DNA of 64,000 nt, taken from Mariniphaga anaerophila. GTDB lineage: Bacteria; Bacteroidota; Bacteroidia; Bacteroidales; Prolixibacteraceae. The notes beneath the pieces were generated by a model. That model did no database searches. It was not told the origin of the DNA and saw only the letters and a list, made by a program, of their open reading frames with translations. The stretch spans positions 620,001 to 684,000 of the forward strand of contig NZ_FQUM01000002.1 in the NCBI RefSeq assembly GCF_900129025.1. Direction: 5' to 3'. Below are positions 1-64,000 of this stretch, piece by piece. Position numbers and translations under genes: made by a program. Each line of letters starts with the position of its first letter. The first letter of the stretch is position 1.

Positions 1-3000
1 ATCGAAGAAAACTATCTTCATAAAATAAATAATGGCAACTCGCTGTGTAATAACAATGTGCGCTCCCTTTCTTTTGATAACGACAGCAACCTCTGGATAG
101 GAACTTTTGTGGGATTAAGCATTCTGGACAAAAACACCGGTAGTTTTTCCAATTATTACCAGGATTATACACGGCCTTATACGTTGAGTCAGAACTCGGT
201 GCGTTCACTTTACAAAGATAAAGAAGGCGGAATGTGGCTCGGAACGTTTTACGGAGGTATAAACTTCTATCATCCACACAACCTGCATTTTGATTTGATA
301 AACCAAAACGGCGGTACTTTTTCGTTGAACGACAATGTGTTGAGCTGCATTACAGAAGATGCCCAAGGAAAAGTGTGGATTGGCACCAACGACGGAGGTG
401 TTAACTGCTGGAACCGGAAGGACAACACCGTTAAATATTTTATGTTTGACGAGTCGGATCCGAATACGATCAGCTCAAACAATATAAAATCACTTGTTTT
501 TACCGACGACCAGAAGTTATTGGTGGGAACGCACAAATCGGGGTTGAATCTTTTTGATCCGGAAACCGGGAAAAATATCCGGTTTAAAGCCAGCGAAGCT
601 CCCGGAGCAATTTCCGACAACAGCGTTTACGCATTGCTGAAAGACCGCAAATCGCAAATTTGGGTAGGTGCCTGGGGCGGGTTGGAGAAGTTTAACCTCA
701 AAACAAAAACTTTCGAACTGATTAGTTCCGATTCAAAAGGGCAGCAGCTCACATCCAGCCAGATTACCTCGCTGTTTGAAGACTCGCAAAACAGAATTTG
801 GATTGGCACTTTCGAAGGATTAAATATTTTTTATCCCGAAAAGCGTCTGTTCGAATCGTTCAGAACTCATCCCGGAGACTCCACCAGTTTGAGCCACGAT
901 TTTGTAAACTGTATTTACGAAGACAGCAAAAAGAGAATCTGGATTGGAACCAATGGCGGGCTGAATATTTTTAATGAGATTGAACGAAATTTCAAAAGGA
1001 TTACCACCGAAGACGGGTTGGAAAGCAACGTGTTTTTTGGAATTCTAGAAGATGATCAAAATCGAATGTGGATTAGTACAAATCAGGGAATTATCTCTTT
1101 GGATCATCAGGGGAAATCCATGAAAAACTACTTAGTACACGACGGTATCCAGAACACGCAGTTCAACAATTTTTCATACGCAAAACTTAACGATGGCTAC
1201 TTTTTGTTTGGCGGAATAAAAGGGCTGACCATGTTTCGGCCCGATAGCATTAAAATACTTCCGTTTAACTCAAAAGTTCTTTTAACGAGTTTGAGCATCA
1301 ACAGTCAGAAAATAAACTCCGATGATGAAACAGGAATACTGGAAAATCACATTAACCAGACGAACAAAATTATTCTGAATCACGACCAGAATACAATTAC
1401 GCTGGACTATTCTGCTGTAAATTACGTAGATAACGAGAATATAACCTACCTTACTAAACTCGACAATTTTAATAAACAATGGTGGCGCTCCGATAATTCT
1501 GTTACATTTTCGCAATTGCCGCCCGGAGAGTACACCTTTAAGGTAAAAGCAGTACGCGGGGAAATTGCCGGTGCCCCAACTTCCCTGCAAATAGTTATTC
1601 TAAAACCCTGGTATCTGAGAAATTGGGCACTGGTTTTATATATTTTTCTATTGGCAGTTGCCGCTCATTTCGTTTATAAATTTGCCATGGAGCGGATGAG
1701 AACATTGCACGATTTGCGTGTTGAAAGGCTTGAAAAAGAGAAGTTAAGCGAAATTAACCAGATGAAGCTGCAGTTCTTTACCAACATTTCCCACGAGTTC
1801 AGAACTCCGCTTACCCTGATTTTGTCGCCTCTGGAAAAAATTCTCGAAAAACCGATAAACGATGAGTGGTTGCGCAAGCAGATTTTGTTAATCAACAAAA
1901 ATGCCAGCAGGCTGCTCGATTTAATCGACCAATTGCTGGAATTCAGAAAATCGGAAACCGGAAAATTGAAGCTGAACGTTTCGCGAAACGAGCTGGTTGG
2001 TTTTGTTAACGATATTTACCTCTCTTTTGCATCGGTGGCAGCGCAAAACAAAATTGTATATTCTTTCAATTCAAAAGAAGAAAAACTGGAAATCTGTTTT
2101 GACAAAAATATTATCGAACGGATATTTTTCAACTTGTTGTCCAACGCATTTAAGTTTACTCCCAACGGCGGAAAAATTGGAATCAACCTTCACAAAAACA
2201 GCAAATCTGTGGTTATCGAAGTAACAGATTCCGGAAAAGGAATTCCCAAAGATAAACTGTCGCTTATTTTCGAAAGGTACTACAGCGTAACCGAAAGCAA
2301 CGTAAATATGGGCACGGGTATTGGCCTGGCTTTAACCAAACGGTTGGTGGAGCTGCACTACGGAAGCATCAGGGTTGAAAGCGAAGAGGGGATAGGTTCC
2401 AAATTTGTGGTAACGCTGCCAATTTCGGAGAGCGTGTATTCCGAAAGCGAAATTTCCGCCATTTCGGTTGAAACGGGAAGGTATAAAAAAGCAACCGAAG
2501 TAATTTCCGACGAAAACGAAGAGGAGCCCGCAGAAATGCTGGTTGCTGACGAAAAAGACACCATTCTGATTGTGGAAGATAACGCTGATATTGTTGCCTA
2601 TTTAAAAGACAATTTCTCGGTGAACTACAATATTTGCACAGCCCCGAATGGCGAAGAGGCGCTGAAAGTTGTTGAGCAAAGCAATCCTGCACTTATTATA
2701 TCGGATGTGATGATGCCGGTTATGGACGGGATAAAATTCTGTAAAAAAATAAAGCAAAACATCAAAACAAGTCACATTCCCGTGATTTTGCTCACTGCCA
2801 AAACTTCGGTGGAAGATCAGATGGAAGGGCTGGATTCCGGCGCTGACGATTACCTTCCCAAACCGTTTTCTGTCCGGGTGCTCGAAAAGAAAGTTTTCAA
2901 CCTGATAAAAAGCAGGAAAAGGTTGCAGGATTATTACTCCAAATCAATTGATGTGAATCCGGAAGAGATTGCATTCAATTCGTTGGATCAGGAAATATTG

Positions 3001-3312
3001 GAAAAGTCGAAGGAGATAATAGAAAAGTACCTCTCCGATCCCGATTTTTCGGTAGAAATATTTGCCCGCGAAATAGGAATGAGCCGGTCGAACCTTCACT
3101 TGAAATTGAAAGCAATTACGGGCGAATCTGCAACCGATTTTATCAAAAAAATCAGGCTTGGAAAGGCTGTAAAATTGCTGGAAGAAAACAAGTACTCTAT
3201 TTCCGAAATCAGTTACATGGTAGGATACAGTTCTCCGTCGTATTTTACCACCAGTTTTAAAAAGTACTTTGGCTATCTTCCTACGGGTCACCTGGATCAG
3301 ATGCGGAAATAG
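1..3312 (+). CDS. Hybrid two-component system (HTCS) sensor/regulator, 5' truncated by window edge
   Basis: One-protein sensor and transcription regulator of a polysaccharide utilisation locus. The frame is open from base 1, before the first GTG at 58, and continues the WIGT-type propeller repeats, so the gene begins outside the window. In order: Reg_prop beta-propeller blades (to about 1250), a Y_Y_Y domain (about 1380-1600), one membrane helix (about 1615-1690), HisKA with His in ISHEFRTP (about 1792), a HATPase with the N-box LLSNAFKFTP and GTGIGLAL, a receiver domain (about 2560-2910; acceptor Asp in ISDVMMP at 2704, Lys in PKPF) and a C-terminal AraC-type HTH. All catalytic motifs look intact. 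In the family, periplasmic oligosaccharide binding drives activation of adjacent operons; the sulfatase/lyase genes downstream on the same strand are the obvious targets. The ligand is inferred to be a glycosaminoglycan fragment. Confidence 0.95.
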   Translation: MEENYLHKINNGNSLCNNNVRSLSFDNDSNLWIGTFVGLSILDKNTGSFSNYYQDYTRPYTLSQNSVRSLYKDKEGGMWLGTFYGGINFYHPHNLHFDLINQNGGTFSLNDNVLSCITEDAQGKVWIGTNDGGVNCWNRKDNTVKYFMFDESDPNTISSNNIKSLVFTDDQKLLVGTHKSGLNLFDPETGKNIRFKASEAPGAISDNSVYALLKDRKSQIWVGAWGGLEKFNLKTKTFELISSDSKGQQLTSSQITSLFEDSQNRIWIGTFEGLNIFYPEKRLFESFRTHPGDSTSLSHDFVNCIYEDSKKRIWIGTNGGLNIFNEIERNFKRITTEDGLESNVFFGILEDDQNRMWISTNQGIISLDHQGKSMKNYLVHDGIQNTQFNNFSYAKLNDGYFLFGGIKGLTMFRPDSIKILPFNSKVLLTSLSINSQKINSDDETGILENHINQTNKIILNHDQNTITLDYSAVNYVDNENITYLTKLDNFNKQWWRSDNSVTFSQLPPGEYTFKVKAVRGEIAGAPTSLQIVILKPWYLRNWALVLYIFLLAVAAHFVYKFAMERMRTLHDLRVERLEKEKLSEINQMKLQFFTNISHEFRTPLTLILSPLEKILEKPINDEWLRKQILLINKNASRLLDLIDQLLEFRKSETGKLKLNVSRNELVGFVNDIYLSFASVAAQNKIVYSFNSKEEKLEICFDKNIIERIFFNLLSNAFKFTPNGGKIGINLHKNSKSVVIEVTDSGKGIPKDKLSLIFERYYSVTESNVNMGTGIGLALTKRLVELHYGSIRVESEEGIGSKFVVTLPISESVYSESEISAISVETGRYKKATEVISDENEEEPAEMLVADEKDTILIVEDNADIVAYLKDNFSVNYNICTAPNGEEALKVVEQSNPALIISDVMMPVMDGIKFCKKIKQNIKTSHIPVILLTAKTSVEDQMEGLDSGADDYLPKPFSVRVLEKKVFNLIKSRKRLQDYYSKSIDVNPEEIAFNSLDQEILEKSKEIIEKYLSDPDFSVEIFAREIGMSRSNLHLKLKAITGESATDFIKKIRLGKAVKLLEENKYSISEISYMVGYSSPSYFTTSFKKYFGYLPTGHLDQMRK

Positions 3313-3423
3313 TATTTTGGAAAAAGCAGCACTTTCGCAGTGAAAAACGCTCTGTTTTATCAAAAAAATAACAGATTTCAACACAATCAATATTCACTTC
3401 AACAAAAGTAATATTACGAAAAA

Positions 3424-3463
3424 CCTGTTTACAGGAAGTTGTGTTTTTTATCTCCTACTTTTG
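3424..3463 (+). promoter_or_regulatory. Putative promoter and palindrome before the ROK/sulfatase operon
   Basis: TACTTTTG at 3456-3463 fits the Bacteroidetes -7 element TAnnTTTG, 45 bases before the ROK start codon. A perfect 5-bp inverted repeat, CCTGT-TT-ACAGG (3424-3435), lies just upstream where an activator or repressor could bind. No clear TTTG -33 element sits at the ideal spacing, which fits an activator-dependent promoter. That the HTCS binds here is an inference. Confidence 0.45.
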
Positions 3464-3508
3464 AAGTAAAATGGTTTTAATAAAATCCCTTTTATAAGAT
3501 AAAGTACA

Positions 3509-4474
3509 ATGAAGGAACGGAGACATGCTATAGGAATTGATTTAGGAGGATCATACATTAAATATGCCCTGGTGACTGAAAATGGGAAGATCAAATTTGA
3601 ATCGAAAAAACCCACGGAAGTTGAGAAGGGAAGAGATCATTTAATAAGTGCGCTAAAACAGTCGATACTTGAAGCAAAATTATTGGCCGAATCGGAAGGA
3701 CTGGAAATAACCGGGGTTGGAATCGGAACTCCCGGGATAATCGATAACGGGCTAATTCTCGGCGGAGCCGAAAACCTGCCGGAGTGGGAAAGTTTGCCGC
3801 TGGCAGGTATTTTAAATAAGGGTTTCGGATTTCCGGTATTTGTTGAAAACGATGCCAACCTGATGGGACTGGGTGAATTTCATTACGGTTCAAAAACTCA
3901 TAATACCGATATCATTTTTATAACCGTTGGAACCGGAATCGGAGGAGCCATGGTGTTAAACGGAAAATTGTATGGCGGCCACCGAAACAGGGGAGCCGAG
4001 CTGGGGCATATTATTATAAACCCCGACGGCGAAAAATGCTCGTGCGGAGGTATCGGTTGCTGGGAGGCTCACGCTTCGGTAACAGCGCTAATCCGCGATT
4101 ACAAAAACGCTCTTATCGAAAGAGGAAAAAGGGTTCCCGGAAAGGTGGACGGCAAATACATTGTGGAGCGTTATCTGAAAAAAGAAAAAGAAGCGCAGCA
4201 GGCGCTCGAAACCCACTTCTATTACCTCTCTGCCGGACTGGCAGGGTTGATTAATATTTTCAGTCCGCAGCGCGTTGTTGTGGGCGGAGGTATTTCTGAA
4301 GCCGGCGAGTTTTACATCAGGGAAATAAGGAAAAGAACTCTGAAAATGGCCATGAAAGAGACGCAGGTTTTTACCAAAATAAGCAGGGCCGAACTCGGAA
4401 ACAAAGCCGGAATGTTTGGTGCTGCTGCCTTGGTTTTTGACAGCCTGAAAAAAAGCGAAAAAGTAGAAAACTAA
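3509..4474 (+). CDS. ROK family sugar kinase (glucokinase-like)
   Basis: Cytoplasmic ATP-dependent kinase of a hexose or amino-sugar monomer, 321 aa, the usual ROK length. Visible motifs: the phosphate-binding GIDLGGSYIKYA (residues 9-20), GIGTPGIID (71-79), VENDAN with the catalytic Asp115, GTGIGGAMV (141-149), and the ROK zinc cluster with His167 and Cys177, Cys179 and Cys184 in CSCGGIGC. It is the first gene after the HTCS and lies 31 bases before an MFS sugar transporter, so it probably phosphorylates the monosaccharide that transporter imports. B. thetaiotaomicron's heparan locus also carries a ROK kinase. The exact substrate (glucose, GlcNAc or GlcN) cannot be told from sequence. Confidence 0.9.
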   Translation: MKERRHAIGIDLGGSYIKYALVTENGKIKFESKKPTEVEKGRDHLISALKQSILEAKLLAESEGLEITGVGIGTPGIIDNGLILGGAENLPEWESLPLAGILNKGFGFPVFVENDANLMGLGEFHYGSKTHNTDIIFITVGTGIGGAMVLNGKLYGGHRNRGAELGHIIINPDGEKCSCGGIGCWEAHASVTALIRDYKNALIERGKRVPGKVDGKYIVERYLKKEKEAQQALETHFYYLSAGLAGLINIFSPQRVVVGGGISEAGEFYIREIRKRTLKMAMKETQVFTKISRAELGNKAGMFGAAALVFDSLKKSEKVEN

Positions 4475-4505
4475 TAGTTCTAATTACTAATAAATATTGA
4501 ATTAA

Positions 4506-5798
4506 ATGAATAGCAGGAATGGTTTAGTAGTTGTTTTGATTCTGTTTATCTGGTTTGTGATCTCCTTTGTGACTAACATTTTGGGGCCACTAATGCCGGT
4601 AATCATCGACAACTACAATTTGAGTTTAACTCTGGGCGCCTTTTTGCCGTTTTCCTTTTTCCTGGCCTACGGGGTAATGTCTATTCCGGCAGGGTTTCTG
4701 GTTGAGCGGTACGGGGAAAAAACATCAATGCTCATATCTTTTGGGTTGAATCTGGCGGGTTCGTTTTTGTTCGCGCTGTTCCCCGGTTACACAGTTGCCC
4801 TTTTTTCGCTGTTCATAATCGGAATTGGTATGGCCATGCTGCAGGTTATTATTAACCCGCTGATGCGCGTTGCAGGAGGTGAAGAAAATTTCGCGTTTTT
4901 TTCTGTAATGGGGCAGCTGGTTTTCGGGGGCGCATCCTTTATCAGCCCTTTTGTTTTTACCTATTTAATGAGAAATCTGAGCAACTACGGTGGCGATGGC
5001 AATGCGCTGGTTGATATGCTTAGCCGCGTGATTCCCGAAGGATTGCCCTGGGTTTCGCTGTACTGGATATTTACCGCCGTGTTTGTGGTTGTTCTATTGA
5101 TAATTGCACTTGTAAAACTGCCCAAGGTTGAGCTGAAAGACGATGAAAAGGTAGAAGCTTTGCAATCGTATCTTTCTCTTTTCCGCCAGCGTAAAGTGCT
5201 GCTTTACTTTGCCGGAATAATGGCCTATGTGGGAACAGAGCAGGGAGTGGCCAACTGGATGAGCAAGTTTTTGCACAGTTACCACGGAATTAGTCCCGAA
5301 GGGGCAGGTGCACACGCCATCTCCTGGTTTTGGGGATTGATGTCAATCGGTTGCCTGGTGGGGTTGGTTTTATTAAAACTGATGGATTCCCGCCGCGTTC
5401 TGAAAATATTTTCAGTGCTATCAGTCATAAGTTTACTGCTGGCGTTGTTCGGCAGCAGCAGTGTATCGCTCATTGCCTTCCCGGCCATTGGGTTTTTTAT
5501 CTCTGTAATGTTTTCCATCATATTCTCGCTGGCGCTGAATTCGGTAAAGGCACACCACGGTGCTTTCTCCGGAATATTGTGTTCGGGAATATTTGGTGGG
5601 GCGCTGGTTCCGCTGATAATCGGCTGGATTGGCGATTTTGTCGGGCTGAGGCTGGCCATGCTGTTTTTACTGCTCACCATGGGGTATATTTTCAGTATTG
5701 CTTTTTGGGCCCGCCCGTTAGTTAATAATAAAACAACGACTGTGAAGGAGATTTTTGCATCGCTTCAAACCCGGTCGTTACGCAGGAAAGATGTTTAA
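4506..5798 (+). CDS. MFS transporter, probable sugar importer
   Basis: 430-aa inner-membrane major facilitator protein with about 12 hydrophobic segments. The first half carries the loop motif GFLVERYGEKTSM (between helices 2 and 3), a variant of the MFS motif GxxxDRxGRR. The two six-helix bundles are joined by a charged loop (VKLPKVELKDDEKVE). The general look (NILGPLMPVI start, GTEQGVANWMSKF in helix 7) is that of the FucP-like sugar:H+ symporter branch. It sits between the ROK kinase and the first sulfatase, which supports import of a monosaccharide released from the sulfated polymer. The substrate is inferred from context only. Confidence 0.85.
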   Translation: MNSRNGLVVVLILFIWFVISFVTNILGPLMPVIIDNYNLSLTLGAFLPFSFFLAYGVMSIPAGFLVERYGEKTSMLISFGLNLAGSFLFALFPGYTVALFSLFIIGIGMAMLQVIINPLMRVAGGEENFAFFSVMGQLVFGGASFISPFVFTYLMRNLSNYGGDGNALVDMLSRVIPEGLPWVSLYWIFTAVFVVVLLIIALVKLPKVELKDDEKVEALQSYLSLFRQRKVLLYFAGIMAYVGTEQGVANWMSKFLHSYHGISPEGAGAHAISWFWGLMSIGCLVGLVLLKLMDSRRVLKIFSVLSVISLLLALFGSSSVSLIAFPAIGFFISVMFSIIFSLALNSVKAHHGAFSGILCSGIFGGALVPLIIGWIGDFVGLRLAMLFLLLTMGYIFSIAFWARPLVNNKTTTVKEIFASLQTRSLRRKDV

Positions 5799-5816
5799 TT
5801 GAAAAACTAATATAAG

Positions 5817-7337
5817 ATGAAACTAAATTACCGTAGAATTTTTATGTCACTGCTTCTGGTCTCCTTTCTGTTCCAGTTGGGTTGTAGCCAGGCTGAAAAG
5901 AAAAAAGAAGAACGCCGTCCTAATTTTATCATTTTGATGTCCGACAACCACAGTTGGGATCATTTGGGTTGTTACGGCGATCCGGTAATCCAGACGCCGA
6001 ATATCGACAAGCTGGCTGCCGAAGGCATTCGTTTTACACAGGCTTACTGTTCAGCGCCATCATGCGCTCCTGCACGAGCATCCATGCTCACCGGTCAGGA
6101 CATTTGGCGATTGGATGAAGCTGCCAATCTGTGGGGCGATTTTCCACCCCAGTTTGAGGTTTTCACCAAGTTGTTGGAAGAATCGGGCTACCTGGTTGGG
6201 CACGAAGGCAAGGGCTGGGGCCCCGGAGACTGGGAAGCTGGCGGCCGCACGGAAAATCCGGCAGGTACCAAATACTATTCGTTTGAAGAGTTTTATAACG
6301 ACCGTGAAAAAGGACAACCCTTTTTCTATTGGTTCAGCTCCCGCGACCCACACCGTCCGTTCAAAGCCGACGGCTGGAAAAAAGGCAAAATTGATATCGA
6401 CAAGCTGGTTGTTCCGCCTTACCTGCCCGACGTAGAAGATGTGCGCAAAGACATTGGTGATTACTATGCCGAGATAGAGAATTTTGACCGCGATGTCTCT
6501 TCATACATTCAGCTGCTGAAAGAGATGGGCCAATTGGACAACACACTGATATTGGTTTGCAGCGATAATGGCTGGCAGATGCCGCGTGGTTTGGGTAATC
6601 TTTACGACTTTGGCACGCGCCTTCCGTTTGTAATTTCCATGCCCAAGCGCTTTGCAGGCGGACGAGTGGTCGATGATTTTGTAAGCCTGAACGACGTTGC
6701 TCCTACATTTTTGGAACTTGCCGGTGTAGAGATTCCGGAAGAGATGAATGCCCGGAGCTTTGCAAATATCCTGGAATCAGACAAAGACGGACAGGTAGAT
6801 GCCACCCGTGATTTTGTGGTAACTGCAAGAGAACGTCATGCCTTTGCCCGCAAAAACGGAACCGGCTACGGAGCCCGTTCGTACCGTACGCACGACTATT
6901 TGTACATCCGCAATTACAACCCGGAATACTGGCCGGCAGGAGATCCACCGTTGTTTGGAGACGTGGATGCCCACATGTTGCAATATCCTTGTCCGACCAA
7001 AATGTATATTCTGAAAAATCGCGATAAAGAAGGCGTATCAGAGTTGTTCGACTTAGGTTTTGGAAAACGTCCGGCAGAAGAGTTGTACGATTTGAACAAA
7101 GACCCGTTCCAGATGAACAATGTGGCAGGCAGCGAAGAGTATAAAGCCGTAAAAGACGAGTTGGCAACTACTTTAACCAATTACCTGAAAGAGCAGGGAG
7201 ACCCGCGTGAAACCGGAGCGCCGATGAAATGGCTGAATGCTCCGTACTATGCAGAAAAAGATAAATACCCTACCCCGAGTGAAGAGGCAATCCGTGAACT
7301 GGGCCTCAAAGAAGAATATTCACTGGTAGACGAATAG
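5817..7337 (+). CDS. S1-type sulfatase, lipoprotein (CAPAR active site)
   Basis: 506-aa exported sulfatase. The signal peptide ends in a lipobox with Cys23 (FQLGCS), so it is probably anchored in the periplasm or outer membrane. Metal-binding residues lie in LMSDNHSWDHLGCYG. The active-site motif C83-A-P-A-R87 in PSCAPARASMLTG is the standard cysteine version that a sulfatase-maturating enzyme turns into formylglycine. A second metal/substrate motif is ILVCSDNGW. The short CYGDPVIQTPNID start and the DLNKDPFQMNNVA tail resemble the heparan N-sulfatase/SGSH-like branch. It hydrolyses a sulfate ester or sulfamate; which position cannot be assigned here. No maturase gene is in the window. Confidence 0.9.
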   Translation: MKLNYRRIFMSLLLVSFLFQLGCSQAEKKKEERRPNFIILMSDNHSWDHLGCYGDPVIQTPNIDKLAAEGIRFTQAYCSAPSCAPARASMLTGQDIWRLDEAANLWGDFPPQFEVFTKLLEESGYLVGHEGKGWGPGDWEAGGRTENPAGTKYYSFEEFYNDREKGQPFFYWFSSRDPHRPFKADGWKKGKIDIDKLVVPPYLPDVEDVRKDIGDYYAEIENFDRDVSSYIQLLKEMGQLDNTLILVCSDNGWQMPRGLGNLYDFGTRLPFVISMPKRFAGGRVVDDFVSLNDVAPTFLELAGVEIPEEMNARSFANILESDKDGQVDATRDFVVTARERHAFARKNGTGYGARSYRTHDYLYIRNYNPEYWPAGDPPLFGDVDAHMLQYPCPTKMYILKNRDKEGVSELFDLGFGKRPAEELYDLNKDPFQMNNVAGSEEYKAVKDELATTLTNYLKEQGDPRETGAPMKWLNAPYYAEKDKYPTPSEEAIRELGLKEEYSLVDE

Positions 7338-7379
7338 GTTAAGGAAAGAAACTATAAGGCAATCAAATCAAATAACAAC

Positions 7380-8858
7380 ATGGAATCTAATAAAATAGGC
7401 AGAAGGGATTTTGTAAAGGCCGGAACATTTGCAGCGGCCGGAATCAGCATTGTTCCCAGCCACGTCATTTCCGGGCTGGGGCATAAAGCCCCGAGCGATA
7501 AGCTCAATATTGCGGGAATTGGCGTAGGTGGAAGAGGCTTTGGCAACCTGCGTGAACTGGAGAGCGAGAACATTGTGGCGTTGTGCGATGTGGACTGGCG
7601 ATACAGCCAGCGGGTGTTTGATTATTTTCCAAAAGCGAAGAGATACAAAGACTGGCGTGTGATGTACGACGAACTTGGAGACTCGTTTGACGCGGTGATG
7701 ATTGCAACAGCCGACCACACGCATGCCATTATCGGTGCATATGCCATTACCATGGGCAAACATGTTTACCTGCAAAAGCCGCTTACCCATTCGGTTTACG
7801 AATCGCGGTTGCTGACCAAATTGGCCAAAGAGTACAAGGTAGCCACCAGCATGGGAAACCAGGGCGCCTCTGACGACGATGCCAGCATCACCATTGAGTG
7901 GCTCCAAAGCGGAATATTGGGCGATGTAAAAAAAGTGGAAGCTTTTACCGACCGCCCAATCTGGCCACAGGGCCTGAACCGCCCTGAGCCGGGAATGTGG
8001 GTGCCTGATTACCTGAATTGGGATCTGTTTGTTGGCCCGGCAAAAATGCGTCCCTACCACAACCTTTACCATCCGTGGAACTGGCGCGGTTGGTGGGATT
8101 TTGGGGTTGGAGCACTGGGCGACATGGGATGCCACGTACTGCACCCGGTCTATTTTGGCCTCGATTTAAAATATCCTACCAGTTTACAGGCCATTTCTAC
8201 ACTGTTGTTAAACGACTGTGCGCCGTCTGCACAAACCGTAAAAATGGTTTTCCCGGAGCGAAAAAGCACGGTTATGAAAAAGAGCAAACAACCCGGAGTA
8301 GAAGTGATTTGGTACGATGGCGGACTACGGCCGATGGTACCGGCAGGGTGGCCGGCCGGCAAAGAGATGAACATCAAAGGCGGTGGCGTTATTTATCACG
8401 GGGAGAAAGACATTCTGGTGACCGGCAGCAAGGGCAGCGATCCCTGGCTGATGTCGGGTAATGTACCGGAGGTGGCTCCCACACGGCGCAGGGTGAAAAT
8501 CAGCCACGAGATGGACTGGGTCAGGGCATGTAAAGAGAGTCCCGAAACCCGGGTTCCCACGTTATCAGATTTTGCAGAAGCCGGCCCGTTTAACGAAATG
8601 GTGGTAATTGGTACGGCAGCAGTGCGTTTGCAGTCGCTGTTTAAAGAGCTGGCCTGGGATGGCGAGAACATGCAGTTTACCAACATCACCGACAGTGAAA
8701 CCATCAAAACAGTAGTAAGAGACGGTTTTGAAATTACTGACGGTCACCCGACATTCGACAAAACCTGGACGGAGCCGATCAGCGCCAAAGCATTTGCAGA
8801 GGAGATAATCAGTCATACCTATCGCGAGCCATGGCGCTTGCCCGATATGCCTGCATAG
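7380..8858 (+). CDS. Gfo/Idh/MocA family oxidoreductase with Tat signal
   Basis: 492-aa NAD(P)-dependent sugar oxidoreductase. The N-terminus has a twin-arginine signal (R8-R9 in GRRDFVKAG) and a hydrophobic AAAGISIVPS stretch, so it is exported folded, presumably with its cofactor. The Rossmann motif GIGVGGRG is at residues 46-53; the family's EKP motif appears as Q132-K133-P134 in VYLQKPLTH, a common variant among Tat-exported members. The C-terminal half has WNWRGWWDFGVGALGDMGCH, the usual substrate-side motif. The DUF1080 gene 83 bases downstream suggests a shared pathway: oxidation of a sugar hydroxyl to a keto group, then cleavage of the 3-keto glycoside. That coupling is inferred from family knowledge. 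Confidence 0.88.
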   Translation: MESNKIGRRDFVKAGTFAAAGISIVPSHVISGLGHKAPSDKLNIAGIGVGGRGFGNLRELESENIVALCDVDWRYSQRVFDYFPKAKRYKDWRVMYDELGDSFDAVMIATADHTHAIIGAYAITMGKHVYLQKPLTHSVYESRLLTKLAKEYKVATSMGNQGASDDDASITIEWLQSGILGDVKKVEAFTDRPIWPQGLNRPEPGMWVPDYLNWDLFVGPAKMRPYHNLYHPWNWRGWWDFGVGALGDMGCHVLHPVYFGLDLKYPTSLQAISTLLLNDCAPSAQTVKMVFPERKSTVMKKSKQPGVEVIWYDGGLRPMVPAGWPAGKEMNIKGGGVIYHGEKDILVTGSKGSDPWLMSGNVPEVAPTRRRVKISHEMDWVRACKESPETRVPTLSDFAEAGPFNEMVVIGTAAVRLQSLFKELAWDGENMQFTNITDSETIKTVVRDGFEITDGHPTFDKTWTEPISAKAFAEEIISHTYREPWRLPDMPA

Positions 8859-8941
8859 TTTTGCAGCAAAAGCTAAGGTTGTGGCAGGCGTGTCCTGCTG
8901 CAACCTACATAAGATGGCACAGAACAAATAATATTTACTGA

Positions 8942-9697
8942 ATGAAAAAGATGAACCATATAACAATACTGGCAGCCCTGTTTTTCGCCCTTTCTTTTAA
9001 TGCCTATTCAGCAGATGGCGGCAAAGGCGATGCAGTGGCCGGCGAGGAACAGCAAGCGTTGAATACGCTGACCAAAAAGGAGAAACAGGAAGGATGGAAA
9101 CTTCTTTTTGACGGGGTTTCAATAAAAAACTGGAAGACCTTTAACGGGGGAAAGAAAGTTGAAGGGTGGAAAATTGTTGATGGCATATTGTACAACTCGG
9201 GCGAAGGCAGCGACCACGGCGGAGACATCATTACAAAAAAACAGTACGACAATTTTGAGTTGTCGCTGGAGTGGAACATCTCGCCGCTGAGTAACTCGGG
9301 GATTTTCATCCGTGCGCAGGAAAACATTGTAAATACGATTTACAAAACAGCTCCGGAGTACCAGTTAAGCGATGACATTGGCATAACGCGTAAACGCGAG
9401 AAATACCAGTTTACAGCCGCCTGTTACGGCATGTACGAAACCGAAGGAGCAGCGATAAACCCGCCGGGAGAGTGGAATACCTCGCGGCTGGTGGTTAACG
9501 GCGCCCATGTGGAGCACTGGCTAAACGGGAAGAAAGTAGTGGAGTACGAACTGTGGAGCCAGGACTGGAAAGAGCGCAAGGCTAAAAGCAAATGGAAAGA
9601 CGAGCCTTATTACGGCATGGCAAAGAAAGGCCATGTGGGGCTCCAGGACCACGGCGGTCTGACTCGTTTCAGAAATATCAAAATAAAGAAGTTGTAG
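8942..9697 (+). CDS. DUF1080 (3-keto-disaccharide hydrolase family) protein
   Basis: 251-aa exported protein: a Sec signal peptide (about 1-24, cleaved after the alanine-rich NAYSA), then a single DUF1080 beta-jelly-roll domain from about residue 47 to the end. Diagnostic stretches are GWKLLFDGVSIKNWKTF, the IITKKQYDNFELSLEWNIS strand, NSGIFIRAQE, and the closing GHVGLQDHGGLTRFRNIKI. Members of this family cleave 3-keto-glycosides made by partner Gfo/Idh oxidoreductases; one such gene lies immediately upstream. Periplasmic location is inferred from the signal peptide. The natural substrate is unknown. Confidence 0.88.
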   Translation: MKKMNHITILAALFFALSFNAYSADGGKGDAVAGEEQQALNTLTKKEKQEGWKLLFDGVSIKNWKTFNGGKKVEGWKIVDGILYNSGEGSDHGGDIITKKQYDNFELSLEWNISPLSNSGIFIRAQENIVNTIYKTAPEYQLSDDIGITRKREKYQFTAACYGMYETEGAAINPPGEWNTSRLVVNGAHVEHWLNGKKVVEYELWSQDWKERKAKSKWKDEPYYGMAKKGHVGLQDHGGLTRFRNIKIKKL

Positions 9698-9722
9698 TAA
9701 AAACCAGTAAAAGAAGGTCCCA

Positions 9723-11183
9723 ATGAATAAAACTAATTACCAGTTGTTTACCCCGGGCTTGATTTTGTCGTTGCTTTTATTGTTGTTGTGCTTCAATGCC
9801 GGGGCACGCGACAAAGGCGACAAACCAAATGTCATTTTTGTTATTTGCGACCAAATGCGCGCAGATGCGTTTGGTGCGGCAGGCAACAGTGTGGTTCACA
9901 CGCCCCATCTCGATCGGATGGCCGAACAGGGCGCCATGTTTACCAACAATTTTTCAAACAGCCCGGTATGCTTGTCTTCCCGGATAAGCATGTTCAGCGG
10001 TAAATACACTTCGGAAACCGGGGTTTTCAGCAATAGGTATCCTGAGGAAACACATCTGGTATTTAGAAATTCGTTGCCGTGGTATTTCAAAGAGGCCGGT
10101 TACCGTACCGGTTATGTCGGAAAGAACCACACTTACCAGCGGGCAGAGTTGAAAAATTTTGACGACGTTATTATCCGTGGAAGGGAAGAGTGCCGGAGCT
10201 ATTCAAAATATGTTCCTCCTTTTTGGCACTCAGATATGTTTTGGCCTGAAGAGGATTGCAATCCCGGGAAAAACACCCGCGACGCAATAAATTTTATCGA
10301 ACAGACCGATGACGACCAGCCGTTTTTTTTGGTGGTTAGCTACTTCGATCCGCATCCGCCATATATGGCACCTTCAAAATATACCAGCGGGTACTGCTCT
10401 TCAGAAATGGTACTACCCGAATACATCGATCCCGAACAGTTGGGGCCGCGAATCGCTACTCAGCAAAAAGCATTGCACTACGATAAAATTACTGACACTG
10501 ACCTGAAAGAAACCATGCGTTATTATTACGCCTCTGTTGAGTGGGGCGTGGACGAGCAGGTTGGACGACTGGTTGAATTGTTGGAGAAAAAAGGGATTGA
10601 TGAAAATACCGTTATTGTTTTTACTTCTGACCACGGCGATTTTATGGGGCAGCACAGAATGGTGCGGAAGGGAATGTTCCTGTACGACGCATTGCTGCAT
10701 GTGCCAATGATTTGGTATGCGCCGGGAATTGTACAGCAAGGTAAAGTGGTTAGCGGAATGAGCCAGAATGTAGATATTTTTCCAACGTTGCTCGACCTCG
10801 CCGGAATTGAAGTTCCGGGTTTTCTGGCAGGGCAGTCGTTAAAAAATGTGCTTGTGAAAAAGGAAGCAGAAATTCCTGCCGAACGAAAAATATTTGCACA
10901 TGCTACTTACAGCGAGTTGCCCGAAAATTATTGGAACAACCCGGAACCTTATTTTAAGCCCGACAGCGACGTTCCGTTTCACACGCGAATTGAGAGGCTT
11001 ACCTGGGAAAACGATTGGAGAACATCAATGGTGCGCACTGCCGGTTGGAAATTGATTCTGAGTGATACGCATCAACCTGAGCTCTATTTTATGGACGGGA
11101 AAAATGTGGAGAAAAAGAATCTGTATGGAGAGACTGAGTACAACCAAAAGTACCAGGAATTAAAAGAAACACTGGAAAATTAG
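9723..11183 (+). CDS. S1-type sulfatase with CLSSR active-site variant
   Basis: 486-aa secreted sulfatase with a hydrophobic signal peptide (about 1-27). Metal-binding start VIFVICDQMRADAFGAAGN; active-site motif C83-L-S-S-R87 in SPVCLSSRISMFSG, with Ser where most family members have Pro or Ala. TSDHGDFMGQHRMVRKGMFLYD is the typical second metal-binding/catalytic block of choline-sulfatase/heparan-sulfatase-like members. Cys83 and Arg87 are kept, so formylglycine formation and activity remain plausible. It lies between DUF1080 and GH88 in the same direction and probably desulfates oligosaccharides released by the lyases. Regiospecificity is not assignable. Confidence 0.88.
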   Translation: MNKTNYQLFTPGLILSLLLLLLCFNAGARDKGDKPNVIFVICDQMRADAFGAAGNSVVHTPHLDRMAEQGAMFTNNFSNSPVCLSSRISMFSGKYTSETGVFSNRYPEETHLVFRNSLPWYFKEAGYRTGYVGKNHTYQRAELKNFDDVIIRGREECRSYSKYVPPFWHSDMFWPEEDCNPGKNTRDAINFIEQTDDDQPFFLVVSYFDPHPPYMAPSKYTSGYCSSEMVLPEYIDPEQLGPRIATQQKALHYDKITDTDLKETMRYYYASVEWGVDEQVGRLVELLEKKGIDENTVIVFTSDHGDFMGQHRMVRKGMFLYDALLHVPMIWYAPGIVQQGKVVSGMSQNVDIFPTLLDLAGIEVPGFLAGQSLKNVLVKKEAEIPAERKIFAHATYSELPENYWNNPEPYFKPDSDVPFHTRIERLTWENDWRTSMVRTAGWKLILSDTHQPELYFMDGKNVEKKNLYGETEYNQKYQELKETLEN

Positions 11184-11277
11184 TATAAAACGTGTATGGT
11201 GAATTATTCGTACAACGAAGCGTGACCATTGTGCCGCAGATTGTTTGATTCACCATAAAACAACCAATAATAGCGAA

Positions 11278-12501
11278 ATGAAAATACGAACGAAACCCTT
11301 TAGAATATTGCTATGCCTGATAGCTGCAGGTTTTTTTATGCCGGTTTTAAAGGCTGAAGATAAGCAGGATGTTGTCCCGAACTGGGTGCGAAACTCAATG
11401 GAATATGCCCAGGTGCAGGCAAAAAAAATGCTGCCCGAGGTGTTAAAAACTGAAAAGTTACCCCGCTCTTTTGAGCGCGGCTTGTGTGAAATCGATGACT
11501 GGACAAGCGGTTTTTATCCCGGAGTTTTATGGTATTTGTACGAGTACTCCGGTGACGATTTCTGGAAAAGTAATGCCGAGAAAGTAACGTCATTTTTGGC
11601 TGAACAACAATACAATACAGGTGATCACGATGTGGGGTTCAGAATATTTTGCAGCTATGGAAACGGCTGGCTGCTTACCGGTAATAAAGAATACGAAAAA
11701 GTAATTGTTCAGGCAGCCAGGTCATTGGCTTCCAGGTACAACGACAAAACAAAAACAATTATGTCGTGGAATCCAAACGAAAGGCGTGACTGGAAGTTCC
11801 CGGTTATTATCGATAACATGATGAACCTGGAATTGATTTACGAAGCGTATAAATTGTCGGGTGACGAAAGGTTGAAAGATGTTGCCATTTCGCACGCCGA
11901 TCAGACCATAAAATATCAGTACCGGCCGAACTACTCCTGCCCGCATGTAATTGATTTTGATCCGGAGACCGGGGCATTTAGGAAGATGGACTGGAACAAT
12001 GGTTTTTCAGATCCGGAAATTGCCGAATGGAGCCGCGGCCAAAGTTGGGGATTGTACGGATTTACAATGATGTACCGCGAAACCAATAAAGAGGAATACC
12101 TGAAGCAGGCTGAAAAAATTGCGGATTTTTTGTTGAATCATCCCAACATGCCCGAAGATTTGGTGCCGTACTGGGATTATGTGTCGCCAAAAATTCCAAC
12201 CATGCGCGATGCCTCTGCTGGTGCCATCATGGCTTCGGCGTTGCTCGAACTGAGTACTTTTTCCAGCCAGGGAGAAAAATATTTTAAGGCCGGCGAAAAA
12301 ATGCTGAAAAGCCTGGCTTCGGACGAATACCGCGCTGACCCGGTGTGCAATGGCAACTATATTTTACGCCACGCTACCGGAAATTTTCTGCGTGGCAGTG
12401 AAGTAGACGGTACTTTAATTTATGCCGACTACTATTTTGTTGAAGGGCTTCTCAGGTATTTGAAGCTGACCAACGGAAAACCGCTTTTTGCGCTGAAGTA
12501 G
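11278..12501 (+). CDS. GH88 unsaturated glucuronyl hydrolase
   Basis: Removes the 4,5-unsaturated uronic acid that polysaccharide lyases leave at the non-reducing end. I start it at ATG 11278 rather than the TTG at 11245, because MKIRTKPFRILLCLIAAG begins a clean signal peptide. The alpha/alpha-barrel markers are visible: DDWTSGFYPG (73-82), HDVGF with Asp118, and IIDNMMNLELIYEA with Asp179; the two aspartates match the catalytic pair known for Bacillus UGL (Asp88 and Asp149). WSRGQSWGLYG and RDASAGAIMASALLEL follow. At 407 aa it is a normal length. It fits directly with the PL8-type and PL21 lyases downstream, whose products are its substrates. Confidence 0.93.
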   Translation: MKIRTKPFRILLCLIAAGFFMPVLKAEDKQDVVPNWVRNSMEYAQVQAKKMLPEVLKTEKLPRSFERGLCEIDDWTSGFYPGVLWYLYEYSGDDFWKSNAEKVTSFLAEQQYNTGDHDVGFRIFCSYGNGWLLTGNKEYEKVIVQAARSLASRYNDKTKTIMSWNPNERRDWKFPVIIDNMMNLELIYEAYKLSGDERLKDVAISHADQTIKYQYRPNYSCPHVIDFDPETGAFRKMDWNNGFSDPEIAEWSRGQSWGLYGFTMMYRETNKEEYLKQAEKIADFLLNHPNMPEDLVPYWDYVSPKIPTMRDASAGAIMASALLELSTFSSQGEKYFKAGEKMLKSLASDEYRADPVCNGNYILRHATGNFLRGSEVDGTLIYADYYFVEGLLRYLKLTNGKPLFALK

Positions 12502-12565
12502 TTTTTATTGAAACTGGCTTTTAGGTCATTTAGCTGAAACAGAAACAGATAAAATAGGATTAGAA

Positions 12566-14551
12566 ATGAAACTGTTACTATTTATTACTTTATTATTTCC
12601 GAATGCTTTTTTTTCGGATAATCAACCCACGACAATTCAGGAAAAACCAAACATTTTGTGGCTTACGTTGGAGGACACCAGTCCTCACCAGTTTGGCTGC
12701 TATGGCAGTCCCGACGTAAAAACGCCGGAAGTTGATGCGCTTGCCGGCAAAGGAATACGCTACACCAACGCATCATCAAATGCACCGCATTGTTCGGCAG
12801 CCCGTTCAACCTTAATTACCGGTTGCTACGCCACCACCTACGGAATGGATATTCACCGCGAACAATATGAAACTCCGGAAGATATTTTTTATCCGTTGTA
12901 CCTGCGGAAGGCCGGGTATTTTTGTACCAACAACGCCAAAACTGATTACAATTCTACAATAGACGACAAAAGCCTTTGGGATGAATGCAGTCACGAGGCT
13001 TCGTACAACAGTCCTGCTCGCAAGCCCGGACAGCCGTTTTTCGCAATTTTTAATACAACGGCCACGCACATGGGGCTGGTGCGCACCATAACCACCGAAG
13101 GACGCCCCGATTTTAAGAAATTTGGAATCGATGAAAATAAAATATTCCTGCCGCCTCATGTTCCCGATTTACCGGAAATGCGGTCGGATGAAGCGTATGA
13201 GCTGAAAGCCAGTCAGGAATCCAGTCAATGGGCACAGGTTTTTTTAGATGATTTGGAAAAGAGAGGATTGGCTGAAAATACCATCGTGTTTTTTTATAGC
13301 GACCACGGAGGATGCCTGCCCCGGGGAAAAGGATTCCCATACGAAAGCGGGTTGCGTGTGCCTCTGATTATTTATGTGCCCCCGGCCTGGCAGGAAAAGC
13401 TGGGTGTTGAATCGGGAATTGTAGATCCGCGGCTGGTAAGTTTTGTCGATTTTGCACCAACCATTTTGAGCCTCGCCGGCGTAGAACCACCTGATTTTAT
13501 GCAGGGAAAAGCTTTCATGGGAAAATATGCCGAGGCTCCTCGTAAACTACAGTTCGGGTTCAGGGCGAATCAGGAAAACTATCATTACGATCCTTGCCGG
13601 ACTGTTACCGACGGGCGTTACAAATACATTCGAAACTACATTCCACATAAGCCGTTTTGCCTGCGGAATCTTTATCAGTGGGGAATGCCTGCAAATCTGG
13701 CGTGGGACGAATACGTTATGTCGGGCAAATGTACCCGCCCCGAGTGGCTGCAACCGTTTCAGCCAAAATCTGCGGAAATGCTTTTTGATTTGGAAAATGA
13801 TCCCTGGGAGCTGAACAACCTGGCCGGAGATTCGGAATACAATAACGAACTACAGTTTTTCAGAAAAGAAACAGCAAAACATATTCGCGAAAGTAACGAC
13901 CTGGGATTGTTTGTGAGGGGACTGCGGAAAAAGCCGGGTGGTTTGTATCGCTGGGTGAAAGAAGAAAATTTTCCGCTTGAAAAGTTGTATGAGGCAGCCG
14001 AACTTGCCAGTTCGCCCACTGCCGCCGATACCGAAAAATTGGTGGAATTGCTTCAAAGTCCGTATCCGGAATTTCGCTACTGGGGAGCCATTGGTTTTTG
14101 CACGTTGGGCTCACAAAAACAGACGGGTGAGTGCCCCGAAGAACTGATTCAGGCTGCCAACGACAAAACCAAAGAGGTTGCTACCGCTGCTGCCGAGGCG
14201 CTTTGCTATCTCGGTGAGTTCGATAAAGGCGTGAAAAAACTGATTCACTTGTTTGAAAATAATTTTAACCTGGCGTACTCTTCGTTGGAAACTTTAACCT
14301 GGTATCCGGAGCAAAGGCAAATGATGATGAAGTACCTGCCTGAGTTTATATCGATGAATAAAAAGCAGGAACAAATAGTTCAGGACAGAATGGGGCTGGG
14401 CGTTAAAGTGCGTTCCATTTTGGTGAATTTGGGCGAATTGCCGCTGTCTGAACTTTATACCGAGGAGGATCGCGAAAAAGGCATCGAAGCCAATAAAAAA
14501 GGGCGTACGTTTGTTTATCCTCCTGATATTCAACCTTCAGTTCACCAATAA
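12566..14551 (+). CDS. S1-type sulfatase with C-terminal HEAT-like extension (CSAAR active site)
   Basis: 661 aa, about 150 longer than the other sulfatases here. Weak signal peptide (1-17). Metal-binding LWLTLEDTSPHQFGCYG; active-site motif C76-S-A-A-R80 in APHCSAARSTLITG; second block FFYSDHGGCLPRGKGFPYESG; C-terminal DLENDPWELNNLAG. From about residue 480 the protein has repeating helices (SSPTAADTEKLVELLQSPYPEFRYWGA, then AANDKTKEVATAAAEALCYLGEF) typical of HEAT-like repeats, ending in a charged tail. The fold suits a heparan N-sulfatase/SGSH-like enzyme; the extension may bind a partner or the polymer (inference). Confidence 0.88.
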   Translation: MKLLLFITLLFPNAFFSDNQPTTIQEKPNILWLTLEDTSPHQFGCYGSPDVKTPEVDALAGKGIRYTNASSNAPHCSAARSTLITGCYATTYGMDIHREQYETPEDIFYPLYLRKAGYFCTNNAKTDYNSTIDDKSLWDECSHEASYNSPARKPGQPFFAIFNTTATHMGLVRTITTEGRPDFKKFGIDENKIFLPPHVPDLPEMRSDEAYELKASQESSQWAQVFLDDLEKRGLAENTIVFFYSDHGGCLPRGKGFPYESGLRVPLIIYVPPAWQEKLGVESGIVDPRLVSFVDFAPTILSLAGVEPPDFMQGKAFMGKYAEAPRKLQFGFRANQENYHYDPCRTVTDGRYKYIRNYIPHKPFCLRNLYQWGMPANLAWDEYVMSGKCTRPEWLQPFQPKSAEMLFDLENDPWELNNLAGDSEYNNELQFFRKETAKHIRESNDLGLFVRGLRKKPGGLYRWVKEENFPLEKLYEAAELASSPTAADTEKLVELLQSPYPEFRYWGAIGFCTLGSQKQTGECPEELIQAANDKTKEVATAAAEALCYLGEFDKGVKKLIHLFENNFNLAYSSLETLTWYPEQRQMMMKYLPEFISMNKKQEQIVQDRMGLGVKVRSILVNLGELPLSELYTEEDREKGIEANKKGRTFVYPPDIQPSVHQ

Positions 14552-14562
14552 AAACACAAACA

Positions 14563-17391
14563 ATGTTGCAATTAATTAACAGAAAAGAGATTACCCGGAT
14601 GATGAACAGAAAGTTTTTGTTGGTGCTTCTGTTTTTATTTACAGGAATTTGTGGCTTTGCACAAAATAAATGGCAGGATGCACTGGGAGTGGTTCACACC
14701 GCTCTTCCCAAAACGCAGTTGCTGAGTGCTGCGGATAGTTATTTTGAAGTGGAAGAATCGGCTCAACCGGGCGACGAAGTTATCGGAAGGGTAAATCTGG
14801 CGAACAATTCGTTCGAAAAAGCCGATTTTGAAATAACCGGAGGAACCGGTGCGAGTTTGTTTCGAATTGAAAAATTTGTGAACTCCCGCGGAAAACACTT
14901 TGGTATTCTGACAGTAAATCAACTGCCGCTTAGTAGCGACAAATACACGCTGCAGGTAAAAGCAACTTTTAATAACGGTGCAACCGATACGCAGGAATAT
15001 ACAATAACAAAGGTAGAAACATCTCTTGCCGAGAAGTACTTTGAGTTTGTTTATGACAGGATATCCCGGGCGCGCCGGTTGTATTATCCTGAAAAAGATG
15101 CCAAGCTGGAAGAGTTCCTCTCCAAGTTTAATGCTGATGGTTCTTTTTCGGATTTAACCTACGGTTTGTCGAAGGCAGGCTGGGAAGGCGCTAATGTTGG
15201 TGCTTTGCGAATCAACAACCTGGCAATGGCCTATCTCGACGAGAAATCGTCGTTTTACAAAGATGAAGCATTGAAGGAAAAGGTTTATACCGCGATTATT
15301 TTTAATGCTAACGAGTTTGCAAAATACCGGACCGAGTGGTATGAAACACACCTGTGGCGAAATACCGATTACATTGCCGGAATTGGTCTCAACTATTTCA
15401 GAATACTTCAGCAAGAGATGAAAAGCCAGGACGCTGAAGTTGCGCAACGGGCTGTTGAAGTTTATGATGCGATTATTGATAATTGCGACAATTTGTTTGC
15501 CGAACGCATGGACGAACGGCCTGCTATTGGAAATGCAAACCGCAACCACCGGATGCGGAGCCTGGCCGTAAGGGCTGCAATTTCGTACGATTACAACCGG
15601 GCGCTTACCGACTGGGATTTGTGGTACGACAAGGAAGATGTCCGTATCCCGGGATTTTACCCGACAGGTGCATTGGACGATTTAATGGAACTGGTTGAAA
15701 CAGGTTTTGTTATTTCAGATACCTACAACAACAAAAACGGGTTTTTCCCCGACGGAACCATTTGTCATCATCCGGCTGTGGGAATCCAGTTTACTGCCGA
15801 CGCCTATGGTTGGGAATGGCTTACCGAGTGGAGTATTCCTCTGGCCGATCAGTTTAAAAATACTCCTTTTCAGGCGCAGGATAAAACCTACAATACCATT
15901 GCCGAACGAATTCTGGATGCTTACCGCCCGTTAACCTTTTACGGGTATCTCGACATGTCGGTTGGCGGCTTGGAGCCCGACCGTGCAAAATGGGGAAGCC
16001 GACTGCTTTCTGCTGTTAAAAGATTGATTGAGGCAAAGAGTGATGAAACGGTTATTGCGCGCGAAAATGAACTGCTCGATTATAAAACCAATCTGGAAAA
16101 AGAAGGGTATGATGACCCGTTGGCAATGAGCAAAGCATTCTGGAATATCGATTACTTTGTGCAGCGCCGGCCCGATTATTTTGCCTCTGCAAAAATGATT
16201 TCGAAACGTTCCAGAGGATTGGAACGGGGAATTGAAAAACGGTCGTATTACTATTTGGGTGACGGCGCACTGTTCGTGAGGGTGAATCCCGACGATTACA
16301 ACAATATTCAGAATTATTACAACTGGCATGCAATTCCCGGAACCTCTGCCGAGCAGCGGACTGACGACTTGCCTCCTTCGGCGGTGTCGGCTTATCCCGG
16401 AGCACCCGGAACCAATGTTTTTGCCGGGGTTGTGTCCAACGGCTCAGTCGGGTTTGGCGCATTCCGGTACGAGCGCAATCACCAGAGCGAAGCGGCTTTG
16501 TATTCAACGGTAAATGCCAATAAAGGCTATTTCTTTTTTGAGAACGAAATTGTTGCTCTTGGAAACAACGTGAGGCGCGTACGCCCGGGCGACGGAGCTG
16601 ATATTCTGACTACCCTGAACCAGTTGGAATGGAAAGGCGATATAGTTTTTGGAAGGGCAGGAGAGGATCATGCTGAAACGGTTTCTTTTTCTGATGAAAA
16701 TAGCGTTGAACATTTTGCTGTGGAGCAGCGCCCGCTTTGGGTTTATCACGACAGGGTTGGCTACGTAATAGTTCCCGGGGAAGGGCAAAAAGTTAATGTT
16801 GAGCTGGCTGCCGAAACACGGGCTCCCCGCTGGACAAATGCAACTGCCCCAAAGAAAATGTTTCAGCTGGCGATAAACCACGGCCCGAAAGTGACCGACG
16901 ATTCGTACCAGTACATTGTGTTGCCGGCCACGAGTGTCGAGAAAGTCAAGGCCTTTGCCCAATCCATAGAAACAGGCAACATTAAAGTATTGAAAAATGA
17001 ACCTGAACTGATGGCGGTGTACAATAAGGAGTTGCAAATTGTTGAAGCAGCTTTTTACGAGCCGGGAACGCTTCTTTTTGAAAACTCAGAAGGAGAAAAT
17101 GTTTGTCTTGCAGTTGACCGTCCCGCTTTGGTAATGATGAAAGACAATGGAAAGAATCTGGAGATTTCTGTTACAGATCCGTGCCATTCAACCACAGCGT
17201 TAACCATCAATTTAGATGTAAACATAAAATTTAAAGGTGAAGCTTTTGATGAAACCAGCAGCCTGACTAGTGTTGCAGTTACTCATTCTTCGGAAGAAGT
17301 TTACGCCGGAAAACCGGTTGTGCAACTTTTCGAAACAGAAGGGCGGTTTTTAGCTGACGTTCAACCAGGTAATATTCAAAAAAAAAAGTAA
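14563..17391 (+). CDS. PL8-type polysaccharide lyase (hyaluronate/chondroitin lyase superfamily), C-terminus frameshifted
   Basis: 942-aa exported lyase that cleaves uronic-acid polysaccharides by beta-elimination. The signal peptide is best read from the Met pair at 14599/14602 (MNRKFLLVLLFLFTGICGFA). A cadherin-like beta domain covers about residues 55-145; an alpha-toroid follows with LWRNTDYIAGIGLNY and the catalytic-histidine region DGTICHHPAVG; then the beta-sandwich with NYYNWHAIPGTSAEQ, a signature of PL8-like enzymes (IPGTT type). It ends at a 10-A tract (17378-17387) right before a stop. An intact T9SS sorting domain continues in the -1 frame, so the natural product is probably longer. 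The substrate (chondroitin/dermatan or hyaluronan) is not fixed by sequence. Confidence 0.82.
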   Translation: MLQLINRKEITRMMNRKFLLVLLFLFTGICGFAQNKWQDALGVVHTALPKTQLLSAADSYFEVEESAQPGDEVIGRVNLANNSFEKADFEITGGTGASLFRIEKFVNSRGKHFGILTVNQLPLSSDKYTLQVKATFNNGATDTQEYTITKVETSLAEKYFEFVYDRISRARRLYYPEKDAKLEEFLSKFNADGSFSDLTYGLSKAGWEGANVGALRINNLAMAYLDEKSSFYKDEALKEKVYTAIIFNANEFAKYRTEWYETHLWRNTDYIAGIGLNYFRILQQEMKSQDAEVAQRAVEVYDAIIDNCDNLFAERMDERPAIGNANRNHRMRSLAVRAAISYDYNRALTDWDLWYDKEDVRIPGFYPTGALDDLMELVETGFVISDTYNNKNGFFPDGTICHHPAVGIQFTADAYGWEWLTEWSIPLADQFKNTPFQAQDKTYNTIAERILDAYRPLTFYGYLDMSVGGLEPDRAKWGSRLLSAVKRLIEAKSDETVIARENELLDYKTNLEKEGYDDPLAMSKAFWNIDYFVQRRPDYFASAKMISKRSRGLERGIEKRSYYYLGDGALFVRVNPDDYNNIQNYYNWHAIPGTSAEQRTDDLPPSAVSAYPGAPGTNVFAGVVSNGSVGFGAFRYERNHQSEAALYSTVNANKGYFFFENEIVALGNNVRRVRPGDGADILTTLNQLEWKGDIVFGRAGEDHAETVSFSDENSVEHFAVEQRPLWVYHDRVGYVIVPGEGQKVNVELAAETRAPRWTNATAPKKMFQLAINHGPKVTDDSYQYIVLPATSVEKVKAFAQSIETGNIKVLKNEPELMAVYNKELQIVEAAFYEPGTLLFENSEGENVCLAVDRPALVMMKDNGKNLEISVTDPCHSTTALTINLDVNIKFKGEAFDETSSLTSVAVTHSSEEVYAGKPVVQLFETEGRFLADVQPGNIQKKK

Positions 17392-17636
17392 GAGTGTATT
17401 TCAATAGCGCCAGCAAAAAAATCCGGCTCAATGCCGAAATCTCCGACGGAACAATGGATGTTTCGTTGTACAGTTTTGCGGGGCAGTTGTTGGAGAAAAA
17501 ACGAATTTTTGGAGGTGGCGGCGTGGTAGATTCTGTAGATGTATTTTCCACCCGCGGACTGGTTCCCGGAATGTACATGGTAAAAGTAGAAACAGAGGAC
17601 GCTGTTCAAAGCGATAAAATACTTGTTCATAATTAA
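17373..17636 (+). CDS. T9SS type A C-terminal sorting domain, out of frame with the upstream PL8-type lyase
   Basis: The frame runs from just after a stop at 17370-17372 to a stop at 17634-17636. After the A-tract it reads [17 protein letters not shown], then [35 protein letters not shown] and DKILVHN: the complete pattern of a type A sorting domain (SKKI, hydrophobic strand with G-L, G-Y-V-K and a K-I-L end). It has no start codon of its own in a suitable place and no signal peptide, so it makes sense only as the C-terminus of the lyase. One extra A (11 instead of 10) or a -1 slip would join them. It could be real slippage, a mutation, or a homopolymer sequencing error. Confidence 0.8.
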
Positions 17637-17646
17637 ATACAATAAA

Positions 17647-19947
17647 ATGAGACGAATAATTTGTGGAATGTTTTTTCTGTTTGCCCTGAATGTATTTGCT
17701 TTTTCGCAGGTGACAAAATGCGAATGGAAAAGCGTTAACGGCGTTGAAATTCCTATTCCGCCTAAAGAGCATCCCCGCCTATACATAAGAGCACACCAAA
17801 TACCAGAACTAAAAATGCGGTTGGAAAATCCGGCATTGAAAGATGCGTGGAATACACTGCTTGAAATGCAGGAAGACTGGAAACCCGAAGATATTCCCGA
17901 GGAAAAAGGCTGGCGTTTTTACGTGCAGCAAAAAGGGATTACCGTGCGTGCCGAACTCAATGCGCTGAAGTACCTGGTTACAAAAGATGAAAAGCTGGGG
18001 CGCGAAGCGATAAATTTGGTTATCGATACGCTGGAAACAGCTTCGTGGCCACACACCGGCGATATATCGCGGGCTGTGGGCCGGATGATGGTGTCTGGCG
18101 CTATTGTGTACGATTGGTGCTACGATTTGTTGACCGATGCAGAGAAACAACGTTTTGTAAAAGCACAGGTCCGGCTGGCAAAAATGATGGAATGCGGGTA
18201 CCCTCCCGTGAAACAAAATTCGGTAACTGGACACTCGTCGGAATGGATGATTATGCGTGATATGATTTCGGCCGGGGTTGCCATTTACGATGAATTCCCG
18301 GAAATGTACAACCTGGCTGCGGGCAGATTTTTTAAAGAACATTTGCCAGTGCGGAACTGGTTTTATCCGGGGCATGCTTACCATCAGGGAACATCGTATT
18401 TTAACGTTCGTTTTTCGTGCGACCTGTTTGCGCTTTGGATTTTCGACCGGATGGGCGCAGGAAATGTGTACAACCCGGCGCAGCAGTTCGTGGCGTACGA
18501 TCTTATTTACAAACGCCGCCCCGACGGGCAGATTATGCCGAGCGGAGATGTAAATCATACCCGGGCATCTGCAAAATATTACAGTCTTCCCATGATGCTG
18601 GCTTCCAGCTACTACAAAGATGAATACCTGAATTACGAGTATCAAATGAATCCGAATATTGACAGCAATAACATTTTGTACGATTTGCTTTGGCGCGACA
18701 CCGAGCTGGGAACCAAGAGTCCGGACGACCTGCCTTTGACTAAATATTCGGGGTCGCCATTTGGATGGATGATTGCACGCACGGGCTGGGATGCAAACAG
18801 TGTGATTGCCGAGATGAAAATAAATGAGTACAATTTTCTCAATCACATGCATCACGATGCCGGCGCTTTTCAGATTTATTACAAAGGGCCGCTGGCTATC
18901 GATGCCGGTACTTATCAGGGCTCATCCGGCGGTTATAACAGCCCGCATAACAAAAACTTCTTTAAAAGAACAATTGCCCACAACAGTTTGCTGATTTTCG
19001 ATCCGGACGAAAAATTCCACTCCATTGGTTATGGTGGAGCTGATAAATCAGAATATGTGGAAAACGACGGTGGACAGCGTTTGCCCGGGTACGGCTGGTT
19101 TCCGCCGCAAAATCTGGATTCGTTGCTTGCGCAGGATTATGAAACCGGGAAAATACTTGCCCACGGTTTTGGCCCTGATTTTCAGATGCCCGATTACTCG
19201 TATCTGAAGGGCGACATCACCAAAGCATATTCGGAGAAAGTAAATGAGGTAAAACGTTCATTCGTTTTTCTGAATCTGAAAGAGGAAAAAATACCGGCAG
19301 CATTTGTTGTTTTCGATAAAGTGGTGGCATCTAATCCGGAGTTTCAGAAATACTGGCTGTTGCACAGTATTGAAGAGCCTGAAATTGAAGGGAACAGGAT
19401 AACCATAAAACGAACCAAAAACGGCGACACCGGAATGTTGGTCAATACAGCGCTGCTTCCGGCTGCTGATGATTGTGATATTGTTCCGGTGGGAGGAAAA
19501 GGAAAAGAGTTTTGGGTGTTTGGCACCAATTACGAAAACGAATCGACCCGGACCGCCGACGAAGCCAACGAACGCGGAGCCTGGCGGGTAGAGATTTTGC
19601 CGAAAAAACCTGCTGCTGAAGATCTCTTTCTGAATGTGATGCAGGTAACCGAAACCGGGCAGAACAACCTGCATGATGTGAAGAGTATTGAAAACGAAAA
19701 AATAGTTGGTGCGCAACTGGCTAACCGGGTTGTAACATTCAGCAAAACCGGGCAGATTATTGACCGTCCGTTTGAGCTGGAGGTAACCGGCAACGGAACG
19801 TTTAAATTTGTATTGACTGACCTGGATGCCGGAACCTGGCAGGTGAAAAGAAACGGAGAAGTTTATTTGCCCGGAATTCCGGTTTGCTCTGACGACGGAG
19901 TGATGTATTTCGAAGGCGAAGCGGGAGACTACAAATTTCTTCGGTAA
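17647..19947 (+). CDS. Heparinase II-like lyase (PL21)
   Basis: 766-aa secreted lyase acting on heparan/heparin-type chains by beta-elimination. Start set at ATG 17647 ([21 protein letters not shown] is a signal peptide); an upstream Met at 17623 would overlap the preceding frame. The N-terminal alpha-toroid has [12 protein letters not shown] and [11 protein letters not shown], matching the catalytic His and Tyr regions of Pedobacter heparinus heparinase II; the central [15 protein letters not shown] and [16 protein letters not shown] carry the zinc-binding and heparinase II/III signatures. Length is close to that enzyme's roughly 770 aa. Lying beside GH88 and four sulfatases, it strongly supports heparan sulfate as a target of the locus. 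Confidence 0.9.
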
Positions 19948-19987
19948 TGGTTAATATATTTTGAATCGGAAATTATAGATTATTCCA

Positions 19988-21469
19988 ATGAAACAGGCGA
20001 AAGGATTTTTAATACCCATATTGTTGCTCGTTTTGTCGATGGGCATCCAGGCACAGAAACCCAATGTTCTGTTTATTATTTCAGACGATTTGAATACCCG
20101 GATTGGGCCTTACATGGACATTGAAAAACATACTCCTAACCTCGACCGCCTGGCAGAGGAAGGGGTTAAGTTTTCGCGTACCTATTGCCAGTATCCTTTG
20201 TGTGGCCCGTCACGGACGTCGTTAATGAGCGGATTGTATCCCGAAAGTAATGGTGTGCTGGCCAATTCATACGTTTACGGCAATTACCGGGCAATGAATT
20301 CCAACCTGAAAGAGCACCCGTCGATGACCGGCTTTTTGCGGGAGCAGGGATATTTTACGGCAAGGGTTTCAAAAATATACCACATGGGAGTTCCCGGAGG
20401 AATTGAGCGGGGAGAAGCCGGTCCTGATGATCCTGATTCGTGGGATTATGCATACAACGTAATGGGACCGGAAAAAAACAGCCCCGGAAATATGGAACTG
20501 CTTTCTCCCAAAAACCCGCATTATGGCTCCAATTTCGCCAGGATGATTATTCCCAATAATCTGGATTATACACAAACCGATTATCTGGCGGCAAACCAGG
20601 CAATCGCCATTTTGGAAGGACGGGCAGGAAAACTGATTTCCGATGCCCAGGATAAACACCGGCTGAAAGAAAATGCGCCTTTTTTTCTGGCTGTGGGATT
20701 GGTACGACCGCATGTTCCGCTGATTGCGCCTCAACGGTGCTTTGAGCATTATCCCACAGAAAATATGGAGTTGCCCGAAGTAGTAATAGGAGAGAATGTT
20801 CCGGAGGACGCGTTGCAACGCAGAAATAATGAACGATGGGGAATGAGCGAACTTCAGCAAAAAAAAGCCATTGGCGCTTACATGGCAAGTGTCCGTTTTA
20901 TGGATGAACAGGTGGGGCGACTGCTGGATGCGCTGGATCGAATGGATCTCCGCAAAAATACCATTGTTGTTTTTGTGTCTGACCACGGCTATAATCTCGG
21001 TGAACACGATTGCTGGTCGAAAGTTAGCCTGTGGGAAGGAAGTGTCAGAACCCCGATGATTATTTCTCATCCGGGATTTCCTGAGAAACACGGCACAACT
21101 TGTAGCAGTATTACAGAGCTCATCGATCTTTACCCGACGTTTGCTGAATTTTGCGGATTCTCGGAAGAGCAACCTGAAATTCTTCAGGGAACAAGTCTGG
21201 CTCCGTTTCTGGAAGGCACTGGCGAAGTGACAGAAAAGGAATGCGCTTATACGGTGAGTTACGGCGGAAAAGCCGCAACCATCCGGACAAATAAATGGCG
21301 GTACACGCGCTGGGGAGAAAAAGCGGGCGGCACAAACGAAGAATTGTACAACCACGAAAACGATCCGGAAGAATTAACCAACCTGGTTGGTAACACTGCA
21401 TCCCGAAAAACACTTAACGAGATGCGCCAAATGTTTGATAACAAAAGAAATAGTATTCAACGATATTAG
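19988..21469 (+). CDS. S1-type sulfatase, iduronate-2-sulfatase-like (CGPSR)
   Basis: 493-aa exported sulfatase with signal peptide MKQAKGFLIPILLLVLSMGIQAQ. Metal-binding VLFIISDDLNTRIGPY, active-site motif C72-G-P-S-R76 in YPLCGPSRTSLMSG, and the second block VSDHGYNLGEHDCWSK. The DDLN start and GEHDCWSK block are typical of the iduronate-2-sulfatase branch, which removes 2-O-sulfate from uronates; that would complement the other three sulfatases. It is the last gene before a strong terminator. The enzyme family is certain; the exact linkage is inferred. Confidence 0.9.
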   Translation: MKQAKGFLIPILLLVLSMGIQAQKPNVLFIISDDLNTRIGPYMDIEKHTPNLDRLAEEGVKFSRTYCQYPLCGPSRTSLMSGLYPESNGVLANSYVYGNYRAMNSNLKEHPSMTGFLREQGYFTARVSKIYHMGVPGGIERGEAGPDDPDSWDYAYNVMGPEKNSPGNMELLSPKNPHYGSNFARMIIPNNLDYTQTDYLAANQAIAILEGRAGKLISDAQDKHRLKENAPFFLAVGLVRPHVPLIAPQRCFEHYPTENMELPEVVIGENVPEDALQRRNNERWGMSELQQKKAIGAYMASVRFMDEQVGRLLDALDRMDLRKNTIVVFVSDHGYNLGEHDCWSKVSLWEGSVRTPMIISHPGFPEKHGTTCSSITELIDLYPTFAEFCGFSEEQPEILQGTSLAPFLEGTGEVTEKECAYTVSYGGKAATIRTNKWRYTRWGEKAGGTNEELYNHENDPEELTNLVGNTASRKTLNEMRQMFDNKRNSIQRY

Positions 21470-21533
21470 TGCGAATTGCGAGTTCGTACTTTTTACATGG
21501 GAGTATGAGGTAAGAAGGTGATTAATAGTTGAG

Positions 21534-21572
21534 AAGAGCTGCGCCGATTCGGTTTGCAGCTCTTTGTTTTTG
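21534..21572 (+). terminator. Intrinsic terminator of the sulfatase/lyase operon
   Basis: A perfect 9-bp stem, AAGAGCTGC (21534-21542) with GCAGCTCTT (21556-21564), encloses a 13-base loop and is followed by a T-rich tract. It lies 65 bases after the last sulfatase and before the next promoter. Confidence 0.85.
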
Positions 21573-21686
21573 TATCCTTTTGAAGTGCTTTTTTGTTCAG
21601 AACGATTCATGATCGTCGATTTTTTTGTTTTCTAAAAGTCCGTGTTTTTTTCTTCTTTATTGAATTGTTTTTAATAATACAGAATG

Positions 21687-21718
21687 TTGTATTTTGAGCA
21701 AAAGTTTAATTAATTTTG
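21687..21718 (+). promoter_or_regulatory. Putative promoter for the DUF4405 gene
   Basis: TAATTTTG at 21711-21718 matches the -7 element TAnnTTTG; TTG at 21687-21689 lies 21 bases upstream as a -33 candidate. The start codon is 61 bases downstream. The 21470-21778 gap holds this and the terminator; nothing else was seen. Confidence 0.45.
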
Positions 21719-21778
21719 CTTTGTATTCTTATTTCGAGTGCATTTTAAAAAGAAAGTAACAGAAAGGAAACAGTATTT

Positions 21779-22534
21779 ATGAGCAAGAAAAGTAAACCTC
21801 AAATCAACCTTATTCTGGATGGAATTATGTTGATACTGCTGGCATTGATTGCCGGCGTAGGTTTTTTAATAAAATATGTGTTGGTACCCGGATTCAAACG
21901 AAATGAACTGTATGGTAGCGGTGTAGAACTTAATTTGTTCGGGCTCGACCGGCACCAGTGGGGAGATATTCATTTATATCTCAGTTTTGCGTTTTTATTG
22001 CTGATGTTGCTGCATATTGTTCTGCACTGGAAAATGATTTGCTGCATTTTTAAACAGATGGTTGGCCGGCAATCGTCGCGAAGAACAATTTCGGTTTGCG
22101 TTGGAGTAGTGACCTTGCTTTTGCTGGCGGCTCCGTTCCTGATAAAACCAGATGTCTCTCCGGTGGAACGAAAATACTCCCATAGGCAGGAGATGCTGCA
22201 ACGAAACGAAATATTGCTGGAAGGTTCGTTATCGCAACATTCTGCTTCGGTAAACACCGGAAAATTGTCGAATGAAAAACAGGCAGTAGAAAAACGCCGC
22301 AAGAATCAGTCAGGGGTTCGCCACGAGCATTCGAATTCTGAGCTCGATATTTTTGGAAGTATGACGTTGACTGATGTTTCAAAAAAATACGCAATTTCTG
22401 AAAGCAAACTGGCAACTGCAATGGGAATTCCTCAGGGTAAATCAGGTGAGCGAATCGGACGGCTAAAAAGAGAGTATGGATTCGATATGTCAGAATTAAA
22501 AAGTAAGGTTGCTGAGCTGCGCTTGAACCGTTGA
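21779..22534 (+). CDS. DUF4405 domain membrane protein
   Basis: 251 aa. Three hydrophobic helices (about residues 13-35, 60-85 and 105-120) with LFGLDRHQWGDIHLYLSFAFLLLMLLHIVLHW, the DUF4405 pattern of helices with His residues in positions suitable for haem or quinone contact (family resemblance to cytochrome b-type membrane anchors). The C-terminal 60 residues form a soluble module (MTLTDVSKKYAISESKLATAMGIP, then GRLKREYGFDMSEL) that looks like a small helical domain attached to similar redox membrane proteins. Function unknown. It stands alone, with its own promoter and the facing feoB gene downstream. Confidence 0.7.
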   Translation: MSKKSKPQINLILDGIMLILLALIAGVGFLIKYVLVPGFKRNELYGSGVELNLFGLDRHQWGDIHLYLSFAFLLLMLLHIVLHWKMICCIFKQMVGRQSSRRTISVCVGVVTLLLLAAPFLIKPDVSPVERKYSHRQEMLQRNEILLEGSLSQHSASVNTGKLSNEKQAVEKRRKNQSGVRHEHSNSELDIFGSMTLTDVSKKYAISESKLATAMGIPQGKSGERIGRLKREYGFDMSELKSKVAELRLNR

Positions 22535-22918
22535 TTTTGTTGCAAAAACGAAAATTGGCAAAGGGCCGGAAATGTATGCGGCATTGCAATACTCGCCTTT
22601 GTCGTAGTCTTTTTGTTTTTGGTTGAAAATATTTTTTATCCCCGGCATAAAACTGCATCTCAGTTTCATTGCCAAAATGATTATCGTGTGAGAATAAAAT
22701 ATCGGCAACTACAAAGTAATTTGTTTTAGCGGAGGGCATGAACCAGAATTTTTCCACTGCTGGTCAACTTGTGAGCGTGTAGAAAAACAACATTATTTAC
22801 AATGAATAATCCGACTGACAGCAGCAGTATTCCTGCCATCAGCCTTTTTTATCCTGTTTATGAATGCTGTTTGCATAGCCACGAAGAAAGCAAAAATTGT
22901 TAGTGGTTTATAGTTTAT
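22535..22918. other. Gap between convergent genes, no recognised feature
   Basis: 384 bases between the DUF4405 gene and feoB. Short open frames cross it on the - strand, but they have no family resemblance and one overlaps the DUF4405 gene antisense. I see no clear hairpin with a T-tract. Confidence 0.5.
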
Positions 22919-25153
22919 TTAGTGAATCAGTATCATCCATATTTGTGTGGTCAGGAAACAAATCATCAATCCCAAAATAATGGGTAAGAATGTGGATACC
23001 AATGTCCATTTTAAGCTTTTGGTTTCTTTGTAAATGGTGTAGATTGTAGTTGAACACGGATTGTGCAGTAAGCTAAACAACATGAGATTTACGGCGGTGA
23101 GAAGTGTCCAGCCTCCGGCACGAAGGATTTCTCCGGTTCCGTTTATCGAATCCAGTTCGAACATAACTCCGTTTCCGCTTCCAATTCCTGTTAATCCGCT
23201 GGATAGTACAGTTAACATAAGTACTGTCGGGATAACAATTTCGTTTGCCGGAATGGCAATAATATACGCCAGTAAGATAACACCGTTCAGACCGAAAATA
23301 AGTGCAAACGGATTGCTCCAATTGATGAAATGTTCGGCAATGCTTAGTCCGTCTACCTTTAGATTGGCTACCAGCCAGATTACAATACCGGCCGGCACCG
23401 CAAAAACGATAGCTCGCCATAACACAAAAACAGTACGGTCGATAAGTGAAGTATAAAGTGTTTGCAGTATTCGTGGAGGACGGTAGGGAGGCAGTTCGAG
23501 GCTGAATGCCGAAGCTTCTCCCCGCAGTACAGATTTGCTTAACCCCCACGAAACAACCAAACTCATGAAAATACCAAACAAAGCTATTCCCACAACTGCC
23601 CCGGCAGAAACAAGCCCTGCAATACCTGCCGGAACTGCTCCCCCGATAAATATGGTGGCAATCAGAATTTGTGTAGGCCATCTCCCGTTGCACAGCGAAA
23701 AGTTATTGGTAATAATGGCAATCAGGCGTTCGCGGGGACTGTCGATTACACGTGCAGCCACAACGCCGGCGGCATTGCAGCCAAACCCCATGCTCATGGT
23801 AAGTGCCTGTTTGCCGTGTGCCCCGGCTTTTCGAAACATTTTGTCCATGTTAAACGCCACGCGGGGCAGGTAACCCAAATCTTCCAGCAAGGTGAAAAGT
23901 GGAAAAAATATAGCCATTGGCGGTAGCATTACAGAAATTACCCACGCCATTGACATGTAGCCGCCATCGATTAAAACACCGCTGAGCCACCAGGGCATGT
24001 TAATGCTTGTTGCCGCTTCTTTAAGCACCGGGTGCAGTTTGTCTATGAGTAAATTAAACAGAAGGCCCGAAGGGTAGTTGGCTCCCGAAACGGTAATCCA
24101 GAAAACTCCTGCCAGTAGCAGAAACATGATTGGGAATCCCAGCCATTTTCCGGTTACAATTTTATCAATTTTTATGTCCAGCCCGTAAGCGGATTTGCTT
24201 CCTTTTTGGAAAACGGTTTTTTTTGCGATTTCCGAAGCCTCTTCATAAATCGATTCAATAACGGAATCGTGAAAGTCGATTCCCTGTTCCCAGCGGAGGG
24301 AGTTGGCTGTGGAAATTATGTTTTCTCTTTCTTGCTGTTGGGTGTTACTATCTTGTATTTTTTCTGAAACCGTTGAAGGCAGATCTTGTTTTAAAAGCCC
24401 CAGATCGCCCGAACGGATGGCGTCAATAATACTCTGGTCGCCTTCGAGCAAACGTAGTGCCACCCAGTTTATGTTTGGTAAATCAGAAAATTGTTCGTTC
24501 AGTTTTTCTGTAATTACTGATACGGCATGTTTTAATTTGGCAGGCTGGTTTTTTGCGCGCCTGGGCTTGCAAACATACTTTCCTGAAGCTACTTCTTCGA
24601 TGGCTGCCAACAGCTCCTGCATGCCCTGTCTGCGGCGGGCCGAGGCTGCAATTACCGGAATGCCCAGTTCTCGGGAAAGGGCGCGTACATCAATTTCAAT
24701 ATCGTTGCGTTTGGCTTCATCCATCAGGTTCAGGCAAAGCACGGCGCGGTCGGTTATTTCCAAAATTTGCAGGGCAAGGTTCAGGTTGCGTTCCAGCCGG
24801 GTGGCATCGGCAACAATTACCGTAACATCGGGGCGGCCAAACAAAATAAAATCGCGCGCTACTTCCTCGTCGGTACTGGTAGAAAGCAACGAGTATGTTC
24901 CGGGAAGGTCAACTACTTTGTAACGTTTTTCGTTGTACGAAAAACCGCCTTCGGCTCGTGTTACCGTTTTTCCCGGCCAGTTTCCGGTATGTTGTCGCAA
25001 GCCGGTGAGGTTGTTAAACACGGTACTTTTCCCGGTGTTGGGGTTTCCGGCAAGTGTAATTACAAAATCAGAATTTTGCATGTCCACACCTAAGCGAGTC
25101 AGGTTTTCTTTGTGGTGTACGGGGCAGTTTGCGCAATTATTTAGAGTGTTCAT
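22919..25153 (-). CDS. feoB: Ferrous iron transporter B
   Basis: 744-aa inner-membrane Fe(II) permease. It starts with a short Cys motif (NCANCPV), then a G-protein domain: G1 GNPNTGKS (residues 37-44), G3 DLPGTYSL, G4 NLMDEAK. A helical GDI-like spacer follows, then the Gate/core membrane region with LPRVAFNMDKMFRKAGAHGKQ and GFGCNAAGV (family Cys in the pore), and the C-terminal LHNPCSTTIYTI. Length and motifs are complete. It lies one base after the stop of the FeoA-containing gene and is clearly co-transcribed with it. Confidence 0.97.
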   Translation of the reverse strand: MNTLNNCANCPVHHKENLTRLGVDMQNSDFVITLAGNPNTGKSTVFNNLTGLRQHTGNWPGKTVTRAEGGFSYNEKRYKVVDLPGTYSLLSTSTDEEVARDFILFGRPDVTVIVADATRLERNLNLALQILEITDRAVLCLNLMDEAKRNDIEIDVRALSRELGIPVIAASARRRQGMQELLAAIEEVASGKYVCKPRRAKNQPAKLKHAVSVITEKLNEQFSDLPNINWVALRLLEGDQSIIDAIRSGDLGLLKQDLPSTVSEKIQDSNTQQQERENIISTANSLRWEQGIDFHDSVIESIYEEASEIAKKTVFQKGSKSAYGLDIKIDKIVTGKWLGFPIMFLLLAGVFWITVSGANYPSGLLFNLLIDKLHPVLKEAATSINMPWWLSGVLIDGGYMSMAWVISVMLPPMAIFFPLFTLLEDLGYLPRVAFNMDKMFRKAGAHGKQALTMSMGFGCNAAGVVAARVIDSPRERLIAIITNNFSLCNGRWPTQILIATIFIGGAVPAGIAGLVSAGAVVGIALFGIFMSLVVSWGLSKSVLRGEASAFSLELPPYRPPRILQTLYTSLIDRTVFVLWRAIVFAVPAGIVIWLVANLKVDGLSIAEHFINWSNPFALIFGLNGVILLAYIIAIPANEIVIPTVLMLTVLSSGLTGIGSGNGVMFELDSINGTGEILRAGGWTLLTAVNLMLFSLLHNPCSTTIYTIYKETKSLKWTLVSTFLPIILGLMICFLTTQIWMILIH

Positions 25154-25154
25154 T

Positions 25155-26186
25155 TTAGCTTACTTTGTTTTTTATGAAAATTTGGTCGGCCTGGCTTTTT
25201 CGAATGCCAATGGTGGTTCCCATAATGCGGTACCCCACCGGATCGCCCGAAGCGCTTTGCATGATGGCAGCAACCCGGCGGCCGGGAACAATGCCTAAAT
25301 CCATTAACCTCCGGCGCTGTTGTCCTCTGAAGTTGGGTGATATTCCGGCAATTTCAGCTTCTTCGCCAATATTGAGAGACGACAACTGCAACGGTTTTTC
25401 CGAAGTGAATTTGTCCTTATCGATGGCTTCAACAGTTATGCTTGCAGCAAATTGAGGAATCAGAGTGCATTCCTGTCCGTCGGCGGCAAAAGTAATTTTG
25501 TCCTTTTCGGCTTTAAGCACATACACCTGCATTCCGGGGTACAGTCCTTCTGCGGCCAGCTGTTGGTATACTTCCACCGGTTCGTCTTCAATATGAATAA
25601 TACGGGCAATGCTTCCTTTTTTAAGTTCGCTCAGCGCTTTCCCTTTGTGGTCGGGCAGTTCGCCATTTGATGTCGGAATCGGGTCGCCATGCGGGTCGAA
25701 AACAGGGTTGCCTATTTGTGCAGCAAGCTTGTCAATTTCGTCATCCGACATTTTGTGTTCCAGGTAATCTGCTTTTGTGTGCCACTCTGTTTGGTTCAGC
25801 CCTGTTTCGTCAGCCAGGTAGCGTTCCCAGATTCTGTGCATACGAACCACGCGCAATGCATACGACCGCCCGGCATCGTTTAATCGATACGTATTTTCTT
25901 CTTTTGAAACCAGCTCCATTGTTTGAAGCAGTTTCAACAACTTTTCCGATTTCTCTTTTGTGGTATTTAAATTTTTGGCCAGATCCTGAATTTTGTATTC
26001 CACTCCTTTGTATTCACAATCGTACAAAAATTTAAGCGTGTCTTCCAGTAATACCCGGCGGCTGTTCATGTTTAATTTGCTCAGCTTTGCCCAGAGGCCT
26101 TTCTGCGGCCACAGCAGCCAGAAAATAATTGCTATTGCAACAAGCACAAGCAATATTGCTATTATCGGGTTGAAAAAAGGTTCCAT
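25155..26186 (-). CDS. Membrane-anchored DtxR-type regulator fused to two FeoA domains
   Basis: 343 aa. The N-terminus is a single membrane helix (about residues 7-26, IIAILLVLVAIAIIFWLLW). Next come a winged-helix region (about 45-110), a DtxR metal/dimer region containing HRIWERYLADETG and EWHTKADYLEHKMSDDEIDKLAAQIG, then NPVFDPHGDPIP, the standard end of DtxR proteins before their SH3 domain. Two FeoA/SH3-like modules follow (about 185-255 and 265-340; the second has RRRLMDLGIVPG and YRIMGTTIGIRK). FeoA is FeoB's cytoplasmic partner; FeoB is next. Whether it still binds DNA while tethered is unknown. Confidence 0.85.
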   Translation of the reverse strand: MEPFFNPIIAILLVLVAIAIIFWLLWPQKGLWAKLSKLNMNSRRVLLEDTLKFLYDCEYKGVEYKIQDLAKNLNTTKEKSEKLLKLLQTMELVSKEENTYRLNDAGRSYALRVVRMHRIWERYLADETGLNQTEWHTKADYLEHKMSDDEIDKLAAQIGNPVFDPHGDPIPTSNGELPDHKGKALSELKKGSIARIIHIEDEPVEVYQQLAAEGLYPGMQVYVLKAEKDKITFAADGQECTLIPQFAASITVEAIDKDKFTSEKPLQLSSLNIGEEAEIAGISPNFRGQQRRRLMDLGIVPGRRVAAIMQSASGDPVGYRIMGTTIGIRKSQADQIFIKNKVS

Positions 26187-26266
26187 AATTTTTCAATAAT
26201 TATTTATGATCCGATTCGAAACCGGGATTCAAATTCTAAATTGTTAGTTGACGCAAATATATAAAT

Positions 26267-26280
26267 TTAGATGATTCTAA
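26267..26280. promoter_or_regulatory. Candidate metal-regulator operator (perfect inverted repeat)
   Basis: TTAGA-TGAT-TCTAA is a perfect 5-4-5 inverted repeat in the divergent gap between the feo operon and the stand-alone dtxR gene, directly upstream of the latter's promoter. Its position suits a site controlling both directions. The assignment to DtxR is an inference. Confidence 0.5.
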
Positions 26281-26281
26281 C

Positions 26282-26310
26282 TTTGTTGTTTTGATATTCT
26301 TTTATCTTTG
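26282..26310 (+). promoter_or_regulatory. Promoter of the stand-alone DtxR regulator gene
   Basis: TTTG at 26282-26285 and TATCTTTG at 26303-26310 match the -33 and -7 elements (TTTG / TAnnTTTG) with a 17-base spacer, 17 bases before the start codon. The palindrome 26267-26280 abuts the -33 side. Confidence 0.6.
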
Positions 26311-26327
26311 TAAGAAATTCTTAATAG

Positions 26328-26990
26328 ATGCCTTTGAAAACGAAAGAGAATTACTTGAAAAGCATGTACCTGATTGAGGAGCATGTGGGAACTATAGCAG
26401 CTTCGGAACTTGGAAAAAGGCTGGGCGTAAGTGTGCCAACAGTTAATAGCATGGTAAAAAGGCTTCAGGACGAAGGCTGGGTGGTTTACCAAAAATACAA
26501 ACCGATTAAGTTGACGAACCTGGGGCGGAAAGAGGCCGCGTTAATTATTCGGAAACACCGGATTGTTGAGATGTTTTTGGTTGAGAAGCTGAATTTCGGC
26601 TGGGAGGAAGTGCATGAAATTGCTGAAGAGATGGAGCATATTCATTCCGAAGCACTTTTTGAGCGGATGGATGAGGTGCTGGGGAATCCGGTTTTTGATC
26701 CTCATGGTTCGCCAATTCCTGACAGGCAAGGGAAAATACACTTGAGGCATAGCCTGAAATTGTCGGAAATGAAGGTGGGGGATAAGGTTAAATTGCGCGC
26801 ATTACTGCATAGTAACAGCGATTTTTTAATGTACCTGAACAACAAAAAACTGGAGCTTGGCGCCGAAATTACAATCACTCACATCGAATCTTTTGATGGC
26901 AGCATGACTATTTCTTATGGCGAAGAAACTTCGGTAACTCTTAGCAGAGAGGTGTGTGAACGGCTTTTTGTTGAGCAACTGAATGTTTGA
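26328..26990 (+). CDS. DtxR family metal-dependent transcription regulator
   Basis: 220-aa cytoplasmic iron- or manganese-dependent repressor. N-terminal winged helix (KTKENYLKSMYLIEEH; recognition region LGKRLGVSVPTVNSMVKRLQDEGWV), dimerisation/metal domain with HRIVEMFLVEKLNFGWEEVHEIAEEMEHIHSEALFERMDE (Glu and His metal ligands), the linker NPVFDPHGSPIPD, and a C-terminal SH3/FeoA domain (ELGAEITITHIESFDGSM). The size is standard. It is divergent from the FeoB operon, which is its most likely target. It shares its domain layout with the fused regulator next door, suggesting that one arose from the other's family. Confidence 0.92.
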   Translation: MPLKTKENYLKSMYLIEEHVGTIAASELGKRLGVSVPTVNSMVKRLQDEGWVVYQKYKPIKLTNLGRKEAALIIRKHRIVEMFLVEKLNFGWEEVHEIAEEMEHIHSEALFERMDEVLGNPVFDPHGSPIPDRQGKIHLRHSLKLSEMKVGDKVKLRALLHSNSDFLMYLNNKKLELGAEITITHIESFDGSMTISYGEETSVTLSREVCERLFVEQLNV

Positions 26991-27047
26991 TTTTTTAAAC
27001 GAGGCTTTTATTTCTGCTTACACGAAAACAGAATTCGCTTCAGTATT

Positions 27048-28928
27048 TTATTGAGTTTCCTTTTCGTTGTCAATTTCTACTTTAAAGCCGGGAGCTTTGT
27101 AATCCTTTGGCAAATAGTCGGCCGGAATTGTCGACGTGCTTCCGTCTCTTGCCGCCCGATAGTGGGGCGACATGATTTCGATTCCCCGTTCGTTGCACAC
27201 ATCCTGAATATTTTGGTGCAGTATCGAATAAATTAATGCCTGTTTACTCGCTTCTTTTGTGTATGCGTTAATTTGGTACGATACGTAAAAATCATCGAGA
27301 CTGGTTTGTAAAACAAATGGCGCCGGTTGGGGACGAATCATTTCTGTTTTCAGCGCAGCATCAATTAAAGCCTGGTGCACCGTTTTCCACGGAACGTCGT
27401 ACCCAATAGTAACTTTTGTGTTGACAATCAATCCTTCCTGCTGCGATACAATGGTGTAATTTGTTGTATTTCCGGTGAGAACAGACGAATTGGGAATGGT
27501 AATAATTTCGTTTTTAATTGTTTTGATTCGCGTGACCAAAAGTGTTTTTTCAACCACATCGCCGGCAACATCTCCAATTTTTATGCGGTCTCCAATTTTA
27601 AACGGACGCATGTAGGTAATAACCAGTCCGGCAATTATGTTGGCGATTGCCGATGACGAACCTAATGAAAATAGAATTCCGATAAATACAGAAACTCCTT
27701 TAAAAATGTCAGAATCGGAGCCGGGCAAATAGGGAAAAATCAACACAAACATAAATGCATACAGCAAAAACCTAACAATGCTGTACGTTGGCATGGCCCA
27801 GTCGGGATGAAAACCTGAAATTTTAAGTTTCTCCTTTTCAATTTCGCCGAATATGTATTTTACAAATCGGATTACATACCTCATTACAAAGTAGATAACC
27901 AGAATGCTGAATAGTTTCGGGAGGTACTCCCATATTGCAACCAGTACCCCTTTAAAAGGCGACCAAATTAAATGGAACAAGGCATCTGCCCAGTCGCGCG
28001 AGAAAGGGAAAATGCTGAAAATAATGGGCAGTGTAATGTAAAGGAGGACGGCGTAAACAAACCACCGGAGCAGTTTCAGCAGCAGAAGAATGACTTGCAG
28101 CTCCTGCTCAACCGCCAGAAATGTATAATCTCTGTACGACAAATCTTTAAGCCACTTGTCTTTTTTTAGTTGAATTTCAATTAAAAGTTTTGCGTAACCT
28201 TTTCCGATCAACCAGATAAAAAGCCGAGCAATAATAATAACAAGTATCACCAGTCCAATCCGCCCGATAAACTTTAGCCAACTGTTCTCTTTCCGGGCTT
28301 TTACAACCGATTCTTTGATGGTGTTTTTAAAATCGCCGGCCAACTCCGGCATACTTTTTCCGTACCAAAGTGCGTCGTTTTCAGAAACGCTCATAATTAT
28401 TGTTTCGCCGTAAACAATATCGTAGGTGTTGTCTGATTTTTGCACCAGTATGGAATCAGCTTTGAAGTAATTGTCGTCGTACAGCGCTTCTATTTTTTTG
28501 CTGATGTTTGTGGCTCTTTCGCCGGGAACAAAAGCGCCGATTTTTGAGTAAATCAGGAATAACGTGTCCTTTTTTACTCCAATTACAGGAAATCCTTCAT
28601 TCGAATTTCTTAACGAATCGATGTGCGCTTTTTTGTACGCAATTCTGCTTTTGTTGTTTTCTTCAATTTCTTTCAGTTGTTTTTCCAGGCTCTCTTTTCT
28701 GAGATCGTTTGCCGATTTTAGTGCCGCCAGCTCCGATTCCAGTTCTGCTTTCCGAAGCGAGTCTGCAATCCGCTGTTTTTCGGCCTCAATAAGTTTTTGG
28801 TTCTGTTCCTGAAACTGAGCAATATTAACAGAATCCGTTGTTTGAGTTGTGCTGTCAACTTGTCCCGAAGATGCAAAACTCCACAACACTAAAAACAGCG
28901 GCAATATTTTCGCGAATATTTTCTTCAT
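27048..28928 (-). CDS. MscS family mechanosensitive channel with periplasmic coiled coil
   Basis: 626 aa from ATG 28928, chosen because MKKIFAKILPLFLVLWSFASSGQ is a signal peptide; a longer frame up to 29129 is unlikely to be used. A periplasmic coiled coil follows (QEQNQKLIEAEKQRIADSLRKAELE and on), then several membrane helices, and the MscS pore and beta domain: GSSSAIANIIAGLVITYMRPFKIGDRIKIGD, IPNSSVLTGNTTNYT. The C-terminal cytoplasmic domain ends in a charged tail. It releases solutes under membrane tension, protecting against osmotic downshock. It is convergent with the dtxR gene and appears monocistronic. Confidence 0.92.
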   Translation of the reverse strand: MKKIFAKILPLFLVLWSFASSGQVDSTTQTTDSVNIAQFQEQNQKLIEAEKQRIADSLRKAELESELAALKSANDLRKESLEKQLKEIEENNKSRIAYKKAHIDSLRNSNEGFPVIGVKKDTLFLIYSKIGAFVPGERATNISKKIEALYDDNYFKADSILVQKSDNTYDIVYGETIIMSVSENDALWYGKSMPELAGDFKNTIKESVVKARKENSWLKFIGRIGLVILVIIIARLFIWLIGKGYAKLLIEIQLKKDKWLKDLSYRDYTFLAVEQELQVILLLLKLLRWFVYAVLLYITLPIIFSIFPFSRDWADALFHLIWSPFKGVLVAIWEYLPKLFSILVIYFVMRYVIRFVKYIFGEIEKEKLKISGFHPDWAMPTYSIVRFLLYAFMFVLIFPYLPGSDSDIFKGVSVFIGILFSLGSSSAIANIIAGLVITYMRPFKIGDRIKIGDVAGDVVEKTLLVTRIKTIKNEIITIPNSSVLTGNTTNYTIVSQQEGLIVNTKVTIGYDVPWKTVHQALIDAALKTEMIRPQPAPFVLQTSLDDFYVSYQINAYTKEASKQALIYSILHQNIQDVCNERGIEIMSPHYRAARDGSTSTIPADYLPKDYKAPGFKVEIDNEKETQ

Positions 28929-29266
28929 AGTCAACATATAAATTGCTTCATCGAAAGCCCGATTTTTGTATAACTGCAACATCCTTTTTCTTTCTGGTTC
29001 CGGAAATCTGTCTCTGACAAAGTTTCCGTTACAAAGAAAAAACGCACAAACCTGAAACAGGTTCAATGCAGCTTTTCCGGTACTTAACGGCAATTTATTA
29101 AAAATATGGCTGAGTACAATGAGGCGCAAAACGTTACCGGTAGTTTTTCTTTTTTCCTAAATAGCAAAAACCTGCCGGAGTTGTTCTGAAAATGTTCGTC
29201 GGTTGACTTATTTCCAACATGAAATCACGAGGAAATCTGCAACCGGGAATGTAAGCTGTTACCGCG
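28929..29266. other. Intergenic gap upstream of the MscS gene
   Basis: 338 bases between the PepSY-type gene end and the MscS start, both on the - strand. It must hold the MscS promoter, but no good TAnnTTTG match was found on the - strand, and no terminator hairpin was obvious. Confidence 0.5.
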
Positions 29267-29791
29267 TTACATCAACACAATAACAAGCAACATTGCGGTT
29301 ACGCCAACAGCTACATAAATCATACTTCTGCGAAATACTTTTGTTCCGGATTTTATCATCCAGAAAGAAGAAATTGCCAGGAAAAGCAGCAGCACGCCAA
29401 AAACAACTGCTACCCAATGCACCGGACTGCCGCTTGTAATTTTATGAAGTCCGACCAGTTTGTTCATCCACCCAGGCAACTCTTTTGACGTATATTTTGC
29501 AATACCGGTTTCCTGGTTGTATTGGCCCAGGTTAAAGTAAACGATGCCATTTTCGGTTTTCTCCAACTGAAAATTTTTCAAGCGCAGCATCATGCCAAGT
29601 TTCGACTCTTGGATATCAGGAGGCAATTGTTTTTCGATTTCCCGTTCTGTTTTTAAAAAGTCAGTATCGCGGTAAACCAACACAATGCCGCTTAAGCAGT
29701 AAATACAAACAAACCCAATCATAAAAAAACCGATGTCGCGGTGAAGCATTCGCATGTAGTAGGCCAGTGATCTTTTTTTTCTGTTTTCCAT
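29267..29791 (-). CDS. PepSY-associated transmembrane protein
   Basis: 174-aa inner-membrane protein: a first helix after LHRDIGFFMIGFVCIYCLSGIVLVY (the PepSY-associated N-terminal helix), a periplasmic segment of about 75 residues, then LVGLHKITSGSPVHWVAVVFGVLLLFLAISSFWMIKSG and a last helix (MIYVAVGVTAMLLVIVLM). Much shorter than full PepSY iron-uptake proteins. In Bacteroidota such proteins accompany TonB-dependent siderophore receptors, and one lies 111 bases upstream on the same strand. Probably involved in handling imported iron or siderophore reduction (inference). Confidence 0.75.
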   Translation of the reverse strand: MENRKKRSLAYYMRMLHRDIGFFMIGFVCIYCLSGIVLVYRDTDFLKTEREIEKQLPPDIQESKLGMMLRLKNFQLEKTENGIVYFNLGQYNQETGIAKYTSKELPGWMNKLVGLHKITSGSPVHWVAVVFGVLLLFLAISSFWMIKSGTKVFRRSMIYVAVGVTAMLLVIVLM

Positions 29792-29902
29792 AATCTGATA
29801 AATTTAAAAGCCGGAAAGTGATCCGGCTTAATGTATCGACTACCTAATTTATTTCTGGTTTAATCGAGTTGCCTCATTTTGGCAAACTATTTACGTTTAG
29901 CG

Positions 29903-32314
29903 TCAGAATTTGTATTTTATCCCAAGCGTAATTACCTGTGTTTCGTAATAGTTTTCTGTGTTTAGTGTGAAATTTTCGCCCTCGATAACCTGACTGATTC
30001 CGAAGGTATTAAAAAGGTCGACGGCTGAAAGCATGAGTTCAGCTTTTCCGTTCATCAGAATTTTTTTTAGGCCAACGTCAAACGAAAAGCGATCTTCTGT
30101 TTTGCCCTGCGGAATAATATCAGGGGCGTAGTAAATGGCGGTTGCCTGCATTTCTGTATTCCACGGAAGTTCCAGATTGTTGTTCAGTTTGAGATTCCAG
30201 GTGTTGCTTTTATTCTCTTCAAAATGGAATGGCTGTGGTTGCGGGTAAATGCTCGTTCCCGAGAAAGCGTTTATCTGGTTGGCATACCACAGAAAACTTC
30301 CATTCATATTCCAGAAGCTGGTTATTTTGTGGTCAAAAGCCAGTTCAAAACCCAGGTTTGAACCCTTGCCCAGATTTTGCGGAATGGTGTTGATGATTGT
30401 TTCGCCGGTTGTGTTTCCGTTGGTGTAAATGCGCGAGAAAATATCGGTTATTGTGCGGTAAAATCCCGACAAATAAACCGAACCATTTGTCCAGTTTGTT
30501 TTATAAGCCAGCTCAAATGTGTTTGTAAATTGCGGGCGAAGGTACGGATTTCCGGTTTTTAAAATTTCAGGATCGTCGTACTTCGGGAAAGGACGAAGTT
30601 CAAATTCTCCCGGGCGGTCAACGCGGCGGTTAACAAATGCAGAGAGTTTGTTCCCTACGTTGATTTTGTAGGTAACCCGCACATTCGGAAACAGGGAGAG
30701 ATAGTTGTAATCGTCGTTTGTTGTGTAGTAAATATTTTCGGGGTCGATGTCGTATTTTACGCCGGTATTTTCCAACCGCATTCCTCCTTCGATGTCCACT
30801 TTTTTCGATTCGAAAACATAATTGCAATACAGGGCGTAAATGTTTTCGTTGTACTCAGACCAGTCGCCAAGATTCGGATCTAGAATAGAATTTTCTCCCG
30901 GATTAATTTTGTAGGAAATGGGGATTCTTCGCAGTTGAACTTTGGTGCCCAATTCTACTCTTCCTGATCGAAGAGGCTTCACATAATCGACATTCCAATT
31001 GGACACAATTTCGTCTACCTTCAGGTGGGTTTCGTCTGTAGAATTACGCACGGCACTGGAATCTGTAAACGGAAAAAGCTCGTCTTCGCCTCCTTTAGTG
31101 TACAAATATCCGGCTTCTATTTCGTGCCCGGGTTCCGCAAATTTGTGTTTAAAGTTGGCCGCATAATTAATAAAGCGTGTGTTTTCGTCTTCTGCCCATG
31201 TCCAGAATCTTTTCCGTTTGCCGTTCGTCAGATAGTCGTACGGAACATGCCCGCGGTCTATGTGATATTCATCCTCAAATAGTGCGAAAAGGGTGAGTGT
31301 ATTTTTGTCGTTCATAAACCAGTCGAACCCCACTTTTATGTTGTACTCTTGCTGGGTTCTGTTTTCCAAAAACTGAGAAATAACATCAGGCGTTCCGTCG
31401 GAATATTTACGCGTTGAGAACTCATTGCTGTTCACTTTTGAACGGACAATCCCGTCGCTCTGCAAAAACAGATTTGCTTTTTCTGTGCGGTAGTTCAGGC
31501 TGATTGAAGGGTTGTATTTTGGCGTGAAAGAGTATTTGTCCATGATGTTGGGAAGGTTGGATTTCCGTTGCGAAAGTTCTCCCAGTCCAAAATTGAACCC
31601 GGCTTCTCCGTTAAATCCGGTCTCTTTTTCTTTTTTATAAATTATATTGATGATGCCGGCCATTCCTCTTGCATCGTACTTTGCCGACGGGTTGTTAATG
31701 ATTTCTATTTTTTCGATGCTGGAAGCAGGAATATTATCCAGCCCTTTTTGGTTGCCAAAGCCGGTGAGGCTCGACTGTTTTCCATCGATTAACACCGAAA
31801 CCTTGTCGCTGCCCCTCAACAGCACTTTGCTTTCCTGGTCGATGGTGACCCCGGGCAGGTTGCGCATGGCATCGAGAACAGAACCACCTGATTGCGAAAC
31901 GTTTTTGGCAACATCAAAGCTTTTTTTGTCGAGGCCCGACGAAACAATCTCCTTTTTTGCAGATACAATTACTTCGTCGATGTTTTCGGATGAAGGTTCG
32001 AGCGTAATCCTGCCCAAGTCAAAAATAGTATTCAGCCTGCCAATCAACAGCGGAATTTCTTTTGAGTTGTAACCCACAAACGAGCAGGAAACCGTGTAGT
32101 TGCCTTCGTTCACGCCGTCGATTGTGAACCTTCCGTCTACGTTTGTAACAGTGCCGGTAACCAACTGTTCTTCCGAATTGACGGTAACGGTTGCATAAGG
32201 TAACGGCTCTTTGGTTACGCTGTCAATAACGCGTCCGGATATTACTCCTTCGCCTTTTGCGAAAACTTGAATGCTGCAAATGCAAATAAACAGCAACGAA
32301 AAAAAGTGCTTCAT
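29903..32314 (-). CDS. TonB-dependent receptor, outer-membrane beta-barrel
   Basis: 803 aa. Signal peptide (MKHFFSLLFICICSIQVFA), a carboxypeptidase-regulatory-like domain (about 23-105, GVISGRVIDSVTKEPLPYATVTV), a plug domain (NVSQSGGSVLDAMRNLPGVTIDQ to MAGIINIIYKKE), and an OMP_b-brl_3-type barrel ending in the aromatic YETQVITLGIKYKF. It lies downstream of the histidine kinase and response regulator genes and upstream of the PepSY protein, all on the - strand. Energised uptake of a metal chelate or other large ligand is likely; the ligand is unknown. Confidence 0.9.
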   Translation of the reverse strand: MKHFFSLLFICICSIQVFAKGEGVISGRVIDSVTKEPLPYATVTVNSEEQLVTGTVTNVDGRFTIDGVNEGNYTVSCSFVGYNSKEIPLLIGRLNTIFDLGRITLEPSSENIDEVIVSAKKEIVSSGLDKKSFDVAKNVSQSGGSVLDAMRNLPGVTIDQESKVLLRGSDKVSVLIDGKQSSLTGFGNQKGLDNIPASSIEKIEIINNPSAKYDARGMAGIINIIYKKEKETGFNGEAGFNFGLGELSQRKSNLPNIMDKYSFTPKYNPSISLNYRTEKANLFLQSDGIVRSKVNSNEFSTRKYSDGTPDVISQFLENRTQQEYNIKVGFDWFMNDKNTLTLFALFEDEYHIDRGHVPYDYLTNGKRKRFWTWAEDENTRFINYAANFKHKFAEPGHEIEAGYLYTKGGEDELFPFTDSSAVRNSTDETHLKVDEIVSNWNVDYVKPLRSGRVELGTKVQLRRIPISYKINPGENSILDPNLGDWSEYNENIYALYCNYVFESKKVDIEGGMRLENTGVKYDIDPENIYYTTNDDYNYLSLFPNVRVTYKINVGNKLSAFVNRRVDRPGEFELRPFPKYDDPEILKTGNPYLRPQFTNTFELAYKTNWTNGSVYLSGFYRTITDIFSRIYTNGNTTGETIINTIPQNLGKGSNLGFELAFDHKITSFWNMNGSFLWYANQINAFSGTSIYPQPQPFHFEENKSNTWNLKLNNNLELPWNTEMQATAIYYAPDIIPQGKTEDRFSFDVGLKKILMNGKAELMLSAVDLFNTFGISQVIEGENFTLNTENYYETQVITLGIKYKF

Positions 32315-32395
32315 TTTTCCAGGTATAAAATTGTTCGGCCTAAATTAACGGCCCAATTCTGAAAAGATTTTGAATTTGATGCAGTGTCCGAAATA

Positions 32396-33682
32396 TTATT
32401 TCAGAATAATTTTGAAGCAATGCCGGTTGGGCTTTTCAAAATTGTATTCGATTTTAAGCTGAAGCAGTTCGCAAATTCGGCTGGCAATGGCAAGCCCGAG
32501 TCCGGAGCTTGTTTCGCTGGTTCCTTGTTTGTAAAATCTTTTGAAAATAGCGTTTGCAGGCAACGGCTGTTCATCTCCGCTGTTTACGATTTTAAAAAAT
32601 CCGGCGTTCAGTTCTATTTCAACAAACCCGCCGTGAACATTATATTTGACTGCGTTTTTTATCAGGTTGGTAAAAAGCAGTTGCATCAGGTAGGAGTTGG
32701 AGAGAATAACCGGATGATGATTGAGGTTTTGTTTTAGTTGAATTCCCTTCAACCCGATTTGTTCCGAAAAAATATCAATGGTTTCCTGTAAAACTAAAAA
32801 CACATCTGTTTTTTCGTTCAGGCTAAACTGGTCGTTATCAATTTTCGCCAGCAGCAGCAGGTTGCGGTTCAGTTTGTTCAGGTAGGTAATATTTTTGTCC
32901 ATCTTCTCCACAATTCTGGCCTGTTCTTTTGTGAGATTTTTGTCCTGCGCAAAAAGGTCTGTCTGCGTTCTGATAACTGCCAGCGGGGTTTGCGTTTCGT
33001 GTGCGGCATTCTCCGTAAATTCTTTTTGCGCTTTATACCTTCTGATGTTGTTTTTTGTCAGCTCCGAAACCGAATTGCCCAAATCATTAAACTCGTTAAT
33101 GTTTGATTTTTCAGGTTCAATGGGTTGTTCTTTGTCGATTCGAAAAGTGTTCAGCCGGGAAACCAGGTGATAAAACGGGCGCCAGGTTTTTTTTGCGAAA
33201 TAGTTGTTCAGCAAAATCAGGCCGGCCAGCAAAACAAAAAACAGAATTGACTGGGTAATTGCAATTCCCCGGATAAGGTCGGCGCTTTCCACCAAATCTT
33301 TACGAATTAAAATTTCGTAGGACCTGCCGTCTACATTAACAACAGATTTTAATTCTCTGAAAGGCTCGATGTGGGTGCGAGTTTCGTCGTAAAATTTGTT
33401 GTAATAAACAGAGTCTTTTTCTGCTGCATTTTCATTTAACGGGAAAACCGAAATGCCCAAGTCAAAGTCGAGCGCAACTCTGGTGAAATTATCGATAGCC
33501 AGCGAGTCGATGCCCGAAGTGCTGATTCCAGCGATGATTTTTTCTTTATGAAAAAAAAGCGAATCGTCTACATCCTCAATCCAGAGCTTCTCAACAAGAA
33601 AATAGAACAGCGGGATGCTGATTATAAAAACGACTATGGAAAAAGTGAGGTAAATCTGTAGTGTTTTGTGAAACAACTTCAT
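32396..33682 (-). CDS. Sensor histidine kinase
   Basis: 428-aa membrane kinase: helix 1 (about 10-31), a periplasmic sensor of about 120 residues, helix 2 (about 137-160, ITQSILFFVLLAGLILLNNYF), a HAMP-like linker, HisKA with the phospho-acceptor His in NAAHETQTPLAV, and a HATPase domain with LIKNAVKYN and SSGLGLAIASRI. The G1 (DxGxG) box is degenerate (IVNSGDEQP), as in many Bacteroidetes kinases. Its start codon overlaps the end of the response regulator gene by four bases, so the two are one translational unit. The stimulus is unknown. Confidence 0.92.
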   Translation of the reverse strand: MKLFHKTLQIYLTFSIVVFIISIPLFYFLVEKLWIEDVDDSLFFHKEKIIAGISTSGIDSLAIDNFTRVALDFDLGISVFPLNENAAEKDSVYYNKFYDETRTHIEPFRELKSVVNVDGRSYEILIRKDLVESADLIRGIAITQSILFFVLLAGLILLNNYFAKKTWRPFYHLVSRLNTFRIDKEQPIEPEKSNINEFNDLGNSVSELTKNNIRRYKAQKEFTENAAHETQTPLAVIRTQTDLFAQDKNLTKEQARIVEKMDKNITYLNKLNRNLLLLAKIDNDQFSLNEKTDVFLVLQETIDIFSEQIGLKGIQLKQNLNHHPVILSNSYLMQLLFTNLIKNAVKYNVHGGFVEIELNAGFFKIVNSGDEQPLPANAIFKRFYKQGTSETSSGLGLAIASRICELLQLKIEYNFEKPNRHCFKIILK

Positions 33683-34365
33683 AGTCCTTCAACTTTAAAT
33701 TTGTAGCCCATGCCGTAAATGGTGTGAATATATCCGGGGCATCCGGCATTTTTTAATTTTTTCTTCAGGTTTTTTACATGGGCGTACACAAAATCAAAAT
33801 TATCGAACGTGTCGGCATTGTCGCCGGCCAGGTGTTCGGCAATGCTGCCTTTCGACAAAACCCGATGAGGCGACGAGATAAAAAGAATGAGCAGCTCGAA
33901 CTCTTTGGGCGAAAGCTGTTCTACTGTTTTTCCGTTATATTGTACAATTTTTTCGGCCAGGTCAATATGTATTCCTCCTTGTTGAATGATGTTATTTCCG
34001 TTAAATTTTCGTCGCCGGATGAGCGCCCTGATGCGCATTGACAATTCTGCCAAATGAAACGGTTTGGTAAGGTAGTCGTCGGCACCGATGGAGAGTCCTT
34101 TCAACTTGTCGTCAAGCGAAATTTTAGCAGAAATGATAATTACGCCATCCTGTTTTCCCAACTGCTTTAACTTCTCCAGAATTACAAAGCCGCTTCCGTC
34201 GGGCAACGAAATATCCAGTAAAATACAGTCGTACTCGTACAGTTGTATTTTCTCCAGCGCCTGCTCAACCGTTTGAGACAGTTCGCAGTGGTAGCCTTCG
34301 TCCGACAAGTATTTCTCAATTCCGGAAGCTAAATCAGTGTTGTCTTCAATCAGAAGAATTTTCAT
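33679..34365 (-). CDS. OmpR/PhoB family response regulator
   Basis: 228 aa. Receiver domain with the acidic pair in LLIEDNTD, phosphoacceptor Asp in CILLDISLPDGSG and Lys in YLTKPF; C-terminal winged helix (LSPKEFELLILFISSPHRVLSKGSI to KNLKKKLKNAGCPGYIHTIYGMGYKF). Partner of the overlapping histidine kinase downstream. It starts 12 bases after the MFS gene's stop, so it may also be read from the crcB-enolase-MFS run. Targets probably include the TonB receptor gene 81 bases after the kinase (inference). Confidence 0.93.
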   Translation of the reverse strand: MKILLIEDNTDLASGIEKYLSDEGYHCELSQTVEQALEKIQLYEYDCILLDISLPDGSGFVILEKLKQLGKQDGVIIISAKISLDDKLKGLSIGADDYLTKPFHLAELSMRIRALIRRRKFNGNNIIQQGGIHIDLAEKIVQYNGKTVEQLSPKEFELLILFISSPHRVLSKGSIAEHLAGDNADTFDNFDFVYAHVKNLKKKLKNAGCPGYIHTIYGMGYKFKVEGL

Positions 34366-34377
34366 TTTTCCTGCAAT

Positions 34378-35538
34378 TTACGCTTTCCGGTTGGAAAGCC
34401 TTACAAAGATAGGAATTGATGCTAATTGGAACGACATCGAAAAAACAATTAACCAGGGTATTGAAACATCGTACAACCATCCCATAAAAAAGCTGCCTAA
34501 AAACCAGAATAGCCCGAATACTGCGTTGAAAACACCAAATCCGGTTGCCCGCTTTTCCACAGGAATTGTGGATGCCAGCACCGCACGAACTACCGATTCC
34601 TGTGCCGCCATTCCTACGCCCCAGCAAACCATTCCCAGAAGCGCCGTGTAGAAATTTCCCATAAAAACCAGCGGGACAAAAAACAATGAAATCAAGGTGC
34701 TTCCAATGAGTATTTTAATTCCGTGTTTATCGAAAAGAGACCCCAGAAGCAGGGCGGCAATTGCATCTACTCCCATGGCAATGGCGTACATCACCGGAAT
34801 CATTTCGGTTGGCACCTGCGCTGTCTTTTCAAAATGGAATGCAATCAGCGGATAATCGGCAAATCCGGCAGCAATTAACGAGAGGGCAATTAGATAGAGA
34901 ATGAAGAATTTTTTTGGGAATTTTTGTTGAGTGTCCGGTTTCTCCACATCCAGAATTTCGGGTGCAGGATATTTTAGCCGTGCAACAAGTAATATGGAAA
35001 TGGCGATAACGGCCGGTACAAGTAACACTGCGAACGAGCTGTTGTAACTGCCGGAAAAATAGTAAACAGCGCCTACAATCAACGGCCCGGTAACTGCGCC
35101 AATCTGGTCAAGCGCTTCATGAATTGCAAATCCGCGTCCGTGGCCAACAGACGAAGTGGCGTGCGACAGCATCACATCGCGTGCCGGATTGCGAATTGCT
35201 TTTCCCAACCGTTCCATAATCATGAACACCGCTGCCATTTGCCAGTTTCCGGCTAAAGCTAACGCGGGCACAGCAAGCAGGTTAATTAAGTAGCCTACTA
35301 TTGTAATTGTCCAGTACTTTTTTGTGCGGTCGCTAATCAGGCCGGAAATCAGACGCAACGCATACCCGGTTAATTCGCCAAACCCGGCGATAAAACCAAC
35401 TGCAGTGGCAGTGGCTCCCAATGAGGCTAAAAAAGGCCCGGTTATTCCCCGGGCCCCTTCATGTGTCATGTCCGAAAATAAACTAACAACCCCCAGAAGC
35501 ACAATAAATGCCCAGGGCGATTTTTTAAATCGTTTCAT
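34378..35538 (-). CDS. MFS transporter
   Basis: 386-aa inner-membrane protein with about 12 helices and MFS motifs (GLISDRTKKYW between helices 2 and 3; SLFDKHGIK in the second half). The N-terminus SDMTHEGARGITGPFLASLGATATAVGFIAG resembles a group of uncharacterised drug- or metabolite-efflux MFS proteins. It lies 16 bases after enolase on the same strand, hence in the fluoride-riboswitch-led run. The substrate is unknown. Confidence 0.85.
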   Translation of the reverse strand: MKRFKKSPWAFIVLLGVVSLFSDMTHEGARGITGPFLASLGATATAVGFIAGFGELTGYALRLISGLISDRTKKYWTITIVGYLINLLAVPALALAGNWQMAAVFMIMERLGKAIRNPARDVMLSHATSSVGHGRGFAIHEALDQIGAVTGPLIVGAVYYFSGSYNSSFAVLLVPAVIAISILLVARLKYPAPEILDVEKPDTQQKFPKKFFILYLIALSLIAAGFADYPLIAFHFEKTAQVPTEMIPVMYAIAMGVDAIAALLLGSLFDKHGIKILIGSTLISLFFVPLVFMGNFYTALLGMVCWGVGMAAQESVVRAVLASTIPVEKRATGFGVFNAVFGLFWFLGSFFMGWLYDVSIPWLIVFSMSFQLASIPIFVRLSNRKA

Positions 35539-35554
35539 TTACGGATTAGTTCTG

Positions 35555-36835
35555 TTATGCATTTTTAAACGCTTTTTTGCCTGCAAATTTAGCAGCGCTT
35601 CCAAGCTCGTTTTCGATACGCATTAACTGGTTAAATTTTTCGATGCGTTCGCCACGGCAACCGCTTCCGGTTTTCAGGTGGCCTGCATTAATTCCTACAG
35701 TAAGGTCGGCAATAAAACTGTCGATGGTTTCGCCGCTGCGGTGTGATACAAAGCAGTTGTACGAATTTTTGTACGCCAGTTCAATGGTTTCCAGCGTTTC
35801 TGTAACTGTTCCAATCTGGTTCAGTTTAATCAGAATAGAGTTGGCAACCTGTTTTTCTATTCCTTTAGCCAGAATAGCTTTGTTTGTGCAGAAAAGGTCG
35901 TCGCCCACAATTTCTATTTTCCCGCCGATGGCCTGGGTCAGGTTTTTCCATCCTTCCCAGTCGTTTTCAGCCAGTCCGTCTTCCAGCAAAACAATAGGGT
36001 ATTGGTCAGTCCAGCTTTCCCAAAGTTTTACCATATCGTCGCTTGACACCAGTTTGCCGGTGCTTTTAAACATTTTGTATTTCCCGTCTTCCCACATTTC
36101 GCTTGATGCCGGATCCAGGCAAATACTTACTTCGTCGCCCGGTTTGTAACCTGCTTTGGTAATGGCTTCGAGAATAACTTCCACTGCTTCGTCGTTGGAT
36201 TTCAGGTCGGGAGCAAATCCGCCTTCGTCGCCAACTCCGGTGCTGTAGCCTTTTCCTTTCAGAACCGATTTCAGTGTGTGGAAAACTTCAACTCCCATCC
36301 GAATTGATTCTGCAAAAGTGGGTGCACCGTGGGGGGCAATCATAAATTCCTGAAAATCTACGTTGTTGTCGGCGTGTTTTCCTCCGTTAATAATGTTCAT
36401 GCACGGAACCGGCAGCAGGTAGGCATTGCTTCCTCCGAGGTATTGGTAAAGGGGCATTGCGGCAGATGCAGCCTGTGCCCTGGCATAAGCCATAGAAACG
36501 CCAAGAAGTGCATTGGCACCCAGCTTGGCTTTGTTGTGTGTTCCGTCCAGTTCAATCATGCGGTAATCCAGTTCGCGCTGGCTGCTGAAGCATTTTCCTT
36601 CCAGCTCTTTAGCCAGAATTGTGTTAACGTTGGCAACGGCCTTCAAAACCCCTTTACCGCCAAAGCGGTTTTTGTCGCCATCGCGTAACTCGGTTGCTTC
36701 GCGTTCGCCTGTTGACGCTCCGCTGGGAACCATTGCCCGTGCGGTTGTTCCATTTTCCAGTTTCAGATTAACTTCTACTGTCGGATTCCCTCTGGAATCA
36801 AGAATTTCCATCGCCCGAATTTTTCCTATTTTCAT
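35555..36835 (-). CDS. eno: Enolase
   Basis: 426-aa glycolytic enzyme converting 2-phosphoglycerate to phosphoenolpyruvate. Visible landmarks: [44 protein letters not shown], the magnesium ligands in [12 protein letters not shown] and [24 protein letters not shown], the catalytic Lys in [14 protein letters not shown] and [16 protein letters not shown]. Complete and of normal length. Enolase is the classical target of fluoride, and here it is downstream of a fluoride riboswitch, crcB and DUF190 on the same strand (126-base gap to DUF190), though it may also have its own promoter. Confidence 0.98.
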
Positions 36836-36961
36836 CTCATTTAATTTTAATTTGTAAAAGTATTCAATATAAATCGCAGGTTTATTTCGAAAAAACCTGT
36901 TCTTCTGATAATCTTTCGGTGCTGTTTGTTAGGTAGTTATCTGGTTTCGCTTTTGACTGAT

Positions 36962-37327
36962 TCAAAAGTCAAAAAACTTTTTCTGCCCTGATTCATACAT
37001 CAGAACGTTTATTTCCTGAGTGGTAACAAGGCATCCGTACCTGGTCGATTCCAACGTTGGACGGATGGTCTCGAAAAAGTCCATAATTTTTTTTTCCTCA
37101 TCCGCTATTTGAATGAGTGTGGGTACTTTTTCAGTTACTTCCCAGAACTTATACGAATGAATAATTGAACTGGCGCCAAAACCGAGTATTCCTTTATGAA
37201 CGGTGGCTCCGGCCAGCCCTGCTTCTTTCGCTTTAAAAACGATGTGTTCGTATAAAAGATCGTGTTCGGTTTTATCGGTTGAACCAATAAAAATCTGAAG
37301 CAGCAGCGCTTTGGTATTGTTTTTCAT
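36962..37327 (-). CDS. DUF190 domain protein
   Basis: 121 aa from ATG 37327 (MKNNTKALLLQIFIGSTDKTEHDLLYEHIV); a further upstream Met at 37375 adds a low-quality N-terminus, so I prefer the shorter form. The pattern RIFIGSTDKTEHDLLYEHIV...AGLAGATVHKGILGFG...PTLIQIADEEKKI is the DUF190 family, small soluble proteins related to the PII-like fold and frequently encoded next to CrcB fluoride channels, as here. It probably senses or binds a ligand linked to fluoride export; the function is not established. Confidence 0.85.
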   Translation of the reverse strand: MKNNTKALLLQIFIGSTDKTEHDLLYEHIVFKAKEAGLAGATVHKGILGFGASSIIHSYKFWEVTEKVPTLIQIADEEKKIMDFFETIRPTLESTRYGCLVTTQEINVLMYESGQKKFFDF

Positions 37328-37448
37328 CTGTATAAAATTTTTTGATTTATGAGTGTTCAAAAAATTTGAAGACATTCAGGAACTCACATAAATTTTTATC
37401 ATTTTTTTTTGTGAATTTTGAATGAAGAAAGTTCATATTCGTTTCATA

Positions 37449-37826
37449 TTAAAGAAGTTTAATGAGTGTACGACCCAAAAAAACAGCCAGCAATCCGAGC
37501 ATAAAACTGAGTGATGCATAACCTGCAAAACGAAAAAACTCTTTGCTTTGAAAAAGTAGAAAAGAGTCGTTTGCGAGCGATGAAAAAGTAGTAAAGCCAC
37601 CGCAAAAACCAACGGTCAGAAACAACCTCCATTCAGCCGACATGAAGTTCCCTCTTTCTGAAATTCCAAAGAAAATTCCGATAAGCAGGCTTCCAATAAT
37701 GTTGACAGTAAACGTTCCCCAGGGAAATACCGAAGTGTATGAGATTTGAATGAACCGGGATACCAGGAACCTGGCCCCCGAGCCTAAAAATCCGCCAATT
37801 CCTGCAATTATAAATGACTTTACCAT
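37449..37826 (-). CDS. crcB: Fluoride channel CrcB/Fluc
   Basis: 125 aa from ATG 37826 (MVKSFIIAGIGGFLGSGARFLVSRF), four membrane helices, the normal Fluc monomer size. Family landmarks: GGFLGSGARF in helix 1, FPWGTFTVNIIGSLLIGIFFG (pore Asn), and TVGFCGGFTTFSSLANDS (break in helix 3 with Thr/Ser that binds the central sodium). The dimer passes fluoride out of the cell. A fluoride riboswitch lies immediately upstream, which fixes both identity and regulation. Confidence 0.96.
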   Translation of the reverse strand: MVKSFIIAGIGGFLGSGARFLVSRFIQISYTSVFPWGTFTVNIIGSLLIGIFFGISERGNFMSAEWRLFLTVGFCGGFTTFSSLANDSFLLFQSKEFFRFAGYASLSFMLGLLAVFLGRTLIKLL

Positions 37827-37847
37827 AAGCACAACTTTTAAATTTGT

Positions 37848-37909
37848 GATTGCTGGTAGAAGTCATCAGCTTTTTACGGCAGTTAATGGCAGACCTCATT
37901 GCCTATGCA
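37848..37909 (-). ncRNA. Fluoride riboswitch (crcB motif)
   Basis: Read on the - strand, the leader has the conserved crcB-motif blocks in order: AUAGGCAAUGAGGUCUGCC, AUUAACUGCC, a short loop, then GCUGAUGACUUCUACCAGC. These match the consensus GG-n-GAUG-G-n-UUCGCC, AAC-GC-n-GC and GAUGACUCCUACC, including the pairing of GGC with GCC and the UAGG/UCUACC closing region. It ends about 25 bases before the crcB ATG. A short inverted repeat, CACAA...TTGTG (37832-37850), between aptamer and start codon could be the expression platform. Confidence 0.88.
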
Positions 37910-37943
37910 AATTTAGTAAAACGCAACAGCGGGACGAAACGAT
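37908..37943 (-). promoter_or_regulatory. Promoter of the fluoride riboswitch/crcB transcript
   Basis: TAAATTTG (- strand, 37915 to 37908) matches TAnnTTTG; GTTTC about 20 bases upstream is a plausible -33. Transcription would begin about 37901-37904, exactly where the aptamer's GG starts. Confidence 0.55.
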
Positions 37944-38013
37944 TTAAATCTTTTATGTTTTGCTCTTAAACATTTAACGGTGAGTTAAATTATGAACCCG
38001 TTGCATTAATTGT

Positions 38014-38041
38014 AACATTGTGAAAAAAACACTGTAATGTT
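38014..38041 (+). promoter_or_regulatory. Inverted repeat upstream of the TonB receptor gene
   Basis: AACATT (38014-38019) and AATGTT (38036-38041) form an inverted repeat around a run of seven A's, followed by TATTTTAG (38055-38062), a poor -7 candidate. Possibly an operator for the receptor gene 140 bases downstream. Confidence 0.3.
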
Positions 38042-38184
38042 CTCTTTTTTCTTATTTTAGCCGCAAAATATCGAAAAAAACTAGAAAAGCGGTGATGAAG
38101 CGCGCATGACAATAATTGGAAAAGAGTACGATTAATGCCGCTGAGAGTTTCACATAACACTTTTAAAACAAAGAAATCAATCCT

Positions 38185-40692
38185 ATGAAAAAAGCCTTAT
38201 CTGCAATTTTGCTCCTGTTGGTATTTAGTTTCTACGCCAAATCTCAAAACAGTAGTTTACATGGAAAAATTTTCGATTCAGACAATAATATTCTGCCCGG
38301 TGCAAGCGTAATTATTTTGGGAACAGGCAGCGGAGTAAATGCAAACGAATCCGGCGAGTACCTGTTTAATAGGCTTTCGGCGGGAGAAATAACGGTTCAG
38401 GCTTCGTTTGTGGGGTATAAAACCCAGTCGGTTCAAATTGAAATCGGGCCCGGAGAAAATACTCGTGATTTTGTGTTTGAAAAGCAGGAGATTACGCTCG
38501 AAAGTGTAACTGTTACTTCGCAAAAACGTGAACAGCAGATTATTGATGTTCCCATTACCATGAGTGTTTTGAATTCGCGTTTTATAGAAGATAATAATAT
38601 TACCGGACTGAACGAACTGTCGGAATTTGTGCCCGGTCTGCTCGTACGCATGCAGGGAACAGACCGTCCCAGCTTTGTAATTCGCGGACTCACCAGCGAC
38701 GAAGTAAGCCCTACTGCGCAGCCGCGGGTTTCGGTATTTTACAACAATGTTCCCATCAGTCGCATTAGTGGAGCTGCGGTAGAACTGTTTGATATGCAGC
38801 AAATAGACGTACTGAAGGGCCCGCAGGGAACACTTTTCGGACGGAATGCACAAATTGGCGCTATTCATTTCATCAGTAAAAAACCAGACAATAGTTTGAA
38901 TGGATTTGTTAATGCCGGAGCAGGCAGCTACAACAGAAAAGAGTTGAGTGGCGCAATTAATATTCCGGTAGTGAAAAATAAATTGCTGGTGCGGGCAGCC
39001 GGAATTTACGACTACCGGGACGGATACATTAAAAATACGTTTGGCGGAAATTTGAACGGAAAAAATACTGTTGCCGGACGATTTTCGGTGCGCTACCTGC
39101 CTTCTGCAAAAGATAAAATTGACTTGGTGGTTAACTATCAAAAAGATGACGACCCCGGACTGGGTTTCATGAGCATGAATTATCCCAATACCGAGGGGAG
39201 CAAAAATCCTTTTGATTACACCGCATCGCTCGAACAGGGCGACAACCTCGCCACTGAAAAAGAGATATTTGATGCTACTCTGTCGGCACGGCATTATGTA
39301 AACGAAAATAATTTCTGGACATCGGTGAGCTCTTTTCGGAAAATTAGTGCTTACTCGCGGTGGGACGGAGATGGCACGGCCGCAGCAGCCATTGATATGA
39401 GTGAAGATGACGGAGCCCGACAGTTTTACCAGGAAATCAGGTACAACTATTCTGTTAAAAACAGATTGAACGGCAGCATTGGGGGAAGTTACTGGAATGA
39501 ACATGCCAGTCAGGATTACTGGTTTTCGCCCAACGACCAGGATATGTTTCACCTGTTTTTTGATACGGGTTACCTTGTTACTCCCGACGGGCAGCCGGCG
39601 TCGATGCCCAATCTTCCCAACGACCCGCAGTTAGGCCCGCTCGCCGGGATGCCGCTGGGTACCAATCATCAGGAAGAAAATAACAGCAGCGCCGTAAATC
39701 AGGCATTCGAAGGTTTTGCCGATGCTACATATTTGCTAACCAACAAACTGAGTGTTACCGGAGGGTTTCGTTTAATCAGGGAATGGTTTGAACTTACCAG
39801 CGAAGCAAAAATGACCGGCGGGGAACCGTCAACTCTCGGAATGCTTTCTGGAAATTATCCCAACCTGTTTTTCAAACCAAGCGAAGAGAAAATCATTTCG
39901 GAATCGGCAACGGCTTTTACATGGCGTGCAGGTTTTAAATATGCTTTTAACGAAAACAACAACCTGTTTGCCGGTTTTTCAAAAGGGCACCGCCCAAAAG
40001 TGCTTCAGTTTACTTCGGCAGGAGAGGAGCAGGTTCTCAGTGAAGAGAAGGTGTACAGTTTCGATTTGGGATTTAAAACAGCCGGTAAACGGTTGTGGTT
40101 CGACATAGGCACTTTTTCTCATCGCTACCTGAATTTTCAGACGTCGGCATGGGTAGCAGACGCCAACACCGGGGAGTTTAATTATATTGTAAAAGACGGC
40201 GGAAAAGCATCGGCATTTGGTGTTGAAACAAACCTCAGGTATGCCATTTTTAATGCACTGCATATTTTTGGAAATTATGCATACATAAATGCTGTTTTTG
40301 CCGACAAAGATACTGATGGCGCAGAACAGGCTTACGCCGGAAATAAGTTCAGGCTGACTCCGGACCACAGCTTTTCTGTTGGGCTGAACGGCCGCATCGG
40401 AATCACCAAAAACCTGAATCTATTTGCAGTTCCGTCGTGGTCGTACAAAACCAAAATATTTTTTGAGGATGCCAATACTCCAGGACTGGAACAGGACGGC
40501 TACGGGTTACTCACCTTCAGAGGCGGGATTGAGTGCCCGGCTCAAAAAATTACACTGGCTTTTTGGGCCAGCAACCTGCTTAACGAAGAATACATTGTGA
40601 GTGCAGGAAACACCGGAAGTCTGTTTGGCAACCCGACCTGTATTCCAGGCGCTCCCCGAATGTTGGGAACAAGAATATCGTGGAAGTTCTAA
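38185..40692 (+). CDS. TonB-dependent receptor (siderophore/FepA-like architecture)
   Basis: 835-aa outer-membrane receptor: signal peptide (MKKALSAILLLLVFSFYAKS), carboxypeptidase-regulatory-like domain (about 24-105, SSLHGKIFDSDNNILPGASVIILG), TonB box/plug (VTVTSQKREQQIIDVPITMSVLNS, FVIRGLTSDEVSPTAQPRVSVFYNNVPI, VLKGPQGTLFGRNAQIGAIHFISKKP) and a 22-strand-type barrel closing with PRMLGTRISWKF. The VTSQKREQ and PQGTLFGRNA plug style is that of receptors for siderophores and similar small ligands rather than SusC. No SusD or transporter partner adjoins it, so the ligand is open. Confidence 0.92.
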   Translation: MKKALSAILLLLVFSFYAKSQNSSLHGKIFDSDNNILPGASVIILGTGSGVNANESGEYLFNRLSAGEITVQASFVGYKTQSVQIEIGPGENTRDFVFEKQEITLESVTVTSQKREQQIIDVPITMSVLNSRFIEDNNITGLNELSEFVPGLLVRMQGTDRPSFVIRGLTSDEVSPTAQPRVSVFYNNVPISRISGAAVELFDMQQIDVLKGPQGTLFGRNAQIGAIHFISKKPDNSLNGFVNAGAGSYNRKELSGAINIPVVKNKLLVRAAGIYDYRDGYIKNTFGGNLNGKNTVAGRFSVRYLPSAKDKIDLVVNYQKDDDPGLGFMSMNYPNTEGSKNPFDYTASLEQGDNLATEKEIFDATLSARHYVNENNFWTSVSSFRKISAYSRWDGDGTAAAAIDMSEDDGARQFYQEIRYNYSVKNRLNGSIGGSYWNEHASQDYWFSPNDQDMFHLFFDTGYLVTPDGQPASMPNLPNDPQLGPLAGMPLGTNHQEENNSSAVNQAFEGFADATYLLTNKLSVTGGFRLIREWFELTSEAKMTGGEPSTLGMLSGNYPNLFFKPSEEKIISESATAFTWRAGFKYAFNENNNLFAGFSKGHRPKVLQFTSAGEEQVLSEEKVYSFDLGFKTAGKRLWFDIGTFSHRYLNFQTSAWVADANTGEFNYIVKDGGKASAFGVETNLRYAIFNALHIFGNYAYINAVFADKDTDGAEQAYAGNKFRLTPDHSFSVGLNGRIGITKNLNLFAVPSWSYKTKIFFEDANTPGLEQDGYGLLTFRGGIECPAQKITLAFWASNLLNEEYIVSAGNTGSLFGNPTCIPGAPRMLGTRISWKF

Positions 40693-40726
40693 TAGATAGT
40701 TAGCCCCAATTTTTACAAACAACGCA

Positions 40727-42217
40727 ATGGAAGGCATTATAAAGTTTACCCTTTTATCAAGTTTAATTTTATTGATTTCTTGTAAAAACGGAAATGAAAA
40801 TCAAAACTTAAAAGAGAATAAATCCCTATCAAAACAAGAAATGCTTCAAGACTTTGAGGTATTTGAAGCCATTTATCAAAAAGCAAATGCCGGACTTTAC
40901 AAGTATCGTTCAATGCACCAAATTGACAGTGTTTTTGCAGAAAATAAGGCAAAAATAACAGACAGTTTATCCTACAGAGAATATTATAATCTGCTATGGA
41001 ACGTTATTGACTTTACAGGCAGTTGCCACAGTCATCTCGATTTTTCAAATTCGCTATTTGATAGTTTAAGCAAAGAGAAAATATTTTTTCCAATTCCTTT
41101 AAAATATATTGATGGAAAGTTGTTTACAAATCTCGCCTGCGAAAAAATTCCTGCTGGAAGCGAAATAATTTCTGTTAACAACATAAAAGCCAATAGTTTT
41201 TTAAGACAAGTTTCTAAGTACAGAAGTACAGACGGGAATAATAAATCGGGGAAATACAAGTGGGTTGAAACAGATTATTTGCCTTCATACATTTACTTTG
41301 CATTAGGAAAGCAAAATGATTACACTATTGAATACAAACAGTATAACTCAAACGAAATTGAAAAAATAAAAGTTGAAAGCACAACTTATTCCGACTTTTA
41401 TGAAAATTTCAATAACAGACACTCTAAAGAATTAGAAATTCAGAACAATAAAGAGTACTCCTATACATTTATAGATAGTTTAAAAACAGGATTTTTAACG
41501 GTTAAATCCTTTGCGATGGGCGAATCAGAAACGGAAGGACATAAAAAATATGCTGCTTTTTTAGATTCAGTATTCGTAACAATTAAAAATCAGGAAGTAA
41601 AAAATCTAATTGTTGACATTCGCGGAAACGGTGGGGGAAATGGTGTAAACATACTACTTCTCTATTCATATTTAACACAAAGAACGTTTCGGGAAAATAT
41701 TTCAGCATACACGTTATTTCAAGAGATACCTTTTCAAGAATATTACATTTACGATGACGTGGAAGATTTAACAAATTTCTTTAAAGAAACACATGCTGTA
41801 TTCAATAACAATAAATACTATCAAACTCCTGAGTTTAATGAAGTATGGCATCCTAACGCAAATGCTTTTCAAGGAAAGATTGTTTTGTTGATTGACCCGA
41901 TTGTAGCTTCAGCAGGTTCACATTTTGCGAGTTGGATGAAAAGTGATGAAGTTCCAATAATCATTGGCGAAGAAACAATGGGAGGCTATTACGGTCATAC
42001 CGGACATATGCCAATGACTTACGAGCTTCCAAACTCTAAATTTCTACTAACATTTTCAGTTGTTGACCTTAGACAAGACGTTAAAGAATTACCAGATGAA
42101 AAATTCGGCGATGGCGTTATACCCGATTTTAAAATTGGTCAGTCCTATGAAGATTTTATTAATAACAAGGATACTCAGCTGAATTTTGCCATCGAAAAAA
42201 TAAAAAACTGTAGCTAA
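40727..42217 (+). CDS. S41 family peptidase-like lipoprotein
   Basis: 496 aa. Lipoprotein signal with Cys19 (LILLISC) followed by a charged linker. The C-terminal half has an S41/tail-specific protease fold: NLIVDIRGNGGGNGVNILLLYSYL and KIVLLIDPIVASAGSHFASWMKSDEVPIIIGEETMGG, with the Ser in SAGSHFA at the nucleophile position. The central PDZ is weak or absent. Base composition is visibly AT-richer than the genes on either side, as in the DUF3267 gene after it, suggesting acquisition. Substrate unknown. Confidence 0.8.
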   Translation: MEGIIKFTLLSSLILLISCKNGNENQNLKENKSLSKQEMLQDFEVFEAIYQKANAGLYKYRSMHQIDSVFAENKAKITDSLSYREYYNLLWNVIDFTGSCHSHLDFSNSLFDSLSKEKIFFPIPLKYIDGKLFTNLACEKIPAGSEIISVNNIKANSFLRQVSKYRSTDGNNKSGKYKWVETDYLPSYIYFALGKQNDYTIEYKQYNSNEIEKIKVESTTYSDFYENFNNRHSKELEIQNNKEYSYTFIDSLKTGFLTVKSFAMGESETEGHKKYAAFLDSVFVTIKNQEVKNLIVDIRGNGGGNGVNILLLYSYLTQRTFRENISAYTLFQEIPFQEYYIYDDVEDLTNFFKETHAVFNNNKYYQTPEFNEVWHPNANAFQGKIVLLIDPIVASAGSHFASWMKSDEVPIIIGEETMGGYYGHTGHMPMTYELPNSKFLLTFSVVDLRQDVKELPDEKFGDGVIPDFKIGQSYEDFINNKDTQLNFAIEKIKNCS

Positions 42218-42353
42218 CATTGTAAAAGCATAATGCGGGATAGAACACTGATTTTAAATAAATGGAATTTAAATAAATGTAAGAGTAAACTGAAAGTGAA
42301 GTTCTACTAATTTTGCACTACTTTTTACTTTACCGTTGCGTGCGTGTTAAGAA
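42210..42353. repeat. Imperfect inverted repeat between AT-rich genes (cassette-boundary-like)
   Basis: Left arm GCTAAC...GTAAAAGCATAATGC...TAGAAC (42212-42246) pairs imperfectly with right arm GTTCTA...GCACTACTTTTTAC...GTTGCG (42301-42340), spanning about 135 bases with A/T-rich centre. The size and long mismatched arms resemble integron attC sites, but the core GTTRRRY is not matched cleanly, so this is only a resemblance. Confidence 0.35.
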
Positions 42354-42370
42354 AAGATACTACTGAGAAT

Positions 42371-42931
42371 ATGGAAGAAACAGCAAAACCGGAGAGCAAA
42401 AAAACAGAAGATTATACGATGGGCATGGGAAAAGTAAATTTGATTGCCGTGCTATTGGCTTTTCCTATAACAGCAGTAATTCTTTACCCATTTGTTTTAG
42501 TGTGGGGGTACGAAACATTTAAGGCTGGAAAAGAAGCATTTGATGACTATTTCTTATTGGTATTGATTGCTGGAATACTAGTACATGAGTTGCTACACGG
42601 ATTAACATGGGGATACTTTGCAAACAATGGATTCAAATCAATTCGTTTTGGAGTAAAATGGAAATTTCTGACCCCGTATTGCCATTGTAAAGAACCACTA
42701 AAAGTAAAACATTACAAAATTGGCGCAGCAATGCCATTAATTATCATGGGTATAATTCCATCAATAATCGGATTCGTAATCGGACATGGTGGAGTTCTGG
42801 CTTTTGGAATCTTTTTTACCTGGGCAGCTGGCGGAGATATTATTGCACTGTTTATGCTGTGGAAACTCGACAATAATATTTATGTTTCTGACCATCCTGA
42901 CAAGATGGGGTTTGTACTGGAATTTGAATAA
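42371..42931 (+). CDS. DUF3267 membrane metalloprotease-like protein
   Basis: 186 aa from ATG 42371 (an upstream GTG at 42344 is less likely). Four to five membrane helices and a zinc-protease-like HELLH in ILVHELLHGLTWGYF, near the middle of the protein, followed by GVKWKFLTPYCHCKEPLKVKHYKIGAAMPLI, the DUF3267 pattern of site-2-protease-like proteins. Function is unknown, although the HExxH motif is complete. Low GC, preceded by the inverted repeat above and followed by GCTACACACAACAATACG, which mirrors the sequence before its start (GTTGCGTGCGTG), as if it were a separable cassette. Confidence 0.8.
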   Translation: MEETAKPESKKTEDYTMGMGKVNLIAVLLAFPITAVILYPFVLVWGYETFKAGKEAFDDYFLLVLIAGILVHELLHGLTWGYFANNGFKSIRFGVKWKFLTPYCHCKEPLKVKHYKIGAAMPLIIMGIIPSIIGFVIGHGGVLAFGIFFTWAAGGDIIALFMLWKLDNNIYVSDHPDKMGFVLEFE

Positions 42932-43192
42932 AAGTTAAAAGCTACACACAACAATACGTCTACTCAGCGTATGAAATCGTTAACTAAACAGAGGTACGAG
43001 TTGGAATTCATGCCGCTTAGTAAATAGTTTTTTGTCTGCACTACGCTTCAGGTAAGGCACCTTGCCAAAACCGTTTTATGTTAACTTTTTTTTAAAGGCC
43101 GCCAATTTAAAAATTGAACCGGTTCGTTTATGCTAACTTTGTAGGCAAACATAAAAGAAAACCAAAACCCTTCAGCGGTAAAAAGGAGTATT

Positions 43193-44485
43193 ATGCGGGC
43201 ATCACAAATTATTACATTTATTGTTCTTATTTTTTTCTGTTCTGTTGCGAAAGGCAAAAACAACTCATCCCTTACAAAAAATAAAGGCATTATTATTAAA
43301 CTGAATGAAGACGGATCTGCTTACTCAAAGTTTTCATTTGCATCGCAGTTTTGGTTCAGACAGACACAACTGAACCCGGGCAGCAAAACGGCAAGTGGCG
43401 ACCCGGTTAATGCTGAGGCCGATTTGGCATTGCGCCGCACGCGTTTTTCCATGTTTAATAAACTAAACGACAACATCATCTTTTATACGCAGTTGGGATT
43501 TAATAATCTGAATGCTTCTAACCCCAAGTCAGTACTTTTTTTTCACGATGTTTGGGCAATGTACGATTTCGTGCCAAAATCTTTCAGTGTGGGAATCGGA
43601 TTGAATGGCTGGAACGGAATTTCGCGGTTAACAAACACCAGCTACCAGAAAACAATGACTTTGGATAATCCGGGGTTTAGCATCCCCGCGGTGAATCATA
43701 CCGATCTCAATATTCGTCAGTTAGGCATTTTTGCAAAAGGCACTGCCGGAAAGCTTAATTACCGGTTTTCAGTTGCAAAACCGATGATTTACAATAGCGT
43801 TCCAGAAAATCCCGAACAAGAAAAAGGCTACGAATTTCCCTCTACTAACCTGGCGTACAAAGGATATTTTGCCTGGCATTTTTGGGAAAAGGAATATTTT
43901 CAAACATCGTATGTTCCGATGACTTATTTCGGAACAAAAAAAATCTGTAACGTTGGCGCCGGCTTTGATATTTTCCCTGATGCAATTGCTGAATTCGACG
44001 AGGAAGGCAATCGGACATTAAACGACCGTGCTTTATTTGGAACAGATTTTTTTATGGAGCTGCCTTTTGAAAACAATCAAACAGTGTCTGTTTACGCGGT
44101 TTTTTACGATTACGATTTCGGGAAAAACTATTTGCGAAGATCCGGGGCAATGAACTACTGGCACGGCGGAACTCTTGCCGAAGGAGCTGGAAACAATGAA
44201 TTTAAAACCGGAACAGGGAATATATTGTATGGCACTTTTGGGTACCTTTTTCCTCAGAACCTTTTTGAAAAAGCCGGTCGGTTACAGCTTTTTTATGCGT
44301 ATTCGCACAAAAATTTCGAGGCACTGCCCAGGGCACTTTCCAACCACGATTTTGGCGCCAACCTGTTTGTTAACGGGCATAAACTGAAACTGTCTGTGCA
44401 GTACTCGCTCCGCCCGATGTCTGACAATGCCGACGGCGCAGATCATTTGGGAGCATTTCTGTTTCAAACCCAGATTGTAATATAA
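43193..44485 (+). CDS. Outer-membrane porin-like protein
   Basis: 430 aa with signal peptide (MRASQIITFIVLIFFCSVAKG) and alternating beta-strand pattern: SKFSFASQFWFRQTQLNPGS, ALRRTRFSMFNKLNDNIIFYTQLGFNNL, KPMIYNSV, ending LGAFLFQTQIVI. It resembles Bacteroidetes porins of the phosphate-selective O/P or short-chain porin group. Monocistronic. No substrate can be assigned. Confidence 0.75.
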   Translation: MRASQIITFIVLIFFCSVAKGKNNSSLTKNKGIIIKLNEDGSAYSKFSFASQFWFRQTQLNPGSKTASGDPVNAEADLALRRTRFSMFNKLNDNIIFYTQLGFNNLNASNPKSVLFFHDVWAMYDFVPKSFSVGIGLNGWNGISRLTNTSYQKTMTLDNPGFSIPAVNHTDLNIRQLGIFAKGTAGKLNYRFSVAKPMIYNSVPENPEQEKGYEFPSTNLAYKGYFAWHFWEKEYFQTSYVPMTYFGTKKICNVGAGFDIFPDAIAEFDEEGNRTLNDRALFGTDFFMELPFENNQTVSVYAVFYDYDFGKNYLRRSGAMNYWHGGTLAEGAGNNEFKTGTGNILYGTFGYLFPQNLFEKAGRLQLFYAYSHKNFEALPRALSNHDFGANLFVNGHKLKLSVQYSLRPMSDNADGADHLGAFLFQTQIVI

Positions 44486-44819
44486 ATCCGTTTTACATTT
44501 TTTTTAGCCTTTTTTGCCGCTGCTTTACACCGATGTACAAAATTGGTTTTAGTGGATAAAAGAATCTTTTTGTTCGGTCTGCGGAGTCTGTTTTAGTGAT
44601 TTTGGGAGTAACTATTTTTCGGCCTGTTTTTTTTGCACCGGCTTCATTAACAGAAATCTGACAAAATATTTTTCAAAATATTTCAGATAAATCGTAAGAA
44701 TAATTGCCTTATTAGTTAGCAATGTTAATTTTGTAGTCGCTTTATTTGTTAAAGTGAAACTAAAAATCAATTTCGCCAAAAAAACCGTGTTTGCTAAATC
44801 GTATCATTAACCAGATTTT
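44486..44819 (+). promoter_or_regulatory. Promoter region before the DcaP-like porin gene
   Basis: A 334-base gap. TAATTTTG (44725-44732) fits the -7 element and ATTG (44702-44705) lies 19 bases upstream as a -33; the start codon is 87 bases downstream. The first part of the gap has T-tracts after the previous gene but no strong hairpin. Confidence 0.5.
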
Positions 44820-46082
44820 ATGAATAAGATTATAGTTGCAGGGATAGCTTTGCTGTGTGCTTTCGCTGCGAGAAGTCAATCTGACGAAAAACCCAAAGTA
44901 GATATTTATGGATTTGTGCGGGTCGACGCTTATGTGGATTCATACAAAGGAGTTGATGCAGGGCACGATATTTTTTATTTGCTGCCGTTGTACGTGGTTA
45001 CCAACGGGGTAGAAGTGAACAAGCAGCCAAGCTCCAATATTTCGGCGGTGGCGTCGCGCCTGGGTGTTCGCGTTAGTTTCCCCGAAGTACTGAATGCCAA
45101 GGCAACTGGTTTAATAGAATTTGATTTTGCCGGGAACCTGAAATCAGACCCAACACTTTTCAGAATTCGCCAGGCCTATTCCCTTTTTTCGTGGGAAAAA
45201 TCGTCGTTGCTGGTTGGGCAAACCTGGCATCCGTTTTTCGGAGGAAGCGCAGTGCCTGTGGTAGCAGGGCTCAATACCGGAGCACCTTTTAGTTGTTTCA
45301 ACCGCTCGCCCATGATTCGCTACAACATGGCATTGGGCAGATTTTCCGTGTCGGCAGCGGCTGTTTCCGAGATGCAGTATTGCTCTCCGTTGGCCGATAT
45401 GGCTGACTTTTCATTTTTGCTTACTACCAATCATGCAAAACGAAACGCGCTGGTTCCCGAGCTGGTATTTACCACTGAATACAACCAGGCAGCGGTTACT
45501 GTTGGCGCCGGCGCCGGTTATAAAAGAATAAAACCCAGAATGCTCATAAGTGGTACTGAAGAAAGCGCCGTTGCCGACGAATTTCTTTCCAGTGCAACTT
45601 ACATGGCGTACGGACGATACAAGAAAGATAAGTTTATGTTTTTGCTCAAAACATATCTGGGGGAAAACATGTCGCATCTGGTAATGCCCGGTGGCTACGG
45701 AGTTGCATCTTTAGACCCGCAAACCGGCCGCGAAACATACACCAGTTACACAACCTACACCACTTCGTTAAGCGTTGTGTATGGCCGCAAATGGCGGGTT
45801 GGAATGTTTGGTGGCTACGGTGGAAATCTGGGAACCGACAAGCCTCTTTATAGTGACGACGGCAAGGCAAAAACTTACGGATCGTTTCTGAACATGCAGA
45901 AGATGTACCGCGTTGCCCCGCATATTTCGCTTAACCTTAAAAACTTCAGGTTGGTGGGGGAGTATGAAATGACTGCTGCCAATTACGGCACCGGTACAAT
46001 CGATTTTTCAAACGGCCTGTTTTCTTCCACACACAAAGCAATAAACAACAGAGGTATTATTTCGCTGACTCACAGTTTTTAA
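44820..46082 (+). CDS. DcaP-like outer-membrane porin
   Basis: 420 aa, signal peptide (MNKIIVAGIALLCAFAARSQ), then KVDIYGFVRVDAYVDSYKGVDAGHDIFYLLPLY, the characteristic start of DcaP-type trimeric porins that pass dicarboxylic and aromatic acids. Repeated strands (SRLGVRVSFPEVLNAKATGLIEFDF, SLLVGQTWHPFFGG, MLKTYLGENMSHLVM) and a final ALIxxxSLTHSF-type aromatic end (GIISLTHSF). It ends 14 bases before a phenylacetate-CoA ligase gene, so it probably admits the aromatic acid that enzyme activates. Confidence 0.85.
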   Translation: MNKIIVAGIALLCAFAARSQSDEKPKVDIYGFVRVDAYVDSYKGVDAGHDIFYLLPLYVVTNGVEVNKQPSSNISAVASRLGVRVSFPEVLNAKATGLIEFDFAGNLKSDPTLFRIRQAYSLFSWEKSSLLVGQTWHPFFGGSAVPVVAGLNTGAPFSCFNRSPMIRYNMALGRFSVSAAAVSEMQYCSPLADMADFSFLLTTNHAKRNALVPELVFTTEYNQAAVTVGAGAGYKRIKPRMLISGTEESAVADEFLSSATYMAYGRYKKDKFMFLLKTYLGENMSHLVMPGGYGVASLDPQTGRETYTSYTTYTTSLSVVYGRKWRVGMFGGYGGNLGTDKPLYSDDGKAKTYGSFLNMQKMYRVAPHISLNLKNFRLVGEYEMTAANYGTGTIDFSNGLFSSTHKAINNRGIISLTHSF

Positions 46083-46096
46083 AAGAGATATTTATA

Positions 46097-47401
46097 ATGA
46101 ATTATTGGGAAAAAGAAATTGAAACACTCCCGCGTGGTGAAATAAACAAGGTTCAGGTAGAAAAACTGAACCACATTATCGGCGTTGCCATGCAGTCGGA
46201 GTATTACGGGAATTTGTACAAAAGCAAAGGGATAAAACCCGGAGATATCAAAAATATTGAAGATGTAACCAAGCTCCCTTTTACAACAAAACAGAATTTG
46301 AGAGATAATTTTCCGTGGGGATTTTTGGCGTGCAACAAAAAAGAGGTTGTTCGTTTGCACAGTTCGTCGGGTACAACCGGAAATCCGACCGTAATATTTC
46401 ACACGGCTGCCGACTTGGACAACTGGGCCAATTTAGTGGCCCGTTCGTTGTTTACAGCCGGGGTTAGAGATACCGATGTTTTTCAGAATGTTAGTGGTTA
46501 CGGCCTTTTTACCGGAGGACTGGGGTTTCAGTACGGAATTGAAAAACTGGGAGCCCTCAGTATTCCTGCCGGCGCCGGAAACAGCATCAGGCAGATAAAA
46601 CTGATGCAGGATTACGGAACGACCGCTATTCATGCTATTCCCAGTTACCTGGCGCGGCTTTACGATGTATTTCTTGAAGAAGGCCTCGACCCACGCCGCG
46701 ACACCAAACTGCACACTTTTGTTATTGGCGCAGAGCCGCATTCGGAAGAACACCGACGCCGGATTGAAGAGATGTTTGGCGTGAAAGCATACAACTCATT
46801 CGGTTTGTCGGAAATGAATGGCCCGGGAGTGGCCTTTGAATGTACTTATCAGGACGGCCTGCATATTTGGGAAGATGCTTACATTGTAGAAATTGTTGAC
46901 CCGGTGACACTCGAACCTGTTCCGGATGGGGAAGTAGGCGAGCTGGTAATGACCAGCCTCAACCGGCAGGCAATGCCGCTGATACGTTACCGCACCCGCG
47001 ATTTAACGCGTTTTTTGCCCGGTGATTGTCCCTGTGGAAGAACACACCGAAGGCTGGACCGAATTTCGGGGCGCTCCGATGATATGTTTATTGTAAAAGG
47101 GTGCAATATTTTTCCGATGCAGATTGAAGGGGTTCTTATGAAAATTCCCGAAGTGGGTAACGACTACCTGATTACGCTGGATACCGTGGGTGATAACGAC
47201 GAGCTTATTGTTGAGGTGGAAGTTAAACGCGAATGGTTTTCCGGAGATTTATACAAACTGGATAAACTCACAAAAGACATCATCCGTAAAATTAGGGATG
47301 AGGTGCTGGTGAAACCGTTTGTTAAGCTGGTTGAGCCGGGTTCTCTTCCGCAGTCGGAAGGAAAGGCTGTGCGGGTGATTGATAAACGAGTAAAAATTTA
47401 A
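46097..47401 (+). CDS. paaK: Phenylacetate-CoA ligase
   Basis: 434-aa AMP-forming acyl-CoA ligase of the PaaK type. Motifs: the P-loop-like LHSSSGTTGNPTVIFHT, GYGLFTGGLGFQYG, EHRRRIEEMFGVKAYNSFGLSEMNGPGVAFEC, TSLNRQAMPLIRYRTRDLTRFLPGDCPCGRTHRRLDRISGRSDDM, and the C-terminal QSEGKAVRVIDKR with the catalytic Lys. It makes phenylacetyl-CoA or indoleacetyl-CoA from the free acid. The ACT gene 10 bases downstream is a standard companion. Confidence 0.93.
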   Translation: MNYWEKEIETLPRGEINKVQVEKLNHIIGVAMQSEYYGNLYKSKGIKPGDIKNIEDVTKLPFTTKQNLRDNFPWGFLACNKKEVVRLHSSSGTTGNPTVIFHTAADLDNWANLVARSLFTAGVRDTDVFQNVSGYGLFTGGLGFQYGIEKLGALSIPAGAGNSIRQIKLMQDYGTTAIHAIPSYLARLYDVFLEEGLDPRRDTKLHTFVIGAEPHSEEHRRRIEEMFGVKAYNSFGLSEMNGPGVAFECTYQDGLHIWEDAYIVEIVDPVTLEPVPDGEVGELVMTSLNRQAMPLIRYRTRDLTRFLPGDCPCGRTHRRLDRISGRSDDMFIVKGCNIFPMQIEGVLMKIPEVGNDYLITLDTVGDNDELIVEVEVKREWFSGDLYKLDKLTKDIIRKIRDEVLVKPFVKLVEPGSLPQSEGKAVRVIDKRVKI

Positions 47402-47411
47402 ATCTGGAATT

Positions 47412-47852
47412 ATGGCTTATCAAGTTTCTGTTTTTCTTGAAAATAAAATAGGGCATTTCGAACGTGTTACCGGCATTCTTAAAGATGTTGGCGTAAATAT
47501 TCGTGCAATAACTCTGTCGCATACAACGCAGGGTTGGGGAATTTTAAACCTGCTGGTAAACAACCCGGAAAAGGCAAAAGAGGCACTCACCGAAAAAGGA
47601 GTATCGGCAACGCTCAGGGAAATTGCTGTTTTTGCAATGGGCGATATTCCCGGCGGGCTCGATGAACTTCTGAAGAAAATTGCTGCTGCCGGTATCAATT
47701 TTACCAATGCCTACGGGCGAAATATCGAAATAGGCGTAATGGCTTACCTGGCCGTTGATGTTGAAGATATTGAAGGCGCAGAGGAAAAGATTAAAGCAGC
47801 CGGACTGCAACTGGTTCCGGATGACGAAGTGTATGGATTAAAGGATAGTTAG
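47412..47852 (+). CDS. ACT domain protein
   Basis: 146 aa, two ACT-like modules: YQVSVFLENKIGHFERVTGILKDVGVNIRAITLSHTTQGWGILNLLV (1-50) and GGLDELLKKIAAAGINFTNAYGRNIEIGVMAYLAVD (about 75-115). Cytosolic, amino-acid or ligand sensing. Such tandem ACT proteins are commonly encoded right after paaK, as here (10-base gap), suggesting allosteric or regulatory control of aryl-acid metabolism. Confidence 0.88.
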   Translation: MAYQVSVFLENKIGHFERVTGILKDVGVNIRAITLSHTTQGWGILNLLVNNPEKAKEALTEKGVSATLREIAVFAMGDIPGGLDELLKKIAAAGINFTNAYGRNIEIGVMAYLAVDVEDIEGAEEKIKAAGLQLVPDDEVYGLKDS

Positions 47853-47884
47853 GGTTCAGAATAAAATCAATTAAAACTTTTGTT

Positions 47885-48064
47885 ATGATAGGAATAAGCG
47901 ACTCGTGGATTTTGCTGGCGTACCTGCTTTGTGCTTTAAGCACAATTGCCTGTGTGGTTTATGGCGTGATAAACTGGAATAAAGGCGCTAAGAGTGAATC
48001 CGATGATTTTCAGGAAGAATCGGATTGGAAAAAGAAGGAGTCTGAAATTGAAGAATCATTATAG
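47885..48064 (+). CDS. Small symporter accessory protein
   Basis: 59 aa from ATG 47885 to TAG at 48064, too short for standard ORF filters. MIGISDSWILLAYLLCALSTIACVVYGVINWNKG is one membrane helix with a short N-terminus; the rest is an acidic/charged tail (SESDDFQEESDWKKKE). It is followed after 11 bases by a sodium-solute symporter gene. Small single-helix proteins of this look are known to precede such symporters. The amphipathic charged tail probably faces the cytoplasm. Confidence 0.75.
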   Translation: MIGISDSWILLAYLLCALSTIACVVYGVINWNKGAKSESDDFQEESDWKKKESEIEESL

Positions 48065-48075
48065 GAGAACAGGTT

Positions 48076-49686
48076 ATGCTGGGAAATACAATCGCTTTGT
48101 TGGTCTATCTTTTTATCATAAGTTTTTTTGGTTTTTTGGGATACCGTCACACAAAAACCTCAACTGATTACCTGCTGGGAGGCAGACAGATTCACCCGAT
48201 GATTATGGCGTTGTCGTATGGTGCTACCTTTATCAGTACATCGGCCATTGTTGGGTTTGGCGGAGCTGCCGGAACGTTGGGGATGGGGTTGCTGTGGCTT
48301 ACTTTCCTGAATATTTTGCTGGGTATTTTTATCGCTTTTGTGGTTTTTGGGAAACGAACACGAAGGATGGGTTACAGTCTTGATGCCCATACTTTTCCCG
48401 AATTGTTGGGAAATCGTTTCGACTCAAAATTTATTCAGGGCTTTGCCGGAGTCGTTATTTTCCTGTTTATGCCGATTTATACCGCCGCAGTGCTCAAAGG
48501 CGGAACTGATTTCATTCAAACGCATTTTGGAATTTCATACGAAATTTCGTTGCTCTTTTTTGCCGCTGTTGTTGCGTTGTATGTGTGGATGGGCGGATTG
48601 AAAGGAGTGATGTACACCGATGCTTTTCAGGGAGGAATTATGTTTCTGGGAATGATTTTCCTGATTATTTATACCTATTCAAAATTGGGAGGTGTTACCA
48701 GCGCCCATGATCAACTTACGCATTTGTTTGATAATCCCGATGTACAGGAGCAGACAGCAGGATTGGTGAAGGGAGGTTTTGCGGGGTGGACATCGATGCC
48801 TAAAACCGGTTCGCCAACCTGGTGGTCGCTTATTACAACAATTATTATGGGAGTTGGCATTGGAGTACTTGCCCAGCCTCCGCTGGTGGTGCGGTTTATG
48901 ACTGTAAAAAGCAACCGGGAGCTGAACAGGGCAGTGGTGTCCGGAGGGATTTTTATTCTGGTTACAACAGGTGTGGCATACATTATCGGCCCATTGTCGA
49001 ATCTTTTCTTTTTTGAGGAAACGGGCAGTATTGCAACAATTGCCGCCGGAGGAAACGATAAAATAATTCCGATGTTCATAAAAAACTATGTTCCGGGTTG
49101 GTTCGGAGTTATCTTTTTTCTGGCGCTGGTGGCGGCAGCCATGAGTACGCTGAGTTCGCAGTTTCATGCCATGGGTACCGCCGTGGGGCGCGATGTGTAC
49201 GAAAAAGCAATGAACAAAAAAGGAAACACCATTCTGATAACCAAAACGGGTATTCTTGTGGCCATATTAATTAGTGTTACTCTTGCTTACCTTGCCAATC
49301 AGCTCGATACAAGCATGCAGATTATTGCTACCGGAACGGCAATGTTTTTTGGCCTGTGTGCGGCGTCGTTTCTGCCGGCGTATATTTCTGCGTTGTTTAT
49401 TCGCACTATTTCAAAAGAAGCAATTATTGCGGGAATGGTTACCGGTTTTGTTGTGGGTATTTTTTGGATATTCTTTATTCACGAAAAAGAAGCTTCCAGC
49501 TTGCAGTTGTGTATGGCTTTGTTTAATAAAACTTCCCTGGTGAAAGAAACCGGTTTGGCTAAACTGGCAATGGTCGACCCGATAGTTGTAGCTCTTCCGT
49601 CGTCAGTAATTGCAACAACCATTGGCGCACTGGTTAAAAAATGCACGCTCTCGCAGCAGCATCTTGATAAATGTTTTAAAGCGTAA
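48076..49686 (+). CDS. Sodium:solute symporter family protein
   Basis: 536 aa, about 13 membrane helices. SSS-family motifs: GYRHTKTSTDYLLGGRQIHPMIMALSYGATFISTSAIVGFGGAAG, YVWMGGLKGVMYTDAFQGGIMFLGM, FFLALVAAAMSTLSSQFHAMGTAVGRDVYEKA (the AAxMSTxSS sodium-site region). It imports an organic substrate with sodium; with the porin and PaaK upstream, the substrate may be phenylacetate or a related aromatic acid (inference from context). Confidence 0.9.
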   Translation: MLGNTIALLVYLFIISFFGFLGYRHTKTSTDYLLGGRQIHPMIMALSYGATFISTSAIVGFGGAAGTLGMGLLWLTFLNILLGIFIAFVVFGKRTRRMGYSLDAHTFPELLGNRFDSKFIQGFAGVVIFLFMPIYTAAVLKGGTDFIQTHFGISYEISLLFFAAVVALYVWMGGLKGVMYTDAFQGGIMFLGMIFLIIYTYSKLGGVTSAHDQLTHLFDNPDVQEQTAGLVKGGFAGWTSMPKTGSPTWWSLITTIIMGVGIGVLAQPPLVVRFMTVKSNRELNRAVVSGGIFILVTTGVAYIIGPLSNLFFFEETGSIATIAAGGNDKIIPMFIKNYVPGWFGVIFFLALVAAAMSTLSSQFHAMGTAVGRDVYEKAMNKKGNTILITKTGILVAILISVTLAYLANQLDTSMQIIATGTAMFFGLCAASFLPAYISALFIRTISKEAIIAGMVTGFVVGIFWIFFIHEKEASSLQLCMALFNKTSLVKETGLAKLAMVDPIVVALPSSVIATTIGALVKKCTLSQQHLDKCFKA

Positions 49687-49718
49687 CACAATTGGAGGAG
49701 GTGAGTAGTTAGGGGAGG

Positions 49719-49766
49719 CTGGAAACTGGAGACAGGAAACTGGAGACAGGAAACAGGAAACAGGAG
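49719..49766 (+). repeat. Short purine-rich tandem repeat at the trailer side of the CRISPR array
   Basis: AAACTGGAGACAGG occurs twice in tandem (49723-49736 and 49737-49750), then AAACAGG twice (49751-49764), and a partial copy precedes. It lies 80 bases outside the oldest CRISPR repeat. Function unknown. Confidence 0.85.
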
Positions 49767-51764
49767 AACGGTATGAGCATATTACACGGTATGGTGAGGT
49801 TTATAGCATCGGGCGGAGAGCATGGAGCAGAGGGGAGAGAGATTTCAATTCCACTATGGTGCGATTAATAGTAAAATTGCCAGCCGTTGGAAAACTATCG
49901 ACGAAATTTCAATTCCACTATGGTGCGATTAATAGTAAAATTGAGCCGCCAACCTGGTACAGCTGGTTTATTTCAATTCCAGTATGGTGCGATTAATAGC
50001 TTGAAAGAATTGTGATAGTTGCTTATGCGGCTGCGATTTCAATTCCACTATGGTGCGATTAATAGCTATTGCCGGGTTAAAGACAATGTCATTAAACTGC
50101 ATATTTCAATTCCACTATGGTGCGATTAATAGAATTCTAAGTAAGCCCACCCGATAAAAACAAAACTAATTTCAATTCCAGTATGGTGCGATTAATAGCC
50201 GCTGATTTCATATTGCGGAGAGTGGAGACAAATATTTCAATTCCAGTATGGTGCGATTAATAGTTTGTGCATCCGACTGCGGATTAGCCACAACAGTATT
50301 TCAATTCCAGTATGGTGCGATTAATAGGAAGTGTGAGCGTTATAAATGTAAGTTTAAAAAAAATATTTCAATTCCAGTATGGTGCGATTAATAGAAACGG
50401 GCGAAATGGCTAGTAAGGTCGTTGGCGAATTTCAATTCCAGTATGGTGCGATTAATAGTGTGACGTCCAAACACATTCCGTTGTCATTGATTTATTTCAA
50501 TTCCAGTATGGTGCGATTAATAGAATAACCCCCTTAATCTCCGACGTACCTCAATCGAGATTTCAATTCCAGTATGGTGCGATTAATAGGCTTGCAATTC
50601 ATCTGGTCGTATCGTTGCTGCTTTATTTCAATTCCAGTATGGTGCGATTAATAGGGCAAATGCTGTTTATTGTAGATGTTCTGGAACTATATTTCAATTC
50701 CAGTATGGTGCGATTAATAGTGCGCTCCTCCGTTGTTGCTTTCTATCCATGCTTGCATTTCAATTCCAGTATGGTGCGATTAATAGTTCCAACTTGAAAA
50801 TGTCACGCCCCCGATACTGCATTTCAATTCCAGTATGGTGCGATTAATAGACTATGAAGATAGCGACAAGGTAACAGAGCTTGATAATTTCAATTCCAGT
50901 ATGGTGCGATTAATAGTATGGGATGTATTAAATCTTAAAATGACTAAACGATTTCAATTCCAGTATGGTGCGATTAATAGGTATTATCATCTTCCTTAAA
51001 GATGTGGTATATCTATTTCAATTCCAGTATGGTGCGATTAATAGTTCGAAACGGACACGCCAAACGAGACGAATTTTGAATTTCAATTCCAGTATGGTGC
51101 GATTAATAGACCAAGAGCGAAATTTCATCAAAGCAGGTCAGGTATTTCAATTCCAGTATGGTGCGATTAATAGTCGCGAAATCGGCGCTTCGAGTACAGC
51201 TCATCCAGATTTCAATTCCAGTATGGTGCGATTAATAGGGATTATCCCAGGGGAGTTTGAACTCTCCGCCCAATTTCAATTCCAGTATGGTGCGATTAAT
51301 AGTATGAACCGTTTTGATTTGAATTGTATTTTTATGTATTTCAATTCCAGTATGGTGCGATTAATAGATTTATTCCGCCGTTCTTAATCTCCTGCACCAA
51401 TCGATTTCAATTCCAGTATGGTGCGATTAATAGCTTTCCGTGAAGCGATAATTTAATGCCTTGTTTGTTCATTTCAATTCCAGTATGGTGCGATTAATAG
51501 TTTTCGTAGCTATGCAAGAAATAGAGGCGCTGAGATTTCAATTCCAGTATGGTGCGATTAATAGTCGAATTGCAGGAGATTGAATACAAGTGTCATTCGT
51601 GATTTCAATTCCAGTATGGTGCGATTAATAGTATAATTATTTACCCCCAATTCATCAGGGTAGTCTGTTATTTCAATTCCAGTATGGTGCGATTAATAGC
51701 TGGCGTCGACACTCGACCCGCTGACAGGCACCGAATTTCAATTCCAGTATGGTGCGATTAATAG

Positions 51765-51870
51765 AGTGAGGGCGTTCACAATTTCCAGCGCCTGTGCGCC
51801 CGATTTCAATTCCAGTATGGTGCGATTAATAGAGTGAGGGCGTTCACAATTTCCAGCGCCTGTGCGCCCG
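51765..51870 (-). repeat. Tandem duplicate of a 38-base spacer
   Basis: Spacers 51765-51802 and 51833-51870 are identical over 38 bases (both begin AGTGAGGGCGTTCACAATTT on the + strand), separated by one repeat. This looks like a repeat-spacer unit duplication, or a double acquisition of the same spacer. Confidence 0.97.
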
Positions 51871-53021
51871 ATTTCAATTCCAGTATGGTGCGATTAATAG
51901 AGCGTATAGTAATGTTTACCGACCACGGTGGATATCTATTTCAATTCCAGTATGGTGCGATTAATAGTCGCCTTTGCCTGCTTGTCTGTAAGCTTACTAA
52001 AATTTCAATTCCAGTATGGTGCGATTAATAGCGGATGATCCAGGACAGGGCAAGACCTTTCAGACGATATTTCAATTCCAGTATGGTGCGATTAATAGAG
52101 GACTTACGACATTTGTATGTGACGAGGGAGAGGAAATTTCAATTCCAGTATGGTGCGATTAATAGAATGAGAAGCATTGCAACATCGATAGCTAAAAGCG
52201 CATTTCAATTCCAGTATGGTGCGATTAATAGACGGTTACCCGTTTATTTTCTGGCAAAACCAGCCATATTTCAATTCCAGTATGGTGCGATTAATAGTCC
52301 TCCGGGTTCTGCTAGCTCTGGCAGTAGTACTACGATTTCAATTCCAGTATGGTGCGATTAATAGAAATCATTCGTTTGAATAAAGACCAGATTTGGGAAT
52401 TTCAATTCCAGTATGGTGCGATTAATAGACTGTTATCCCTAATGTATTTTTTGCCGATTGTTCCCAATTTCAATTCCAGTATGGTGCGATTAATAGTTGA
52501 AACCGATGTGGTAAGAGAGAATAATCAAACGTAATTTCAATTCCAGTATGGTGCGATTAATAGTGGTGTGTAATGGCAAAATCTATGACAACTAAAAAAG
52601 ATTTCAATTCCAGTATGGTGCGATTAATAGCTGGTGAACTCATGACAACACTTGATGCTATTAAACATTTCAATTCCAGTATGGTGCGATTAATAGTAAT
52701 ACCTGTCCACTCTATCAGCAAAATATTGACATTTCAATTCCAGTATGGTGCGATTAATAGGCATTGCTTGTCAAGTACTGGCGATATGAGGGAGTAATTT
52801 CAATTCCAGTATGGTGCGATTAATAGCTTATACTAACGATAATCGAAGCAGCTCGCGACCGTATTTCAATTCCAGTATGGTGCGATTAATAGTTGCCGGA
52901 TTAATAAAGACGATGTCGCTCTTTGCCATTTCAATTCCAGTATGGTGCGATTAATAGTAAATGGAAGAATGTCATTTGATGAAATCACAAAATTTCAATT
53001 CCAGTATGGTGCGATTAATAG

Positions 53022-54298
53022 CAAAAACGACAGCTTAAATCCATCAATCTACATTAATTTCAATTCCAGTATGGTGCGATTAATAGAAGTAGCTAAATTA
53101 CAAGTATCATATGCACGCCTATTTCAATTCCAGTATGGTGCGATTAATAGCAACAAGCAAAAATGGGATAATGCCCTGTTGCTCGTATTTCAATTCCAGT
53201 ATGGTGCGATTAATAGGGTCCGGTTTTGACCTGGAAAAAGGAAGGCAGACAAATTTCAATTCCAGTATGGTGCGATTAATAGCTCTTACCCCCTGACATT
53301 AGAAATCGTTTAATGTATTTCAATTCCAGTATGGTGCGATTAATAGTCTTTCTTTTGTTCCGGCATCGAACAGGTGGCCGATTTCAATTCCAGTATGGTG
53401 CGATTAATAGTCTTTTACTTCGTCAAATATCCTTCCTCCTCTTTCTATTTCAATTCCAGTATGGTGCGATTAATAGTAAATACCCCGCCTGACCTTCAAT
53501 ATTAAAATCGTTATTTCAATTCCAGTATGGTGCGATTAATAGCTTTTATTTGCAGATTGTGCTTTTTGCAGATTGCTTATTTCAATTCCAGTATGGTGCG
53601 ATTAATAGATGTCAGTTCAAACCCTCTCTCCATTTCTTCAAAAATTTCAATTCCAGTATGGTGCGATTAATAGCGCCGGAGGAGGGCGAATGAAGCCTAA
53701 CGGACAGATTTCAATTCCAGTATGGTGCGATTAATAGTACTTCAACCGGGCTTGATAATTTCTTCGATAATCCATTTCAATTCCAGTATGGTGCGATTAA
53801 TAGATTGCACGTGCAACACTGTCAGGAAGTTTATTTATATTTCAATTCCAGTATGGTGCGATTAATAGCCATCTGAACCAGCGACTGGCTTTGAAATACC
53901 TGATTTCAATTCCAGTATGGTGCGATTAATAGTAATCAATATGTGTTTGATAGCCAGTCTGTTTTAGGATTTCAATTCCAGTATGGTGCGATTAATAGCC
54001 GAAGGCGGCGTAATATGGTACCATCCAAACATGCATTTCAATTCCAGTATGGTGCGATTAATAGATACAATCTATCACCTATGATGTTAACTATATCCAT
54101 TTCAATTCCAGTATGGTGCGATTAATAGTCATTATTTATTCAGCATAAATCCGGTAAATTTTATATTTCAATTCCAGTATGGTGCGATTAATAGGGAAAT
54201 CCGATGATGGCTGACCAAAACATTATAGACAAATTTCAATTCCAGTATGGTGCGATTAATAGACAAAAACGACAGCTTAAATCCATCAATATACATTA
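53022..54298 (-). repeat. Pair of near-identical spacers (53022-53056 and 54263-54298)
   Basis: The two spacers share 34 aligned bases (both contain AAAAACGACAGCTTAAATCC) and differ at a single base, CAATCTAC versus CAATATAC; the second has one extra base at its left end. Counted from the handle side, the mismatch is at spacer position 8. The older copy is to the left. Confidence 0.95.
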
Positions 54299-54722
54299 AT
54301 TTCAATTCCAGTATGGTGCGATTAATAGGACTTGATTAACGGCATTGAATAATAGCTCACCTAATTTCAATTCCAGTATGGTGCGATTAATAGAGCGCGG
54401 TTTTTCCGTAAGATTCGACGTACTAAGTCATTTCAATTCCAGTATGGTGCGATTAATAGAAGAGCTATTTGCAAAGTTGTATGTTTTTTCTCTAGATTTC
54501 AATTCCAGTATGGTGCGATTAATAGTTAACACGAATCATTCATATGTGGTATACCTGCCGCGATTTCAATTCCAGTATGGTGCGATTAATAGTCCGTAGG
54601 CAAAGCCATTCAGGAGTTTGCCAAACGATTTCAATTCCAGTATGGTGCGATTAATAGCAACTTTTTTCACAAACTAAAAACAAGTAAAAAAAATTTCAAT
54701 TCCAGTATGGTGCGATTAATAG

Positions 54723-54947
54723 CCGTCAAAATTATAAAAAAAAAGAGCTGATTATAAATAGTATAGAAACTAAAATATTCTTCTTTTTTGTCTGATAAGT
54801 TGTCGATGGGTGATGCTGTAAAAAAGCCGAGGTTTCGACAACCTGTCATAAAATATTGTTATTCAGTATGTCAAAGAACTGGTGTTGGGCAAGCCGGAAA
54901 GTAGTTGAACAAAGCCTCTCCGTTTATTTGGGGGTCGACAACCTGTA
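54723..54947 (-). promoter_or_regulatory. CRISPR leader with repeated TCGACAACCTGT motifs
   Basis: 225 bases between the last repeat and cas2, AT-rich near the array. TAATTTTG (- strand, 54734 to 54727) is a -7 match next to the first repeat. TCGACAACCTGT occurs at 54835-54846 and 54935-54946, exactly 100 bases apart; TTGTCGA lies at 54800-54806 and 54958-54964 as inverted partners, the latter inside the cas2 end. These could be contacts for adaptation proteins (inference). Confidence 0.7.
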
Positions 54948-55211
54948 TTATAAAAAATTGTCGATACTGCTGCGCTCTTTGCCCACAACTTCTTTCTCGA
55001 GCCATTTTTCCTGCCGGGTTCTGAACAGGATAAAACTATCGGTTTCTTCATCCATAATCTCTTTGGCCCGTATTTTTAATTCTTCAAGTTTTACCTCGCT
55101 AATTTCTCCTTCAAACACTGAGTTTTGAATCCAGTTGAGGTACTGGCGGCAAAGTTTTAACATTTTGCCCACTCGTTTTTGCCCTACATCGTAAACCGCA
55201 ATAATGTACAT
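54948..55211 (-). CDS. cas2: CRISPR-associated endonuclease Cas2
   Basis: 87 aa from ATG 55211; the start overlaps the cas1 stop by one base (TGATG), so a TTG two codons earlier is not needed. Ferredoxin-like start MYIIAVYDVG with the metal Asp8, and LKLCRQYLNWIQNSVFEGEISEVKLEELK, the usual Cas2 pattern. It forms the integration complex with Cas1. It is the last cas gene, facing the leader. Confidence 0.95.
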   Translation of the reverse strand: MYIIAVYDVGQKRVGKMLKLCRQYLNWIQNSVFEGEISEVKLEELKIRAKEIMDEETDSFILFRTRQEKWLEKEVVGKERSSIDNFL

Positions 55212-56215
55212 CACCAATACACTTTAAATGGTTTGTAATCTTCTATCTGTAAAATGTGCTTAACCAATTTGTAGCATTCCAGTTTTATCAGGTGTTTATA
55301 GCTGACGTTGCGATTTAGAGTACGGTGCTTAATGGTTTCGCTAAGCCGGTTTTCAAACGCCTGCACAAATTTCTTTTTTCCGTTGGGTGTAAGAGTAACC
55401 GAGTTGATGCCTGTTTCGAAGTCGTGGGGCTGAATCTCTTTTTTGTTGATTACTTTAAAAATAACACGGTCAACCAACAGCGGTTTAAACACTTCGGCCA
55501 AATCGAGCGACAACGAAAAACGGCGCTCCCCCGGCTGGTGTAAAAACGAAATAAGCGGGTTGAGCTGTGTTTGGTGAATGGCTCGCAAACACTGGCTGTA
55601 ACACATCATATTGCCAAAAGAAATAAGCGCATTTACCTCGTTTAGCGGAGGACGATAGCTGCGGCCTCCCATTTCAAAATGATTTAAAATCAGGTTAAAT
55701 GCATCGTAGTAATAACGCCGTATATTGCCTTCTATTCCCATTAACTCGTCAATAGCTGTGGTCAACTGAATTTTTTCGGAGAGTTTTTCTATGGCTTCAA
55801 TAATTTCCGCTAAATCTTTTCCGCGATTATCGTAATAGCGCAGATTTTTCAACATATTGAATGCAGCTCCGGTTAGAATTTGCTGTGCAATATTCAGTCG
55901 TTTTTTCGTGTTTTTATAAAAATCGGTTTGAGCCAACAACACTTTTCCCGAAAGCAAAGCCTCCCGCGGCATAAACGACCCCGTGTAGTTTTCGTAATAA
56001 TCAAAAAAATGAATGGGAATTTGCTGCTGACCCAGGAAATTGTATAACGCCGAATTGGCATCAAGATTTCCAAAGCAGTATAGCTCTCCAACATTTTCAA
56101 CAGGGAGGAAGCGCGGCTTTTGTTCGTTCCCTTCTTCGTCGTAGGGCGTAAATTTCAGCGTATTGTCGCGGCGTTGCAAACGGCCCGGATTAAACAGGTA
56201 ATAAGTGCGTTTCAT
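55211..56215 (-). CDS. cas1: CRISPR-associated endonuclease Cas1 (type I-B)
   Basis: 334-aa spacer integrase. N-terminal beta domain (YYLFNPGRLQRRDNTLKF, ENVGELYCFGNLDANSALYNFLGQQQIPIHFFDYYENYTGSFMPRE) and C-terminal helical nuclease domain. The catalytic triad is visible: Glu162 in MGIEGNIRRYYYDAF, His226 in LNPLISFLHQPGERRFSL, and Asp238/Glu241 in LDLAEVFKP. The length and IEG/LHQPGERRFSL style match the I-B Cas1 branch. It overlaps cas2 and lies 68 bases after cas4. Confidence 0.97.
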   Translation of the reverse strand: MKRTYYLFNPGRLQRRDNTLKFTPYDEEGNEQKPRFLPVENVGELYCFGNLDANSALYNFLGQQQIPIHFFDYYENYTGSFMPREALLSGKVLLAQTDFYKNTKKRLNIAQQILTGAAFNMLKNLRYYDNRGKDLAEIIEAIEKLSEKIQLTTAIDELMGIEGNIRRYYYDAFNLILNHFEMGGRSYRPPLNEVNALISFGNMMCYSQCLRAIHQTQLNPLISFLHQPGERRFSLSLDLAEVFKPLLVDRVIFKVINKKEIQPHDFETGINSVTLTPNGKKKFVQAFENRLSETIKHRTLNRNVSYKHLIKLECYKLVKHILQIEDYKPFKVYW

Positions 56216-56283
56216 AATTGTTTGGCGTTTTTTATGGTTGAAGGATGCTGAATTTTCGAGTTGTATCGTGCCTGATTTAGTTT

Positions 56284-56787
56284 TTACAGTTCACCGGAAT
56301 AGCAGAAATCGAAGTAGGAACATCCCCGGCAGCGGCTTATTTTAATCTTTTCGGGAGCTTGTTCCCGGGCTATTATCTGTTCTATCTTTTTTGTTGCTTC
56401 TTTAATATACTCCCGGTCAGGAGTAGTCAACAGCACCTCTTCTTTTTTGCGAAGCCGCGGATATTCAAGCAGCCCGCTGGCATTAATTCCGTTTTGTTCC
56501 AGTACATAGAGGTAGTATTTAACCTGCCAGATGTGTGCCTCTTCGCGTTTGTCTGATTTTTTTATTTCGTGTACCACATTCTGCTTCGTGTCGAACCAAT
56601 CAATTTTAATTCCTCCCGTGGAAATTTCTTTAAAGCGCTCACTGCGTTGTTTATAACTGGTTTCGTGAATAAGTTTTCCCTCATATACCGCCTCCGACGT
56701 GTGTTCCATGTTAATGCCGCTGGCAAACAGCCAAAGCTTTCGTTGGCAAATGAGGTAATAGTTGAAGTGGGTGCCGGTGACTTCCAT
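56284..56787 (-). CDS. cas4: CRISPR-associated Cas4 nuclease
   Basis: 167 aa from ATG 56787. RecB-like nuclease with an iron-sulfur cluster: Cys14 (YLICQRKLWLF) and Cys153, Cys156, Cys162 in CRGCSYFDFC. Nuclease residues: the Asp in IKIDWFDTKQ, ExK in VVHEIKKSD, and the QVKYYLYVLE motif. It trims prespacers and selects the PAM-side end during adaptation. Placed between the pRiA4b-like gene and cas1. Confidence 0.95.
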   Translation of the reverse strand: MEVTGTHFNYYLICQRKLWLFASGINMEHTSEAVYEGKLIHETSYKQRSERFKEISTGGIKIDWFDTKQNVVHEIKKSDKREEAHIWQVKYYLYVLEQNGINASGLLEYPRLRKKEEVLLTTPDREYIKEATKKIEQIIAREQAPEKIKISRCRGCSYFDFCYSGEL

Positions 56788-56826
56788 AATCAATACAGGT
56801 TATTATTTTTTGAACGGACTAACAGA

Positions 56827-57411
56827 TTATTGTTTTAAAAAAACTTCAGTTAAAAGTTGGCGGCTTTCTTCGATGTTAAAGCTTTTGGCATCCCACTCTT
56901 CCTGGCCAAGCCATTCCTTTACGCTTTGGTAGTCATCCGATTTAGGATTTGCCAAAACTTCTTTCAAGTCTTCATACCCCCAGGCGCCCCCGCAGTCTTC
57001 CGGTGGGCATTGCCCTTTTCCTGCCAGAATCCGGGGATACATGGTTCGCTCCGGGCTGATTTTTTCGAGAACAATGGTGTGTAGCCAACTGTCTCCAAAA
57101 TCGTAGATGTAGGTGAACTTTTGCCCTTCGCTATCGAAAATTTTTTCAACCTTTAGTTCTTCGGCATCCAGAATTTCTCCACTATATAGGAAGCCCCTAT
57201 CGTCGAAGTCATCATCGAATTTTAGTTTTATCTGCGGATAGGTGCCGTAACCCTGCGGCGAAAACTGAAACATATGTTCGTTCAGCCAGCCAAAAGCAAT
57301 CTGAATAACAACATGGAAATCGAAAAACGAGTACCCCCGGGGAATGGTAACTCGCCGCCACACAGGAGGTTTTGTAATGCCTTTTAGTTGAATCTTAAAT
57401 TGAAATGTCAT
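56827..57411 (-). CDS. Plasmid pRiA4b ORF-3-like protein inside the cas operon
   Basis: 194 aa, soluble, with the family pattern FKIQLKGITKPPVWRRVTIPRGYSFFDFHVVIQIAFGW, HMFQFSPQG, FTYIYDFGDSWLHTIVLEKISPE, and ILAGKGQCPPEDCGGAWGYEDL (PF07929 type). The biochemical role of this family is not known. It lies 39 bases before cas4 on the same strand and 144 bases after cas3, so it is transcribed with the cas genes or inserted among them. The CxxxxC pair (CPPEDCGG) could bind metal. The gap before it holds a palindromic element. Confidence 0.85.
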   Translation of the reverse strand: MTFQFKIQLKGITKPPVWRRVTIPRGYSFFDFHVVIQIAFGWLNEHMFQFSPQGYGTYPQIKLKFDDDFDDRGFLYSGEILDAEELKVEKIFDSEGQKFTYIYDFGDSWLHTIVLEKISPERTMYPRILAGKGQCPPEDCGGAWGYEDLKEVLANPKSDDYQSVKEWLGQEEWDAKSFNIEESRQLLTEVFLKQ

Positions 57412-57465
57412 TGTTGTTGGTTTTTATTTAAAATTCTTTCGAAATAGTTCGGTTCCTTATCTGTT

Positions 57466-57548
57466 TAACGCTGTCAAGTCCTGCGGACGTTGACAGGTTG
57501 TAGCTTCTTTTCTGTCACCCGACAGCGTCGTTAGACCTGTTGGCGTGA
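57466..57548. repeat. Palindromic (REP-like) element between cas3 and the pRiA4b-like gene
   Basis: GTCAAGTCC-TGC-GGACGTTGAC (57473-57494) forms a hairpin with a one-base bulge; GCTGTC (57470-57475) pairs with GACAGC (57521-57526), and GACAGGTT is echoed by GACCTGTT downstream. The 144-base gap holds no gene. It may be a mobile palindrome or a processing/terminator signal that isolates the adaptation genes. Confidence 0.6.
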
Positions 57549-57555
57549 AGAAAAA

Positions 57556-59829
57556 TCACATTAATTGGTTTTCTTCAACAAATGTTACACCCATTGTATT
57601 ATTATAAAAATTTTTACGTATTACAAAAATAGGTTCTTGTTCATCTTTTATCGTAATATGTTTAATATCGATTTTATGTTGTTTTTTGCCTTTCTCAATC
57701 AAATAAATTGGCAATTCCAATGAATATTTTAGCTTCCAGCTTTGAAAATCAAGATAATTGTAGAAATGAAGCGATTCCGGTTCTTTTACAAATACCGTGT
57801 CTTGTGGCGCAATATTTCTGCTTTTCCAAAAATTAGTATCGATATCATCTGTCGCTGGTTTTTGCATGGGATTAATGAGCCAGTTATATTGAAAATACTC
57901 TTTTAAATCTTTTGCATTAGAAATAGCTCTGGATGAAAATGATGTCTCAGCAGCATAAACTTGATTGAGCATTTCCACAAGCTTATTCGCATTATAGAAT
58001 GTTGTTTCAAGCATTTTTGCTGTCTTTGTAAAAACCTCGCATGGAACCCATGCTTTTGCCTTTTTATCATATTCACCATAAGGAGCCGGATAAACCAAAT
58101 CATTTTTTTGAGGAATCAACACATACAATTCGCCAATTTTTGACTTATCGAAACGGCATAACCGGCCTGTACGTTGAGTTAGACGGTCAATAGGACAAAG
58201 TTCCGAAATCATTAAGTCAGCGCTTATGTTGATACTCATTTCTCCGATTTGCGTTAATATGGCTATACCTTTTGCACTCCCTTTTTTCCACGCTTTTTTT
58301 CCTAGAGCATTAATCAGTTCATCTTCTTTGTCTTTTTTGTCCGGCTCGGTAAAGCGACTGTGATAAAGAATTGGATTTGCATTTCGTTTCTCAAACCAAT
58401 CGTAAAACAACACAGCTTTATCAACGGTGTTTGCATAGATTATAGCTGTTCTTTTTTCGACACACTTTTCAAGTAAGTTTTCTATTTCCGAAAGTTCTGT
58501 ATAGTTCTGAATTGCTTTTATTTCAAACCTGTTTCGTAGATTATCCGATGTGTCCTCCACTATTTGATTGACTTTATAGCCGATTTTTTGATACGAAGGC
58601 AAAACGGATTCGGGTAGTGATGCACTCATTAATAAAACCGGAACATTCCAGTATTTCAGAATTTCAAGCAACACCAAAATGTTTGCCTGTGTAAAATCAT
58701 CGTAAAAATCGGCTTCGTCAATAACCAGACAGGAGTTAGCCATATTGAATGCAATCAAATGATGGTCTTCTCTGGTTAATGTCAATGCCATTAAAAGATG
58801 GTCGATAGTACAAACTGTAATCGGAGTTTGAAGTAGCCGGGCAAACTCGTGAAGTTTATCTGCTTTCTTTTTTTCAATCGTACCATCTTCTATTTGTTCC
58901 TGAAATTTGTTGAACCATGCGCTTGAGTGGTAAAGCCCTGTGTCGGATAAGCTTTCCGCAACATTAATTGCCAAAGCGTTTGAAGTAAAACGGGTAGGCA
59001 TAGCAATTATTAACCTGTCTGCCCTTTTATTTGCTATCTGTAAAGATGCCCATAATAAGGAGGCATCTGTTTTTCCAGCACCGGTTGGTGCACGAACCAA
59101 CAATAAATTATCTCTCCAATATTTATCAACTAACTTCTGAACTCCTGTTTTTTCATTCCAAGGAAATTTATAACTGAACTTTGTAAATTCCGGAACTTCT
59201 TCTTTTTCTTCTTTTGCGCTTACACGATGGTCAACCAATTGCAACAACCCTCTTGGTCCGGCAAATTCGTAATGATTTTTTGCGCTAATCTCTAACGAAT
59301 ATTTTTCAATTATCCGGTTACTCTCTGTTTCAAATACCTTCCAGAAATCAGACATCTTTTGATTTGCCCAACGCTCCCTGAAATTAAATCCTAGTTTTCT
59401 ATGATGCGCAGCAATAGCAGCCAGAAGGGCTAATGGAAGCTTTGCCTTTTTTACCATATGTAACGAATGCAATTCATGTCTAAAGTTTGCTTTACGAATA
59501 TGCTTCCCTGAATCTTCCTTAATTGCATATTCTTTAAATGAGCCACCATGTTGCGATTGCCATTCAAGAAAAGCCTCATAATCTTTCTGACAAGCAGATT
59601 GCCAAGGTTCTGCTTTTTTCCCGACATCATGATATTCGCATACCACTTTTAAACGGTTAAATAAATTTTTACCTATGCGTTGCTTATACTTCTGAACGAC
59701 AAAAGGAGTTTGTTCTAGCAACAATTTCCCTTCCGACATTACACCTTGAGTATGTTGTTCAAGGGTAATGCCGGAAGGTTTTGCCAATATGGGGTACTTA
59801 TAATCAGTCACGACCAAATGCTTGTTCAA
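57556..59829 (-). CDS. cas3: CRISPR-associated helicase/nuclease Cas3
   Basis: 757 aa from TTG 59829; GTG at 59811 (MTDYKYPILAKPSG) is an equally good start, overlapping cas7 by 8 rather than 26 bases. N-terminal HD nuclease: EQHTQGV (His26), CEYHDVGKK (His67-Asp68), FRHELHSLHMV. Superfamily 2 helicase: Walker A RAPTGAGKTDAS, DEAD in LVIDEADFYDD, LMSASLP, and motif VI LTQRTGRLCRF. A C-terminal accessory domain ends with KNFYNNTMGV. It is recruited by Cascade to unwind and degrade the target. No break in either catalytic part. Confidence 0.96.
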   Translation of the reverse strand: MNKHLVVTDYKYPILAKPSGITLEQHTQGVMSEGKLLLEQTPFVVQKYKQRIGKNLFNRLKVVCEYHDVGKKAEPWQSACQKDYEAFLEWQSQHGGSFKEYAIKEDSGKHIRKANFRHELHSLHMVKKAKLPLALLAAIAAHHRKLGFNFRERWANQKMSDFWKVFETESNRIIEKYSLEISAKNHYEFAGPRGLLQLVDHRVSAKEEKEEVPEFTKFSYKFPWNEKTGVQKLVDKYWRDNLLLVRAPTGAGKTDASLLWASLQIANKRADRLIIAMPTRFTSNALAINVAESLSDTGLYHSSAWFNKFQEQIEDGTIEKKKADKLHEFARLLQTPITVCTIDHLLMALTLTREDHHLIAFNMANSCLVIDEADFYDDFTQANILVLLEILKYWNVPVLLMSASLPESVLPSYQKIGYKVNQIVEDTSDNLRNRFEIKAIQNYTELSEIENLLEKCVEKRTAIIYANTVDKAVLFYDWFEKRNANPILYHSRFTEPDKKDKEDELINALGKKAWKKGSAKGIAILTQIGEMSINISADLMISELCPIDRLTQRTGRLCRFDKSKIGELYVLIPQKNDLVYPAPYGEYDKKAKAWVPCEVFTKTAKMLETTFYNANKLVEMLNQVYAAETSFSSRAISNAKDLKEYFQYNWLINPMQKPATDDIDTNFWKSRNIAPQDTVFVKEPESLHFYNYLDFQSWKLKYSLELPIYLIEKGKKQHKIDIKHITIKDEQEPIFVIRKNFYNNTMGVTFVEENQLM

Positions 59830-60787
59830 AAGTTACTACCTCCGCATCATTTGAAGGATCGTACAATGTATTTGAAGCTAAGAATTCCAAGGCGGCTTTA
59901 TAAGCTTTATGAACACTTTCGACTGTTGTATCATCGCCAATGAAATATTTTGCTTTTCGTGCATTCAATTCATCTAAAATATTTTGTTGCTCTTGTTCTC
60001 CTACAACAAAATACCGACTTGCTTTGCGACTCAAAACGGTATCGAAAACGATCAAAACTTTTTGCGGTTCGCCACTAACTGCATTGCGGGCTTGGCTTGC
60101 ATAATCGTTCATCGATTTGGTTGCTTCCAGATAAAGCCGTGCGCGACGTTTCCGTTCAGTATCTTCTGCATGTTTAAAATACTTCGTCCCAAGATTGAAG
60201 CTCCTTTCATACTTGAATGCTTTGGAGATACTCAAGGCACTAATATCTAAAAAGAAATTCATATGCATAAGGTCGCATTCACTATATTCTTTAGTAGCTA
60301 ATGCCTGTTTTTGTCCGTCTGAGTCTGCTGCATCTTTTGTTGTTTCTTCATCACGGATTATATAACCATCCGAATAAACTTTATCTCCTTTGACATTATT
60401 CTGGATTCTAATCAATAAATCTCTACCAACTTCACTTTCTTTCATGGCGACTGCCGGGGTTACCGATAACGGGGCAGTTCTTCTTCCTGAATAATCGCCT
60501 TTTGAAGGGTGCATAAATCCACCCATATCTGCTCGTAAATCTTTTTCAATTAAATTGCTGATACCATCTCCATTTGAGACAAACGTTTCTCCTTTTGCTG
60601 AATCAGCAGAATTAATACGATCCATTGCCGAGAAAAGGACATGACGCTGCATTTGTCCTGAAATATAAACCCGTCCATCCGGTCGCCTTTTAATTGAAGA
60701 TGCATTTCCCAATAATTTTTCGCCTCCGTTGGCTATATGGTTTTCAAACGGGGCAAGTGCTGTTACTAAAATTCCTTTAATTTCCAT
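59804..60787 (-). CDS. cas7: CRISPR-associated Cas7, backbone subunit (Csp1/DevR-like)
   Basis: 327 aa. RAMP fold with the family start MEIKGILVTALAPFENHIANGGEKLLGNASSIKRRPDGRVYISGQMQRHVLFSAMDRINS, then GGFMHPSK and RRTAPLSVTPAVAMKESEVGRDLLIRIQ, and the DLMHMNFFLDISALS strand and KVLIVFDTVLSRKASRYFVVG. It resembles the Cst2/DevR-type Cas7 of I-B and Pging systems. It lines crRNA along the spacer. Between cas8 and cas3 with tight spacing. Confidence 0.88.
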   Translation of the reverse strand: MEIKGILVTALAPFENHIANGGEKLLGNASSIKRRPDGRVYISGQMQRHVLFSAMDRINSADSAKGETFVSNGDGISNLIEKDLRADMGGFMHPSKGDYSGRRTAPLSVTPAVAMKESEVGRDLLIRIQNNVKGDKVYSDGYIIRDEETTKDAADSDGQKQALATKEYSECDLMHMNFFLDISALSISKAFKYERSFNLGTKYFKHAEDTERKRRARLYLEATKSMNDYASQARNAVSGEPQKVLIVFDTVLSRKASRYFVVGEQEQQNILDELNARKAKYFIGDDTTVESVHKAYKAALEFLASNTLYDPSNDAEVVTFEQAFGRD

Positions 60788-60814
60788 TGTTTTTATTTTT
60801 AGTTGATTTATAAT

Positions 60815-62332
60815 TTAAATTTCACTTTGGTCTGGTAATTCCATTTCATCATCCTCTCCTTTTAACTCTTCTGGAGTTTCTTGCTTCTCTGTTTTATTTG
60901 TCAATCGAGAAAAAGCAATCAGAAGGTTTTTAGCGTTCTCAAGTGGCAGTTCACCACTTGCCGTTTTCTCCATGAAAAGAGCTGCAGCTTCCGGGGCATC
61001 CATACCCGACAAGCGTCCAGCCCTTGTAATGGCTTGGGCAATTAGTGCATCTCCTGATTTTGATGAGAAAGTAGAACTTTCCAATTCTACCAAGACTTTT
61101 GATTTTACTCCTCGCAGTTTTTCCCAGTAGTTAGAGGAACCTGCTTCTATTTCAGCTTTAGCAGCAAAATAGGCAACCTTATTGAGCCATTTGCCTAAAG
61201 ACCTTGCTGACGATACAATTTGTGGATCAATTTTTTCCATTTTAATAAAGTATGTGTTAAACAATAGTGTTACTTCTTTAGGATACTCTGCCCTGAATGC
61301 AAGGAAATCCTTAAAAGCGGCATGATTAAATAATTGGAGGAAACGACTTGTAAACAAATCGAATTTTTGGTATTCAACATCTTTCCCAAATCTTTTTCCC
61401 TGATTATATAATGTTGAGTAATATAGACTATCAACAATTGTTTTTAGTTTCCCCTGTTTAGCCAAATCGACAACATAATGATTATAGAAAAAGGGTTTAG
61501 CTCCTCCACTTTCAATTTGATACATCGTAGCGTTTTTGAGGCTTTCTAAAACTCTTTTAGCCTGTTCCGAGTATTCGGATTCTTTTGTAAACTCACCTAT
61601 TGCTCCCAGCAGGGCTACGCTTCCTAATGCAAAACTTTTAGGCGCATTTGGGAAATTTCCTGCATATAAATTAGGCCTATTGGGTTTGTAAGTTTTTCTC
61701 TTTCCTTTTTCAGGTGGCAGAACTTTACCAATAAAAAAATCTTTTTCTTTAGTTAAATACATCCGTTTAAAGAACTGTATAAAATCTACTATCTCATTAT
61801 TTTCTGACAAGTCTGGAATTAAACAAAAGTTAGAACTGTTATCCCAAAAATAAATTGACGGTTTGTTGGATGTCATTACTGAAATAAGGGAGAAAGCTAT
61901 TTCTACCAAATTTAAACCGGCATTTGCCTTTGTTGTCCCGCCTGTTTCAGTAAACTTCATATAATCACCCGCCATCGGGGTGGTGGCATTTAATGCCCCA
62001 AAAGTTTTATTCTTTCCTTTTCCCAATAACGCACAAACTTCTTTGGCATATTTCCAAGTAGTAGCTGCAGCCCCATCAGAAGTTATGACATGTGGCGATA
62101 GATAAATTCCAAAATCAGGTTTGTTTTTTATTCCTGATACAGAATCTTCATTTGTATAGCTAAACTTGATATTTTCTTTTTCTTCAAACGTTTCGGACGG
62201 AATGCATCTAAACTTCTCCATACAAGCCTCCAGTGTTTGCTTTATGTGGACATTAGTAATTTCATCAACCTTTGACAGATTGTTATCTTCGCATACTATT
62301 GCTTGCCCGTATCTTATAAATGGATGATTCAT
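60815..62332 (-). CDS. cas8: CRISPR-associated Cas8-type large subunit (Csp2-like)
   Basis: 505 aa with no strong short motif; assigned from operon position (its start overlaps the cas5 stop by four bases and cas7 follows after 27), length and character. The N-terminus has KPDFGIYLSPHVI and ATTWKYAKEVCALLGKGKNKTFGALN; the middle RPNLYAGNFPNAPKSFALGSVALLGAIGEFT; the C-terminal helices SKSGDALIAQAITRAGRLSGMDAPEAAALFMEKTASGELPLENAKNLL look like the small-subunit part fused in some Cas8 proteins. It recognises the PAM in Cascade. Which Cas8 subgroup it belongs to is inferred. Confidence 0.75.
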   Translation of the reverse strand: MNHPFIRYGQAIVCEDNNLSKVDEITNVHIKQTLEACMEKFRCIPSETFEEKENIKFSYTNEDSVSGIKNKPDFGIYLSPHVITSDGAAATTWKYAKEVCALLGKGKNKTFGALNATTPMAGDYMKFTETGGTTKANAGLNLVEIAFSLISVMTSNKPSIYFWDNSSNFCLIPDLSENNEIVDFIQFFKRMYLTKEKDFFIGKVLPPEKGKRKTYKPNRPNLYAGNFPNAPKSFALGSVALLGAIGEFTKESEYSEQAKRVLESLKNATMYQIESGGAKPFFYNHYVVDLAKQGKLKTIVDSLYYSTLYNQGKRFGKDVEYQKFDLFTSRFLQLFNHAAFKDFLAFRAEYPKEVTLLFNTYFIKMEKIDPQIVSSARSLGKWLNKVAYFAAKAEIEAGSSNYWEKLRGVKSKVLVELESSTFSSKSGDALIAQAITRAGRLSGMDAPEAAALFMEKTASGELPLENAKNLLIAFSRLTNKTEKQETPEELKGEDDEMELPDQSEI

Positions 62333-63087
62333 ACAGTAAATTCTTTAATCGTTAAATGTACCCATCCTTCATTGCTTCCTAGATAACCTATGTTTTCTTT
62401 TACAAGTTTATTTGTTAACTGTGCAAACAGACTTTCATCCATCGAAAGCTTTATCTGGAAATTTCCATCATATTGAGTGTATTCTCTTCTGGTTGGTGTG
62501 CTGTAATACATTGGGAAATACCCCATATATCTTTTAAATAACTTGTCAAGTAAAGTATTCTTTTCCGTTGACTTTCTTTTAGTATCCGAAGCAACCTTGG
62601 CTTTTATCAGATTCCACTTTTCGATGAAATCAGTATCCATATATCTTGTGCCAAAAGTATGGCGATGTGAATCAGACCTACGAAAAGCTCTACTCCATAA
62701 ATCATCATAATGAGCCAGTTGTGATGGAATAAAAGGCAATTCTATTTCAAAATACTCATATAACAATGGGATATAGGTTGAGCCAGTTTGAAAACTCTCA
62801 ATGTTCTTTTTTATAATTTTCTTGGCATCTCCCCCTTTAACTCCTTTTTGACGAATTTTGATTAAGTCTTTTTGGATAAGTTTCCTGTCGACAATGTCGA
62901 TATGCCACCCCAATACATTCTCAAAAAGTCCGCAAATCATTTTTTTACTAGGACTTTTTAAAGACTTATAAAACGATCCCGGCAGCTCACTCACCATAGA
63001 GAGCGGTGCCAATGGCTCGATTTCCAGAATTACTTTTAAATTTTGTTCCGGTACTTTCTCCAGAATTGATAAATCTAAATTTTGCAT
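62329..63087 (-). CDS. cas5: CRISPR-associated Cas5 (Cas5p-like)
   Basis: 252 aa. The N-terminus LKVILEIEPLAPLSMVSELPGSFYKSLKSPSKKMICGLFENVLGW fits the Cas5 RAMP start, in which a beta strand is followed by a P-S-x-x-x-I-x-G-L helix. The middle has HRHTFGTRYMDTDF; the C-terminus ends GWVHLTIKEF. It caps the 5' handle of crRNA in Cascade. I considered Cas6 and rejected it: there is no glycine-rich loop near the C-terminus. It is the first full-length gene of the operon, preceded by the mini-ORF. Confidence 0.75.
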   Translation of the reverse strand: MQNLDLSILEKVPEQNLKVILEIEPLAPLSMVSELPGSFYKSLKSPSKKMICGLFENVLGWHIDIVDRKLIQKDLIKIRQKGVKGGDAKKIIKKNIESFQTGSTYIPLLYEYFEIELPFIPSQLAHYDDLWSRAFRRSDSHRHTFGTRYMDTDFIEKWNLIKAKVASDTKRKSTEKNTLLDKLFKRYMGYFPMYYSTPTRREYTQYDGNFQIKLSMDESLFAQLTNKLVKENIGYLGSNEGWVHLTIKEFTV

Positions 63088-63094
63088 ATATTAT

Positions 63095-63217
<123 letters not shown>

Positions 63218-63250
63218 TTATCGTTAAAAGTTTCCTTCTATTTCCAATAC

Positions 63251-63281
63251 CCCCGGCGGAGCATTCGTAAAACCGCCGGGG
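63251..63281 (-). terminator. Strong GC hairpin between the hypothetical gene and the cas operon
   Basis: CCCCGGCGG and CCGCCGGGG form a perfect 9-bp stem around a 13-base loop. No clean T-tract follows on either strand, so termination would rely on the stem's strength. It lies 20 bases after the stop of the gene ending at 63302. Confidence 0.7.
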
Positions 63282-63301
63282 ATTATGGATATTGATACCA
63301 A

Positions 63302-63949
63302 TTAATAATCGACCACCATTCGTGCTTTTATGTAGCCATTGTAAAAGGTGGGGTCGCGACGTTTAAAAATCTTCAACAGGTTGTCGAGCTGATTTGCCAA
63401 CAGGTTACTGGCTTCGGTAAACAGCTCTTCGAGTGAGAGCGTAGCCACGCTCGATTTAATTTGGTACTCGCGCGGCTGCCCGTTAATTTCCAGAAAATGG
63501 TCGTAGTCGGCCTGTAGTCCGGTAATTTGCTCGGCTGTCAGCCCATACTCATCAACCAGCGGAGTCTGGTTTTGTATGGCCACATCGATAATCTGTTTTA
63601 CCCGGCGCAACATATCGCTGTTTTTCAGTTTAAACAGGTCAGAAGCGCTGTCGGCCATGGTTTGAGCCAGTTTTTTGTCGCCGTTCATTATGGCAAACAC
63701 CTCCACAATGTCGTTTACAATGTCGGCTTTTTCGCAAATGGTGCGTTTTAGCGCAACTTTAATTGCGCCCACATAAACCTTTGCCTCCAACTGTTCGCCT
63801 GCTGCGGCGTCAATAGCCAGGTTAACATCGTTTAGCTTGTTCACCACTTCGCCAATTTTGGCAATGCTTTGCCACTTGGCCGCGTTTTCGTTCAGGAAAG
63901 CCAGGGTAGCTTCTACCATGTGCTTTCGGTTACTTTGAGAAAGGTTCAT
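63302..63949 (-). CDS. Hypothetical helical protein
   Basis: 215 aa, no signal peptide, almost wholly alpha-helical by composition: RKHMVEATLAFLNENAAKWQSIAKIGEVVNKLNDVNLAIDAAAGEQL, then a set of helices rich in K, D, A and L, ending RRDPTFYNGYIKARMVVDY. I recognise the look (a Bacteroidetes family with the start KxxxMxxTLxFL) but know no function. A hairpin terminator separates it from the cas operon, and it is not a Cas6: no RAMP strands and no glycine-rich loop. Confidence 0.75.
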   Translation of the reverse strand: MNLSQSNRKHMVEATLAFLNENAAKWQSIAKIGEVVNKLNDVNLAIDAAAGEQLEAKVYVGAIKVALKRTICEKADIVNDIVEVFAIMNGDKKLAQTMADSASDLFKLKNSDMLRRVKQIIDVAIQNQTPLVDEYGLTAEQITGLQADYDHFLEINGQPREYQIKSSVATLSLEELFTEASNLLANQLDNLLKIFKRRDPTFYNGYIKARMVVDY

Positions 63950-64000
63950 AACATTAAATTTAAATTAGTAATATGCCCGGAAATTGGAAATTCCCTGTGT

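Follow-up and report, generated by a model that had tools for sequence, protein, structure and literature searches.

A candidate transcriptional slippage site between a PL8-family lyase and a type IX sorting domain in Mariniphaga

In Thermus, the dnaX gene carries a run of nine A's and is described as a case of poly-A programmed transcriptional realignment (PMC1088944). Nine dnaX genes that consist of two open reading frames (ORFs) with ten A's have likewise been read as cases of transcriptional slippage in PMC3711429, where a change in the direction of the shift among homologs was used to infer this mechanism. For tssM, whose run has eleven A's, mass spectrometry of cDNA showed between 10 and 15 A's in the mRNA (PMC4256274). 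Here we describe a polysaccharide lyase gene of Mariniphaga anaerophila that resembles the two-ORF dnaX genes described in PMC3711429: its junction has ten A's, and the long form requires a -1 shift. Judging from sequence comparisons, programmed transcriptional slippage at this run probably makes two lyases, one untagged and exported by Sec, the other tagged for the type IX secretion system (T9SS).

A PL8 lyase frame that ends at ten A's

The window, the 64,000-nucleotide stretch of DNA analysed here, is part of contig C29 of the 5.05-Mb M. anaerophila genome. It contains a 942-amino-acid ORF (14563..17391, + strand) that the first-pass annotation had called a PL8-type lyase. That call holds: Lyase_8 (E=3.8e-49), Lyase_8_C (6e-13) and Lyase_8_N (1.5e-7) all match above their Pfam cut-offs, which places the protein in the PL8 family. 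Its best NCBIfam model is chondroitinase AC, at a score far below the cut-off (195 vs 1000 bits); chondroitin sulfate and hyaluronan are candidate PL8 substrates. Its N-terminus is, by eye, a hydrophobic, signal-peptide-like stretch. A sulfatase gene lies upstream (12566..14551, +) and a heparinase II/III-like gene downstream (17647..19947, +); by eye, similar genes flank the ortholog in Mariniphaga sediminis. With further sulfatases, a GH88-like gene and a 3-keto-disaccharide-hydrolase-like gene nearby, the region is probably a polysaccharide-use cluster. A hybrid two-component regulator (Reg_prop, HisKA, Response_reg, HTH_18) is found at window positions 58-3312, at the left end of the cluster.

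As the annotation had noted, the lyase frame enters ten A's and then stops. The run, our proposed slippage site, occupies 17378..17387 (+), and the 0-frame TAA, one base behind it, lies at 17389..17391 (+); the frame closes with CAA AAA AAA AAG TAA and the protein with N I Q K K K. The frame transition thus has the homopolymer of about nine or more A or T residues that is looked for in PTR. In the -1 frame, 87 codons are open at 17373..17636 (+), and the part that follows the A-run (17388-17636, +), hereafter the tail, holds a T9SS type A sorting domain; 11 A's in the RNA would join the two frames. The heparinase II/III-like gene has its ATG 10 nt past the sorting-domain stop.

The sorting-domain assignment made in the first pass is borne out by the profile search, in which TIGR04183 (cut-off 23 bits) matches the tail with 31 bits (E=1.8e-7; positions 12-71 of the 72 in the profile). 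Support for this identity is nevertheless uneven. The same tail scores 21 bits against Pfam PF18962, below the cut-off of 27, and the M. sediminis tail is below cut-off in both libraries (18.7 bits against the 23 of TIGR04183). The sorting-domain family is still the best match of both tails in both libraries. Both tails are predicted to be seven-strand beta proteins, with pLDDT values of 84.1 (window) and 85.3 (M. sediminis). In a fold search with the window model, nothing reached E<=0.001, and its best 50 matches include no T9SS entry. With the M. sediminis model, two DUF3244 proteins alone reached E<=0.001 among the matches listed; T9SS structures ranked 8, 10, 31 and 45 in that list, none at E<=0.001, and included 8glk_D (NucA complex, E 0.004), 8qb1_A (mirolase CTD, E 0.005) and 5m11 (PorZ, E 0.033).

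M. anaerophila itself likely has a T9SS, to judge from a SprA match above cut-off (2747.6 bits) and 56 genomic matches to the sorting domain (E up to 0.01). Among these 56, the lyase tail is the only one in a frame shorter than 110 amino acids. The next shortest frame, of 115 amino acids, holds a match starting at base 115 of its contig; those after it have 139 and 149 amino acids, and the stretches around these two contain no A-run longer than 8. No other gene of the window has a sorting-domain match at E up to 0.01.

The statement that the domain has no start codon of its own proved inexact. There is a GTG at 17394 (an ORF of 80 amino acids), and M. sediminis has an ATG that overlaps the lyase stop as TAATG. 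The presence of start codons in both species would allow translation to restart and yield a separate tail peptide. Such a product would have neither signal peptide nor cargo, and a peptide of that kind could not be a T9SS substrate, so that we give restart almost no credence.

Conservation of the junction and selection on the tail

The sole ortholog found is in M. sediminis SY21, whose lyase is 76% identical. Its lyase frame ends GTC AAA AAA AAA AGA TAA, again with ten A's; the TAA falls in the same alignment column as that of M. anaerophila, and a sorting domain likewise follows in the -1 frame. In the ungapped alignment, the M. sediminis run both starts and ends one column earlier with its length unchanged, which means that bases have changed on both flanks. 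The first two tail residues differ between the species (V R vs I M), the out-of-frame TAA is identical, and the tails as a whole are 49% identical. The site and its frame transition, which PTR would be expected to conserve, are therefore kept in the one ortholog found. The first-pass annotation had proposed looking for the A-tract in relatives and had held that relatives with the same stop and no sorting domain would speak against its reading; the M. sediminis gene has the tract, the stop and the domain.

One point against the slippage reading is that the gene is known in two genomes only. It is present in two of the four genomes of the genus (one of the three besides M. anaerophila), and we found no other full-length close match in 140 family genomes (E<=1e-60) and, with E<=1e-55, none among 393 sampled order genomes, which yielded one weaker homolog, 31% identical. 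Two seven-residue patterns retrieved only the M. sediminis gene from the genome_contigs collection, a search that may have left out records near the M. anaerophila genome itself.

Comparison of the two tails points to constraint at the protein level. Synonymous changes are in excess (pS 0.64, pN 0.33), with a Fisher p=1e-4 obtained from rounded counts. The encoded residue is the same at 38 of 79 aligned codons, and there are 3 to 8 stops per sequence in the two alternative frames. The tails differ at 94 of 237 aligned bases, as against 432 of 624 at lyase synonymous sites (p=4e-15). The lyase is the more constrained part, with an omega of 0.08 vs about 0.31 for the tail. These comparisons indicate purifying selection on the sorting domain as read in the -1 frame, the protein-level selection on a downstream frame that PTR entails. 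Because of the synonymous excess and of conservation beyond that of lyase synonymous sites, the tail looks translated and useful, and the 0 frame alone cannot explain the constraint.

The same data bear on whether secretion has been lost, with the stop fixed and the downstream domain a decaying remnant. PL8 lyases commonly do without the domain: by eye, 23 of 28 homolog tails end with none, and five (L015, L017, L018, L027 and L028) have it in frame, so both forms exist as separate genes. (These 28 loci exclude 13 further matches without a locus and the fragment L029.) No sorting domain was seen at the ends of the PL8 paralogs L020, L021 and L030. A decaying remnant, however, should not differ so little when synonymous sites are near saturation, nor have fewer of its changes at nonsynonymous sites. 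The tail frame is open in both species, whereas random change left the window tail open in only 424 of 20,000 simulations at 69% divergence and in 1,057 of 20,000 at 40%. We therefore regard loss of secretion as extremely unlikely.

Long A-runs in the genus and in dnaX and coaBC

The A-run by itself is not above chance. The window has five matches to nine A's on either strand, two of them inside the lyase run, compared to a mean of 18 in shuffled sequences; what exceeds chance is the change of frame with a conserved domain behind it. Nor is a run of ten A's by itself a marker of recoding, as other genes hold one in frame (L072 and L086 in M. anaerophila; L077, L118 and L119 in M. sediminis).

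We surveyed runs of at least 10 A or T residues, retaining frame transitions with at least 100 codons before and 50 after. All 30 such runs in M. anaerophila were examined, and three lie at a frame transition: those of the lyase, dnaX and coaBC. All three transitions recur in M. sediminis, where 31 of 33 runs were examined; the two left out, on C12, are apparent duplicates of two on C4. Loci L114 and L136 did not enter the analysis. Homopolymers are prone to sequencing error and the sequences were seen as assemblies only, so that the DNA might in fact have eleven A's and encode one continuous secreted lyase. The ten-A break, however, stands in the assemblies of two species, and the fact that by this filter only three of 30 long runs break a frame in M. 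anaerophila, with the same three genes broken in M. sediminis, argues that miscalling is not general. A read or assembly error at the lyase is in our judgment very unlikely.

The M. sediminis survey also turned up a T10 frame transition (L079 and L081, which are a single run; G003:C4:40426-40435, minus strand) in what looks, by eye, like a membrane-anchored AraC-like regulator; it was not counted as a slippage gene. In the two other genomes of the genus, 100 runs were listed, of which the 99 distinct ones were examined, and a slightly looser filter flagged six transitions, among them dnaX in both genomes and coaBC in one. The remaining three were not counted as slippage genes. In L163 the upstream frame looks spurious. 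L202 (G001:C254) has eleven A's between parts that by eye are AraC-like and TPR-like, and L230 (G002:C64) has ten between two frames that by eye are phage-like; slippage, decay or error could account for either.

The M. anaerophila dnaX gene (L102, G000:C32:35952-38961) encodes 367 amino acids in its short frame and about 200 more after it, and belongs to the two-ORF poly-A type described in PMC3711429. We surveyed 22 family genomes, including that of M. anaerophila, one of which had no match. All 21 genes read require a -1 shift, with ten A's in 17 and eleven in four. In nine genomes of other families, ten A's accompany the shift in two, A10-A13 is in frame in four, and the remaining three show no run longer than seven (three further matching genomes without a locus are not in these counts).

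These runs bear on phase variation, in which slipped-strand replication would toggle the DNA run between ten and eleven A's and a clone would switch between untagged and tagged lyase. Poly-A/T tracts make DNA polymerase slip as well, and phase-variable proteins are mostly ones exposed to the environment (both points from PMC3711429). Both lyase assemblies, on the other hand, have ten A's, and the A10 or A11 of dnaX is out of frame in every one of the 21 family genes read.

A replication gene is unlikely to be under a switch that abolishes its long form, so such runs seem to be stable and bypassed at expression. For the lyase, phase variation is accordingly an improbable explanation.

The coaBC locus (L074 in M. 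anaerophila, G000:C22:15414-18423, minus strand; also L131 and L264-L293) shows a different pattern. Between the CoaC and CoaB parts, 18 of the 21 family genomes read have nine to eleven A's: in 11 of these the frame shifts by -1, in one by +1, and in six the two parts are in frame. The remaining three lack a long run there, yet the gene of one of them (G017) is split nonetheless. Outside the family, nine loci were read. Two combine A11 or A13 with a -1 shift and one keeps ten A's in frame; in the other six, no run at the junction exceeds nine, and the frame of one of these six (G049) is short. Retention of the run in all three frame relations is as expected under slippage of RNA polymerase, because either arrangement would give a short and a long protein, here CoaC alone and CoaBC. 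No description of coaBC slippage was found among the papers listed in searches of the main texts of open-licence PMC papers. The searched part of PMC5009743 mentions neither coaBC nor type IX, and in the text available from PMC4389277, coaBC appears only as one gene and slippage is discussed in general terms.

Programmed -1 ribosomal frameshifting on the lysine codons would give the same two lyase products at a different step. In M. anaerophila, the heptamer A AAA AAG stands directly before the TAA, in the 0 frame and of the slippery X XXY YYZ form; it is the heptamer proved in Escherichia coli dnaX (PMC3711429), and the shift is -1 in both species. This heptamer, however, has only six A's before its last base, whereas ten A's are kept at the junction despite the one-column displacement. 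M. sediminis moreover has a different heptamer of the slippery form in the 0 frame, A AAA AAA, before AGA TAA. No consistent stimulatory RNA stem was found in four pseudoknot-free folds of the downstream sequence (z of -1.00, -1.59, +1.00 and +1.94). Frameshifting would also leave unexplained why the coaBC run is kept both in and out of frame. We therefore favour transcriptional slippage and consider ribosomal frameshifting unlikely.

Whether the device extends beyond single genes is an evenly balanced question: a run of about ten A's could be a general means of expression in the family, serving dnaX, coaBC and, in Mariniphaga, export, where slippage would set the T9SS-tagged share of the lyase and so the proportion outside vs in the periplasm.

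Two predicted lyases and their known counterparts

The first-pass annotation had raised the possibility that the gene is recoded to give two products, against a real loss of secretion or a homopolymer error. Recoding is favoured over a loss or a lone read error by the same ten A's, stop and domain in a second species, by purifying selection on the tail and by the dnaX and coaBC genes. Under transcriptional slippage, RNA polymerase would mostly copy ten A's, and the lyase would stop at the TAA after KKK, with no sorting domain. In some transcripts one A would be gained (or two lost), so that translation would continue through the sorting domain. The cell thus probably makes the enzyme both with and without the tag. 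By eye, the N-terminus resembles a signal peptide, so that export across the inner membrane is expected for both forms; the untagged one, exported by Sec, would be expected in the periplasm, and the T9SS should take up the tagged one only, carrying it to the cell surface or medium. T9SS cargo usually sheds its tail on maturation. Since the sorting-domain matches of the window are confined to this gene, the lyase without the tag may work alongside its partner enzymes, with the tagged form attacking polymer outside. We infer slippage at the lyase, its rate, the two products and their locations from the features of the gene and its ortholog.

The mechanism is already known; its use for attaching a T9SS tag was not found among the papers listed in searches of open-licence PMC main texts, and none of the closest hits describes slippage of a T9SS sorting domain. 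In the text available from PMC7712824, one T9SS protein gene is frameshifted in one strain, with no mechanism given, and in that from PMC12239597 "slippage" refers to motor movement. If the proposed reading is true, annotation that calls such genes truncated, or that seeks T9SS cargo by in-frame tails only, can miss real products. M. sediminis, a named species, lends itself to a test of this reading.

Several described systems share parts of this arrangement. In tssM1 of Citrobacter rodentium, as in the lyase gene, a poly-A run precedes a stop, and an extra A in the RNA restores a C-terminal domain, giving two lengths of protein; tssM is, however, a part of the type VI machine, whereas here the protein is a cargo enzyme of the T9SS and the added part is a sorting tag (PMC4256274). 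The Shigella type III genes spa13 and mxiE are similar in that slippage joins two frames in genes related to secretion, and differ in being genes for a secretion system or its regulation, while the lyase case concerns the sorting signal of an exported enzyme (PMC5009743, PMC1088944). In Blochmannia, frames broken by homopolymers are also treated as working genes, with polymerase slippage thought to be corrective; there the outcome is correction to a full-length protein and not two useful products (PMC4389277). Related PL8 lyases each appear to have one fixed form, whereas the present gene appears to encode both; if this is so, it would show how the two sides of the outer membrane can be served from one gene. 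The difference from the dnaX genes in PMC3711429 is one of place. DnaX is a replication protein, whereas the lyase would gain a secretion signal and its forms would differ in where they go, so that transcriptional slippage, if it operates as proposed, sets the location of an enzyme and not only its length, with a ten-base run dividing the lyase between periplasm and cell surface.
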